From a virus: a stretch of 38,371 nt of DNA. Both the position numbers and the translations under genes were made by a program. Where the stretch lies: positions 1 through 38,371 of the IMG/VR virus record IMGVR_UViG_3300048833_000752; one strand, 5' to 3'. Below are positions 1-38,371 of this stretch, piece after piece (within the stretch, counting starts at the first letter, position 1; each line of letters starts with the position of its first letter). Under the pieces are notes generated by a model, which did not search any database, was not told the DNA's origin, and saw only the letters and a list, made by a program, of their open reading frames with translations.

Positions 1-516
1 GCGGTGCTGCAAGCGGGCGTGGCTTCGACCTATCGCGATTTCCTTGCGCGGGTGTCCAAGGCCCGGCGACTGCCGGTCGCCCGGGTCGACGGCATCGGTC
101 AGGGCCGGGTGTGGGATGGCGGCACTGCACGCCAGATCGGCCTTGTCGACCAGTTCGGCGGGCTCGACGATGCGCTGGCATGGGCCGCGGCCAAGGCAGG
201 CCTGAAAGAGGGCGACTGGCATCCGGTGTTCCTCGGCGCGCGGGACGACAATCTCGATCCGCTGATTCGCCAACTGCTGACCAGCGGGGCGAGCGGCGAG
301 GCGGCGAGGCTGCACGGCGGCGATCCCTTCGCGCTGGTGGCCCGGCGGCAGGACGAGCTGGCCACGCGCCTGATACGCGATGCGGAGCGGATGATGGGCA
401 CCAGCGGGGTGCAGGTCTACTGCCTCGAATGTCCGGGCCGCCCCCTGCCCGCCCCCGTCCGCCGCACGCCGGCGAGCGGCATGGCGGGCCTGATGCGGCT
501 GCTGCTGGCCGAGTAA
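1..516 (+). CDS. sppA: Signal peptide peptidase SppA, C-terminal part (partial, host gene)
   Basis: The reading frame is open from the first base and ends in TAA at 514-516, so only the C-terminal ~171 residues are present. The stretch VDGIGQGRVWDGGTARQIGLVD, then FGGLDDALAWAAAKAGL, is the typical end of the second SppA domain (long 67K type), where the G-R-V-W/G-A...GLVD-GG motif precedes the final helices. SppA is an inner-membrane serine protease that degrades cleaved signal peptides; the catalytic lysine and serine lie upstream of the window. Base composition resembles the rest of the window. This is host chromosome flanking the prophage. The last ~80 residues are less conserved and I cannot assign them further. 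Confidence 0.88.
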   Translation, partial: AVLQAGVASTYRDFLARVSKARRLPVARVDGIGQGRVWDGGTARQIGLVDQFGGLDDALAWAAAKAGLKEGDWHPVFLGARDDNLDPLIRQLLTSGASGEAARLHGGDPFALVARRQDELATRLIRDAERMMGTSGVQVYCLECPGRPLPAPVRRTPASGMAGLMRLLLAE

Positions 517-564
517 GCGGAGCCCATTGCGCGAAAAAGTCGCGGCGCGAGGGCTTGCGGGCGC

Positions 565-593
565 TTGCCAAGCGTCACCGACCCCATTAAAGG
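565..593 (+). promoter_or_regulatory. Possible promoter of the tRNA-Val gene
   Basis: TTGCCA at 565-570 and TAAAGG at 588-593 are separated by 17 bp, which would start transcription about 30 bp before the tRNA. The -35 is good and the -10 is weak. The rest of the 112-bp gap after sppA shows nothing else. Confidence 0.3.
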
Positions 594-628
594 CGCGCCC
601 CTGTCCCGGCCACACGGCCCTTTCGGAC

Positions 629-703
629 GGGCGCGTAGCTCAGCGGTAGAGCACACCCTTCACACGGGTGGGGTCACAGGTTCAATCCCTGTCGCGCCCA
701 CCA
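629..703 (+). tRNA. tRNA-Val (anticodon CAC)
   Basis: A full cloverleaf can be folded. The acceptor strand GGGCGCG (629-635) pairs perfectly with CGCGCCC (693-699), followed by discriminator A and an encoded CCA (701-703). The D-arm holds TAGCTCAGCGGTAGAGCA. The anticodon stem CACCC/GGGTG encloses loop TTCACAC, so the anticodon is CAC, which reads GUG (valine). The T-arm stem CACAGG/CCTGT encloses TTCAATC. The integrase gene lies directly beyond the 3' end, so this tRNA is probably the phage attachment target, with the reconstituted gene kept intact. Confidence 0.96.
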
Positions 704-847
704 TTTTTCCCAAGGTTTCAGAGGCTTTTAGCTCTGACGGGAAAGATGGCGGTTTTGATCCCTGCAGAACATTACGCGAAAATGCAGGCCGCTGCGGGTC
801 GAATCCGTACAATTCCCGTACAGCGGTTCCGGTGATGTTCGCATCGC
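660..847. other. Left prophage boundary / candidate attL (tRNA 3' half plus gene-free spacer)
   Basis: Tyrosine-integrase phages commonly recombine within the anticodon or T-arm half of a tRNA gene, and here the tRNA 3' end and the integrase 3' end are 145 bp apart. The core cannot be delimited because its second copy (attR) is not in the window. In 704-847 I see no gene, no convincing terminator and no further repeat. Confidence 0.45.
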
Positions 848-1984
848 TCACCCCGCCTTGCGCTTCGCTTTCGGCGCGGCCGTGCTGAGCTTGCCCCCCG
901 CCCGAGCCTGCAGCTGCAAGCCAGTAGCCGCCTCGGCCGCGCGCAGGCCCGCGTAGAACGCGCTGTGGACCTTGTCCTTGGTGCGCTCGGCGTGGGTGTA
1001 GGTGCGGCGCATCAGGTTCGTGTCTGACCACCCGCCCCATTCGCCCGCGGCTTTCTCGTCCAGGCGCTGGCGGACGTTCATCTCCTGACCGAAGCCGTGA
1101 CGGCCGGCGCTGTGGAACGGGATAAACTCGATCCCCGCGCGCCTGCAGGCGGTTTCCCAGCCCTTCCTCGGCCCGCTCCTCGAGCTCCACCCGAAGACCC
1201 GCAGGTTTTCCTTCTCGCGTTTCCAGCCCCGCGGATAGAGCGGCGGCAGGTTCGCCAGCTCGACCACCAGTTCGGTCGGGATATCGAGCCAGCGATCGGG
1301 TGCGCCCTTGGCGCCCGGGATGCAGGCCTTGCCGTTCTGCAGATCGAGGTGCTTGCCCGGGTGCATCTCGCACGCCTGACTGATCCGCGCGCCGGTGCAG
1401 AACATCAGCAGGGCGAGCGCGCCGTGGCGGGCGCTGGCGTGCTGGCGGAAGGCGAGCAGCCATTCCCAGCTGCCCGGCGGATAGCGCTTGCGGCCGGTGC
1501 GGCCGCGCGCCTTGTCCTGCTGGGTCGCTTCGAGCTTCGTATAGCCCTTGATCCGGATCGGCGGGCATTTGCCCAGATCGTGAGCGTTGTTGATCACCGC
1601 GCGGATCGGGCTGATCACCTGCCGCGTCCATGTCGCGGTGCCGCTGTCGGGATAGAGTTCCGCGCCCAGCTCGCGCACGAAGCGCGGCGTGATCTGGGTG
1701 ACCAGCATCTCGCCGATCTTGGTGGTGACCGGGATCAGGTATTCGGCGGTCTTCGGGTCGGCATCGTAGAGCAACACCGCCTCGGCGAAGGTCAGCCCCG
1801 CTTCGTCCCCGAGAAGGTGACGACGGATCCGGCGGGCTTCCTCTTCGCGGATCCACGCCCTTGCGCCCTGTTCGTCAAGTGCGCCAGTGCTGCAGCGGTA
1901 GTAGTCTGTGACGGGCGCGCCCTGGTGTTCGATCCGGCCCCGGACCCACCATGTCGCGCCGCGCCGGTAGCATTCGAGTGGCAT
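848..1984 (-). CDS. int: Tyrosine recombinase / phage integrase
   Basis: 378 residues starting at the ATG at 1984, preceded by a GGGGAG ribosome site; the frame is open further upstream but that part reads as shadow. The N-terminus ([16 protein letters not shown]) is typical of integrase arm-binding domains. The catalytic domain begins near residue 170. Visible catalytic residues are R200 (CTGARIS), H291 and R295 (FHSAGRHGFG), W319 (GGWSD, the usual H/W position) and nucleophile Y329 (RRTYTH). The enzyme would insert and, with an excisionase, excise the phage at the adjacent tRNA-Val. It is the last gene of the leftward operon, so PL transcription would reach it. H and R are four positions apart, not three as in the textbook motif; I believe this GRH variant occurs in related phage integrases. 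Confidence 0.93.
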   Translation of the reverse strand: MPLECYRRGATWWVRGRIEHQGAPVTDYYRCSTGALDEQGARAWIREEEARRIRRHLLGDEAGLTFAEAVLLYDADPKTAEYLIPVTTKIGEMLVTQITPRFVRELGAELYPDSGTATWTRQVISPIRAVINNAHDLGKCPPIRIKGYTKLEATQQDKARGRTGRKRYPPGSWEWLLAFRQHASARHGALALLMFCTGARISQACEMHPGKHLDLQNGKACIPGAKGAPDRWLDIPTELVVELANLPPLYPRGWKREKENLRVFGWSSRSGPRKGWETACRRAGIEFIPFHSAGRHGFGQEMNVRQRLDEKAAGEWGGWSDTNLMRRTYTHAERTKDKVHSAFYAGLRAAEAATGLQLQARAGGKLSTAAPKAKRKAG

Positions 1985-2193
1985 CGGGTGTTCTCCCCTT
2001 CGTCGCCCGCGAGGATGCGCTCCATCTGGGCGGGCGTTATCAGCATGGCGCGGCCGATCTTGCAGCGCGCGCCGAGGCGGTTGGCCCGCTCGCGCAGGGT
2101 GCGCTCGGAGATCGTTATCCCCCGCTCGGCGAGCAAGGCAATCCAATCGGCGGGCGGGCGGGCTTCGTCAAGCGTGGGGCAGCCGGTGGTCAT
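1792..2193 (-). CDS. Excisionase-like small HTH protein
   Basis: 133 residues from ATG 2193, which overlaps the stop of the upstream gene as ATGA. Residues ~15-60 ([19 protein letters not shown], then RERANRLG, then [13 protein letters not shown]) read as a MerR/Xis-like winged helix-turn-helix: a first helix, a recognition helix around [10 protein letters not shown] and a wing with a final helix. Position directly upstream of integrase fits a directionality factor. The C-terminal ~65 residues are low-complexity, rich in Ala, Thr, Ser and Arg, and lie out of frame over the first ~190 bp of the integrase gene. That part may simply be the consequence of a late stop. Identity as excisionase is inferred from position and fold only. 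Confidence 0.62.
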
Positions 2194-2504
2194 TGGCACG
2201 GTCCCTCGTACTGATTGCCCGGCCGCTTGAAGCGCACTTCGCGCTGGGGCCAGCTGCCGTGGGTCTGCAGCGGCATCGAGCCGGGATAGGGTGAGCCCCA
2301 CGGGCCGTAATCGCGGCACATGCCGGCGACGCGGCCATCTTCCTTGATCTCGAATGCGGTGCCGACCTGCCAGCTGTGGTTCTGCCAGAACCACGCGCGC
2401 TTGCCCTTCTCGCCGAAATCCTGCGGCGGGAGATCGTGGTCGGCGCCGCCACAAAGGGCGAGTTTTCCTTGGGTGGTTTGCGTGCAATCTGCTGTGCCTG
2501 GCAT
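2190..2504 (-). CDS. Hypothetical early protein
   Basis: 104 residues from ATG 2504; the frame is open to an upstream TTG (2558) but no clear ribosome site supports either start. The stop overlaps the next start as ATGA, which supports that this is a translated gene. The protein is rich in aromatic residues and glycine ([27 protein letters not shown]) with four cysteines spread along it, and has no membrane segment or signal peptide. I do not recognise the family. It follows a very strong hairpin at 2568-2599 in the same transcript. Confidence 0.6.
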
Positions 2505-2567
2505 GATCTTTAGCCATTCGTAGCTGTGGAAAAGAACAGCGGGTGCTTGACCAGACAAGTCCGCGCC

Positions 2568-2599
2568 TACGCGCCCCTGCCGACAGGCAGGGGCGCGTA
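2568..2599 (-). other. Perfect 14-bp hairpin with GACA/TGTC loop between early genes
   Basis: Bases 2568-2581 pair without mismatch with 2586-2599 around a 4-base loop, mostly G-C pairs. It lies 12 bases beyond the stop of the Gly-X gene. No T-run follows on either strand, so it is not a standard intrinsic terminator. It could protect or separate the two parts of the leftward mRNA or act as a processing site. Confidence 0.7.
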
Positions 2600-2610
2600 A
2601 AATGAGGGGT

Positions 2611-2829
2611 TTACCCGTCCCCGTACCCGTCCCCGTACCCGTACCCGTCCCCGGACCCGTACCCGGACCCGTCCCCGTACCCGTACCCGTCCCCGGACCC
2701 GTACCCGGACCCGTCCCCGGACCCGTACCCGGACCCGTCCCCGTCCCCGTACCCGTCCCCGTACCCGGACCCGTCCCCGGACCCGTCCCCGTACCCGGAC
2801 AGGATCGTCGGCGTGTTGGGGTCAGCCAT
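2611..2829 (-). CDS. Low-complexity (Gly-Tyr/Asp/Ser)n protein
   Basis: 72 residues from ATG 2829. The start overlaps the end of the upstream gene by 8 bp (ATGGCTGA), strong evidence of translation. After a short unique head ([11 protein letters not shown]) every second residue is glycine, and the others are only Tyr, Asp or Ser, continuing to the stop. All 31 glycine codons of the tract are GGG, and the alternating codons are only TAC, GAC or TCC, so the DNA is a degenerate hexamer GGG-KMC. There is no signal peptide or charged lysine/arginine in the repeat. I cannot name a function. A disordered, Tyr-rich acidic chain of this kind could self-associate or bind proteins, but that is speculation. 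Confidence 0.75.
2614..2799 (-). repeat. Hexanucleotide GGGNNN tract with G-quadruplex potential
   Basis: On the minus (coding) strand runs of three or four G recur every six bases for ~190 bp, about 31 runs with 3-base loops. This is far beyond the four runs needed for a quadruplex. Units shuffle between GGGTAC, GGGGAC and GGGTCC. Length change by whole units would keep the reading frame. Confidence 0.9.
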
Positions 2830-3139
2830 TGAACACCTCGAATTCACGGATCGAGGTTTCGGCCTCGGTTGCGGCCTCGATGATTTCGCAATTCTCGGTG
2901 AGGTGAATGCGCGGCACGGCTGCGCTGACCTTGCTACCCTTCTCAAGGCCTGTCAGAGCAACTGCGTTGAGAAAGTCCCCGGTCGGCCCCTTCTTGACGC
3001 GCCAGTACCAGAGGCGTCGCGCTTCCGTCAGCACGCATTCGCGGCCTTCGTGGCTCTCCAGAACACCAGCGTGCACACCTGCATCGCGGCAGCGGACGAT
3101 GACGTACTTGCCGATCATCCCGTTGTTCAAAATGCTCAT
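2822..3139 (-). CDS. DUF6948-like small protein
   Basis: 105 residues from ATG 3139, with AAGGAGA eight bases upstream. The start [20 protein letters not shown] followed by [10 protein letters not shown] matches my memory of the phage/plasmid family DUF6948: a small, probably all-beta N-terminal region resembling an SH3-type barrel, then a variable helical part. Its role is unknown. The motif in which an opened barrel ends in RRLWYW is the recognisable feature here. The C-terminal half ([25 protein letters not shown]) also looks well folded. It sits in the middle of the leftward operon and its last 8 bases overlap the start of the Gly-X gene, so the two are likely made together. Confidence 0.72.
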
Positions 3140-3204
3140 GATCTTCTCCTTCCCGGTGTTGAAACTGTCAGCCTGCCCGCCGGGTCGAGCAGGCTGTAAG
3201 CGGA

Positions 3205-3456
3205 TTACGACTCTGCCAGTTTCGCCCTGGCGTTGGCGGCCCAGCGGACCAGCAGCTGCTCGCCCTTGTCGTAGGTGCTGCTGGCCGTCACGCCTGCGAG
3301 GCGGATCGAGTAGGCGTTGGTTTGCTGGTCGACGATCTTCGCGCCCATGCCGCGCAGGGCGTTCTTGACGGCCTCGGCATCGAAGCTGTCAGCGTTGCTG
3401 GCGGCGCGGATCAGATCGGTCGCGGCGATCAGCTTCTGGCGGCGGGCGGGGGTCAT
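3205..3456 (-). CDS. Hypothetical small early protein
   Basis: 83 residues. The ATG at 3456 overlaps the stop of the DHH gene as ATGA, so translation is coupled. The N-terminal half looks helical (RRQKLIAATDLIRAASNADSF) and the rest mixed. No cysteine pairs, signal or membrane segment are seen. I do not recognise the family. A 65-bp spacer with a ribosome site separates it from the next gene. Confidence 0.68.
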   Translation of the reverse strand: MTPARRQKLIAATDLIRAASNADSFDAEAVKNALRGMGAKIVDQQTNAYSIRLAGVTASSTYDKGEQLLVRWAANARAKLAES

Positions 3457-4352
3457 GTGCGCGGCACCTTGAAACCTGCCGCGTTGCGATGCCCGCCGCC
3501 GCCGAACTTCTTGGCGATTGCGGAAACGTCGGCGCAGTCGTCGCGCGAGCGCAAGGAGTAGCTGATGCTATGTTCGCCACGCACAATGGCGGCGGCGAAT
3601 TCCGCAAACGGCCAGTCCTCGAGCAGGCGATGGCAGACGTCGCTGGCAAGGCCATACGGGCAATCGACCCCGAGCCCATATTGCCCATCGATCACGACGG
3701 TGCCGGCGCGCCGCACAATCTCGTCGACCAGCTGGTCGCGATAGCCAGCAATAGCCTCCCCGCGCGCCACGAACCCATCGATATCGGCGTCAGCCTGATC
3801 CCAACGCTCGAAGGTTGCCGGGCCGCTGGTCAGCGCAAGGTGCAACAACTTGCTCGCGTCGCCCAGTTCAAACCGCCAGAGGTCGCGATCTTCGACGAGG
3901 TTGACGAGCATCGGGCGCGAGAGCCTAAGCTCGGCGTCGTCGTTGGCAAAGTCCCACGCCATACCTGCCCCACTGCGCTCCATGTCAAACATGGCGATGA
4001 TCGGGCCGACCGCGTCGATTGCCTCGGCGATTTCCGATTGTCCGACAAACGCCGGCTTGCCATCGCGGTCGAGCTGGAACGGCGCCAGATCGGCAGCTGC
4101 CGTCTTGTGGTGGTCCAGAATTACAACCGAGGCGGCGCCATCCATCGCCAAGCCCCGCAATTCCGCTTCGGGAAACGAGAAGTCGACGATCAGGATGTGC
4201 TTGCCTTTGCAGTCAACATCGGGAGCCATGCCGTAGTTGCGGGCGATGTAGGCCGGTGCGTCGCCCCAACGCTTCCAGACGGCCCAAGCGGCGGTGAAGC
4301 CGTCCATGCACTTGTCGTGATAGATCACGATGTCGGGTCGATAATCAGCCAT
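3453..4352 (-). CDS. DHH/DHHA1-family phosphoesterase (NrnB/oligoribonuclease-like)
   Basis: 299 residues. All metal-binding motifs of the DHH superfamily are visible: H12/D13 and D17 in YHDKCMDGFTAAW, D57 in LIVDFS, D80-H81-H82 in VILDHHKTA and D155 in VEDRDLW. Near the C-terminus FGGGGHRNAAGF (about 283-293) is the DHHA1 substrate-binding loop. Family members use two Mn ions to hydrolyse short oligoribonucleotides, pAp or linear and cyclic dinucleotides; which of these this one cuts cannot be told. The protein is probably cytoplasmic. The start overlaps the upstream gene by 8 bp (ATGGCTGA). In a phage, it could recycle nanoRNA or remove a nucleotide second messenger. Confidence 0.9.
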   Translation of the reverse strand: MADYRPDIVIYHDKCMDGFTAAWAVWKRWGDAPAYIARNYGMAPDVDCKGKHILIVDFSFPEAELRGLAMDGAASVVILDHHKTAAADLAPFQLDRDGKPAFVGQSEIAEAIDAVGPIIAMFDMERSGAGMAWDFANDDAELRLSRPMLVNLVEDRDLWRFELGDASKLLHLALTSGPATFERWDQADADIDGFVARGEAIAGYRDQLVDEIVRRAGTVVIDGQYGLGVDCPYGLASDVCHRLLEDWPFAEFAAAIVRGEHSISYSLRSRDDCADVSAIAKKFGGGGHRNAAGFKVPRT

Positions 4353-4491
4353 GGCGGCGCACCTTTCCGATCAGGCGTTCGAGCCAGCTGGGCTGGTGCA
4401 TCGGCTGCACGGGGCCGAAGCGGGCGCGGCGTTCGAGGGGGCACATGGTCGCGCCCTGCCCCGTCCAGCGGTGGCGGGTTTCGTAGCTCAT
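4345..4491 (-). CDS. Small basic hypothetical protein
   Basis: 48 residues. ATG 4491 overlaps the stop of the preceding small gene (ATGA), and its end overlaps the DHH start by 8 bp. It is rich in Arg, Trp and His (MSYETRHRWTGQG, then SWLERLIGKVRRHG at the C-terminus), suggesting a short amphipathic or nucleic-acid-binding peptide. An in-frame ATG at 4503 would add four residues, but the ATGA junction favours 4491. No family recognised. Confidence 0.6.
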   Translation of the reverse strand: MSYETRHRWTGQGATMCPLERRARFGPVQPMHQPSWLERLIGKVRRHG

Positions 4492-4616
4492 TGGAAACTC
4501 CATGCGAGAAGGGAAAACAGGGGCACGGCGGCGAAGCCGAGCGCGACGGCAAGCGGGCCGCCGGGATCGTTGTCCATGCCCCAGCGGATCAGGGCGATCA
4601 GTTCGGCGCGGGTCAT
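4488..4616 (-). CDS. Tiny single-pass membrane protein
   Basis: 42 residues. The N-terminus MTRAELIALIRWGMDNDPGG is soluble-looking, then residues ~21-40 (PLAVALGFAAVPLFSLLAW) form one hydrophobic segment. The start shares a base with the upstream stop (TGATG) and the stop overlaps the next start (ATGA), so it fits tightly into the coupled operon. Function unknown. Confidence 0.6.
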   Translation of the reverse strand: MTRAELIALIRWGMDNDPGGPLAVALGFAAVPLFSLLAWSFQ

Positions 4617-4765
4617 CAGAAGGCCCTTTCTGCGGGCGTCCAGACGGACAGGCAGGCCGGATCGGGGACCACGGCGCGCAGGCCGATGATGGCGAAGGCC
4701 CAGACGGCAACGCTGAACAGCAGCGCGGCGGACCAGAACAGGCGGCGGAAGGTTTCGTCGCTCAT
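4616..4765 (-). CDS. Tiny single-pass membrane protein
   Basis: 49 residues. Residues ~10-31 (LFWSAALLFSVAVWAFAIIGL) are a clear transmembrane helix preceded by MSDETFRR, with a short polar tail containing one cysteine. The start overlaps the upstream stop as ATGA. Together with the next gene it forms a pair of sub-50-residue membrane proteins in the early operon. Unknown function. Confidence 0.62.
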   Translation of the reverse strand: MSDETFRRLFWSAALLFSVAVWAFAIIGLRAVVPDPACLSVWTPAERAF

Positions 4766-5073
4766 GCGGCGCCGCCCGATGCGAGTTCGGCTTCGGCCTT
4801 GATCATCAACGCCGCCAGCTGCGAACGCTTGTCAGCAATGTGCGCCTCGATCACCGGCTCAGCCAATGACCACTTCACTTGGAAGAGCCGCTTCGAGTTA
4901 TCGCCACTCGGCACGCCAAGCTCGAGGCCGTCGGCCCGGCGGCCAAAAGCATCGCGAATGTCAGTGCCCTGAAACCGGTCGCGCGTGGCCTTGACCTCTT
5001 CGAGCAGTTTCTCGCCGTGCGCGATTTCGCGATAGGCAAGCGCAATGTCGACAGCGGTTTGTTCGGTAATCAT
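4762..5073 (-). CDS. Hypothetical early protein, mostly helical
   Basis: 103 residues from ATG 5073, which overlaps the upstream stop (ATGA) and also has AAGGAAGG upstream. Predicted long helix at residues 5-34 (AVDIALAYREIAHGEKLLEEVKA), a short strand region (LELGVPSGDNSKRLFQVKW) and a second long helix (EPVIEAHIADKRSQLAALMIKAEAEL). This helix-hairpin-helix plan suggests a coiled-coil dimer. It lacks cysteines and membrane segments. Family not recognised. Confidence 0.68.
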   Translation of the reverse strand: MITEQTAVDIALAYREIAHGEKLLEEVKATRDRFQGTDIRDAFGRRADGLELGVPSGDNSKRLFQVKWSLAEPVIEAHIADKRSQLAALMIKAEAELASGGAA

Positions 5074-5543
5074 GCGACCTTCCTTTCGGGCTTGGGGCTG
5101 TGATCGAAGGCGGGTGCGCCGAGGGCGTCGGCGAGGAAGGTTAGATCTAGCGCGCGTTGGATCAGGCGCTGATCGTTTGATCCTTCGGCGCGGGCGCGAA
5201 TGCGGTCGCGCTCGGCGGCGAGCTCGCGCAGCCATAGGTTGCGTGCTGTCTTAAGGTCGCGCCCGTCTGGCAGCAGGCGGGCAGCCACGCGATCGGCGCA
5301 GGGAAGATACTTCTGGCCCGCCGGGTAAACTGCTTCTTCCTCGATCTTGCGACAAACCTCGGCAGGCAGATCGCGCCCGACACCCGCAGCGTTGGCAATT
5401 GCCACCCACAGGGCCAGTTGCTCGTTGGCGCGGTCGCCCGGCCATTCGGCAGCGCCTTCGCGCCTCGCCTTTTGCCAACCCGCAAACCTGCGGTTGAACT
5501 CGGACAGCGCAATAGCGCGAGTGCTGGGAGATGTGCGGATCAC
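5070..5543 (-). CDS. First gene of the leftward early operon, hypothetical
   Basis: 157 residues starting with GTG at 5543, chosen because GGAGG lies seven bases upstream and the PL promoter would start the mRNA some 20 bases before it. The protein is helical and charged, with two Cys (AEVCRKIEEEA, KYLPCADRVAARLLPDG) and a C-terminal basic tail (HSPKPERKVA). No family recognised. As the gene closest to PL it will be among the first made after induction, a position often used for host takeover or recombination functions. Confidence 0.7.
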   Translation of the reverse strand: MIRTSPSTRAIALSEFNRRFAGWQKARREGAAEWPGDRANEQLALWVAIANAAGVGRDLPAEVCRKIEEEAVYPAGQKYLPCADRVAARLLPDGRDLKTARNLWLRELAAERDRIRARAEGSNDQRLIQRALDLTFLADALGAPAFDHSPKPERKVA

Positions 5544-5571
5544 TGATCGCCTCCGTTGTTGAACGGGGCTT

Positions 5572-5600
5572 TAGTTCGGTCTATCCGAACTTAATGTCAA
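5572..5600 (-). promoter_or_regulatory. PL: leftward early promoter
   Basis: On the minus strand TTGACA (5600-5595), 17-bp spacer, then GAACTA (5577-5572). Transcription would begin near 5565, giving a ~20-base leader with GGAGG before the GTG at 5543. The spacer and -10 are covered by operator OL1. The layout is the same as at PR (6564-6592). Confidence 0.7.
5573..5591. promoter_or_regulatory. Operator OL1
   Basis: Perfect inverted repeat AGTTCGG-TCTAT-CCGAACT (7-5-7) lying over the spacer and -10 of PL. Binding of the CI-like or Cro-like protein here would block RNA polymerase. Confidence 0.85.
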
Positions 5601-5606
5601 GGATAA

Positions 5607-5625
5607 AGTTCGGACAAACCGAACT
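5607..5625. promoter_or_regulatory. Operator OL2
   Basis: Perfect inverted repeat AGTTCGG-ACAAA-CCGAACT, with its centre 34 bp from the centre of OL1, upstream of the PL -35. Spacing is a little over three helical turns, compatible with cooperative binding. Confidence 0.82.
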
Positions 5626-5698
5626 ATCGCAAAGGCGCTTGCCGGATCGGCCCGACTCGGGCAATTTACGTGCTTACACGTTTTCAAGGGGTTGGGTG

Positions 5699-6145
5699 AT
5701 GGCGGAAGAAGCGAAGAAGAGCGGGTGCCTGAAGGTCGCCGGCTTCGGCGCGCTGGTGCTGGTCGGTCTCGGCGTGATCGGGGCGCTGGCGGGCGGGGAT
5801 GCGCCTGCGGGCGATGCCTCTGCCCCCACCGCGCCGCCGCTGGCAGTGACCGCGCAGGAGCTGTTTGACGCTTATTCCGCCAATGAGGTTGCCGCCCAGG
5901 CGCGCTTTGACGGACAGCGGCTTGCCGTCACCGGCGTGGTTCAGGACATTGCGCTGGATCTGCTCGACGAACCAGTGGTCTCGCTGCAAACCTCGAACGA
6001 GTTCATGCCGGTGCGCGCCCAGTTCGACAAAGCTGATGCTGCTGCAACTGGTGCGCTGACCAAAGGGCAGGAATTGACGGTGACCTGCGGCAAGGTGACC
6101 GAGGTGGTCGGCACCCCGATGCTGGACGACTGCGTCCTGCCCTAG
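5699..6145 (+). CDS. Membrane-anchored OB-fold (tRNA_anti-like) protein in the immunity region
   Basis: 148 residues from ATG 5699 with AAGGGG upstream. Residues ~12-33 (LKVAGFGALVLVGLGVIGALAGG) form an N-terminal membrane anchor, followed by an Ala/Pro-rich linker. A domain then begins LTAQELFDAYSANEVAAQARFDGQ-like (here VTAQELFDAYS, ANEVAAQARFDGQ) and ends LTVTCGKVTEVVGTPMLDDCVL. This pattern is the OB-fold tRNA_anti-like family; the two Cys could form a disulfide outside the membrane. It is transcribed opposite to the repressor and their TAG stops share one CTAG. A small palindrome ACGTG-CTTA-CACGT lies at 5668-5681 before it. Location suggests expression in the lysogen, for example exclusion of other phages, but that is inference. 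Confidence 0.75.
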   Translation: MAEEAKKSGCLKVAGFGALVLVGLGVIGALAGGDAPAGDASAPTAPPLAVTAQELFDAYSANEVAAQARFDGQRLAVTGVVQDIALDLLDEPVVSLQTSNEFMPVRAQFDKADAAATGALTKGQELTVTCGKVTEVVGTPMLDDCVLP

Positions 6146-6504
6146 AGCTTGGCTGCGCGCGCAGGCGGCGTGCCCCATTCGGGTTGTTCATCCGGCTGTT
6201 CATGCCAGATCTGGCGATCATCCGCCGCTATCCGCAATGCGTCGGCGCGCAGGCGGCGAAGTGCAAAAGCGTCGTCAGGATGCATCAGTAATTCGAATGG
6301 CTGAATGCGCATGGCGCGGGCGATTTCATTCACTAGCCAGCGATAGTAATCGGTTTCGCCATTCACGATGTTGCTCATCGTCGCTTTCGGTATGCCTGTT
6401 TCGCGGATCAGGTCAACCTGGTCGAGATCGAGAGCCCCCATCCATGCCTTGATGAACCAGTCTGGCGCTTCGGGGCCGAGCTTCGGGGTCTTTTTCTTCG
6501 GCAT
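6142..6504 (-). CDS. CI-like repressor with XRE-type HTH
   Basis: 120 residues from ATG 6504; no strong ribosome site is visible, but TAAAAT 13 bases upstream may be a -10 giving a very short leader. Residues ~28-68 (LDQVDLIRETGIPKATMSNIVNGETDYYRWLVNEIARAM) are a classic five-helix XRE/lambda-repressor-type domain. It lacks a LexA-like autocleavage domain, so RecA-driven self-cleavage is unlikely and derepression must use another route. It is divergent from the Cro-like gene across the operators, the standard place for the lysogeny repressor. Confidence 0.82.
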   Translation of the reverse strand: MPKKKTPKLGPEAPDWFIKAWMGALDLDQVDLIRETGIPKATMSNIVNGETDYYRWLVNEIARAMRIQPFELLMHPDDAFALRRLRADALRIAADDRQIWHEQPDEQPEWGTPPARAAKL

Positions 6505-6537
6505 GGCGCGATTTTAGCACCGACGCCCGGCGCGGTC

Positions 6538-6556
6538 GTTCCGCTCTATCCGAACT
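6538..6556. promoter_or_regulatory. Degenerate operator OR2
   Basis: The right half CCGAACT and the spacer TCTAT are the same as in OL1, but the left half (GTTCCGC) has decayed. It lies between OR1 and the repressor start and may be a weak site for autoregulation. Confidence 0.45.
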
Positions 6557-6563
6557 TTTGCGC

Positions 6564-6592
6564 TTGACTTGAAGTTCGGATTATCCGAACTA
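6564..6592 (+). promoter_or_regulatory. PR: rightward early promoter
   Basis: TTGACT (6564-6569), 17-bp spacer, GAACTA (6587-6592). Spacing, -10 and operator placement are the same as at PL. The expected start point, about 7 bases after the -10, falls on the ATG of the Cro-like gene at 6599. Confidence 0.68.
6573..6591. promoter_or_regulatory. Operator OR1
   Basis: Perfect inverted repeat AGTTCGG-ATTAT-CCGAACT over the PR spacer and -10. It has the same half-sites as OL1 and OL2. Confidence 0.85.
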
Positions 6593-6598
6593 CTAGGC

Positions 6599-6865
6599 AT
6601 GACAAATGCCCCAGACCCCGCCATGCTTTCCCCTGTCCAGTCGCTTCGCAAGGCGTTGGGGCTGACGCTTGCCGAAATGGGCGAGCGCTGCGGAATTTCG
6701 AAAAGCCAGATGCATGAAGTTGAACGGAGCGGGCGAGCGAGCTTGCCTGTCGCGTTGCGGATTGAGGAGCTTTCGCAGGGCGCGATCGATGCTGGCGATC
6801 TGAACGATGATGTCAGGGCGGCGCGTCATGGCGTCGGCGCCACCGCTGCGGAGCGCGCGGCATGA
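6599..6865 (+). CDS. Cro-like HTH regulator
   Basis: 88 residues from ATG 6599; a TTG further up lies inside the promoter and is excluded. Residues ~13-60 (PVQSLRKALGLTLAEMGERCGISKSQMHEVERSG) form an XRE-type helix-turn-helix with recognition helix SKSQMHEVE. It is the first gene rightward from PR and divergent from the repressor, the classical Cro place. Another in-frame ATG at 6623 has no ribosome site. The upstream bases show no Shine-Dalgarno, and the predicted transcript starts at or next to the ATG, so a leaderless mRNA is likely. Confidence 0.8.
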   Translation: MTNAPDPAMLSPVQSLRKALGLTLAEMGERCGISKSQMHEVERSGRASLPVALRIEELSQGAIDAGDLNDDVRAARHGVGATAAERAA

Positions 6866-6906
6866 TCGCGCTACGCACCATTCACATTGACGGCAATGGG
6901 ATGCCG

Positions 6907-7131
6907 TCAGGAACGCCCCGGCCAAGGCGCATCGCCAGCCTTGTCCTCCACGATCTTGTCGGCGACTGCTCGCACGTGGTCCGCCACGTGGACGAAGTGT
7001 TCGAGCCGATAGTAGAGCCGGATGGCGCGTTCCGCGTCCCCCAGTTCGACGGCGACGAATTCTATCCCGTCGTCGTCCGTGAAGGTGCCGACTTTCATTT
7101 CGCCGTTGGGCGCTATCTCGATCAAGTTCAT
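6907..7131 (-). CDS. Small hypothetical protein encoded against the PR operon
   Basis: 74 residues. The sequence is acidic and well balanced, with an apparent beta start (MNLIEIAPNGEMKVGTFTDDDGIEFVAVEL) followed by helices (DAERAIRLYYRLEHFVHVADHV, then RAVADKIVEDKAG). Codon choice fits the genome. The opposite strand also has an open frame that overlaps the Cro stop as ATGA, but its composition looks like an antisense reading. No clear ribosome site precedes the ATG. It occupies the gap between the Cro-like and CII-like genes and must be transcribed towards PR, or from its own promoter. Function unknown. Confidence 0.6.
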   Translation of the reverse strand: MNLIEIAPNGEMKVGTFTDDDGIEFVAVELGDAERAIRLYYRLEHFVHVADHVRAVADKIVEDKAGDAPWPGRS

Positions 7132-7210
7132 GGCGCTGTTGTAGCATCATTTTTCATGCCTGCGAGTCCTGCTGACCTTGCACTGTATACCGGCAAGGAG
7201 GCGCAGGATC

Positions 7211-7630
7211 ATGTCGAGTAACCTTCGCGCTCAGCAAAAACTGGCAGAGCGGCTTGCCGCGGTGCTGCGGCGTTTTCAGCATGAAGGTGGCAGCCTTCAT
7301 GAGCTGGCTGAGCGGGTTGGCGAAACAGGCCGAGACCTCGATCGCTGGGCGAACGGCACAAAGCTTCCTGCTCATGTCTTTTCCATGTTGCTCGGCGAGC
7401 TACCCCGCCATCTGGCCGACGAGCTGATCAGGCCAACGGGCCTTCGGCTTGTCGCCATCGATCATGATGAGGGCGCGAATGCGCTGATGGTTGCGGCCAA
7501 GCTCAACGATCTGGCCGGCACCATCGCCGAGGCGGCCGCCGACGGTCGGATCGATCACCGCGAGCGCGCGGCGATCGGTCAGCTGGCGCAGGCGACCATC
7601 ACCGAATTGCAGCCACTGGCAGGGGAGTGA
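7211..7630 (+). CDS. CII-like phage regulatory protein (Phage_CP76 type)
   Basis: 139 residues from ATG 7211 with AAGGAGG nine bases upstream. The N-terminal half contains an HTH (GGSLHELAERVGETGRDLDRWANG). The rest (LPRHLADELIRPTGLRLVAI, then LNDLAGTIAEAAADGRIDHRERAAI) matches the plan of the CII-type Phage_CP76 family, with paired helices for multimerisation. Such proteins decide between lysis and lysogeny and often activate the repressor and integrase promoters. Place after Cro in the rightward operon agrees. Confidence 0.78.
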   Translation: MSSNLRAQQKLAERLAAVLRRFQHEGGSLHELAERVGETGRDLDRWANGTKLPAHVFSMLLGELPRHLADELIRPTGLRLVAIDHDEGANALMVAAKLNDLAGTIAEAAADGRIDHRERAAIGQLAQATITELQPLAGE

Positions 7631-7635
7631 TCAGA

Positions 7636-7779
7636 ATGATCGACGGTTATGACAACCGGATGCTGACCGCGCCGCGGTTCGTGCGCGAGGGCAACCGCCT
7701 GATCCCTGAGAGCGCGCTGGTGCGTGTCAAGTCCGTCCAGGCACAGGATCCCGAACCCCGCGACGAGGGTCCGCGCTGA
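7636..7779 (+). CDS. Small hypothetical protein
   Basis: 47 residues, starting 5 bases after the CII-like stop and ending on a TGATG junction with the next gene. Sequence MIDGYDNRMLTAPRFVREGN is followed by a Val/Pro-rich charged tail. The ribosome site AGGGGAGTGA lies at 7621-7630. No family recognised; the tight coupling supports that it is real. Confidence 0.55.
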   Translation: MIDGYDNRMLTAPRFVREGNRLIPESALVRVKSVQAQDPEPRDEGPR

Positions 7780-8285
7780 TGCTGCGGGGGGCGGCTGACA
7801 TCTTCCGCTTTGCGGAAAGCGCGGTTCCGGGCGCGCAGGCGACCTATGGCCGCGGTGATCGCCCGCCGCTCGAACTGGTCACGGCGATGCGGCCGCTGGT
7901 CGATGCCGGCGTGCTGACGCCGGTGCGCAAGCGCGAGGGCGAGCAATTCCTGTTCCTCGTGCAGCGCAGCTCGGCGCCGATGAGCGCGGCCGACCAACGG
8001 CGGGCGGCGCGCGGCTATGCCCGGCGCAAGACGGTGCGGCGATCGAGCCTGTCGATGGTGTTCCAGTGCATCGCGGCCGCGGCTGTCAGCGACCGGCCCT
8101 GCCCTAGCAACGAAGAGATCGCCCGGCGGTGCCGACTGAGCGGCAAGGATGCTGCCCGTTATCGCGTGGGCCTGCTGGTCCGCAAGGGCCGCATCGCGAT
8201 CGAGGATCGCGGCCCGAACCTGCCCCGCGTCGCGACCATCCTGACCGGACGGCACGCGGGGAAATCGACGAAGGGGAGCGAATGA
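7779..8285 (+). CDS. Winged-helix/HTH-like protein of the replication operon
   Basis: 168 residues. The second half (MVFQCIAAAAVSDRPCPSNEEIARRCRL then SGKDAARYRVGLLVRKGRIAIEDRG) reads as a winged helix: helix 1, turn plus recognition helix at SNEEIARRCRLS, and a wing at KGRIAIEDRG. The first half is not recognisable. Placed directly before the primase genes, it may bind the origin or regulate the operon, as O-type initiators do; this is inference. The start overlaps the previous stop (TGATG) and the stop overlaps the next start (ATGA). Confidence 0.7.
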   Translation: MLRGAADIFRFAESAVPGAQATYGRGDRPPLELVTAMRPLVDAGVLTPVRKREGEQFLFLVQRSSAPMSAADQRRAARGYARRKTVRRSSLSMVFQCIAAAAVSDRPCPSNEEIARRCRLSGKDAARYRVGLLVRKGRIAIEDRGPNLPRVATILTGRHAGKSTKGSE

Positions 8286-8803
8286 TGATGAGAGATCCCT
8301 CTCTCCCGTGGCCGGGCGATCCGCGCCGCTTTTTCGCTGTGGCAATGCCGAATGGCGATGCCAGGTTCAAGATCAAGGGGCAGCTGGTTTTCCTGAAGGA
8401 ACAGCGCATCGGCATTAATGAGCCCAGGAGGATCCTCACCCGCGCCGAGGCCGAGCAGCTGCGCGACGAGCTGAATGCCGCGCTGCGGGCTTTTGATGTC
8501 GCAAAATATTTTGCGCGGGAGATTGTCGGGCCTACCGCTGCGCTGCTTGAGGCGAAGGCCTGCCGTTCGCCCTACCCGTTCCGCGATCACCGCACGCTGC
8601 AGGAAACCGGCTTCGGCGACACGTCGGAGGCGGCATCGGCCGCCTCTGCGCGCCCTGACGCTGTGGGCGACCGGCCGGTGACTGTCGATCAGGGCAAGTT
8701 CCAGGCGGGCTATGCCTGGTGCGAGCAGTGCGAAAAGCGGGTTTCGACCGTCGCGGCAAGCCGCTGCTCGAGCCGGTTCTGCAAGCTCAAGGCGGCTGCG
8801 TGA
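8282..8803 (+). CDS. Hypothetical protein with C-terminal zinc-binding-type cysteines
   Basis: 173 residues; three ATGs in a row (8282, 8285, 8288) could start it, with AGGGGAG upstream. Residues ~7-85 form a mixed fold (DPRRFFAVAMPNGDARFKIKGQ, then RRILTRAEAEQLRDELNAAL). The C-terminus has WCEQCEKR and CSSRFCK, giving four closely placed cysteines that could bind zinc. The middle is a loose Ala-rich linker. Unknown function; location suggests a replication accessory. Confidence 0.68.
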   Translation: MMMRDPSLPWPGDPRRFFAVAMPNGDARFKIKGQLVFLKEQRIGINEPRRILTRAEAEQLRDELNAALRAFDVAKYFAREIVGPTAALLEAKACRSPYPFRDHRTLQETGFGDTSEAASAASARPDAVGDRPVTVDQGKFQAGYAWCEQCEKRVSTVAASRCSSRFCKLKAAA

Positions 8804-9837
8804 TGGCGGGCGAGGCTCAGGATTTCATTGCGGCCATGGCGGCTGCGGGGGTTGTGCCTACCGAGCCGATCGCGGGCAAGCTGCTGGGCGGGAAGATCGT
8901 CCGGTTCCGGTGCGAGGGCGACGGCAAGAAGCGCAATGGCTGGGCGCGGTTCTTCCCCGCTGACGGGCAGGGATCGCGCGCTGGCGGCGTGTTCGGCAAT
9001 CACAAGCAGAACACCGGCTCGATCAACTGGCAGGCGCAGCGCGAGGGGCCGGTACTGTCGGCAGAAGAGCGCGCGCGGATGCGCCAGCAATGGCGCGAGG
9101 AAGAATTGCGGCGGGCGCGGGCCTTGCAGGATCTGCAGCTGGCAACGCGGAACGAAGCCTGCCGCCTGTGGCAAGCGTCACCGCCCGCTGCGCCTGATCA
9201 CCCTTATGCCGCGCGCAAGCGGATGCGGGTGGGCGGATTGCGGCAGGACGGCGCGGCGCTGTTGGTGCCGATGCGCGACACCAGCGGGCGGATATGGAAC
9301 CTGCAGCGGATCTATCCCGACGGGGCCAAGCGGTTCATGCCCGGCGGGCGGATTATCGGGCTGAGCGCGCGGATCGGGCTGCGGCCCGGCTTTCGGCGCG
9401 GCGTCTTCGCGGAAGGCTATGCCACCGGAGAAGCGATCAGCCAGGCGCTGGGCGACCGGCCTGTGATCGTGGCCTTCAACACCGGCAACCTCGATGTGGT
9501 GGTGGGCGAGTGGGTGAGGCTTTGCCCGCTCGCCGATTGGGTGATCGCCGCCGATGATGATCACCTGACCGGCACCAAGATGGTCGAGCGGGGCCAGCCC
9601 TATCAGAACCCCGGCATCGACAAGGCATTGGCCGTGGCGGCAGCGCATGGCTGCCGCGTTGCATTCCCGCCCCGACCTGAGGGCGCGCCGCAGAACGTGG
9701 ATTTCAGCGACCTGCTGCTGGCGGGCCGTGCGGAAGATATCGTCACCGCGATCAATGGCGCGCGGCGCAGGATTGATCCGACCAGCGGATCCCTGTCGCT
9801 GGCTGAGCGCATCGGGCAGATGGGAGCGGCAGCATGA
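8803..9837 (+). CDS. Toprim-domain DNA primase
   Basis: 344 residues from the ATG sharing a base with the upstream stop (TGATG). Residues 1-80 hold a region like the primase zinc/DNA-binding part, but with few cysteines (FRCEGDGKKRNGWARFFPADG). Residues ~145-190 contain LVPMRDTSGRIWNLQRIYPDG, which precedes Toprim in plasmid and phage primases (P4 alpha and TraC type). The Toprim core is visible as E204 in FAEGYATGEA and the acidic triplet D251-D253 in WVIAADDDH. It would lay RNA primers for phage DNA synthesis together with the SF3 helicase encoded two genes downstream. Confidence 0.88.
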   Translation: MAGEAQDFIAAMAAAGVVPTEPIAGKLLGGKIVRFRCEGDGKKRNGWARFFPADGQGSRAGGVFGNHKQNTGSINWQAQREGPVLSAEERARMRQQWREEELRRARALQDLQLATRNEACRLWQASPPAAPDHPYAARKRMRVGGLRQDGAALLVPMRDTSGRIWNLQRIYPDGAKRFMPGGRIIGLSARIGLRPGFRRGVFAEGYATGEAISQALGDRPVIVAFNTGNLDVVVGEWVRLCPLADWVIAADDDHLTGTKMVERGQPYQNPGIDKALAVAAAHGCRVAFPPRPEGAPQNVDFSDLLLAGRAEDIVTAINGARRRIDPTSGSLSLAERIGQMGAAA

Positions 9838-10490
9838 GCGGACAGAATCGGTCTTCGGCGGTGATGCAGCAGCGGTCGGAGCCGCATTCGAGCCTCGATG
9901 ACTTCCCGACGCCGCCGTGGGCGACGCGGGCGCTGTGCGAATGGCTGATCGAGGAAGATCATAAGCTGGCAATGATGGACTGCCGCGAGCCTGCTGCGAA
10001 TCGCGGTCATATGGTCGCGCCGCTGCGTGAGTACTTCGGCCATGTCATCGCCAGCGATGTTCACGATTACGGTGTCGGCATCGCTCAGCGCGATTACCTG
10101 TTCGGGCCGGTCGACCACCTTTCGCGCACTGATTGGACCATCACAAACCCGCCGTTCCGACTGGCTGAACCGTTCATCAAGCGGGCGCTGGCACTGTCGC
10201 GGGTTGGTGTGGCGATGATCGTTCGATCGGCTTTCCTCGAGAGTGTTGGCCGGTTTGATCGGCTGTTTTCCGAGAATCAGCCCGCGCACATTCTTCAGTT
10301 CACCGAGCGAGTGGTGATGCACAAGGGTCGCCTCGCGCCGGAGGGTTCGACCGCGACTGCCTATTGCTGGATTGTCTGGGATGCCCGCCGCGATGTCGGG
10401 CGGATGGCGCGGCCATCGGCGCGGTTCGCGTGGATTCCGCCTTGCCGCAAGCGCTTGGAGCGCGCCTCGGATTATGAGGTGCAGGCATGA
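9834..10490 (+). CDS. Putative DNA adenine-N6 methyltransferase
   Basis: 218 residues; ATGA overlap with the primase. The catalytic motif TNPPF (about residue 102-106) is that of N6-adenine methylases. The SAM-binding motif I appears as CREPAANRGHM, in which the usual second glycine is replaced by Asn. The fragment SLDDFPTPPWATRALCEWL at the start resembles other phage methylases that begin with an xTPPWATRAL segment. Likely role: modify phage DNA against host restriction or mark it. The target sequence is unknown. No restriction enzyme partner is nearby, so it is an orphan enzyme. Confidence 0.85.
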   Translation: MSGQNRSSAVMQQRSEPHSSLDDFPTPPWATRALCEWLIEEDHKLAMMDCREPAANRGHMVAPLREYFGHVIASDVHDYGVGIAQRDYLFGPVDHLSRTDWTITNPPFRLAEPFIKRALALSRVGVAMIVRSAFLESVGRFDRLFSENQPAHILQFTERVVMHKGRLAPEGSTATAYCWIVWDARRDVGRMARPSARFAWIPPCRKRLERASDYEVQA

Positions 10491-11173
10491 GCGATGATCG
10501 TCTGCGTCTGCTGGTCGAGCGGATCGAGCGCATCAATGAGGAAATCGCGGGCCTGCAAGACGACCGGAAGGACGTTTATGCCGAGGCCAAGGCGGTCGGC
10601 TATTGCCCGCGCACCATCAAGGCGCTGATCGCGCGGCGGGCCATGAAGCCTGACGATCGCGCCGAGGCGGACGTGCTGCTGGAAACTTATGAAGCGGCGC
10701 TGGGCGGGCTCGCTGAGCCGGTACGGCCGGTCGACCCGTCCGAGGCCTCGCGCGAGCTGGCGATCGCCATCCTTGCCGAGCAGGTCGAGGGGATCGGCGA
10801 TCCCGAGAAGGCCGCAGCGTTGGCCGAGCATGTAGCGGTGATCCTCGATATCCGCGGTGAGATCGGGCTGCTACGGGCGCAGGAGAAAGCGCGCAAGGCG
10901 CTGGCGGCCTCCGAAGGCTTCGATGCCCCTGCCCTGACCCGCGTGGTCCGCTGGATCGAAAAGGTCGCCAAGCACGGCGCCGATGCGATGCGCGCGGGCG
11001 AGGCGCTGTTTCACCTTTATCGCGGCACGGTTGAAGGGCGCGGCGGGCCAGCTGCCCCTGCGCCTGTGAAATTCGACCCTGTCACTGAGAAAACCCGCAA
11101 GAGCACCGGCTCTGCGGCATCGAAAAACGCCGCCCGCACCGCTGCGTGGCTGGCATCTGGGATGGGGGATTGA
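10487..11173 (+). CDS. Tandem GapR-type (DUF2312) DNA-binding protein
   Basis: 228 residues, ATGA overlap with the methylase. Residues ~6-74 match GapR/DUF2312, the nucleoid protein that clamps overtwisted DNA (LLVERIERINEEIAGLQDDRKDVYAEAKAVGY with TIKALIARR). Residues ~112-182 repeat the same pattern without gaps at an offset of 106: V10/V116, I13/I119, I16/I122, E19/E125, I20/I126, L23/L129, K28/K134, A32/A138, G38/G144, Y39/F145, then I44/L150 and, after a 4-residue insertion, Y68/Y178. A basic, Ser-rich tail follows (KTRKSTGSAASKNAARTAAWL). Cellular GapR has one such domain and works as an oligomer, so this looks like a covalent dimer. It may aid fork progress or topoisomerases during phage replication. 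Confidence 0.82.
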   Translation: MSDDRLRLLVERIERINEEIAGLQDDRKDVYAEAKAVGYCPRTIKALIARRAMKPDDRAEADVLLETYEAALGGLAEPVRPVDPSEASRELAIAILAEQVEGIGDPEKAAALAEHVAVILDIRGEIGLLRAQEKARKALAASEGFDAPALTRVVRWIEKVAKHGADAMRAGEALFHLYRGTVEGRGGPAAPAPVKFDPVTEKTRKSTGSAASKNAARTAAWLASGMGD

Positions 11174-12781
11174 TTGGGCCAGCTTCATGTTATGACACCG
11201 CCGGATCCGCTCGAGCTTGCCTGGTATCCGACCAGCGACCTCGGCAATGCCAAGCGACTCTACGCCCGCCGCAAGGGGTTTCTTCGCTGGGTCGATCTCG
11301 GCGATGACGAGGGTTTTTTCACCGCCTATCAGGATGGGCGCTGGCGGCGCGATATCGGAATGCGCGAGGCACGCCTTGCGACCGACGATGTCGCCGTCTG
11401 CCTCCACGAGGAAGCCAAGGCCCTGGCGCAGCAGATCGCCGATCGCAAGCTGCCGCCCGGCATGTCGGAAGAGCTAGCGCAGGACCGCTTGAACGAGCTG
11501 CGCAAGTGGGCGCGCGACAGTGGCAATGCCAACCGCGCGCGCGGGATGCTGGACAAGGCGCGCGCGCTGCTGGCGGTAGGTATCGACGAGTTCGACCGCG
11601 ATCCGCTGGCCGTGAACCTGCGCAACGGCACGCTGCGCTTCATCGAAGGGTCGGATGGCTGGCATGTCCGCCTAGATCCGCATGATCCCAGCGACATGTT
11701 CAGCCGCATGGCCGAGGTCGATTACGATCCGGGCGCCAAGTGCCCGAAGTGGCTGAAGCGCCTCGAGCGTCTCCAGCCCGAGGCTGACCAGCGCGAGTTC
11801 ATGCGCCGCATCTTTGGCTATGCCCTGCAAGGCCTGCGATCCGAGCAGGTGTTCGTGGTGGCGCAGGGCAAGGGCGGCGACGGCAAATCGCTGACCCACG
11901 TGATCCTTTCGGCGATCATGGGCGATTACTACAAGCACGCCGATGTCCAGTCCTTCCTGCAGGGCGGGCGCAAGTCAGGCTCCGATCACTCGGAAGACCT
12001 TGCCCGCCTTGCCGGTGCCACCCGGCTTGTGACCTGCGACGAGCCCGAGCGCGGTTCGACCTGGAACAGCAAGGTCATCAAGCAGATGACGGGCGGTGGC
12101 AAGATGACGGTGCGGGGCCTGCGTGAGGCGAGCCGCGAGATCACGCCCAGCTGGCTCGCCATCGTGGAGTGCAACACCTTCCCGCGCGTGCCGACCAGCG
12201 ATGACGGCTTCTGGCGGCGCTGCAAGGTGCTGGAATGGCCGGTGCAGCTGGATCGCAGCCAGCAGGGCGATTTTGAGGCGATCAAGGCCGAGATGCTGGC
12301 CGAGCGCAGCGGCATCCTCAACTGGATGATCGGCGGGGCGCTGACATGGCTGGCGACACGCGATCTGCGCGAAAGCGCCCGCGCGACGGAGGTGCGGGAA
12401 AGCTATCGCAACGCCTCGGACCCTTTTGGCGAATGGTATCGCGCCCGCTGCGTGGTGGGCGATCCTGAGCAGCTGCGCGAGCAGATCACCCGATTGCACG
12501 AGGATTTCCAGCGCTACTGCCGCGAAGAGATCGGCATCGATGACGACAAGATCCCCAAGGTGCGCGCTTTCGGCACCCAGCTGGATGAGCGCCAGCACCG
12601 ATCGCGCAAGTCGAACGGGGTAAAGGTGCGGCTTGGCATCCGGCTGAAGACCGAGGCCGAGATCGAGGCGTCTGGCGGCGCGGGTGCTGTGAGGCCTGCC
12701 GCCGATGATGATGCGCCTGATTGGCCGCCAGTAGCGCCGCCTGCGCCGCTGGATGATCGCTGGGTGCCGGGCGATGACTAG
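11174..12781 (+). CDS. P4-type SF3 helicase/primase (replicative helicase)
   Basis: 535 residues if it starts at the TTG at 11174, which follows GGGGG and the previous stop directly; an ATG at 11192 (MTPPDPLEL) is the alternative. Residues ~60-200 hold the D5_N-type region found before SF3 helicase cores. The core shows Walker A GKGGDGKS (232-239), Walker B LVTCDEPE (acidic D289-E290) and sensor N334 in IVECNTFPRV. These hexameric helicases unwind 3' to 5' and open the phage origin. The C-terminus is Asp/Pro-rich. Its stop overlaps the Lar-like gene by 8 bp. Confidence 0.92.
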   Translation: MGQLHVMTPPDPLELAWYPTSDLGNAKRLYARRKGFLRWVDLGDDEGFFTAYQDGRWRRDIGMREARLATDDVAVCLHEEAKALAQQIADRKLPPGMSEELAQDRLNELRKWARDSGNANRARGMLDKARALLAVGIDEFDRDPLAVNLRNGTLRFIEGSDGWHVRLDPHDPSDMFSRMAEVDYDPGAKCPKWLKRLERLQPEADQREFMRRIFGYALQGLRSEQVFVVAQGKGGDGKSLTHVILSAIMGDYYKHADVQSFLQGGRKSGSDHSEDLARLAGATRLVTCDEPERGSTWNSKVIKQMTGGGKMTVRGLREASREITPSWLAIVECNTFPRVPTSDDGFWRRCKVLEWPVQLDRSQQGDFEAIKAEMLAERSGILNWMIGGALTWLATRDLRESARATEVRESYRNASDPFGEWYRARCVVGDPEQLREQITRLHEDFQRYCREEIGIDDDKIPKVRAFGTQLDERQHRSRKSNGVKVRLGIRLKTEAEIEASGGAGAVRPAADDDAPDWPPVAPPAPLDDRWVPGDD

Positions 12782-13097
12782 GTTGCGCGACCTTCGGCCT
12801 TGCCCGCTGTGTAATTCGCGCGCGGTGAACCTCGTCAAACGCGATGGCCAGCAGCCTATTGTGGTCTGCCTTGAGCTGGACTGCGCCTGCCGGGCGCTAG
12901 TGCCGGCATGGCAAGGGCATGTCCGCAACAGGGAGGATCGCGGGGAGGAATTGGGGACGCGGGGAGGATTGTCGTCCCTTTGCGGTGTTGATCAATCGGG
13001 CGCGGCGATGAGAAGCGCGGAATTGATCGATGCAGGCGATTGCGGGGATGAAACATCCTCCCTTCCTCCCCGCATCCTCCCCGCGCCAAGGGATTGA
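12774..13097 (+). CDS. Lar-like zinc-ribbon protein
   Basis: 107 residues from ATG 12774. The N-terminus LRPCPLCNSRAV with C10 and C13, and C32, C37 and C39 (VVCLELDCACRA), is the short zinc ribbon of Lar-family restriction-alleviation proteins. In Rac prophage Lar relieves type I restriction. The C-terminal ~60 residues are weakly conserved and are encoded by part of the GGGGAGGA repeat cluster, so that part may be shaped by the DNA and not by protein function. It overlaps the helicase gene by 8 bp. Confidence 0.65.
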   Translation: MTRLRDLRPCPLCNSRAVNLVKRDGQQPIVVCLELDCACRALVPAWQGHVRNREDRGEELGTRGGLSSLCGVDQSGAAMRSAELIDAGDCGDETSSLPPRILPAPRD

Positions 13098-13208
13098 ATT
13101 TGCAGGGCTTGGGGACGTTTGGGGAGGAAGGGAGGAATTTCTTGCAGTTGGCCGTCATGTGTGTGCGCGCATGTGTGGCTGTAACTGCATCAATCCTCCC
13201 TTCCTCCC
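12931..13208. repeat. Cluster of alternating inverted GGGGAGGA-type repeats
   Basis: GGGGAGGAAGGGAGGA occurs exactly at 13121-13136 (plus) and 13056-13071 (minus), and with one mismatch at 13194-13208 (minus). Shorter GGGGAGGA units lie at 12942 and 12961 (plus) and 13074-13082 (minus), and TTGGGGACG occurs at 12951 and 13109. Neighbouring long copies are inverted, 49 and 57 bp apart. 13098-13233 has no gene. The site follows the helicase gene and could be an origin or a regulator binding region. Confidence 0.75.
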
Positions 13209-13233
13209 TGATTATGATTTGAGAGGTTGGTTT

Positions 13234-13725
13234 ATGTCGCTGATGGATATCGATGCAGTCGAATGGTGGACGTTCGAGCTTGTGCGCGAGGCTTTGGTCG
13301 AGGCTGCAGTGTTATGGCGTAGGTCACCCGGCGAGGGGCGCTGGCCGTTCGCCTCGGACGGACCGTGGCACCTGATGAGCCGCGATGCGCAGTCCGACTA
13401 TGACGCGCGCGGCGGCGACCTGAGTGAGGTGACCTTGCGGCCGTTGCCGCTGTCACGGGCCGAGGTCGATTGGCGCGACCAAGTGACGTCATGGCTGCTG
13501 CTGGTGCCAGGCGAGGCCGATCGCCGCTTGCTCGGCATCTGCCTCGATTACCATGCGCGAGGGTGGAAGCAGCTGCCGTGGTCCGACAGGATCATGCCGT
13601 TGCTGGGGGTGAAGCGGGGCAAGGCGGGTCTGCAGAAGCGCTATCGCTTGGCCCTGCGTGCAATCGCCGAGGGTCTGAACAGCGCGGATTTCTGCAAGAG
13701 GAATGTGTCAAGGGGGGGAATGTGA
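13234..13725 (+). CDS. DUF6362-like protein with C-terminal helix-turn-helix
   Basis: 163 residues from ATG 13234 with GAGAGG nine bases upstream; the frame is open further back, but that part encodes the repeat cluster. The segment LWRRSPGEGRWPFASDGPWHLMSRD matches what I recall of DUF6362, a phage family. The C-terminus (RLLGICLDYHARGWKQLPWSDRIMPLLGVKRGKAGLQKRYRLALRAIA) looks like an HTH. It is the last early gene, next to the early/late boundary, so it may act in late-gene control. Function is not known. Confidence 0.72.
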   Translation: MSLMDIDAVEWWTFELVREALVEAAVLWRRSPGEGRWPFASDGPWHLMSRDAQSDYDARGGDLSEVTLRPLPLSRAEVDWRDQVTSWLLLVPGEADRRLLGICLDYHARGWKQLPWSDRIMPLLGVKRGKAGLQKRYRLALRAIAEGLNSADFCKRNVSRGGM

Positions 13726-13866
13726 GCGCGCTGCAAAATCCCCAGTCGCTGGTTAGGCCGGAAAAGGCTATGCCTCAGGCCATGCTCGGCGCTGGCGTTT
13801 CGGCGCAGGGGGTTTGGGTCCTTCCTGGCAATGTTCCCTATACGGGGGCCGAAGGCGCGGCTTGTG

Positions 13867-13902
13867 CGAAAGTCCTGATTTTTTTGGGGACTTTCGTTTT
13901 TT
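13867..13902 (+). terminator. Intrinsic terminator between early and late modules
   Basis: CGAAAGTCC (13867-13875) pairs perfectly with GGACTTTCG (13888-13896), followed at once by TTTTTT. The loop carries a second T-run. This is a classical rho-independent terminator for rightward transcription. It lies ~140 bp after the last early gene and only 16 bp before the terminase start. 13726-13917 otherwise holds no gene I accept. Confidence 0.85.
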
Positions 13903-13917
13903 GTTTCGGTTTCGGTT

Positions 13918-14508
13918 GTGGCTGAGGCGCTGATTGCCTCGCTCTGCGAGTTCGCAGCGATCCCCGGCGTGCCGTCGGAGCCGATCCTGCGCAAGCTGAT
14001 CAGGGAAAACCCGGACTTTCCGGCGAACCCTGGCACTAACGGGCAGGCCTACGAGATCGATGTCGCGGCCGGGATCGCCTGGCTGAAAGAGCGCGAGGCC
14101 AAGCGTGTCCAGGGCGAGCGCGAGCACGCCGAGAAGGTGCGGCAGCTGGGCCTCGAACTCCTCGGCGAAGGCGCGGCGGCCGATGTGTCACAGGCCGGCC
14201 TGTCGATCGACGAGCGCAAGAAGCTGCTCGAGGAAGAATTCTACGCGATCAAGGTCGCGGAAAAGCGCGGCGAGTTGATCCGCAAAGCGGACATCGAGGC
14301 CGCGATCGTCGACGTGCTGGCCACCGACGCGCAGCGCCGTGGTGATTTCATGGCGCGGCTCGCCAAGCGGGTGAACCTCACCCGCGAGCAGATCGCCGCC
14401 GCGCAGGAGCTGCTGGAGTATGATCGCCGCCAGTTCGCGGCTGCGCTGAAGGGTGTGACGGAGACGAGAGATGCTGATGCAGCGGGTGGAGGCGCTGCCG
14501 CCGTTTGA
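13918..14508 (+). CDS. Terminase small subunit (Nu1-like)
   Basis: 196 residues starting with GTG at 13918; no ribosome site is visible because a terminator ends 16 bp upstream. N-terminal residues ~1-60 (SLCEFAAIPGVPSEPILRKLIRENPDF, then EIDVAAGIAWLKERE) resemble the winged HTH of Nu1/DUF1441 proteins that recognises the packaging site. The middle is a long coiled coil (KLLEEEFYAIKVAEKRGELIRKADI) for multimerisation. Its 3' end overlaps the large-subunit gene by 38 bp, as in lambda-like phages. Function: bind cos or pac DNA and recruit the large subunit. Confidence 0.78.
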   Translation: MAEALIASLCEFAAIPGVPSEPILRKLIRENPDFPANPGTNGQAYEIDVAAGIAWLKEREAKRVQGEREHAEKVRQLGLELLGEGAAADVSQAGLSIDERKKLLEEEFYAIKVAEKRGELIRKADIEAAIVDVLATDAQRRGDFMARLAKRVNLTREQIAAAQELLEYDRRQFAAALKGVTETRDADAAGGGAAAV

Positions 14509-16543
14509 AACCGGCGCGCAGCTGTTCGCCCGGCTCGCCGACATCTACCTGCCGAAAGAGCGGCTGACCGTTTCCGAATGGGCCGAGCGGTTCATGCCGC
14601 GCTACGATCCGCTGGCGCTGCCCTATCTGGCCGAGATCATGGACGCCCTGGGCGATCCGGAAACGCCGGAGGTCGGCGACATGGGACCGGCGCAGGCCGG
14701 GAAGTCGATGGTTGGTGAGGCCTGGATGGGCTGGACGATCGACCGCTCGGTGGTGCCGTTCCTAATGGTGCAGCCCGACAAGGCAGCAGCGGAGGCCTTC
14801 GTCAAGCTGCGGATCAACACGCTGGTGCGCGAAGTGCCGGTGCTGCGCGGCGCGCTGCTGCCCGACAGCAGCGCTGACAACATGCACCTGAAGCTGTTCA
14901 AGGGCATGTATGTCGGCGCGGCCTGGCCGGTGAAGTCGCAGCTGCGGCAGCGGCCTTACTGCAACGTCTGGGCCGATGATTTCGACGCCATGCCCGAGGA
15001 TATCGAGGGCGAAGGCGGATTGCTGGGGCTGCTCAGCGGCCGCCAGACCACCTTCGAGGGGCGCGAAACCAAGCTGGTTTCGTCCAGTCCGGCGATCGAG
15101 GGCGGCGGGATCGAAGCCTTCATCGAGGGCGGAACCGACGAGCGGCTGCATCCGCGCTGCCCGAGCTGCGGCGAACGGTGGGAAATCGACATCCGGCGCG
15201 ACCTCCAGTTCGTGCGCGGAACGCCCGATGAGGCGGCGGCGAGCGCGCATGTGGTGTGCGGCGCCAATGGCTGCATCCTCGAGCCGGAAGCCCGGTTCGA
15301 GCTGCTGCGCAGTCTGGCCGACCTGCCGAAGCGCGGCTTCGTCGCGAAAAACAGGGAGGCAAGCAAGTATCGCCGGACCTTCCGGCGCGACGGCTTGATG
15401 GGTTTCACCAGCTGGGAAAAGCTGGCGCGCGATCTTCGGGAAGCCGAGATGGCGTGGGAAGAGCGGCAGGACGAAAGCCTGCTGCGCACCTTCTGGAACG
15501 TGAAGGGCGGGAAGAATTACCGTTCGCAGCTGTCGGGCGAGCGGCCGATCGAGGCCAAGGACCTCGCCCGCCGGCGCGAGCCGGGCTGGCGTATGGGCAC
15601 GGTGCCGCGCGGGCCTAAGGTGTTGCAGTGGGTGGTGGACGTCCAGCACGATCGCTTCGAGGTCGGGCTGCTTGGGTTTGCGGCCGGGCGCGAGACTTGG
15701 CTGATCGACCGCTTTGCGATCACGGTGCTAGATGACGGCATCACGGGTGTTCAGCCCTTCGTGCACAAGGAACACTGGAAGGCGCTGCTTCCGCTGTTCG
15801 ACCGCAAGATCCCGCTGGTCGACGGCGCGCAGGTCAATGTCGACCGGGGCGAAGTGATCGATCCGGGCCGGGTCGTCGGCCATGCACCGGTGCTCGGCGT
15901 GGCGGTGGACACCGGCGGCAGCGACAAGAGCGGTGACCAGGCGACCGAAGGCGCGAAGTTCTTCTTCGCCGCGGCGCTGGCGCTGGGTGTGCACGAGCGG
16001 CGGATCACGCTGCTCAAGGGCGGTTCGAAGGTGACAGCACCGTTGATGCCGCCCGGACAGTTCGCCGACCAGAAGATCAAGGGCGGAGCCAAGCGGCGAT
16101 CGGCGCGGTTGTGGATCCCGAACGTTCACAAGATCAAGAATATTATCGACGCCCGTCTCCGGCGAACACAGCCGGGGCCGGGTTACATCCACCTGCCGGG
16201 CGATCTGAGCCTCGAATATGTCGAGGAAATCGCTGCCGAAGAGCTGGTCGACGGCAAGTGGAAGAAGCGCCGCACGCGCAATGAGACCTGGGATCACCTG
16301 GTCTATGGCGAGGCGGCCTTGTTGCGGCCGGGCTATGCCCAGAGCCTCGTGCATATGCGCTGGGTGTGGCGCGGGTTTTCAGTGCTCTGGCCCAAGCTGG
16401 CCGAAGCGGATGAGCCCGCCCCGCCCCCGGCAGAGACCGAAGAAACGAACGATCCGCCCGCCGCTACGAAAGTCGCGCCTTCTACCCGCCGCCGCAAGGT
16501 GCCGGGACGGCGCGGCCGAGGCTGGATGGGTCGCCTCAACTAG
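14471..16543 (+). CDS. Terminase large subunit (lambda gpA family)
   Basis: 690 residues from ATG 14471 (ATG 14477 possible), with GGAGACGAG upstream. This is the usual length of the gpA family. Motifs: early LTVSEWAERFMPRYDPLALPY typical of the family, Walker A-like GPAQAGKS (72-79), a CPSC zinc-type pair before the nuclease part, then VLQWVVDVQHDRFEVGLLGF and GVAVDTGGS as the acidic endonuclease segments. It pumps DNA into the prohead and cuts genome ends. The gpA family generally goes with cohesive-end packaging, so cos ends are probable. The tail is Pro/Arg-rich. Confidence 0.94.
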   Translation: MLMQRVEALPPFETGAQLFARLADIYLPKERLTVSEWAERFMPRYDPLALPYLAEIMDALGDPETPEVGDMGPAQAGKSMVGEAWMGWTIDRSVVPFLMVQPDKAAAEAFVKLRINTLVREVPVLRGALLPDSSADNMHLKLFKGMYVGAAWPVKSQLRQRPYCNVWADDFDAMPEDIEGEGGLLGLLSGRQTTFEGRETKLVSSSPAIEGGGIEAFIEGGTDERLHPRCPSCGERWEIDIRRDLQFVRGTPDEAAASAHVVCGANGCILEPEARFELLRSLADLPKRGFVAKNREASKYRRTFRRDGLMGFTSWEKLARDLREAEMAWEERQDESLLRTFWNVKGGKNYRSQLSGERPIEAKDLARRREPGWRMGTVPRGPKVLQWVVDVQHDRFEVGLLGFAAGRETWLIDRFAITVLDDGITGVQPFVHKEHWKALLPLFDRKIPLVDGAQVNVDRGEVIDPGRVVGHAPVLGVAVDTGGSDKSGDQATEGAKFFFAAALALGVHERRITLLKGGSKVTAPLMPPGQFADQKIKGGAKRRSARLWIPNVHKIKNIIDARLRRTQPGPGYIHLPGDLSLEYVEEIAAEELVDGKWKKRRTRNETWDHLVYGEAALLRPGYAQSLVHMRWVWRGFSVLWPKLAEADEPAPPPAETEETNDPPAATKVAPSTRRRKVPGRRGRGWMGRLN

Positions 16544-16551
16544 GAAACGCC

Positions 16552-17085
16552 ATGAACCACAGCCGGATGCCCGCATCGCTGATCGCGGGTGACAGCCTGC
16601 GCCTGGCGGTCCCGGGCGGGGACTATCCGGCCGGTGAAGGCTGGACCGTGTCGCTGGTGCTGCAAGCGCTGGCAGGTGGCGCGCCTACGACCGTCAACGC
16701 CAGCGATGACGGCGGCGACTGGCTGCTGGTGCTGACGTCGGCAACGTCTGCCGGTCTGGCGCCGGGCATCTATCGCTATCTGATTGCGGCCACGAAGGAC
16801 GGCGACCGGCAGACGATCGACCATGGCGACCTGGAGGTGCGGCCCGATCCGGCCAAGCCCGCCACCGACCAGCGCAGCCCTGCGCGCCGGGCGCTCGATG
16901 CGATCGATGCCGTGCTGGAAAACCGCGCCAGTTCGGAGGACATGAAGTTCACGTTCTCGGACGGGCGCTCGCTGGACAAGATCCCGCACGCCGACCTGCT
17001 GGCGCTGCGCAAGCACTATGCGCGGATCGTGGCGCGCGAAACCAACAAGGGCCTCGGGCCCAAGCGTGTGCTGGTGAGGCTCTGA
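16552..17085 (+). CDS. Putative head completion/connector protein in gpW position
   Basis: 177 residues. In lambda this slot between terminase and portal holds gpW. Residues ~1-100 look like a beta-rich immunoglobulin-type domain (GDSLRLAVPGGDYPAGEGW, WTVSLVLQALAG, GIYRYLIAATKDG). Residues ~110-175 are helical (RALDAIDAVLENRAS, LDKIPHADLLALRKHYARIV) like gpW-type connectors. It may thus be a fusion of a beta domain with a gpW-like module. Ribosome site AGGAAAC precedes the ATG. The fusion reading is inference; the assignment as virion connector comes mainly from position. Confidence 0.62.
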   Translation: MNHSRMPASLIAGDSLRLAVPGGDYPAGEGWTVSLVLQALAGGAPTTVNASDDGGDWLLVLTSATSAGLAPGIYRYLIAATKDGDRQTIDHGDLEVRPDPAKPATDQRSPARRALDAIDAVLENRASSEDMKFTFSDGRSLDKIPHADLLALRKHYARIVARETNKGLGPKRVLVRL

Positions 17086-17086
17086 G

Positions 17087-18631
17087 ATGAAGATCCTCGG
17101 GTTCGAATTCGGCCGTGCCACGCCTGACGATGCCGTCGAGCTGGTTCCGGAACTGCCGCCGTTCATGAAGCTGCCCCGCCACATGATGGCGCGGCAAGGG
17201 CATTCGCGCAGCTTCGAGGTGGGCCGTCAGGACCGGCTGACCAGCAGCTGGACAACGAACGATCAGAACGTCAACCAGTCGCTCTATCGCGACCTTCGCA
17301 AGATGCGGGCGCGCAGCCGGGATTTCTTCCGCAACAATGAATACGGGCGCAAGTTCGGCTCGCTGGTGCGCAACAACGTGGTGGGCCCGGCGGGCTTCAC
17401 GCTCAAGGTCGACGCACGCCGGAACGATGGCACGCGCGACGAACAGGACAGCGCCCGCATTCAGGCGGCCTATCTGCGCTGGGCCAAGATGGGGCAATAT
17501 GACGTCACCGGGCGGCTGAGCGAGAACCTGTTCGACGCGCTGGCGATTGTAATGGTCGCGCGTGACGGCGAGGTGCTGATCCGCAAGGTCGAGGGCAATG
17601 ATCGCGGGATCCACGGTTGCCAGCTGCAGCTGTTGCCCGGCCATGTGCTCGACGAGGAACTGAACCGCGAGCTTTCGAACGGTCACCGCATCCGGATGGG
17701 GGTGGAGTTCGACGGCTTCATGAAGCCGGTGGCCTACTGGATCCGCAAGGAAACGAACAACAGCGACATCCACGGCAACTGGTCGCGCCACTATGACCGG
17801 ATCCCGGCCGAGCAGATCATTCACCTGTTCGTGCCGGAAGAGGTCAACCAGTGGCGCGGCGTGCCGTGGGCCTATGCGGCGCTGCGCAGCGCGCGGATGC
17901 TCGACCAGTACCAGGAAGCGGCGCAGGTCGCAGCCAATGTCGGCGCGGCGAAGATGGGTTTCTTCCAGCAGAAGGACCCCGAAGCCGGCGCGCCGATGCG
18001 AGTCGACGAGGAGGAAGACGGCGAACCGCTCGACAGCGGGCAGGATTTTATCAGCGAAGCAGCCCCCGGCCAGTTCGACGTGATCCCTGACGGTTACGAG
18101 CTGGCCGAGTGGGATCCGGACTATCCGCATGCCAACTACGATCCCTTCGTGAAGGCGCTGTCGCGCACGATCGCGACCGGGTGCCTCGTCAGCTATCACG
18201 GGCTGACCGGCGATCTGACGCAGGTCAACTTCTCCTCGATCCGGGCGGGCACGCTCGACGAGCGCGAGATGTGGAAGCAGCTGCAGGGCTGGTACATCGA
18301 CACCGTCAAGGTGCCGGTGTTCGAATGGTGGCTGGCCCGCGCGCTGATCTACGATCGCGACCTGTCGCGCCTGCCGTTTGCCCAGTTCGACAAGTTCAAT
18401 GCTCCGATGTTTTTCGGGCGGCGCTGGGAATGGGTCGATCCGAAGAGCGATATCGCGGCGCTGAAGGAAGCGGTGGCGCTGGGGATCAAGAGCCGCGGCG
18501 AGATTATCCGCGAGCGCGGCCGCGATCCGGAAGAGGTTTGGACCGAGCTCGAGGCCGAAGAGGCGCGCGGGTTCAGTTCGCCGACGTCCGGTGGGCAGGC
18601 TCAGGCCGCGCCGGCTGCAAATCAGGAGTAA
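17087..18631 (+). CDS. Portal protein (lambda family)
   Basis: 514 residues. The pattern SLYRDLRKMRARSRDFFRNNEY, then GSLVRNNVVGPAGFTL is the recognisable start of lambda-type portals. Later RIPAEQIIHLFVPEEVNQWRGVPW and QEAAQVAANVGAAKMGFF also fit, as does the final part with PGTLDE-like RAGTLDEREMWKQLQ. The dodecameric portal sits at one vertex and is the channel for DNA and the joining point for the tail. The stop lies six bases before the next start, and its last codons provide that gene's AGGAG. Confidence 0.93.
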   Translation: MKILGFEFGRATPDDAVELVPELPPFMKLPRHMMARQGHSRSFEVGRQDRLTSSWTTNDQNVNQSLYRDLRKMRARSRDFFRNNEYGRKFGSLVRNNVVGPAGFTLKVDARRNDGTRDEQDSARIQAAYLRWAKMGQYDVTGRLSENLFDALAIVMVARDGEVLIRKVEGNDRGIHGCQLQLLPGHVLDEELNRELSNGHRIRMGVEFDGFMKPVAYWIRKETNNSDIHGNWSRHYDRIPAEQIIHLFVPEEVNQWRGVPWAYAALRSARMLDQYQEAAQVAANVGAAKMGFFQQKDPEAGAPMRVDEEEDGEPLDSGQDFISEAAPGQFDVIPDGYELAEWDPDYPHANYDPFVKALSRTIATGCLVSYHGLTGDLTQVNFSSIRAGTLDEREMWKQLQGWYIDTVKVPVFEWWLARALIYDRDLSRLPFAQFDKFNAPMFFGRRWEWVDPKSDIAALKEAVALGIKSRGEIIRERGRDPEEVWTELEAEEARGFSSPTSGGQAQAAPAANQE

Positions 18632-18636
18632 CGACG

Positions 18637-20676
18637 ATGACGAAGACTGCCCTTCTCGGCGCCACCTCGCTGGTGGCCGCCGCGGGATCGCTTGTGCGCG
18701 ACGGCGAGGCTGTTCCGGCCGAGCAGCTGACGCGCGAGCTGGCCTTCGAGGTCCGCGCCGAAACGATCAACGAAGAGGCTCGCACCGTCGAGCTCAGCTT
18801 TTCCTCGGAAGAGCCCTACCAACGCTGGTGGGGCACCGAGGTTCTGGATCACAAGTCCGCTTCCGTCAGGCTTGGCCGCCTGAACGCAGGCGGTGCCTTG
18901 CTGATGGACCACAATACCCGCGACCAGGTGGGTGTTGTGGAACGCGCCTGGATCAAGGGGCGCAAGGCCTACGCGGTTGTCCGGTTTGGTCGATCGGCGC
19001 GTGCGGAAGAGGTCTTTCAGGATGTCAAGGACGGCATCCGCAAGCTGGTGAGTGTCGGTTACCGGATCCACGAGCTGGTGCTCGAAAAGGCCAAGGACGG
19101 CCAGGAAACCTACCGCGCCACCGACTGGGAACCCTACGAAATCAGCCTGGTGGCTGTCCCTGCCGATCCGTCGGTCGGGGTTGGCCGCGACGGCGAACCT
19201 GCGGGCTTCGACCCGCGCACGCTTCTCCAAACCGAAGAGGAAGACGATATGTCCGCTACCCGTAATGCCGGCGGGGGCGCTGCCCCTGTCATCACCACCC
19301 CGGCCGTCACCCCGGCGGCTCCGGTCACTGGAACCCGCGCGGCCGATCCGGCACCGGTTACCCCGGCGGCTCCGGCCGGTCCCGACGCCGCGCAGATTCT
19401 GCGCGACGAGCGCGCCCGCATCGCCAACATCCGCGCGATGGGCGAGCGGCTCAACTGCCGCGAGCTTGCCGAGACCGCGATCACCGACGGTCGCAGCCTC
19501 GATGCGTTTATCTCCGACTATCAGGCCCGCACCGGCCCGGCGTCGCAGATCCGCACTCCGGAAAGCGCCGACATCGGCATGACCGCCCGCGAGGCGCGCA
19601 ACTTCAGCTTCATCCGGCTGCTCAACGCGCTCGCCAACCCCAACGACATGGGCGCCCGCGAAGCCGCCGCCTTCGAGTTCGAGGCGTCGGAAGCGGCGCG
19701 TTCGCGCTCGGGCCGCGAGAACCGTGGCAATGCCACGATCCCGGTCGACGTGATCCGCACTGCCCTGATGGAAGGTCAGCGCGATCTGACCGTCGGCACG
19801 GCGGCTGACGGCGGCAACACCGTGGCGACCGACCTGATGGCCTCGGCCTTCATCGATCTGCTGCGCAACCAGCTGGCCCTGAACCAGATGGGCATCCGCA
19901 TGATGACCGATCTGGTCGGCAACCTTGCCATTCCGCGCCAGACCGGCGGGGCGACGGCGTTCTGGGTGGCTGAAAACGCCGCTCCGACCGAAAGCCAGCA
20001 GTCGTTCGGCCAGGTGCCGCTGACCCCGAAGACCGTCGCGGCCTTCACCGACATCAGCCGGCGCCTGCTGCTGCAGAGCTCGATGGATGTCGAAGCCTTC
20101 GTCCGCATGGACCTGGCGATGGTGCTGGCGCTGGCGATCGATGCTGCCGGTGTGACCGGCACCGGCGCTTCGAACCAGCCTCGCGGCATCCTCAACACCG
20201 CCGGCATCGGCGCGGTGGTGGGTGGCACCAACGGCGCGGCACTGACCTACGGCCACCTGGTCGATCTGGAAAGCGCGGTTTCGGTCGCCAATGCCGATGT
20301 CGGCAACCTCGGCTATCTGGTCAATGCGCGCACCCGCGGGCACTGCAAGAAGACCGTCAAGTTCGGTTCGGGCACCGAAGCCACGATCTGGGACAACGGT
20401 ACCGAGCCGCTCAACGGCTACCGCGCCGGCGTGTCGAACCAGGTGCCGGGCAACCTCACCAAGGGCACCGCTTCGGGCATCTGCTCGGCGGTGATCTTCG
20501 GCAACTGGTCGGACCTGATCCTCGGCATGTGGAGCGGGCTCGACCTGCTGGTGAACCCCTACACCGGGGCGGATGCCGGCACGGTCCGCATCCACGCCTA
20601 CCAGGACGTCGACTTCGCGGTGCGCAACGCCGCGAGCTTCGCCGCGATGGTCGACGCGCTGACCCCGGCGGCCTGA
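18637..20676 (+). CDS. Prohead protease-major capsid protein fusion (HK97 type)
   Basis: 679 residues in one frame. Residues 1-~200 are a U35 prohead protease: H92 in LLMDHNTRDQVG, S139 in RKLVSVGYRI and a C-terminal YEISLVAVPADPSV motif. A linker rich in Ala/Pro/Thr (about 205-250) leads into a scaffold-like helical region, and residues ~350-679 form the HK97-fold capsid (TVGTAADGGNTV...TVAAFTDISRRLLLQSS...QDVDFAVRNAASFAAMVDALTPA). M205 (19249) follows GAGGAAGACG and could start a capsid-only product. The protease would cut the scaffold and release itself. A GC-rich hairpin follows the gene. Confidence 0.93.
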   Translation: MTKTALLGATSLVAAAGSLVRDGEAVPAEQLTRELAFEVRAETINEEARTVELSFSSEEPYQRWWGTEVLDHKSASVRLGRLNAGGALLMDHNTRDQVGVVERAWIKGRKAYAVVRFGRSARAEEVFQDVKDGIRKLVSVGYRIHELVLEKAKDGQETYRATDWEPYEISLVAVPADPSVGVGRDGEPAGFDPRTLLQTEEEDDMSATRNAGGGAAPVITTPAVTPAAPVTGTRAADPAPVTPAAPAGPDAAQILRDERARIANIRAMGERLNCRELAETAITDGRSLDAFISDYQARTGPASQIRTPESADIGMTAREARNFSFIRLLNALANPNDMGAREAAAFEFEASEAARSRSGRENRGNATIPVDVIRTALMEGQRDLTVGTAADGGNTVATDLMASAFIDLLRNQLALNQMGIRMMTDLVGNLAIPRQTGGATAFWVAENAAPTESQQSFGQVPLTPKTVAAFTDISRRLLLQSSMDVEAFVRMDLAMVLALAIDAAGVTGTGASNQPRGILNTAGIGAVVGGTNGAALTYGHLVDLESAVSVANADVGNLGYLVNARTRGHCKKTVKFGSGTEATIWDNGTEPLNGYRAGVSNQVPGNLTKGTASGICSAVIFGNWSDLILGMWSGLDLLVNPYTGADAGTVRIHAYQDVDFAVRNAASFAAMVDALTPAA

Positions 20677-20694
20677 TCGACCTGACGCAGTAAA

Positions 20695-20724
20695 CCGGGG
20701 GCGGCGCGCCTACGCCGCCCCCGG
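20695..20724 (+). terminator. GC-rich 12-bp hairpin after the capsid gene (weak terminator or processing site)
   Basis: CCGGGGGCGGCG (20695-20706) pairs with CGCCGCCCCCGG (20713-20724) around a 6-base loop. Only CTTTG follows, so termination would be partial at best. Partial termination or mRNA stabilisation after the capsid gene would favour high capsid output. The remaining 87 bp to the next gene show only its AAGGAAG ribosome site. Confidence 0.5.
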
Positions 20725-20811
20725 CTTTGCGGCCTGCCCCGCTCGCTCCTCTCTCCCTCCCCCAAGTCGACGGAGCGGGGCAGACCCCAAGGCATCAACC
20801 CAAGGAAGCTG

Positions 20812-21144
20812 ATGATGACCGACAAGAAGACCAAGGCCGACCCGCTGGTCGCGGCCGAAACGATCCTGATCGAGGGCAAGGCCTTTGAACGCGGCGACAA
20901 GATCACTGGCGTTTCGAAGGACGAGCTCGACCGCGCCGCCATCCAGCGCCGCGTGATCCGCAAGAGCGTGTTCGATGCGCAGGGTGTTCCCGCGCCCGAG
21001 ATCGGCGGCACCGAGCCGGAGACGGACGAAGGCGGCGACGGGGCTGGCGACACCACCGGCACCGAGCCGGAGACGGACGAAGGCGGCGACGGGGCTGGCG
21101 ACACCACCGGCACCGGTGACGGCAAGGCGGGTTCGGGCGAATGA
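20812..21144 (+). CDS. Small head-module protein with a duplicated acidic tail
   Basis: 110 residues from ATG 20812 (or 20815), AAGGAAG upstream. Residues ~10-60 (PLVAAETILIEGKAFERGDKIT, then LDRAAIQRRVIRKSVFDAQG) look like a small ordered domain, as found in short proteins behind capsid genes. The C-terminal half is a Gly/Asp/Glu/Thr-rich tail in which 17 residues beginning GTEPETDEGG occur twice, identically even in DNA. A role in head decoration or assembly is a guess from position. Confidence 0.65.
   Translation: MMTDKKTKADPLVAAETILIEGKAFERGDKITGVSKDELDRAAIQRRVIRKSVFDAQGVPAPEIGGTEPETDEGGDGAGDTTGTEPETDEGGDGAGDTTGTGDGKAGSGE
21007..21108 (+). repeat. Exact 51-bp tandem duplication inside a head gene
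   Basis: Copies 21007-21057 and 21058-21108 are identical and followed by GGCACC of a third start. As 51 is a multiple of three, the reading frame is kept. Perfect identity suggests a recent event. Confidence 0.95.
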
Positions 21145-21350
21145 AGGCGATCATTCTCCACACCGCCGCGATCGACAATTCGGGCGCACGCCGCGATGCG
21201 GGCGAGACCCTGACCGTGGGCGACGGCGCGGCCGAGATCACGCTCGAGTTTGCCAAGGCGCTGATCGATGCCAGTTCGGCCGTTGAAGCGCCCGGCCCGC
21301 GCAGCCGCGCGAAAGTCCAGCCTGACGCGACCTCGGACGAGGCCGAGTAA
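21141..21350 (+). CDS. Small hypothetical head-module protein
   Basis: 69 residues, ATGA overlap with the preceding gene. MKAIILHTAAIDNSGARRDAGETLTVGDG shows a beta hairpin style, then ITLEFAKALIDASSAVEA is helical, then a charged tail. Similar short proteins occur between the capsid and head-tail genes of siphoviruses. I cannot name the family. Confidence 0.65.
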   Translation: MKAIILHTAAIDNSGARRDAGETLTVGDGAAEITLEFAKALIDASSAVEAPGPRSRAKVQPDATSDEAE

Positions 21351-21356
21351 CACGCC

Positions 21357-21677
21357 ATGACCGACCTTCCCGGCGGCGATAACGCGGCCCGCGCCATCCA
21401 TCGCGCGATGGGCAAGCTGGTGCGCTACACCGGCGCCGGGGTGGTTTCGAAGTCGATCTATGCCGTCCGCACCCATGGCGCGGCCGGTTCGCTCTATGCC
21501 GACGAAAGCGCGCGGTCGCTGTCGTTCGAGCTGCGCAAGGAAGACCTCGCCGGGATCCCTAAGCGCGGCGACATCCTGATCGAGGGCAATGGCAACGGCA
21601 CGATCTGGACCGTCGACGAGTTCGTCGATCTGGATGACGTCGATGCCTTCCGCGTGACTGTGAAGGCGGCGGCATGA
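21357..21677 (+). CDS. Head-tail attachment protein (lambda FII-like)
   Basis: 106 residues. The core RYTGAGVVSKSIYAVRTH, then LSFELRKEDLAGIPKRGDILIEGNGN, then WTVDEFVDLDDVDAFRVTVKAA is a small beta barrel in the style of lambda gpFII (Phage_attach), where a strand ending in KRGD/xIxxxG is typical. It would form the collar that accepts the finished tail. Its end overlaps the next gene by ATGA. Confidence 0.72.
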   Translation: MTDLPGGDNAARAIHRAMGKLVRYTGAGVVSKSIYAVRTHGAAGSLYADESARSLSFELRKEDLAGIPKRGDILIEGNGNGTIWTVDEFVDLDDVDAFRVTVKAAA

Positions 21678-22108
21678 CGGCAGTTCGCGAAAGCATCTTC
21701 GCCGCGATCGAGGCCCGGCTTTCCGCGATCACCAGTCCGGTGGTGCGCGAGGTCGAGCGCATGCCGGCAGGCGATCCGACGCAGCTGCCCGCGCTGTTCA
21801 TCTTCGACCAGGGCGACACGGCGGCAGTCGACGAGGAAGAAACCGACACGATGGCATTCGTCATGTCGGTCGGCATCGACGGCTTCGTGGCCGGGAATGC
21901 GCCGCACACCGCCGCCAACGCGCTTTATGCCGCCGTGATCGAGGCGCTGTTCCCGCAGCCCGCGCTGGACGGCCTCGCCACCGATATCCGGATCGAGCGG
22001 CTGAACATGGCCGTGGCTGAGCGCGCCAAGGATCACCGGCTCGGCTTCGGGCTCGAGCTCGCCATTCACTATCACACGCGGTTCGGTGAACCGCAGCAAC
22101 CTGCCTGA
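21674..22108 (+). CDS. Tail terminator / minor tail protein (gpU-like position)
   Basis: 144 residues, ATGA coupled to the FII-like gene. The start VRESIFAAIEARLSAI and the order helix, strand (ALFIFDQGD), strand with FVMSVGIDGFV, helix (NALYAAVIEALFP) and final strand (FGLELAIHYHTRFG) fit the tail-terminator fold of gpU/HK97 gp10-like proteins, which cap the tail tube. Gene order directly before the tube protein agrees. Sequence similarity alone is weak. Confidence 0.62.
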   Translation: MTAVRESIFAAIEARLSAITSPVVREVERMPAGDPTQLPALFIFDQGDTAAVDEEETDTMAFVMSVGIDGFVAGNAPHTAANALYAAVIEALFPQPALDGLATDIRIERLNMAVAERAKDHRLGFGLELAIHYHTRFGEPQQPA

Positions 22109-22118
22109 GGAGACCACA

Positions 22119-23345
22119 ATGTCCAGAATTCGCCACGGCAATGTTGCCATGCGGTTCAAGATCGAGACCACCGAAGGTGTCGATGCTGTGCCCGATGCGA
22201 CCAATGCCTTCCCGTTCGAGGTCGACAGCGTCGAATACAACGGCCCGTACCGCTCAGAGGCGTCGCAGGAAGCGAATGGGTCGCTCGCTGCCGGTGCGCC
22301 GCTGATCATCGGCCAGCCTGCCGAGATCACCTTTCGGGTGCGGATCAAGGGCGCCGGTCCGAGCGTGACCTATACCTCGCTGGTGCGCCCGCCACATCAC
22401 GACCTGCTATCGGCCTGTGGCTGGCGCGGGTTCTTCTCGGCGGCCGTGGCCGCGACGGCGCTGGCTGCGGGTACGGTCAATTCCGCCACGCTGGGCGCGC
22501 CCTACGCTGCCACGGACCAGCTCTATCGCGGAATGCCGCTGCAGTTGGCCGGCGGATCGTCGGGTGGCCGTATCGCTCATGTGATCGACTACACCGCGGC
22601 ACGCGTCGCACAGCTGACCGATCAGTTCGGCACAGCGCTGGCAACGGCGGTAACCGCTGCCCTGCCCGCCAACTGGACCTATGCGCCCACCAGCCCTTCC
22701 GATGCTGCAGCGCGAGTGACCGACCACCCTTCGGGCACGCTCTACATCTACGAAGATGGCGTCCTGCGCCGGTTCGCAGGCCTTCGGGGCATGGTCGATT
22801 TCGCGGGTGAGACCGCCCGCCCCGGCTTCATGACCTTCCGTTTCATGGGCACCTATCTTGGCAAGAGCGACGTCGCCCGCCCGGCTGACAGCGTGGCGCA
22901 GCACACCGCACCGACGCTGGCGATGGGATCGAGCGGGGTGACCAGCTCCGTTCTGGTTAACCGCCTTCCGCTGGCGGTCCGTAACTGGGCGCTGTCGACC
23001 GGTCAGGCCATGGAAGTTACCGACGACCCGAACACGCCCTTCGGCTTTGGCCCTGCCGATATCGGTCGCCGCGCAGCGACCCTGACACTCGACCCGATCG
23101 ACACGCTGGTGGCGACCCGCAACGTAATCGCCGACATAGAGGCGGGCACGCGCTATCCGGCGGTGATCCGGTGCGGCACGGTGGCGGGTAACCGCTGGTC
23201 GCTCACCACGCCGCTGACCCAGCCTGCCGACGTCTCGCCGGGCCGCCGAGGCATCTACCGGACCGAGGAATTGTCGCTGCTGGCGCTCAATTCTGGCCGC
23301 GACCCCCAGACGCGGGACAGCGATGCTGTCCTGTGTTTCTACTGA
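22119..23345 (+). CDS. Major tail tube protein
   Basis: 408 residues from ATG 22119 (GAGGAGACC upstream). The start GNVAMRFKIETTEGVDAVPDA, then FPFEVDSVEYNGPYRSEASQEANGSL and PLIIGQPAEITFRVRIKG, is typical of large phage tail tube proteins with two related beta domains. The middle contains Ala/Gly-rich strands, and the second domain shows LYIYEDGVLRRFAGLRGMVDFAGE and PGFMTFRFMGTYLG. It would form the ring-stacked tail tube. It is followed by G/GT and tape measure genes as expected. Confidence 0.82.
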   Translation: MSRIRHGNVAMRFKIETTEGVDAVPDATNAFPFEVDSVEYNGPYRSEASQEANGSLAAGAPLIIGQPAEITFRVRIKGAGPSVTYTSLVRPPHHDLLSACGWRGFFSAAVAATALAAGTVNSATLGAPYAATDQLYRGMPLQLAGGSSGGRIAHVIDYTAARVAQLTDQFGTALATAVTAALPANWTYAPTSPSDAAARVTDHPSGTLYIYEDGVLRRFAGLRGMVDFAGETARPGFMTFRFMGTYLGKSDVARPADSVAQHTAPTLAMGSSGVTSSVLVNRLPLAVRNWALSTGQAMEVTDDPNTPFGFGPADIGRRAATLTLDPIDTLVATRNVIADIEAGTRYPAVIRCGTVAGNRWSLTTPLTQPADVSPGRRGIYRTEELSLLALNSGRDPQTRDSDAVLCFY

Positions 23346-23355
23346 GGCGGGGCGC

Positions 23356-23931
23356 ATGCAGGATCACACCTGGTATCGTCCCGGCGCCGAGCCGGAAGAG
23401 GGCGCGGAAGACACGCGTCCCAGCTTCAGGATACGGATGGCATCGCTGATCGAGCGGGGCGCGTTCGATGCCGAGCTGGAGGGGCGGCATCAGGCCGCCC
23501 CGGTTCCGGCCTTCGTCATGCTCGATACCGCGATTGCCGGGGTGCACGCGCTGGCGGGCGATGAGGCGGGTGAGCTCGAGGAGCTGCTGCGCGGTTTCCA
23601 CGGCGATGACACCCGGGCGGAGATCACGCCCGAGGAACGCGCCCAGATCGCCGAGATCGAGGGCATTCTGGCCAAGAGTTGGCCGGCCTATCGCCAGCTG
23701 GTCGAGCAGAACGCGCGCTATCGCAACCTGATGCCGCTGCTCGCCTTCCAGCGCTTTATCGACGACTGGGAGAATGTCACCAGCATCGACGGCAAGCCGG
23801 TGGCGTTCGAGCGCGACAAAAGCGGGGCGATCCCCGATGCTGTGCTGCGGCGCATCCACCCGGCGCTGATCTATGCGGCGGGCAACCGCGCGTACAACTT
23901 CCAGTATGCCGCGGGAGAGGAAAAAAACTGA
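23356..23931 (+). CDS. Tail assembly chaperone, short form (gpG-like)
   Basis: 191 residues from ATG 23356 with GAGGCGGGG upstream. The sequence is acidic and helical (ELEELLRGFHGDDTRAEITPEERAQIAEIEGILAKSWPAYRQLVEQ), with no known enzymatic motif. It lies between the tail tube and tape measure, where siphoviruses encode a G protein that coats the tape measure. Its last codons GAA AAA AAC TGA form the slippery site that yields the longer form. Similar helix-rich proteins with ARYRNLMPLLAFQRFIDDWENV are seen in related phages as far as I recall. Confidence 0.78.
   Translation: MQDHTWYRPGAEPEEGAEDTRPSFRIRMASLIERGAFDAELEGRHQAAPVPAFVMLDTAIAGVHALAGDEAGELEELLRGFHGDDTRAEITPEERAQIAEIEGILAKSWPAYRQLVEQNARYRNLMPLLAFQRFIDDWENVTSIDGKPVAFERDKSGAIPDAVLRRIHPALIYAAGNRAYNFQYAAGEEKN
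23922..23928 (+). promoter_or_regulatory. Programmed -1 frameshift site A_AAA_AAC
   Basis: Codons AAA (23923) and AAC (23926) are preceded by A, giving the canonical X_XXY_YYZ heptamer directly before the zero-frame TGA (23929). The -1 frame continues open for 103 codons to 24239. A 7-bp stem (TCCGCCT/AGGCGGA) is seen ~40 bases further, rather far for a stimulator. Confidence 0.85.
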
Positions 23932-24239
23932 GAGCCGCCTTTGCGCTGTTCACTTCGCCGGGCGATTTCCGCCTGCCGAAGAGCGTCGAAGGCGGATGGG
24001 AAATCGGCGGCTTCGCCTTTGCGGAAAACCCGCGCTTCACCTGCCCGCTGTGGGCACGGGCGCTGGTGCAGACCTGGGCAAGCTTGCGCAGTGCGCGCGG
24101 CGGCGGGATGGCCGGGATCGGGCCGATGATCATGCCGCGCGCGGGTGGCTATCTCGACCAGCCTGCGCTGGCGATGGAGGCCTTTGCCCTGTTCGATTAC
24201 TGGGTGACGGAGGGCAGGCGCGATGCGGGCGACGTTTGA
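23928..24239 (+). CDS. Tail assembly chaperone extension (gpT part of gpGT, made by -1 frameshift)
   Basis: After the slip the ribosome reads 103 residues from the CTG at 23928 (LRAAFALFTSPGDFRLPKSV, then GGWEIGGFAFAENPRFTCPLWARAL). There is no ribosome site or start codon for independent translation near its beginning. Fused to the 191 upstream residues, it gives a 294-residue GT protein. In lambda the G:GT ratio is critical, GT linking tape measure to tail tube subunits. The stop overlaps the next gene by 17 bp. Confidence 0.82.
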   Translation: MRAAFALFTSPGDFRLPKSVEGGWEIGGFAFAENPRFTCPLWARALVQTWASLRSARGGGMAGIGPMIMPRAGGYLDQPALAMEAFALFDYWVTEGRRDAGDV

Positions 24240-24879
24240 GGCGCTGAACCTCGACGCGGTCAGCCGCGAGGCGCGCGGCCTGCTTTATCGCGCAGGGACC
24301 AGAGCGGTGCAGCGCGCGACCCGTGCGCTCGAACAGGACCTCGAGGCCCAGACCCGCGCGGCCGCCAAGGGCAATGCCTGGCGGGCGTGGAACAGCGCTG
24401 TCTATCCTCGCGGCGATACGCCGGCCAAGGATCCGAGCGGCGAGGTGTTCGGCAATGGCGGACGGCGCACGCAGGGCCTGATCGAATACTGGTCGCTACC
24501 CGGCACCAACCGGGCCGTGGGCAACAGATATCTCGCCGTGCCGCTCAAGGCGGCGCTGGGCACCAGTCTTGGCCGGCACATCAGCCCGCGCCAGTGGGAA
24601 GGCCGGTTTCGTGCAAAGCTCCGGCCGTTGTTCCGTCCCGGCAAGACGCCGCTGCTGGTGGCCGATGGTGCCTTCGGGCCTGGCGGCTTCAACCCGGCCA
24701 AGCTGGCGGATGAACGCCGCCGGGGCGGTCAGGATGTGGGCAAGACAGGCGTCATTGCGGTGTTCGCCCTGATCGAAACGCAGGCGCACGCCAATCGCGT
24801 CTCGATCGGCGCAGCGGTGGCGCGCGCGGAACGTAGGATGGCGCAGGAATTCGCGCAGGGGCTGGCGCGGCTGCTTTAG
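24223..24879 (+). CDS. DUF6441-like phage protein
   Basis: 218 residues from ATG 24223 with GGAGGG nine bases before. A helical start (VSREARGLLYRAGTRAVQRATRALEQDLEAQTRAAA) is followed by NAWRAWNSAVYPRGDTPAKDP, then by a strand rich part (RYLAVPLKAALG, PLLVADGAFG, TGVIAVFALIETQAH) as in DUF6441, a family I know from tail modules of alphaproteobacterial phages. Exact role is unknown; probably minor tail or tail assembly. Its TAG stop overlaps the stop of the opposing gene. Confidence 0.7.
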   Translation: MRATFEALNLDAVSREARGLLYRAGTRAVQRATRALEQDLEAQTRAAAKGNAWRAWNSAVYPRGDTPAKDPSGEVFGNGGRRTQGLIEYWSLPGTNRAVGNRYLAVPLKAALGTSLGRHISPRQWEGRFRAKLRPLFRPGKTPLLVADGAFGPGGFNPAKLADERRRGGQDVGKTGVIAVFALIETQAHANRVSIGAAVARAERRMAQEFAQGLARLL

Positions 24880-25082
24880 GACCGATCGGAGATGCCGACG
24901 ATCCGGTGCAGCGTGCCGGTGAAGCAATAGGGAACCACGGCCAGCGCGAGAATCGCCAGCCAGATCTCGGCTTTCGCGATCCCGTTCATCAGATCGATGA
25001 GGCCAAGGCCAAGCAGGATCACGGCCGCCAACGTGGCGAGCAGCGTGACGGCGTTGGCGATGTGAAGAAGGAAGCGGTCCAC
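24876..25082 (-). CDS. Reverse-oriented two-helix membrane protein (moron candidate)
   Basis: 68 residues from GTG 25082, chosen for the GGAG eight bases upstream; the frame extends to a TTG at 25145 lying in the promoter. Residues ~8-30 (IANAVTLLATLAAVILLGLGLI) and ~38-56 (AEIWLAILALAVVPYCFTG) are hydrophobic, so it crosses the inner membrane twice. It is the only minus-strand gene in 25 kb of rightward genes, with its own promoter-like sequence (25117-25145). Such insertions are often expressed in the lysogen and alter the host surface or exclude phages. Specific function not known. Confidence 0.68.
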   Translation of the reverse strand: MDRFLLHIANAVTLLATLAAVILLGLGLIDLMNGIAKAEIWLAILALAVVPYCFTGTLHRIVGISDRS

Positions 25083-25116
25083 GCGAGGGGCTCCATCGGG
25101 CTGGCGGTTGGCCGCA

Positions 25117-25145
25117 ATAATTGGGCCGCTCAGCCTTAATAGCAA
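25117..25145 (-). promoter_or_regulatory. Promoter of the reverse-oriented membrane gene
   Basis: On the minus strand TTGCTA (25145-25140), 17-bp spacer, AATTAT (25122-25117), an A+T-rich stretch in otherwise GC-rich DNA. Start would be near 25110, 28 bases before the GTG. Confidence 0.55.
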
Positions 25146-25178
25146 GCGTTTCAGTGATTTCGATTATCGGAGTGGAAC

Positions 25179-28100
25179 ATGACCCGGCAGGACGTCATTA
25201 TCAGAATGCGCCTTGCGGGCGAGGAGTTCGACCGCGAGCTCAAGGGGCGCTTCAACGATATCGGCCAGGAAGCCGAGAAGCTTTCTGTCGATGCCGGGAG
25301 CCGCTCTGGCAGTGGCTTCGTCAAGGGCTTCCTCGGCACGGCCGCGCTCGGTGCGCTGGGTGCAGCGATCGGCACCGCGATCAGCAGCGCGGGCGAGCTG
25401 GGTGCGGAAATAGCCAGCGCCTCGCGCCAGTTCAATATCGGCGCCGAAGATCTGCAGGTCTGGCGGCAGGCAGCGGCCAGCGCCAAGATCAGCGCCAACG
25501 ACTTCAACGATCAGCTCGCCAACCTCACCCAGAAGATCGGCGAAGCCAGTGCCGGCAACCGGCAGGCCCAGCAGGGCTTTGTCGATCTCGGCATCTCGTT
25601 CCAGACAGTGTCCGGGCAGGCCCGCGCCACCGATGCCGTTCTGCTCGATCTGGCTAACCGGATTTCCGCGATCGAGGACCCGGCCGAGCGCATGCGGCTT
25701 GGCGCGCAACTGCTTGGTGATGAGTTCCAGATCCTCTACCCGCTGCTGCTGAAGGGCGCGGATGGCTTCAATGCTGCCGCTGCCGAGGTCGACCGTTTCG
25801 GAGGGGCGCTGAGCGCCAAGGAGATTCAGGATCTCCAGCAGATCAACGCCAACATCACCACGCTGAAGGACCAGCTGTCGCGCAGCATTGCCAAGGTCGT
25901 CGCGGAAAATGCCGACGTCATCAACGGGCTGGCAGACAGCCTGTTCGGCCTGGCGGAAAGCGCGGTGAAGGCGTCGGGCGACCTGCTGACCTTCATGCGG
26001 ACCGAGGCGCAGTACCGCGAACAGGTCGGCAATTTGCCCAAGGGCCTCACGCCGGACCAGCGCGCCGCAGCGATCGGCAACCTCGACCGGCGGTTCGGAC
26101 GCCGCGAAACGGTCACCGGGTCCTATCTTGGCGGTCTCATCACGACCAAGGATGTCCGGTTTCAGCCCAGCCCCTACACCGACTGGTCCGGCCCGGGCAC
26201 ATTCCTGTCCCGCTATCCGGGTGCCCGCGAGGAGCTCGCCCCGCCCCGCGTGACGGGCGGTGGGCCGACCCGTCGCACTGGCGGCGGCGCGCGCAATCCG
26301 ACCCAGTCCGCTGCCGAGCGCGAGGCCGAGCGTGCGGCAAAGGAAGCGATCCGCAACGAAGAGCAGCTGCGCGATGCCATCGCCCGCACCCTGAAGGCGC
26401 AGGACGACAGCGCGCAGGTGCAACGCATCCGCGCCGAGCAGGGCGAGGAAGCGGCCGCGCGCGCCGAGGCTGAGCTCGCCTTCCTGCGCCAGCATCCGCT
26501 CGCCGTGAACGACACGGTCGAGGCGCTGGCCAAGGCGCTGGGCATCACCAGGGAACTGACGCAGGCCGACAGGGACCGGCTGCAGCTGCTGATCGACCAG
26601 GGCAATGCGGCGGAAAAGGCGGTGGGCGATGCGGCCGCACAGAAGGCCCGCGCCGCGCAGGACCGCGAAGCCGCGAAGCAGGCCGAGGAAGCGCAGCGGA
26701 TCGCCGAGCAGCAGGCCGAGGCCTTCCGCCGGCTGCACGAGCAGGCGATCCTCGATGTCGCCGACTTCTACGAGACGGCGTTCCGCGGCGGCACCAAGGA
26801 CCTGTGGCGCAGCTTCAAGGACGAAGGCACCCGCATCATTGCCGAGATCGCCGCCGAATGGACGCTGGCGATGATTTCCGGTCAGGGGTTCAACTTCAAC
26901 TCGGCGCTCGGCGGCGCGCTCGGGCGCTCGCCGCTGGCCAGCATCTTCATGGGCGGCGGCGGGTTCGGTGCGGCCAATGATAACTATACCCCGGGCTTCG
27001 GCGGCATGTTCGGCACTGGCGTGGGCCGTCTTCCCGATTATATCACGGGCAGCCCGATCATGCAGGGCGGCGGCGGGTTCGGCGGGGCTGGCCTCCGCAT
27101 CGCTTTGGGCAACGGCAGCGCAGGCGCAGGCAACTTCCTTCAAAGCCCCAGCTTCGCGCTCGGCCTCGGCACGCTGGCGACCAGCATCTTCGGCAACGGC
27201 AGCACGGGCAGCCAACTGGGGGGGATGGTCGGCTCTATCGGCGGGCAGGCGCTTGGGAGTTCGCTCGGCTTCCTCGGTGCCGCTGGCGGGCCGGTCGGCG
27301 CGATTGCAGGCGCGATCCTCGGCAGCATTTTGCCCAGCCTGCTGTCCGGCACCAAGCGTGGCAGCGCGACCGTCGGCAGTGTCGGCGGGACGCTCGGCAT
27401 CACCGGCACGCGCGGCAATTCGCGCAGCCGCCGCGAGACCGCGACTGCCAGCGCCGGAGGCCTGATCGACGCAATCTTCCAGATCGCCGAAGAGCTTGGC
27501 GGCACTGTCGACGCAAGCCGTGGCGGTGTCTCGATCGGGGTGCGCGACAACAACTTCCGGGTCGATCCCACCGGGCAGGGTCGCACGCGCACGCGCCGCG
27601 GTGCGGTCGATTTCGGCAGCGATCAGGAAGCCGCGATCCGCTTTGCGGTGCAGGACCTGATCGCCGACGGCGTGATCACCGGCATCAGTCAGGCCAGCCA
27701 AAACCTGCTGCAGCGCGGCGGCGATCTGGAAGCGCAGATCGAAAAGGCGCTGCTGATCGAGCAGATCCCCAAGCTGCTGCGCCAGCGCATGGACCCACTC
27801 GGCGCGGCGCTCGACGAGATCTACGACAAGTTCAAGCAGGTGAACGATGCGCTGGTCGAAGGCAGCGCCAGCGCCGAGCAGTTCGCCCAGGCGCGCCAGC
27901 TGTGGGAGCTGGAAAAGGCCGACGCGATCGCCAGCATCGGCGCGGCCAGCCAATCGCTCAAGGACTTCCTTGCCAGTCTTAATGCCGGTTCGACCTCTCC
28001 GCTCAGCTTGCGCGAGCAGCGTGCCGAGGCCGAGCAGCAGCTCGAACCTTTCCTTGCCCAGATCAGCGCGGCCGAGAGCGCGCGGGCCGAGGTCGAGCGG

Positions 28101-28508
28101 CTGCGCGCCTCTGGCGCCAGCGCGGCAGATATCGAGCGGGCCGAGGCGGCGGCGCGCACGGCGGCAGCGGCGATCAATCAGGACGGGTTCACGCAGGCAA
28201 GCCAGCTGCTGCTGTCGATCAGCCGCCAGAGCAATGCGAGCTCGGGCGCATTCTTCTCGGACTTCGACCGGATCCGGGCGCTGACGGGGCAGGCGATCGG
28301 GTTCGTCGATCAGGCCAGCGCCCGCCCCGGCGACGCACGCGACCCGTTCTCCCAAGCGATCGCGCAGAACACGCAGGACGCGGCGATTATCCTGTCGGAG
28401 CAGACCGCGATCCTGAACCAGATCCTCGCCGCTGTGAACGACAACGGCGGGTCGCTGTCGGTCGGTAACGGCAATTTCATCGGCCAAGCCCGGCTGTTTG
28501 CGAATTAG
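25179..28508 (+). CDS. Tail tape measure protein
   Basis: 1109 residues from ATG 25179 with GGAG upstream. The start MTRQDVIIRMRLAGEEFDRELKG is typical of tape measure proteins. Residues ~40-75 hold a Gly/Ala-rich hydrophobic stretch (GFLGTAALGALGAAIGTAISSAG), ~80-230 helices (LQVWRQAAASAKISANDF, LANLTQKIGEASAG), ~390-530 a long coiled coil of Ala/Glu/Arg (AAEREAERAAKEAI, AQDREAAKQAEEAQRIAEQQAE), then Gly-rich segments that could enter membranes, and another coiled coil near 940-1000. Length sets tail length, roughly 1.5 angstrom per residue by the family rule. A minus-strand open frame of almost the same length is its shadow. Confidence 0.9.
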   Translation: MTRQDVIIRMRLAGEEFDRELKGRFNDIGQEAEKLSVDAGSRSGSGFVKGFLGTAALGALGAAIGTAISSAGELGAEIASASRQFNIGAEDLQVWRQAAASAKISANDFNDQLANLTQKIGEASAGNRQAQQGFVDLGISFQTVSGQARATDAVLLDLANRISAIEDPAERMRLGAQLLGDEFQILYPLLLKGADGFNAAAAEVDRFGGALSAKEIQDLQQINANITTLKDQLSRSIAKVVAENADVINGLADSLFGLAESAVKASGDLLTFMRTEAQYREQVGNLPKGLTPDQRAAAIGNLDRRFGRRETVTGSYLGGLITTKDVRFQPSPYTDWSGPGTFLSRYPGAREELAPPRVTGGGPTRRTGGGARNPTQSAAEREAERAAKEAIRNEEQLRDAIARTLKAQDDSAQVQRIRAEQGEEAAARAEAELAFLRQHPLAVNDTVEALAKALGITRELTQADRDRLQLLIDQGNAAEKAVGDAAAQKARAAQDREAAKQAEEAQRIAEQQAEAFRRLHEQAILDVADFYETAFRGGTKDLWRSFKDEGTRIIAEIAAEWTLAMISGQGFNFNSALGGALGRSPLASIFMGGGGFGAANDNYTPGFGGMFGTGVGRLPDYITGSPIMQGGGGFGGAGLRIALGNGSAGAGNFLQSPSFALGLGTLATSIFGNGSTGSQLGGMVGSIGGQALGSSLGFLGAAGGPVGAIAGAILGSILPSLLSGTKRGSATVGSVGGTLGITGTRGNSRSRRETATASAGGLIDAIFQIAEELGGTVDASRGGVSIGVRDNNFRVDPTGQGRTRTRRGAVDFGSDQEAAIRFAVQDLIADGVITGISQASQNLLQRGGDLEAQIEKALLIEQIPKLLRQRMDPLGAALDEIYDKFKQVNDALVEGSASAEQFAQARQLWELEKADAIASIGAASQSLKDFLASLNAGSTSPLSLREQRAEAEQQLEPFLAQISAAESARAEVERLRASGASAADIERAEAAARTAAAAINQDGFTQASQLLLSISRQSNASSGAFFSDFDRIRALTGQAIGFVDQASARPGDARDPFSQAIAQNTQDAAIILSEQTAILNQILAAVNDNGGSLSVGNGNFIGQARLFAN

Positions 28509-28516
28509 GGACCAGC

Positions 28517-28879
28517 ATGGCAGCGCTTCCGGCAGACATCATCCGCGCCACCCGCCGCGCGCGGCTCGTGACACGCGAGGATAACGCGATCCAGACCCGC
28601 TATCCGGCGGCAGGCGATCAGGCCAAGGCGCCCGAGCCCGGCTTCTTCGAAAGCGCGGCGGATGCCTCGGCAGTGCTGGCGCTCAAGGCGTCGCTGACCG
28701 GCACGTTCCGCCGCCGCTTCGCGGTGATCATTGACGGGCTGCTGTGGATCGATCCGGCCGCCGGGATCCCGACCTTCACACTGACCGATCCCGAGCTGGG
28801 CTTTGACGGGCCGGTGATGGTGACGCGGTGGCGGATCGACCTGAATGAAGAACGCACGGAACTGGAGGTGATCGGATGA
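28517..28879 (+). CDS. Small minor tail protein, hypothetical
   Basis: 120 residues. The first half (ADIIRATRRARLVTREDNAI, YPAAGDQAKAPEPGFFESAADA) is followed by FRRRFAVIIDGLLWIDPAAGIPTFTLTDPELG and MVTRWRIDLNEERTELEVIG, the latter typical of beta-rich tail-tip parts. It sits between the tape measure and the tail-tip genes and overlaps the next gene as ATGA. No named family recognised. Confidence 0.7.
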   Translation: MAALPADIIRATRRARLVTREDNAIQTRYPAAGDQAKAPEPGFFESAADASAVLALKASLTGTFRRRFAVIIDGLLWIDPAAGIPTFTLTDPELGFDGPVMVTRWRIDLNEERTELEVIG

Positions 28880-29694
28880 GTAGCGCATTGCTGTTCCGGC
28901 CGCTCCAGTGGACCGCGATCACCCCGAGCAACACGGCCTCCGGCTTTTCCGGTGCCAACCTTTCGCCCTGGCCGGTCCCGCGCATGGGGCGGGTATGGCG
29001 CAGCGATGCCGGCAGCGCGACCCGCAACATCGTGATCGATCTCGGTTCCGATCAGCCGGTCGACACGATCGCGCTGTTCGGGATCGGCGCGGGCAATGGC
29101 GCGCCTTCGGGAAGCTGGAACTGGTCGATCGACCTCGCCACGGCCGCGCAAGGGGCTTTCACCGGGGCGTTCTGGGCGGGCGGCACCGTGCCCTTGCTGG
29201 CCGGCGCCGTGCTGCCCGTTTCCGGGCGCGGCAAGGCGCTGTGGCTGGCTCCGTCCGGGGCACCGGCGGCGGCGCGCTATGTCCGGCTGAACTTTTCGGC
29301 GCTGGCGAGCGCCGCGCTGCAGATCGCGCTGGTGGCGATTGGCCAGCGGTTCCAGCCCGCGCGCAACTATTCCTACGGCGCGGCCTTCGGCGTGCGCGAT
29401 CTGGGTGCGCTGGATTATTCGCCGCGCGGGGTGGTGATCCGCCGCCCCGGTGCCAAGCTGCGCGGCACGGGGCTGACCTTCGCGGCGCTGCGCCGCGAGG
29501 AAGTGGAAGACACGCTGCAGCGCCTGTTCGAACGCATCGGCAACACCGATCCGGTGGTGCTGGTGAGCGATCCTGACGCCCATTCCCAGCGCCAGAACCG
29601 GATGGGGATCGGCCATCTCACCGGCAACCTTGGCACCATCCACCGGGTGCCGAACGCCTACCAGGCCGAAGTGAACTTCGTCGCAGTCGACTGA
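28876..29694 (+). CDS. Tail-tip protein with discoidin-like beta sandwich
   Basis: 272 residues, ATGA coupled. Residues ~10-130 (ASGFSGANLSPWPVPRMGRVWRS, ATRNIVIDLGSDQPVDTIALFGIG, ARYVRLNFSAL) have the style of an F5/8C discoidin-type domain, where xxIxIDLGxxxxVDxIxLxG is the signature. The second half (RDLGALDYSPRGVVIRRPGAK, VEDTLQRLFERIGNTDPVVLVSD, TIHRVPNAYQAEVNFVAVD) is less clear. The protein probably forms part of the distal tail and may bind host surface sugars. Confidence 0.65.
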   Translation: MSSALLFRPLQWTAITPSNTASGFSGANLSPWPVPRMGRVWRSDAGSATRNIVIDLGSDQPVDTIALFGIGAGNGAPSGSWNWSIDLATAAQGAFTGAFWAGGTVPLLAGAVLPVSGRGKALWLAPSGAPAAARYVRLNFSALASAALQIALVAIGQRFQPARNYSYGAAFGVRDLGALDYSPRGVVIRRPGAKLRGTGLTFAALRREEVEDTLQRLFERIGNTDPVVLVSDPDAHSQRQNRMGIGHLTGNLGTIHRVPNAYQAEVNFVAVD

Positions 29695-29695
29695 C

Positions 29696-32395
29696 ATGAA
29701 CGTAACCCTGATCCGGATCGACGCGCAGGACGCGTCGGGCGGAGCTGTGCCTATCCGGCTTTCCAGCCACGACATTCCCGAGGCCTGCCATCTGGCCGGC
29801 GAGGAATGGGAACCGGCGCTCGTCGAATTGCCCGACTTCGCGCTCGACTTTTTCGGCGGCGGATTTGCCGGGCAGGTGACAGCGCCGCGCACCGGCTTCT
29901 CGGTGGCCACGTCCGGCCTTGCCGCCTTCGGCGCGGTCGCGGCCAACCGCGCGCGGTGTGCCGATGCGCGGGTGCGGATCTGGGTGGGCGACATCACCAG
30001 CACGGCGACGGTTGATCTGGGGCCGCTGACGCTGCGTTTCGACGGGCGGATCACCGGCGAGCCGGACATCGATGATGCAAGCCGCACCGCTCGGTTCGAT
30101 GCCGCGGTGAAGGACAGCTGGGCCGACAAGCCGCTGCTGGCGCTGTTTGCCGGGACCGGTGGGATCGAAGGCCCGGCCGATCTCACCGGACAGCCCGAGC
30201 CGCTGACGCTCGGCAATGTCCGTTTCGGCGGCGGCGTGCTGATCGACAATGTCGACAACATCTGGATGGTCAGCAATGGGCCGGTGCAGGCGGTGAATGC
30301 GGTCTATGACCGGCTTGCCAGCCTTGGGACCAGCGCGGGCAACTTTGCCGATCTGGCGGCGCTCAAGGCGGCCAGCATTCCAAACGGCAGCTGGGGCACG
30401 TGCCTGGCGCTTGGCCTGGTGCGGCTCGGTGCACCGCCTGACGGGCGGGTGAGTTTTGACATTTCGGGCAGCAACAGCGGAACCGGCGGCTATGTCCGAC
30501 GCGCGGGCGCGATCATCCGCCGGATCGCCGATCTGGCAGGGGGCACGGTCAATGCAGCGAGCCTGACGGCGCTCGACACGGCGCGACCGTACAACCTCCA
30601 GCTGCAGCTGCGCGAGCAGCTTAGCGCGCGCGAGATCGTGGCGCAGCTGGCCGATAGCGTCGGGGCGGTGGCGGGTGTCTCGCTGACTGGCGAACTGTTC
30701 GCGCAGGCGCTGGCGATTGGAGCTTCGGGCGAGGCGCTCAATCCCGATGACAGCAGCGCTCAGCGTGTGTTGGCCGTGGAAGAGCTGGCCAAGTTGCCAC
30801 CCAACTGGCGGCTCGCGACCGAGGCTGAGCTGACCTTCGAAGTGCATTCGGCCGACGAGGCGGCGTTCTCCTACCGCTGGCAGGGCGAATGGTCGGCGGC
30901 GCGGGTTTACCGGCGCGACGACGTGGTGACCGGCCCCGATGGCGCGGCCTGGGCCTATATCAACGCCACTCCGGCGGCGGGACAGGCGCTGCCGGTCTAT
31001 CCGGCAACGTCGAATTCGCACTGGGAGGTGTTCCAGGTCTCGCCGAGCGCGGCGGTCGCCCCCGCCAACGCCAACCGCGTGCCGTTTTCGCTGATGGAAG
31101 GCGACCGGGGCTGGGGTGTGAACTTCAACCCGTCATCGCTGGTCGCTAGCACCTCTTACGGAACCGCGAGCGGGCTGCGCTTCTTCCGCGCCAGCGTCAC
31201 CGCCACGGCGGCATCGCAAGACTTCTCGATCGGGCAGTCCTCGACCGGCGCGGCGCTGTTCGTGCTGACGCCGGGCACCCGGGTTTCGGTGCAGGCGCGG
31301 CTCGAAACGACGGGCGTTGCTGACGGGCCTTGGCGTCTGGCGTTGTTCGGGTTCACGGCTGCCGGCGCGCAATCGGAGATCGCCTCGGTTTCCGGCTCGG
31401 GCCTGCGCGCGCTGACCGATGCGGCGGCGCAGATGTTCGTCGATGTGCCTGCGGGGATCATCGGCGGGCGGCTCGAGTTCTACTCTCAGACCACCGGCGC
31501 GGGGGCCTTCACCGTCGCGATCGCCGAACCGATGGTGACCCCGGCCGCAGCAGGCCAGACCGTGCATCCTGCGTTCTCGCCGGGGCCGAATTCCGATGAC
31601 GCCGCCGATGTGACAGCGACCATCAGCGGTGCAGGCGAGATCATCGTCGATTATGATAGCGCCGACAATCTTACCAGCCCGCTGCCGCTGACCGAGAATT
31701 ACCAGCTTGTCGCGCGCGGTGGATCGGCCTTCACCAGCGGGGTGAGCTGGTCGGTGGATGTGGTGTCAGGCACATTCTCCGGCACCGCGCCCAGCATCAG
31801 TGGCACGGGCACAGGCCAACTCAGCATCAATTCCGGCCTTGCCTCGCCCGAGGCGCAGTTGCGCGTGACTGCTTCGATCGGCGGTGCATCATATCCGCCG
31901 ATAGCCGTGCAGATCACGAAGCGCGTTGCCCCGCCTACGTCCAGCGGTGGCACTGGTGGCAGCACCAACTTCGCCAGCGACAACACGCTGACGGCATTTA
32001 GCACTTCCAGTTTCACATCGGTGTGTGACGATCTTACCATCGTTCTGCCAGCAGGGGTGACGACTGCGACCCTCACCGCTTCATCGCTCACTCTGCGCAC
32101 CGCGACCGTTGTAGCACCAACCGGCGACACGGTTTGCGAGTTCAAGTGGCAGCGCGAATCTTCCCCCGGAACGTGGGTTGATGTCGGGTCAGCAGCAACA
32201 TCGAGCCCCAACCCCGGCGTGGTCGAGGATGGTGACAGTTCTCTCCTTCTGCGACAGCTCGGGTCTGTCACATGCAATCGCAGCGCCACGGGGTTGAGTG
32301 CCGGTAGCACGCAGAAATTCAGGCTAGTCGCGCGCGTTTCGGGCGGAAACGTGCGCGGCATCACCCTGACCGGAACAGTGAGTGCGCAAGGATGA
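29696..32395 (+). CDS. J-like central tail-tip / host-specificity protein
   Basis: 899 residues. The N-terminal ~350 residues (WEPALVELPDFALDFFGGGFAG, RVRIWVGDITST, LRFDGRITGEPDID, RTARFDAAVKDSWADKPLLALFAGTGG) form the tail hub part, common at the end of tail modules in related phages. Residues ~375-420 hold a carbohydrate-binding-like segment (WQGEWSAARVYRRDDVVTGPDGAAWAYI). A beta-sandwich follows (~455-620), then Ig/FN3-like repeats. From about 31960 base composition drops and serine/threonine rise, suggesting that the tip was exchanged. It probably contacts the receptor. Confidence 0.8.
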   Translation: MNVTLIRIDAQDASGGAVPIRLSSHDIPEACHLAGEEWEPALVELPDFALDFFGGGFAGQVTAPRTGFSVATSGLAAFGAVAANRARCADARVRIWVGDITSTATVDLGPLTLRFDGRITGEPDIDDASRTARFDAAVKDSWADKPLLALFAGTGGIEGPADLTGQPEPLTLGNVRFGGGVLIDNVDNIWMVSNGPVQAVNAVYDRLASLGTSAGNFADLAALKAASIPNGSWGTCLALGLVRLGAPPDGRVSFDISGSNSGTGGYVRRAGAIIRRIADLAGGTVNAASLTALDTARPYNLQLQLREQLSAREIVAQLADSVGAVAGVSLTGELFAQALAIGASGEALNPDDSSAQRVLAVEELAKLPPNWRLATEAELTFEVHSADEAAFSYRWQGEWSAARVYRRDDVVTGPDGAAWAYINATPAAGQALPVYPATSNSHWEVFQVSPSAAVAPANANRVPFSLMEGDRGWGVNFNPSSLVASTSYGTASGLRFFRASVTATAASQDFSIGQSSTGAALFVLTPGTRVSVQARLETTGVADGPWRLALFGFTAAGAQSEIASVSGSGLRALTDAAAQMFVDVPAGIIGGRLEFYSQTTGAGAFTVAIAEPMVTPAAAGQTVHPAFSPGPNSDDAADVTATISGAGEIIVDYDSADNLTSPLPLTENYQLVARGGSAFTSGVSWSVDVVSGTFSGTAPSISGTGTGQLSINSGLASPEAQLRVTASIGGASYPPIAVQITKRVAPPTSSGGTGGSTNFASDNTLTAFSTSSFTSVCDDLTIVLPAGVTTATLTASSLTLRTATVVAPTGDTVCEFKWQRESSPGTWVDVGSAATSSPNPGVVEDGDSSLLLRQLGSVTCNRSATGLSAGSTQKFRLVARVSGGNVRGITLTGTVSAQG

Positions 32396-32661
32396 TCCTT
32401 ATAGAGCACCCCGAAACCGGCGAGCGCTGTCTGGTTGAAAGCACCACCGGCTATGACGGGTGGCTGTTGATCTGCGACAAGGTTGAGCCACCAGAGAATG
32501 AGGATTGCGAATGGTGCGATCAAACCAAGCGCTTCAAGCCCGACAATGCGAGGCGCGCGCGCAACCAGAAGCTGCGGACCATCCGCGATCCCGAGGCGCT
32601 ACTTGACCTGATCGAAAGTCTGACATCGCGCATCGAAGCGCTTGAGGCGCGCGGTCGATGA
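32392..32661 (+). CDS. Small hypothetical protein after the J-like gene
   Basis: 89 residues, ATGA overlaps on both sides. MILIEHPETGERCLVESTTGYDGWLLICDKVEPPENEDCEWCDQ holds four cysteines (ERC, LIC, DCEWC) and the rest is helical (LRTIRDPEALLDLIESLTSRIEALEA). The helix may dimerise. No family recognised; likely a virion or assembly accessory. Confidence 0.68.
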   Translation: MILIEHPETGERCLVESTTGYDGWLLICDKVEPPENEDCEWCDQTKRFKPDNARRARNQKLRTIRDPEALLDLIESLTSRIEALEARGR

Positions 32662-32972
32662 AGCGTGCAATCGCCGCCATCGTCCTGTTGCTGGCCGGCT
32701 GCGACAATAAGATTGCGGTCGATGGCTATGAGTTCGGTGAGCCGACATGGGTGGCAACCGAGTTGCGGGTCAAAGTGGTGCTGGTGCCCAGCATCGAGGA
32801 ACTGCGCAAGATCGGGCCCGATGTCGCTGAAGGCCGCAATCTCATGGCCTTTGCCCGAGTGAGCCCTGACGGTTCCTGCACGATCTACAAGCTCGACAGC
32901 CGGGTCCGCTACGCTCCCGAGTGGGACGGGCACGAACTCAATCACTGCATCTTTGGAGAATGGCACCGATGA
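32658..32972 (+). CDS. Small lipoprotein
   Basis: 104 residues, ATGA coupled on both sides. The N-terminus MKRAIAAIVLLLAGCDNK has a positive start, hydrophobic core and lipobox LLAGC with C15 as lipidation site, so it should be anchored in a membrane facing the periplasm. The mature part ends YAPEWDGHELNHCIFGEWHR, with EWxxHELxHCxxGxxH spacing reminiscent of metal sites in short peptidases, though the chain seems too short to be sure. It may be a lysogenic-conversion or lysis-linked protein. No family named. Confidence 0.7.
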   Translation: MKRAIAAIVLLLAGCDNKIAVDGYEFGEPTWVATELRVKVVLVPSIEELRKIGPDVAEGRNLMAFARVSPDGSCTIYKLDSRVRYAPEWDGHELNHCIFGEWHR

Positions 32973-33124
32973 ACGCAGCCTTCTGCGCACTTATGAGGCG
33001 CATCCACCGATCAATAGCCTGTTGGCGCGTTCGCCGGGGCCGCGCCCAACGCATCTGCGCTCCGGGGCAATGGGTAGTCTGGCGCGATGGCGAGATCGTG
33101 ATGAGCAAGGATATTGGCGCGTGA
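32969..33124 (+). CDS. Small basic hypothetical protein
   Basis: 51 residues, start overlapping the lipoprotein stop (ATGA) and stop overlapping the next GTG (GTGA). MNAAFCALMRRIHRSIACWRVRRGRAQ is strongly basic and amphipathic, followed by RICAPGQWVVWRDGEIVMSKD. It may be a cytoplasmic peptide or short virion component. Not recognised. Confidence 0.5.
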   Translation: MNAAFCALMRRIHRSIACWRVRRGRAQRICAPGQWVVWRDGEIVMSKDIGA

Positions 33125-33315
33125 GCGACCCTTTCCACGATCTGCCCGAGGGCGTGAAGGCCGCCGCCGATCTGCTGTCCATTGCAGCCTTGGTAGGGTC
33201 GTTTGTGAACATTCTTCCTGCTTTCGCAGCGATCCTGACCATCATCTGGACGGCCATCCGGATCTACGAGACGGACACTGTGCAGAGGCTGCTGGGCAAA
33301 GGAGAAAAGCGATGA
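33121..33315 (+). CDS. Small membrane protein, holin-cluster member
   Basis: 64 residues starting with GTG at 33121 (GTGA junction). Residues ~15-48 (AADLLSIAALVGSFVNILPAFAAILTIIW) give one long or two short hydrophobic helices, ending in a charged tail (DTVQRLLGKGEKR). Its place directly before another membrane protein and the endolysin suggests a role as holin or antiholin. The pair of small membrane proteins could form the pore-forming team. Confidence 0.62.
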   Translation: MSDPFHDLPEGVKAAADLLSIAALVGSFVNILPAFAAILTIIWTAIRIYETDTVQRLLGKGEKR

Positions 33316-33575
33316 TTGAATGGCTTGACCGACACCTTGTGCCGGAATGGCGCAAGGCGTGGTCGTTTCTCAGCGTCCGCGCCGCTGGCCTGTTCGCGGC
33401 GACCATCAGCGCACTTGCTGCCCAGCCTGACTTACTGCTGGGCATCATCAACTTCATGCCGACCGACCCGATCCGGCGCGCGGGCCTCGCGATCGGCGTC
33501 GGCCTGATCGCGTTCTTCGGGCCGACTGTCCTGCGGCTCTGGAACCAGGCGAACGCCAATGACGCAGCCGAATAA
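33312..33575 (+). CDS. Putative holin
   Basis: 87 residues, ATGA coupled. A soluble start MIEWLDRHLVPEWRKAWSFLSVRAAG is followed by hydrophobic stretches ~26-42 (AGLFAATISALAAQPDLLLGII) and ~62-78 (RAGLAIGVGLIAFFGPTVLRL), with a charged tail. The WxxxHLVPEWRKAWSFxSVR beginning followed by two helices is one I associate with phage holins in proteobacteria. The stop overlaps the endolysin start by 17 bp. It would set lysis time by opening the inner membrane. Confidence 0.68.
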   Translation: MIEWLDRHLVPEWRKAWSFLSVRAAGLFAATISALAAQPDLLLGIINFMPTDPIRRAGLAIGVGLIAFFGPTVLRLWNQANANDAAE

Positions 33576-34179
33576 CCGCCCGGCGCCGCAGCGCCACCCT
33601 AACCTGCCGCCAAGGCGTGCAGGCATCGCCGCCACCGTCGCAGCGATCCTTGCCGCCGTGGTCGCGCTGGAAGGCGTATATGTGAACCATCCGAGCGATC
33701 CGGGCGGTGCTACCAACTGGGGTATTACTGAACGGGTAGCGCGCCAGAACGGCTTCACCGGAGACATGCGCAACCTGACACAGGGGCAAGCCAAAGACAT
33801 CTACCGTCGCCAGTATATTGAAGCGCCGGGGTTTATGCCACTGGTCGAGATTGATCCTGCCGTCGCAGAGGAAGTGATCGATACTGGCGTGAACATGGGG
33901 CCGCCCCGCCCGATCCGGTTCTTCCGTCGCGCCGTGAATGAGGTCTGCAATACGCGCCTTCCGATCACCGGCACGATGGACGGGGTCGCGGTCAAGGCGT
34001 GGAGCGATTGCCGCGCCAATCTCGGGCCCCGTTCTTGCGTTGCCATGCTGACCAGTCTCGATCGCCAGCAGCGCGCCGAATACGATCGTCTGGTGCGCGT
34101 CAATCCGCGCCTCAAGGTCTTTCACCGCGGATGGATCAATCACCGCATTGGTAACGTCAATCGGAGCCGGTGCGTCTGA
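33559..34179 (+). CDS. Endolysin, GH108 muramidase with N-terminal anchor (SAR type)
   Basis: 206 residues. The active-site segment ALEGVYVNHPSDPGGATNWGIT contains the catalytic E38 and is the signature of glycoside hydrolase 108. The C-terminal part (VIDTGVNMGPPRPIRFFRRAVN, DGVAVKAWSDCR, RQQRAEYDRLVRVNPRLKVFHRGWINH) is the PG_binding_3 domain that goes with it. Residues ~21-37 (AGIAATVAAILAAVVAL) form a weakly hydrophobic, Ala-rich helix directly before E38. This fits a signal-anchor-release enzyme, kept inactive at the membrane and released when the membrane is depolarised. It cuts the MurNAc-GlcNAc bond of peptidoglycan. Confidence 0.9.
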   Translation: MTQPNNRPAPQRHPNLPPRRAGIAATVAAILAAVVALEGVYVNHPSDPGGATNWGITERVARQNGFTGDMRNLTQGQAKDIYRRQYIEAPGFMPLVEIDPAVAEEVIDTGVNMGPPRPIRFFRRAVNEVCNTRLPITGTMDGVAVKAWSDCRANLGPRSCVAMLTSLDRQQRAEYDRLVRVNPRLKVFHRGWINHRIGNVNRSRCV

Positions 34180-34325
34180 TGCTGCCGACACCTGAGCAGG
34201 AAAAGCAGGCCATCCTCGCGCTGATGGGGCTGGCCTTGCTCGTAATCTTCGGCGCTGCGGCGCTTCTCGGCGGGATCGCGCTCGCCGTGATCTGGGCGGT
34301 CAAATGGGTGTGGGGTTTGGCATGA
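34179..34325 (+). CDS. Small membrane protein between endolysin and spanin
   Basis: 48 residues. The start shares a base with the endolysin stop (TGATG) and the stop overlaps the Rz-like start (ATGA). MLPTPEQEKQAILALMGLALLVIFGAAALLGGIALAVIWAVKW has a charged head and one to two hydrophobic helices. It may be a holin/antiholin or help spanin placement. Not recognised by sequence. Confidence 0.62.
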   Translation: MLPTPEQEKQAILALMGLALLVIFGAAALLGGIALAVIWAVKWVWGLA

Positions 34326-34960
34326 TGGGAATCATCACATCGTTCCTGGCTGGCAGGGGCTTGAAGCTGGCTCTGGGCGGCTTGGCAATCGTGACGCTGT
34401 TCGCAGTCATCCAGACCATCCGCATCGAGGGCGCGTTCTGCTCGAACGTCGAGGCTGGCGAGAAACCCAGCTGCATCATTCGCGGCTTCAAGCAGGAATT
34501 GCAGATCACTCGCATCAGCCTGGCCGAAGCTGAAGCCTATGGCCGCGCTGAGGCAGCAAAGCACAAGGCGACCAAGCAAGCCTACGTCGAGGCGCAGGAA
34601 GAGGCGGCACGCTTGGAATCCGAACGCCTTGCGCGTGTCGTGGCCCGTCAAGAGGAGATCACCCATGAAATCGAAGCTGAATATCGCCAGCGCATCGCTG
34701 CTCTGCGTGCTCGCGCTGACCGGCTGCGCGCACAAGTCGAAGCCGGTCGAGGAGGCGGTGCTGCCGGTGCGTCCGGTGACCTGCAATTGCCCGAAACCGG
34801 CGACCCCGCCGCCCGAGCTGATGCAGCGCCCGACTGTCGAAGCCTTCCTGCCCCAGACCTGACCACCGAAATTCGCTGCCGCGAGATCGCCGAACAGCAG
34901 GCCACCCAGCTGGCTGCGCTGATCGACTGGGTCGAGCGCCAGTTCAACGTCCAGCCCTGA
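34322..34960 (+). CDS. Inner-membrane spanin (Rz-like)
   Basis: 212 residues from ATG 34322 (ATG 34325 also possible). Residues ~14-32 (LKLALGGLAIVTLFAVIQTI) are an N-terminal transmembrane anchor, followed by a periplasmic coiled coil of about 95 residues (EAEAYGRAEAAKHKATKQAYVEAQEEAARLESERLARVVARQEEITHEIEAEYRQRIAAL). It ends in a Cys-containing region (CRSLPAPDLTTEIRCREIAEQQATQLAALIDWVE). This is the i-spanin plan. A lipoprotein gene is nested in its +1 frame, as Rz1 within Rz. The pair should bridge both membranes and fuse them in the last lysis step. Confidence 0.85.
   Translation: MMGIITSFLAGRGLKLALGGLAIVTLFAVIQTIRIEGAFCSNVEAGEKPSCIIRGFKQELQITRISLAEAEAYGRAEAAKHKATKQAYVEAQEEAARLESERLARVVARQEEITHEIEAEYRQRIAALRARADRLRAQVEAGRGGGAAGASGDLQLPETGDPAARADAAPDCRSLPAPDLTTEIRCREIAEQQATQLAALIDWVERQFNVQP
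34665..34862 (+). CDS. Outer-membrane spanin lipoprotein (Rz1-like), nested in Rz
   Basis: 65 residues in the +1 frame completely inside the Rz-like gene, from ATG 34665 with AGAGGAG upstream. MKSKLNIASASLLCVLALTGCAHK is a lipoprotein signal with lipobox LTGC. The mature part is Pro-rich (VRPVTCNCPKPATPPPELMQRP), as in Rz1. It would sit in the outer membrane and pair with the coiled coil of the i-spanin. Confidence 0.85.
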   Translation: MKSKLNIASASLLCVLALTGCAHKSKPVEEAVLPVRPVTCNCPKPATPPPELMQRPTVEAFLPQT

Positions 34961-34982
34961 CCTCTCTCGAAAGGAAACGACC

Positions 34983-35270
34983 ATGCCCCAGCACACCAAC
35001 AAGTCTGTCGGCGCCATCAACTGGGCCCAGCTGACCGACGCCGACGTGACCACCATCACGTTCCAGAACGTCAGCGCCATGCCGATCACGGTAACCGCCA
35101 CCAATGGCGCGACCCCGCCCGCATCGGACGCTGGCGGGCTGACCTATGCCGCTGGGCAAGGCGAAGCAAACCGCGCGCTCGCCGACCTGTTTCCGGGTGT
35201 GGCTGGAGCGAACCGGGTGTGGGCACGCTCGAGCAACGGCACGCAGCAGGTGTTCGTCAGCCATGCGTAG
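34983..35270 (+). CDS. Small virion-type protein, hypothetical
   Basis: 95 residues with AAAGGAAAC upstream. Beta-rich, without charge clusters: VGAINWAQLTDADVTTITFQNVSAMPITVTATNGATPP, then ALADLFPGVAGANRVWARSSNGTQQVFVSHA. Proteins of this plan are found next to tail spike genes and may decorate virion or spike. The end overlaps the spike start by 8 bp. No family recognised. Confidence 0.7.
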   Translation: MPQHTNKSVGAINWAQLTDADVTTITFQNVSAMPITVTATNGATPPASDAGGLTYAAGQGEANRALADLFPGVAGANRVWARSSNGTQQVFVSHA

Positions 35271-37296
35271 CATCAAGTCACCCCTGATGGGGTTTGCCTC
35301 GCCGCTGGGGCTGTCGGTGCAGCGCGGGCCGCGCCTGGTGATCTCCGCCTCCTCCGTCCTCGAAAGCGCGCTCACCGGCTCGACCGTGGGCGTTCTCTCG
35401 GTTGTGAACGGCAGCGGCACATACACCTTCACCAAGACGGCAGACCCGGACAGCAAGTTCGCGGTGAGCGGCAGCAACCTGAACCTCGCGGCGGGCCTCG
35501 ATTACGAAGCGGCGCAGTCGCACAGCGTCACGATCAGCGCGAGCAACGGGGTGGATGCGCCGATCGTGCAGACGTTCGTGATTGGCGTGGTGAATGTCGA
35601 TGAGAACCCGCCCCTCGACTTCATCTGGTATGGGCAATCGAATACGCTTTTTCATCGCGATAACATGGTTGGTTCCCCTGCGGCATCAGCGAACACCCTC
35701 ATGTGGAATGCGGGGACCGCAAGCTGGGTCACGCCGACCGGCAACGGCCTTCGCGTTTTTCTGAACGCGATGAACGCCGCGACTGGTCGCGTGTGCAGGG
35801 CCATCTTTGGCGGAACTGGCGGCGTGCCGATTTCGACACTGCAAAAAGGGTCGGGAGCCGGTTGGTTTGAAGCGTTGATTGCTGATGTCACGGCCTCGGG
35901 CGCGAACCCCGCCTACATCATCATGCTTCAGGGCGAAGGGGATGCAGGAGCGACCCCCCCGACGACAACGGGTGATTATCTCGCGGCGCTGAATACGCTG
36001 CACACTAATATGGCCAATGATCTCGGCAAGACCCGCGCACAGTTACCGCTGGTGATGTCTAGCCTTGCGCGGGTGGGTTCCGAAAGCAGCACCCCGACTG
36101 CACAGCAAAACTTGGGCTGGCAGGGCATTCGCAATGCGCAGGTCGGTTCGAATGCATTTCACCCGAATATGCATTATTCACACAGCAATTTCGACGCGAC
36201 ATTGGTCGATGGGATCCATTACGATGGAGCCTCCTATCAGCGATCAGGTGCACGTTATTCGCGGATGATAGAGACACTACTGGGCCTGCAATCCACCGCC
36301 CCCCGCTGGTTTGCTACGGGAGCATCGCGGTTCAGCACAACGGAAACAGACGTGACCCTCGTTCATTCGATGGGAACGGACTTCACGCCTTCAACCGGAA
36401 TCACCGGCTTCGAAGTGAGCAACGATAACGGGGTTACGTGGGTCGCGGCGACGGGCGCGCGCATCAACGCGACGACCATCAGGCTAACCCATGCCGATTT
36501 CGGCACCACCGAACGAAAGGTTCGTTACCAGTTCGGCCAATTCAAGAGCATTGCTGGCGCTGTCTATGACAACAGCGCGCTGGCTGTGCCGTTGAACTTC
36601 ACGACCACCGATCTAGTGGCAACGGGCGCAGCCGTTTTGCCGGTCCTGACCTATGCGGGCAGCGTTCGGGCTGACAACGGGGCGCAGAACCAAGCAACCT
36701 TGGCCTCTCTGGCGGTGCCCGGAGCCAGTGAGGCCCTGCTGGCAATCATCGGCGTTACATCTTCCGCGAGCATTTCGCCTACCTCGCTGTCGGTAACATG
36801 CCAGCCTTCCGGGACTGTCATTTCTGCGACTGCTTTGACCACCACCACCCAAGGTGGTGGTGGGCAGGCTAGTGCAGCTATTTGGCAGGCGCTCCTGCCA
36901 GCCGGTACGACTTCGATCACCGCTAACTGGTCGTATGTATCGAACCCATTCACTCGAGCGCGGCTGCACGTTTCGACAATTCAAGCCGCCCGACTTTCCT
37001 CGACCACTGCTGTCGCGTCTGGTCAGGCGCGCGCATCCTCGGCGACCTCTGCCTCCACATCCCTCGCCGCTTCCAATGGTGGCGTGATCTTTGCCATCGG
37101 CTCGCAGGTAAGCTCTGCGACTAGCGGAACCCTATCTGGCACCGAAGCGCTCGTCACCAACAATAGCGAAGTATGGGATACCGGTAGGCATGTGGTCGGG
37201 GGAGTGTCTGGCACCACGGCAAATGCAAGCAGCAGCGTCACTGTCACGTTCAATGCGACTGCGAATGCGGCTGTCGCGGCGGCAAGCTGGCGATGA
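35263..37296 (+). CDS. Tail spike/fibre with cadherin-like and sialate-esterase-like (SGNH) domains
   Basis: 677 residues from ATG 35263, overlapping the previous gene by 8 bp. Residues ~25-112 are a cadherin-like repeat (NGSGTYTFTKTADPDSKFAVSG, LNLAAGLDYEAAQSHSVTISASNGVD). Residues ~115-345 form an SGNH-type esterase of the sialate O-acetylesterase style: GQSN with S126, YIIMLQGEGDA and VDGIHYDG with D316 and H319. The C-terminal ~320 residues are beta-rich, Ser/Thr/Ala-rich and probably receptor-binding or trimerising. It would deacetylate host surface polysaccharide during adsorption. GC falls in the esterase region relative to the head genes, a mark of exchange. Confidence 0.82.
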   Translation: MRSIKSPLMGFASPLGLSVQRGPRLVISASSVLESALTGSTVGVLSVVNGSGTYTFTKTADPDSKFAVSGSNLNLAAGLDYEAAQSHSVTISASNGVDAPIVQTFVIGVVNVDENPPLDFIWYGQSNTLFHRDNMVGSPAASANTLMWNAGTASWVTPTGNGLRVFLNAMNAATGRVCRAIFGGTGGVPISTLQKGSGAGWFEALIADVTASGANPAYIIMLQGEGDAGATPPTTTGDYLAALNTLHTNMANDLGKTRAQLPLVMSSLARVGSESSTPTAQQNLGWQGIRNAQVGSNAFHPNMHYSHSNFDATLVDGIHYDGASYQRSGARYSRMIETLLGLQSTAPRWFATGASRFSTTETDVTLVHSMGTDFTPSTGITGFEVSNDNGVTWVAATGARINATTIRLTHADFGTTERKVRYQFGQFKSIAGAVYDNSALAVPLNFTTTDLVATGAAVLPVLTYAGSVRADNGAQNQATLASLAVPGASEALLAIIGVTSSASISPTSLSVTCQPSGTVISATALTTTTQGGGGQASAAIWQALLPAGTTSITANWSYVSNPFTRARLHVSTIQAARLSSTTAVASGQARASSATSASTSLAASNGGVIFAIGSQVSSATSGTLSGTEALVTNNSEVWDTGRHVVGGVSGTTANASSSVTVTFNATANAAVAAASWR

Positions 37297-37421
37297 CCCA
37301 CCTCCACGAATGGCTAGCCGAGCAAAGCAAGAAGCACTGCGACCTATGCGCGGCATCGCTGATGCTGAACGTCATAACGATCGGGCTGATGCTGGTGCTG
37401 CATGCGGGGCCGGGCGAGTGA
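37293..37421 (+). CDS. Tiny membrane protein
   Basis: 42 residues, ATGA coupled to the spike gene. MTHLHEWLAEQSKKHCDLCAA has a CxxC pair and is followed by one hydrophobic helix (SLMLNVITIGLMLVLHAG). Function unknown. It is the last gene of the rightward chain before a hairpin. Confidence 0.58.
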   Translation: MTHLHEWLAEQSKKHCDLCAASLMLNVITIGLMLVLHAGPGE

Positions 37422-37432
37422 CTAGCAGATAT

Positions 37433-37477
37433 GGTCACATAAATGCCTTATTCGATTTCCAATAAGGCATTGTGACC
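37433..37477 (+). promoter_or_regulatory. Long RNA hairpin covering the ribosome site and start of the last gene
   Basis: Inner stem ATGCCTTATT (37443-37452) with AATAAGGCAT (37461-37470), outer stem GGTCACA (37433-37439) with TGTGACC (37471-37477), a 3-base bulge and an 8-base loop. AAGG and the GTG start (37472) are in the right arm. No T-run follows, so it is not an ordinary terminator. Sequestered initiation would give low or conditional translation. Confidence 0.7.
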
Positions 37478-38371
37478 TATCGAATAATCCTTGCGCTCGG
37501 CGGTTTGGTGATTGGCGCAGAGGCGTTCGCACGCTTCTACATGGGGATCGGCACGCCCGTTCTCTTCATGCCGCACCAGACCATCGAATACATGCTGGCT
37601 CCAAATCAGGATGTGCAGCGGTACGGCAAAAGGCAGCTGATCAATGAATTCGGGATGCGCAGTCCGGCACTGAGCACGGTGGAGGCTGGAAGGCGATATC
37701 TCGTCCTGGGAGATTCGGTTCTCAACGGCGGGACAGGCGTTGACCACGGTGAGCTGGCGACGACCCAGCTCAGCGATGACAATCGCTTTTTCGGGAATGC
37801 TAGTGCCAACAGCTGGGGGCCTGCCAATCAGGCTGCATGGATCAGGCAATTTGGTGACACAGGGGCGAGCGCGGCTATCGTGTTGATCAGCTCGCATGAT
37901 GCCACTGATCTCCCCTCCTTCGGGCCGCTCAATCCTAGGGAGCAGCCCACCGAGGGACCGCTGCTGGCTTTGCAGGAAGTCTGGCCGCATCTGGCGCCTA
38001 AGCTCGGGATCTCGATCAGGGCTGTTCCCACGAATGCCCCGCCTGCCGACCCTTCACGTTCCGCCGCGGGTCAGAAAGCACTCGATGACTTGATCACCGC
38101 TCTGGAAACGAAGGGCCTGCCCGTCTGTGCAATCCAGCATCAGACCCGCACTGAGATTAGGTCAAAGCCGGAGGCGGGCTGGCATACGATCCGTCAGGCG
38201 TTCACCGAGCGGGGCTGGCCAGTGGTGCAGATGGCTAGATGGACCGCCCCGGCTCTAGCCAAGGATCCCGAAATCTTCACCGATGACATTCATCTTGCTC
38301 CGGCGGGACAGGCGCTGATTGCTGAAGCGATAAAGGCCTGCGCCGCCGAACTGGAAGGGCAAGTTGATTAG
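37472..38371 (+). CDS. SGNH-family hydrolase with N-terminal membrane segment (conversion-type gene)
   Basis: 299 residues from GTG 37472, stop at the last base. Residues ~4-20 (RIILALGGLVIGAEAFA) form a signal/anchor. The motif YLVLGDSVLNGG gives nucleophile S82 of SGNH esterases, and DDIHLAPAGQALIAEA gives the D271/H274 pair. The block between them (FFGNASANSWGPANQAAWIRQFG) contains the Gly and Asn blocks. It would act in or outside the membrane, probably on O-acyl groups of a surface polysaccharide. Location at the prophage edge after the tail spike is typical for lysogenic conversion. Base composition is slightly lower in GC than in the head genes. Confidence 0.8.
   Translation: MTYRIILALGGLVIGAEAFARFYMGIGTPVLFMPHQTIEYMLAPNQDVQRYGKRQLINEFGMRSPALSTVEAGRRYLVLGDSVLNGGTGVDHGELATTQLSDDNRFFGNASANSWGPANQAAWIRQFGDTGASAAIVLISSHDATDLPSFGPLNPREQPTEGPLLALQEVWPHLAPKLGISIRAVPTNAPPADPSRSAAGQKALDDLITALETKGLPVCAIQHQTRTEIRSKPEAGWHTIRQAFTERGWPVVQMARWTAPALAKDPEIFTDDIHLAPAGQALIAEAIKACAAELEGQVD

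Follow-up and report, generated by a model that had tools for sequence, protein, structure and literature searches.

A gene that alternates glycine with a second residue along almost its whole length, and that spells every one of those glycines with the same codon, raises the question of whether selection has acted on the nucleic acid or on the encoded protein. Such a gene lies in the window, the whole stretch of 38,371 nucleotides analyzed here, which is a complete viral record (IMGVR_UViG_3300048833_000752). A sequence-only reading had taken the constant GGG codons to reflect either expansion of a hexamer or selection on a G-quadruplex (G4) element. We approached the question through the gene itself, its counterparts in other phages and the way in which the repeat varies among them.

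The repeat gene and its surroundings

The (Gly-X)n gene, hereafter the GX gene, lies on the minus strand at 2611..2829 and encodes 72 amino acids, comprising 11 residues followed by (GX)30G and a TAA stop. Its G4-capable hexamer array, (GGGNNC)30GGG, spans 61 codons (2614..2796, minus strand), in which glycine is GGG in 31 of 31 codons and alternates with 30 partner codons, namely TAC (11), GAC (11) and TCC (8). The repeat first described as (GGGNNN)31 is real, though strictly it reads (GGGNNC)30-GGG-TAA; the accompanying account of a 72-residue frame, of exclusive GGG usage, of the three partner codons and of an 8-nt overlap with the upstream gene proved exact. In that overlap (ATGGCTGA, 2822..2829, minus strand) the GX ATG meets the stop of the upstream gene, and an SD-like GAGG is located within 2836-2839 on the same strand, six bases 5' of the ATG.

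Elsewhere in the prophage GGG makes up 19.6% of glycine codons and GGC 58%, in agreement with the earlier expectation that GGC should have appeared among the glycines. Because GGG accounts for so small a share in the rest of the record, its use at all 31 positions is not a matter of codon usage; under independent draws the probability would be ~1e-22, a figure that ignores the tandem origin of the array. The array has a Tandem Repeats Finder score of 300 and a partial 42-bp periodicity, and no second array of this kind occurs in the whole record. Along the string of X residues, identical neighbors occur 3 times against 9.3 expected (shuffle p ~0.02).

The GX product is 50% glycine, acidic, Tyr-rich and of low complexity, and comparison with Pfam, PHROGs and NCBIfam returned no real match. 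TrAA12 (PF22807) was rejected as a low-complexity match, at 16.7 bits against a cutoff of 30.9. RTX calcium-binding repeats, built on the nonapeptide GGxGxDxUx, were set aside since the GX period is two residues and contains no hydrophobic position, and so was the target of a diversity-generating retroelement, since the changes among TAC, GAC and TCC are T/G and A/C changes with hexamer copying and are not adenine-specific. A perfect 14-bp hairpin with a 4-nt loop (2568..2599; RNA z -4.05) begins 11 bp past the GX stop and is not followed by a T-run in the GX direction; it was discarded as a family feature, the median z of the relatives being -0.81.

Several other observations concern the surroundings of the gene. 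A tRNA-Val (CAC) at 629-703 lies close to an integrase gene (848-2146, minus strand), and the translation of 4-516 resembles, by eye, what we take to be an SppA-like C-terminus; the record apparently resembles a prophage that inserted at a tRNA gene or close to one, and it includes some host flank. Upstream of the GX gene and its partner, and in the same direction, is a DHH phosphoesterase gene (3453-4352, minus strand; PHROG 4771, E 2.4e-79), separated from the pair by a small gene at 3205-3456. A 51-bp direct repeat at 21006-21115 (2.2 perfect copies) corresponds to a Ser/Pro-rich repeat of 17 amino acids in a putative minus-strand ORF at 20598-21476.

The DUF6948-GX pair in other phages

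The gene directly upstream of GX (2822..3139, minus strand, 105 aa) belongs to DUF6948 (PF22253; Pfam E 1.4e-25, 89.7 bits against a cutoff of 27). The low-complexity filter of BLAST masks the GX repeat, and searches with the repeat itself gave no match in one run and a single short, chance-like match in the other, so we used two other routes. In the first, viral contigs were scanned with the DNA pattern (GGNKMY)8, which is blind to the glycine codon; more than 120 stretches were found, many of which are similar small ORFs, each with one dominant glycine codon. In the second, searches were made with the upstream DUF6948 protein and without selection on the repeat; one of these queries was the DUF6948 of a locus found through the repeat pattern, its matches again being picked by DUF6948 alone. 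A search of genome contigs contributed three loci. All 108 assessable loci obtained in this way (82 of 82, plus 26 others) have a GX ORF directly behind DUF6948, a contig that ends 51 nt past the DUF6948 stop having been left out. Related short Gly-X phage ORFs, for which a search had been proposed from the sequence alone, are thus readily found.

The two genes most commonly overlap by 13, 17, 14, 8 or 11 nt, and GGAG, GAGG or AGGA precedes the GX ATG at 32 of 75 loci, where 6.4 would be expected, a 5-fold enrichment. Named phages that carry the pair are those of the Pectobacterium Ymer group, Dickeya phage Setonix, Iodobacter phage PhiPLPE, Vibrio phage IKEMa6-1 and Chlorobiaceae phage CV-1-33. 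DUF6948 and the GX ORF of PhiPLPE, the Ymer-genus phages, IKEMa6-1 and CV-1-33 are like those of the window, with the differences that their arrays use GGC and that all are labeled hypothetical; in PhiPLPE the GX gene is unannotated. In CV-1-33 (L161) the array is annotated in another frame as a Met-Ala repeat, CV133_gene25; the GX frame, which overlaps DUF6948 by 13 nt, is likelier to be the gene. The array of ct8d5349 (L163) mixes GGG with GGA. Where GX arrays occur without a DUF6948 recognizable at the Pfam level, a small protein with a similar pattern is encoded upstream in 7 of the 9 cases with upstream DNA, and these divergent proteins align to the DUF6948 profile (hhalign E 1.5e-5, probability 80%). 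Two loci have gone further, one with the pair duplicated in tandem and with glycine codons more mixed than usual (L131:5700-7440), the other with five tandem GX genes that share the N-terminus MGLKAFLKF and the C-terminus PNLTSAGATVVEE and differ in their arrays (L057:1720-2970). These genomes portray DUF6948 and GX as a widespread two-gene phage module, the translation of which is probably coupled.

At least three kinds of C-terminal domain are found on some GX proteins. The TGSC-x-x-GR type, of ~153 aa, occurs at L022:5039-5497, L063:388-852, L065:6985-7509, L095:1824-2285, L120:8591-9052 and L125:717-1229 with the conserved motif FAHGETLR...WHxxLTGSCxxGRxxF; its model (pLDDT 91.8) has no convincing match among solved folds, and the domain has no Pfam or PHROG family. 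The others are an LHAT type (L062, L101) and a short type (L027, L128). Together with the short N-terminal segment that precedes the array, these folded domains invite the explanation that GX is no more than a flexible spacer by which they are tethered, and that the window protein is a bare linker of little function left after domain loss. We consider this unlikely, though it is the alternative that survives best: in 70 of 122 closed arrays, as in the window, the protein is bare and ends no more than 5 residues past the repeat, and the bare form is kept across distant phages, so that it is improbable that all of them are relics.

Turnover of the array and choice of the glycine codon

The arrays of close relatives indicate how the repeat changes. 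In eight cultured Pectobacterium and Dickeya phages the GX genes measure 162, 204, 222, 222, 222, 252, 258 and 270 bp, each length divisible by 6, as the sequence-only reading had anticipated. The cultured Pectobacterium phages Ymer and Amona have identical flanks, with 1786 bp preceding the GX gene and 1100 bp following it, and their GX genes, of 222 and 204 bp, differ in the order and length of the array. Loci L209 and L217 are separated by exactly two GAC to TCC replacements, each a change of two bases, and by zero silent changes. The patterns in these two pairs show copying of whole hexamers rather than point mutation, which upholds the proposal of hexamer expansion. Sequencing of the Ymer-genus phages used a NextSeq instrument with 300 cycles, followed by metaSPAdes assembly (PMC11445585), and short-read assembly could distort their array lengths. 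Several contigs from a single population, although assembled independently, have identical arrays (L166-L168, L171-L173, L175/L177 and L225/L226), and, judged by such comparisons, array order and length turn over fast, yet with some stability. That the two genes form a pair, and that its array turns over by hexamers, are points on which the compared genomes leave us highly confident.

To describe composition we used 99 distinct arrays, taken from loci fetched through DUF6948 with the repeat disregarded. The X residue is Ser, Tyr or Asp at 2692 of 2926 positions, alanine, one step from both Asp and Ser, amounts to 1% of X, and the third position of X is occupied by C in 82 arrays and by T in 16. 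Within arrays, diversity is low at the third positions of the glycine and X codons (Gly3 0.058, X3 0.055) compared with the first and second positions of X (0.436 and 0.503). A neutral simulation, with a simple model of block duplication and deletion plus mutation, never produced X diversity above the silent diversity at Gly3; real arrays have an ~8-fold excess. As neutral turnover fails to give this excess, either selection or a biased process would be needed to preserve the mixture of Tyr, Asp and Ser, whose maintenance is strongly suggested by the sequences. The low-complexity Tyr/Asp protein conceived by the sequence-only reading is accordingly retained among relatives as a Gly-X protein.

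The same excess, along with the different arrays of phages that have identical flanks, could also be explained if the array were a diversified target, in which hexamer order and length are under diversifying selection for variation of a binding surface or for escape from a host factor. We regard this as rather improbable. The arrays shared by several contigs of one population suggest that change is fast and not programmed in each generation, and composition, rather than order, could be the feature that is kept.

The glycine codon behaves differently from the X residue. GGC is the dominant glycine codon in 75 of the 99 arrays, GGG in 16, GGT in 7 and GGA in 1, and diversity at Gly3 between arrays (0.399) contrasts with the near uniformity within them. 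The switch can be wholesale between sisters: L115 (GGG in 21 of 21 codons) and L129 (GGC in 44 of 44) share a branch with support of 100/94, which the window adjoins (99/91), and the closest relatives, L129, L131 and L137, use GGC throughout. On the tree, seven rows with GGG require seven separate changes, as placed from few alignment columns and with several weak placements. Codon preference was rejected as the cause of GGG, which is the commonest glycine codon of the genome in none of the seven testable GGG arrays. The share of GGG among arrays approximates its share among glycine codons, as if a single founder codon had been drawn per array.

These patterns bear on the proposal that the array is chiefly a nucleic-acid element, in which selection would favor GGG tracts that fold into G-quadruplexes, on the mRNA or the coding strand, for example in the control of translation or replication. 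The window does contain 31 GGG tracts with 3-nt spacers, and the G4-forming potential ascribed to its RNA was confirmed in prediction, the RNA energy improving by 37 kcal/mol, from -92.8 to -129.6 kcal/mol, when G4s are permitted; a version of the gene recoded with GGC has zero predicted G4s. Across the family, however, G4 motifs are confined to GGG arrays and occur in 9 of 83 arrays, or 16 of the 99 distinct ones. Since GGG and GGC replace each other wholesale between sister loci, the GGG arrays arise separately on the tree and their frequency is that expected from one founder codon per array, selection for quadruplexes is not supported, and we consider this explanation very improbable. On this comparative evidence the quadruplex is a by-product in the window and not a conserved feature. 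The sequence-only reading had set mixed glycine codons, as a sign of protein selection, against constant GGG, as a sign of selection on nucleic acid, and neither describes the family, in which codons are uniform within an array and different between arrays. Rather, the computational comparisons show hexamer duplication or conversion homogenizing silent sites within an array while the codon type drifts between phages, GGG being one such type, and they show a constraint at the level of the protein, with Gly at one position, Tyr, Asp or Ser at the other and only synonymous differences between arrays.

Equally improbable is the view that the array is a neutral microsatellite, inside a gene or close to one, whose protein product is not under selection. 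Tandem hexamers do lengthen and shorten by slippage and this array is free of stops in all frames, but where arrays differ they do so at third codon positions in the GX frame; X3 is nearly always C or T, which the codons of Tyr and Asp demand; alanine is scarce; the start, overlap and SD are kept; and the array always lies behind DUF6948.

The predicted Sm-like partner and a possible role for the chain

The AlphaFold2 (AF2) model of the window DUF6948, built from 60 loci, is of high confidence (pLDDT 91.7, pTM 0.84) and forms a five-stranded barrel with helices between strands 3 and 4 and at the C-terminus. Nearly all of the 50 PDB matches listed by Foldseek are Sm/LSm chains or complexes that include such chains, with a best E of 2.1e-3, so that no match among those listed reaches E 1e-3. 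All rows of a VIA-align comparison are Sm/LSm, with Z up to 8.4, though a Z near 8 can also have its source in the common small-barrel arrangement. A profile search of DUF6948 against the PDB gave no significant match. Neither part of the Sm signature, D-x-x-M-N of loop 3 or R-G of loop 5, is present in the DUF6948 alignments, and for this reason the sequence does not imply RNA binding. We therefore describe DUF6948 as having a predicted Sm-like fold, which does not imply a function of the Sm type.

The explanation that we favor, with somewhat more than even confidence, is a conserved DUF6948-GX module with hexamer turnover, a maintained residue mixture and a tail supplied in trans. In it, the gene for the predicted Sm-like barrel protein precedes that for the low-complexity (Gly-[Tyr/Asp/Ser])n protein, and the translation of the two is probably coupled. 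The GX product would be a disordered, acidic, Tyr-rich and flexible chain that serves the Sm-like DUF6948 protein, possibly as a ring, in trans, by making multivalent contacts with RNA or protein or by competing for them; where relatives have a C-terminal domain, the chain may act as a flexible linker. Hfq has a disordered acidic tail in cis, and Sm proteins have Gly-rich tails in cis. The idea of a tail in trans draws on this analogy and on the invariant pairing of the two genes, and we put it forward tentatively. It is similarly possible, though we would not yet expect it, that phages of many hosts share an obligatory pair, in which a divergent Sm-like protein is joined by a separate, fast-rearranging Gly-[Tyr/Asp/Ser] polymer with an actively maintained mixture, as an RNA- or protein-organizing system whose conserved effector is the low-complexity chain and not a folded domain.

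Tandem coding repeats and Sm-like proteins of phages are already known; in the literature searched, their combination and the way in which it evolves seem not to have been described. Full-text searches with DUF6948, GX peptide strings and related combinations of terms found no description of the pair, the DUF6948 query giving no match, and the examined parts of the Ymer genus paper make no mention of glycine, of a hypervariable gene or of a GX gene (PMC11445585). The pair is nevertheless common, with well over 100 distinct loci found with little effort. It offers a clear natural example of concerted evolution acting on a dipeptide, in which silent sites are frozen and coding sites mixed, and it brings together, in phages, a predicted Sm-like fold and a low-complexity partner, with cultured Pectobacterium, Iodobacter and Vibrio phages allowing tests. 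For readers of raw sequence it is a caution that a repeat can keep a codon perfectly constant without its nucleic acid having a function.

Among known systems, the closest to DUF6948 in its modeled structure are the Sm/LSm proteins, including archaeal SmAP, eukaryotic Sm/LSm and bacterial Hfq, with which it is predicted to share a fold. Several Sm/LSm proteins carry Gly-rich or acidic disordered tails. DUF6948 differs from these proteins in its lack of the signature residues, and the GX chain differs from their tails in being encoded by a separate gene and in being acidic and Tyr-rich rather than Arg-Gly. With hypervariable in-frame tandem repeats of the microsatellite or minisatellite type, GX arrays have in common the gain and loss of whole units and the concerted evolution of silent sites, whereas the GX unit is a single dipeptide and its non-silent positions are far more diverse than its silent ones. 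Low-complexity domains of the FUS and silk types likewise alternate Gly with Tyr and Ser; in contrast to these, the GX alternation is strict, Asp accounts for ~1/4 of X, and the chain is of phage origin.
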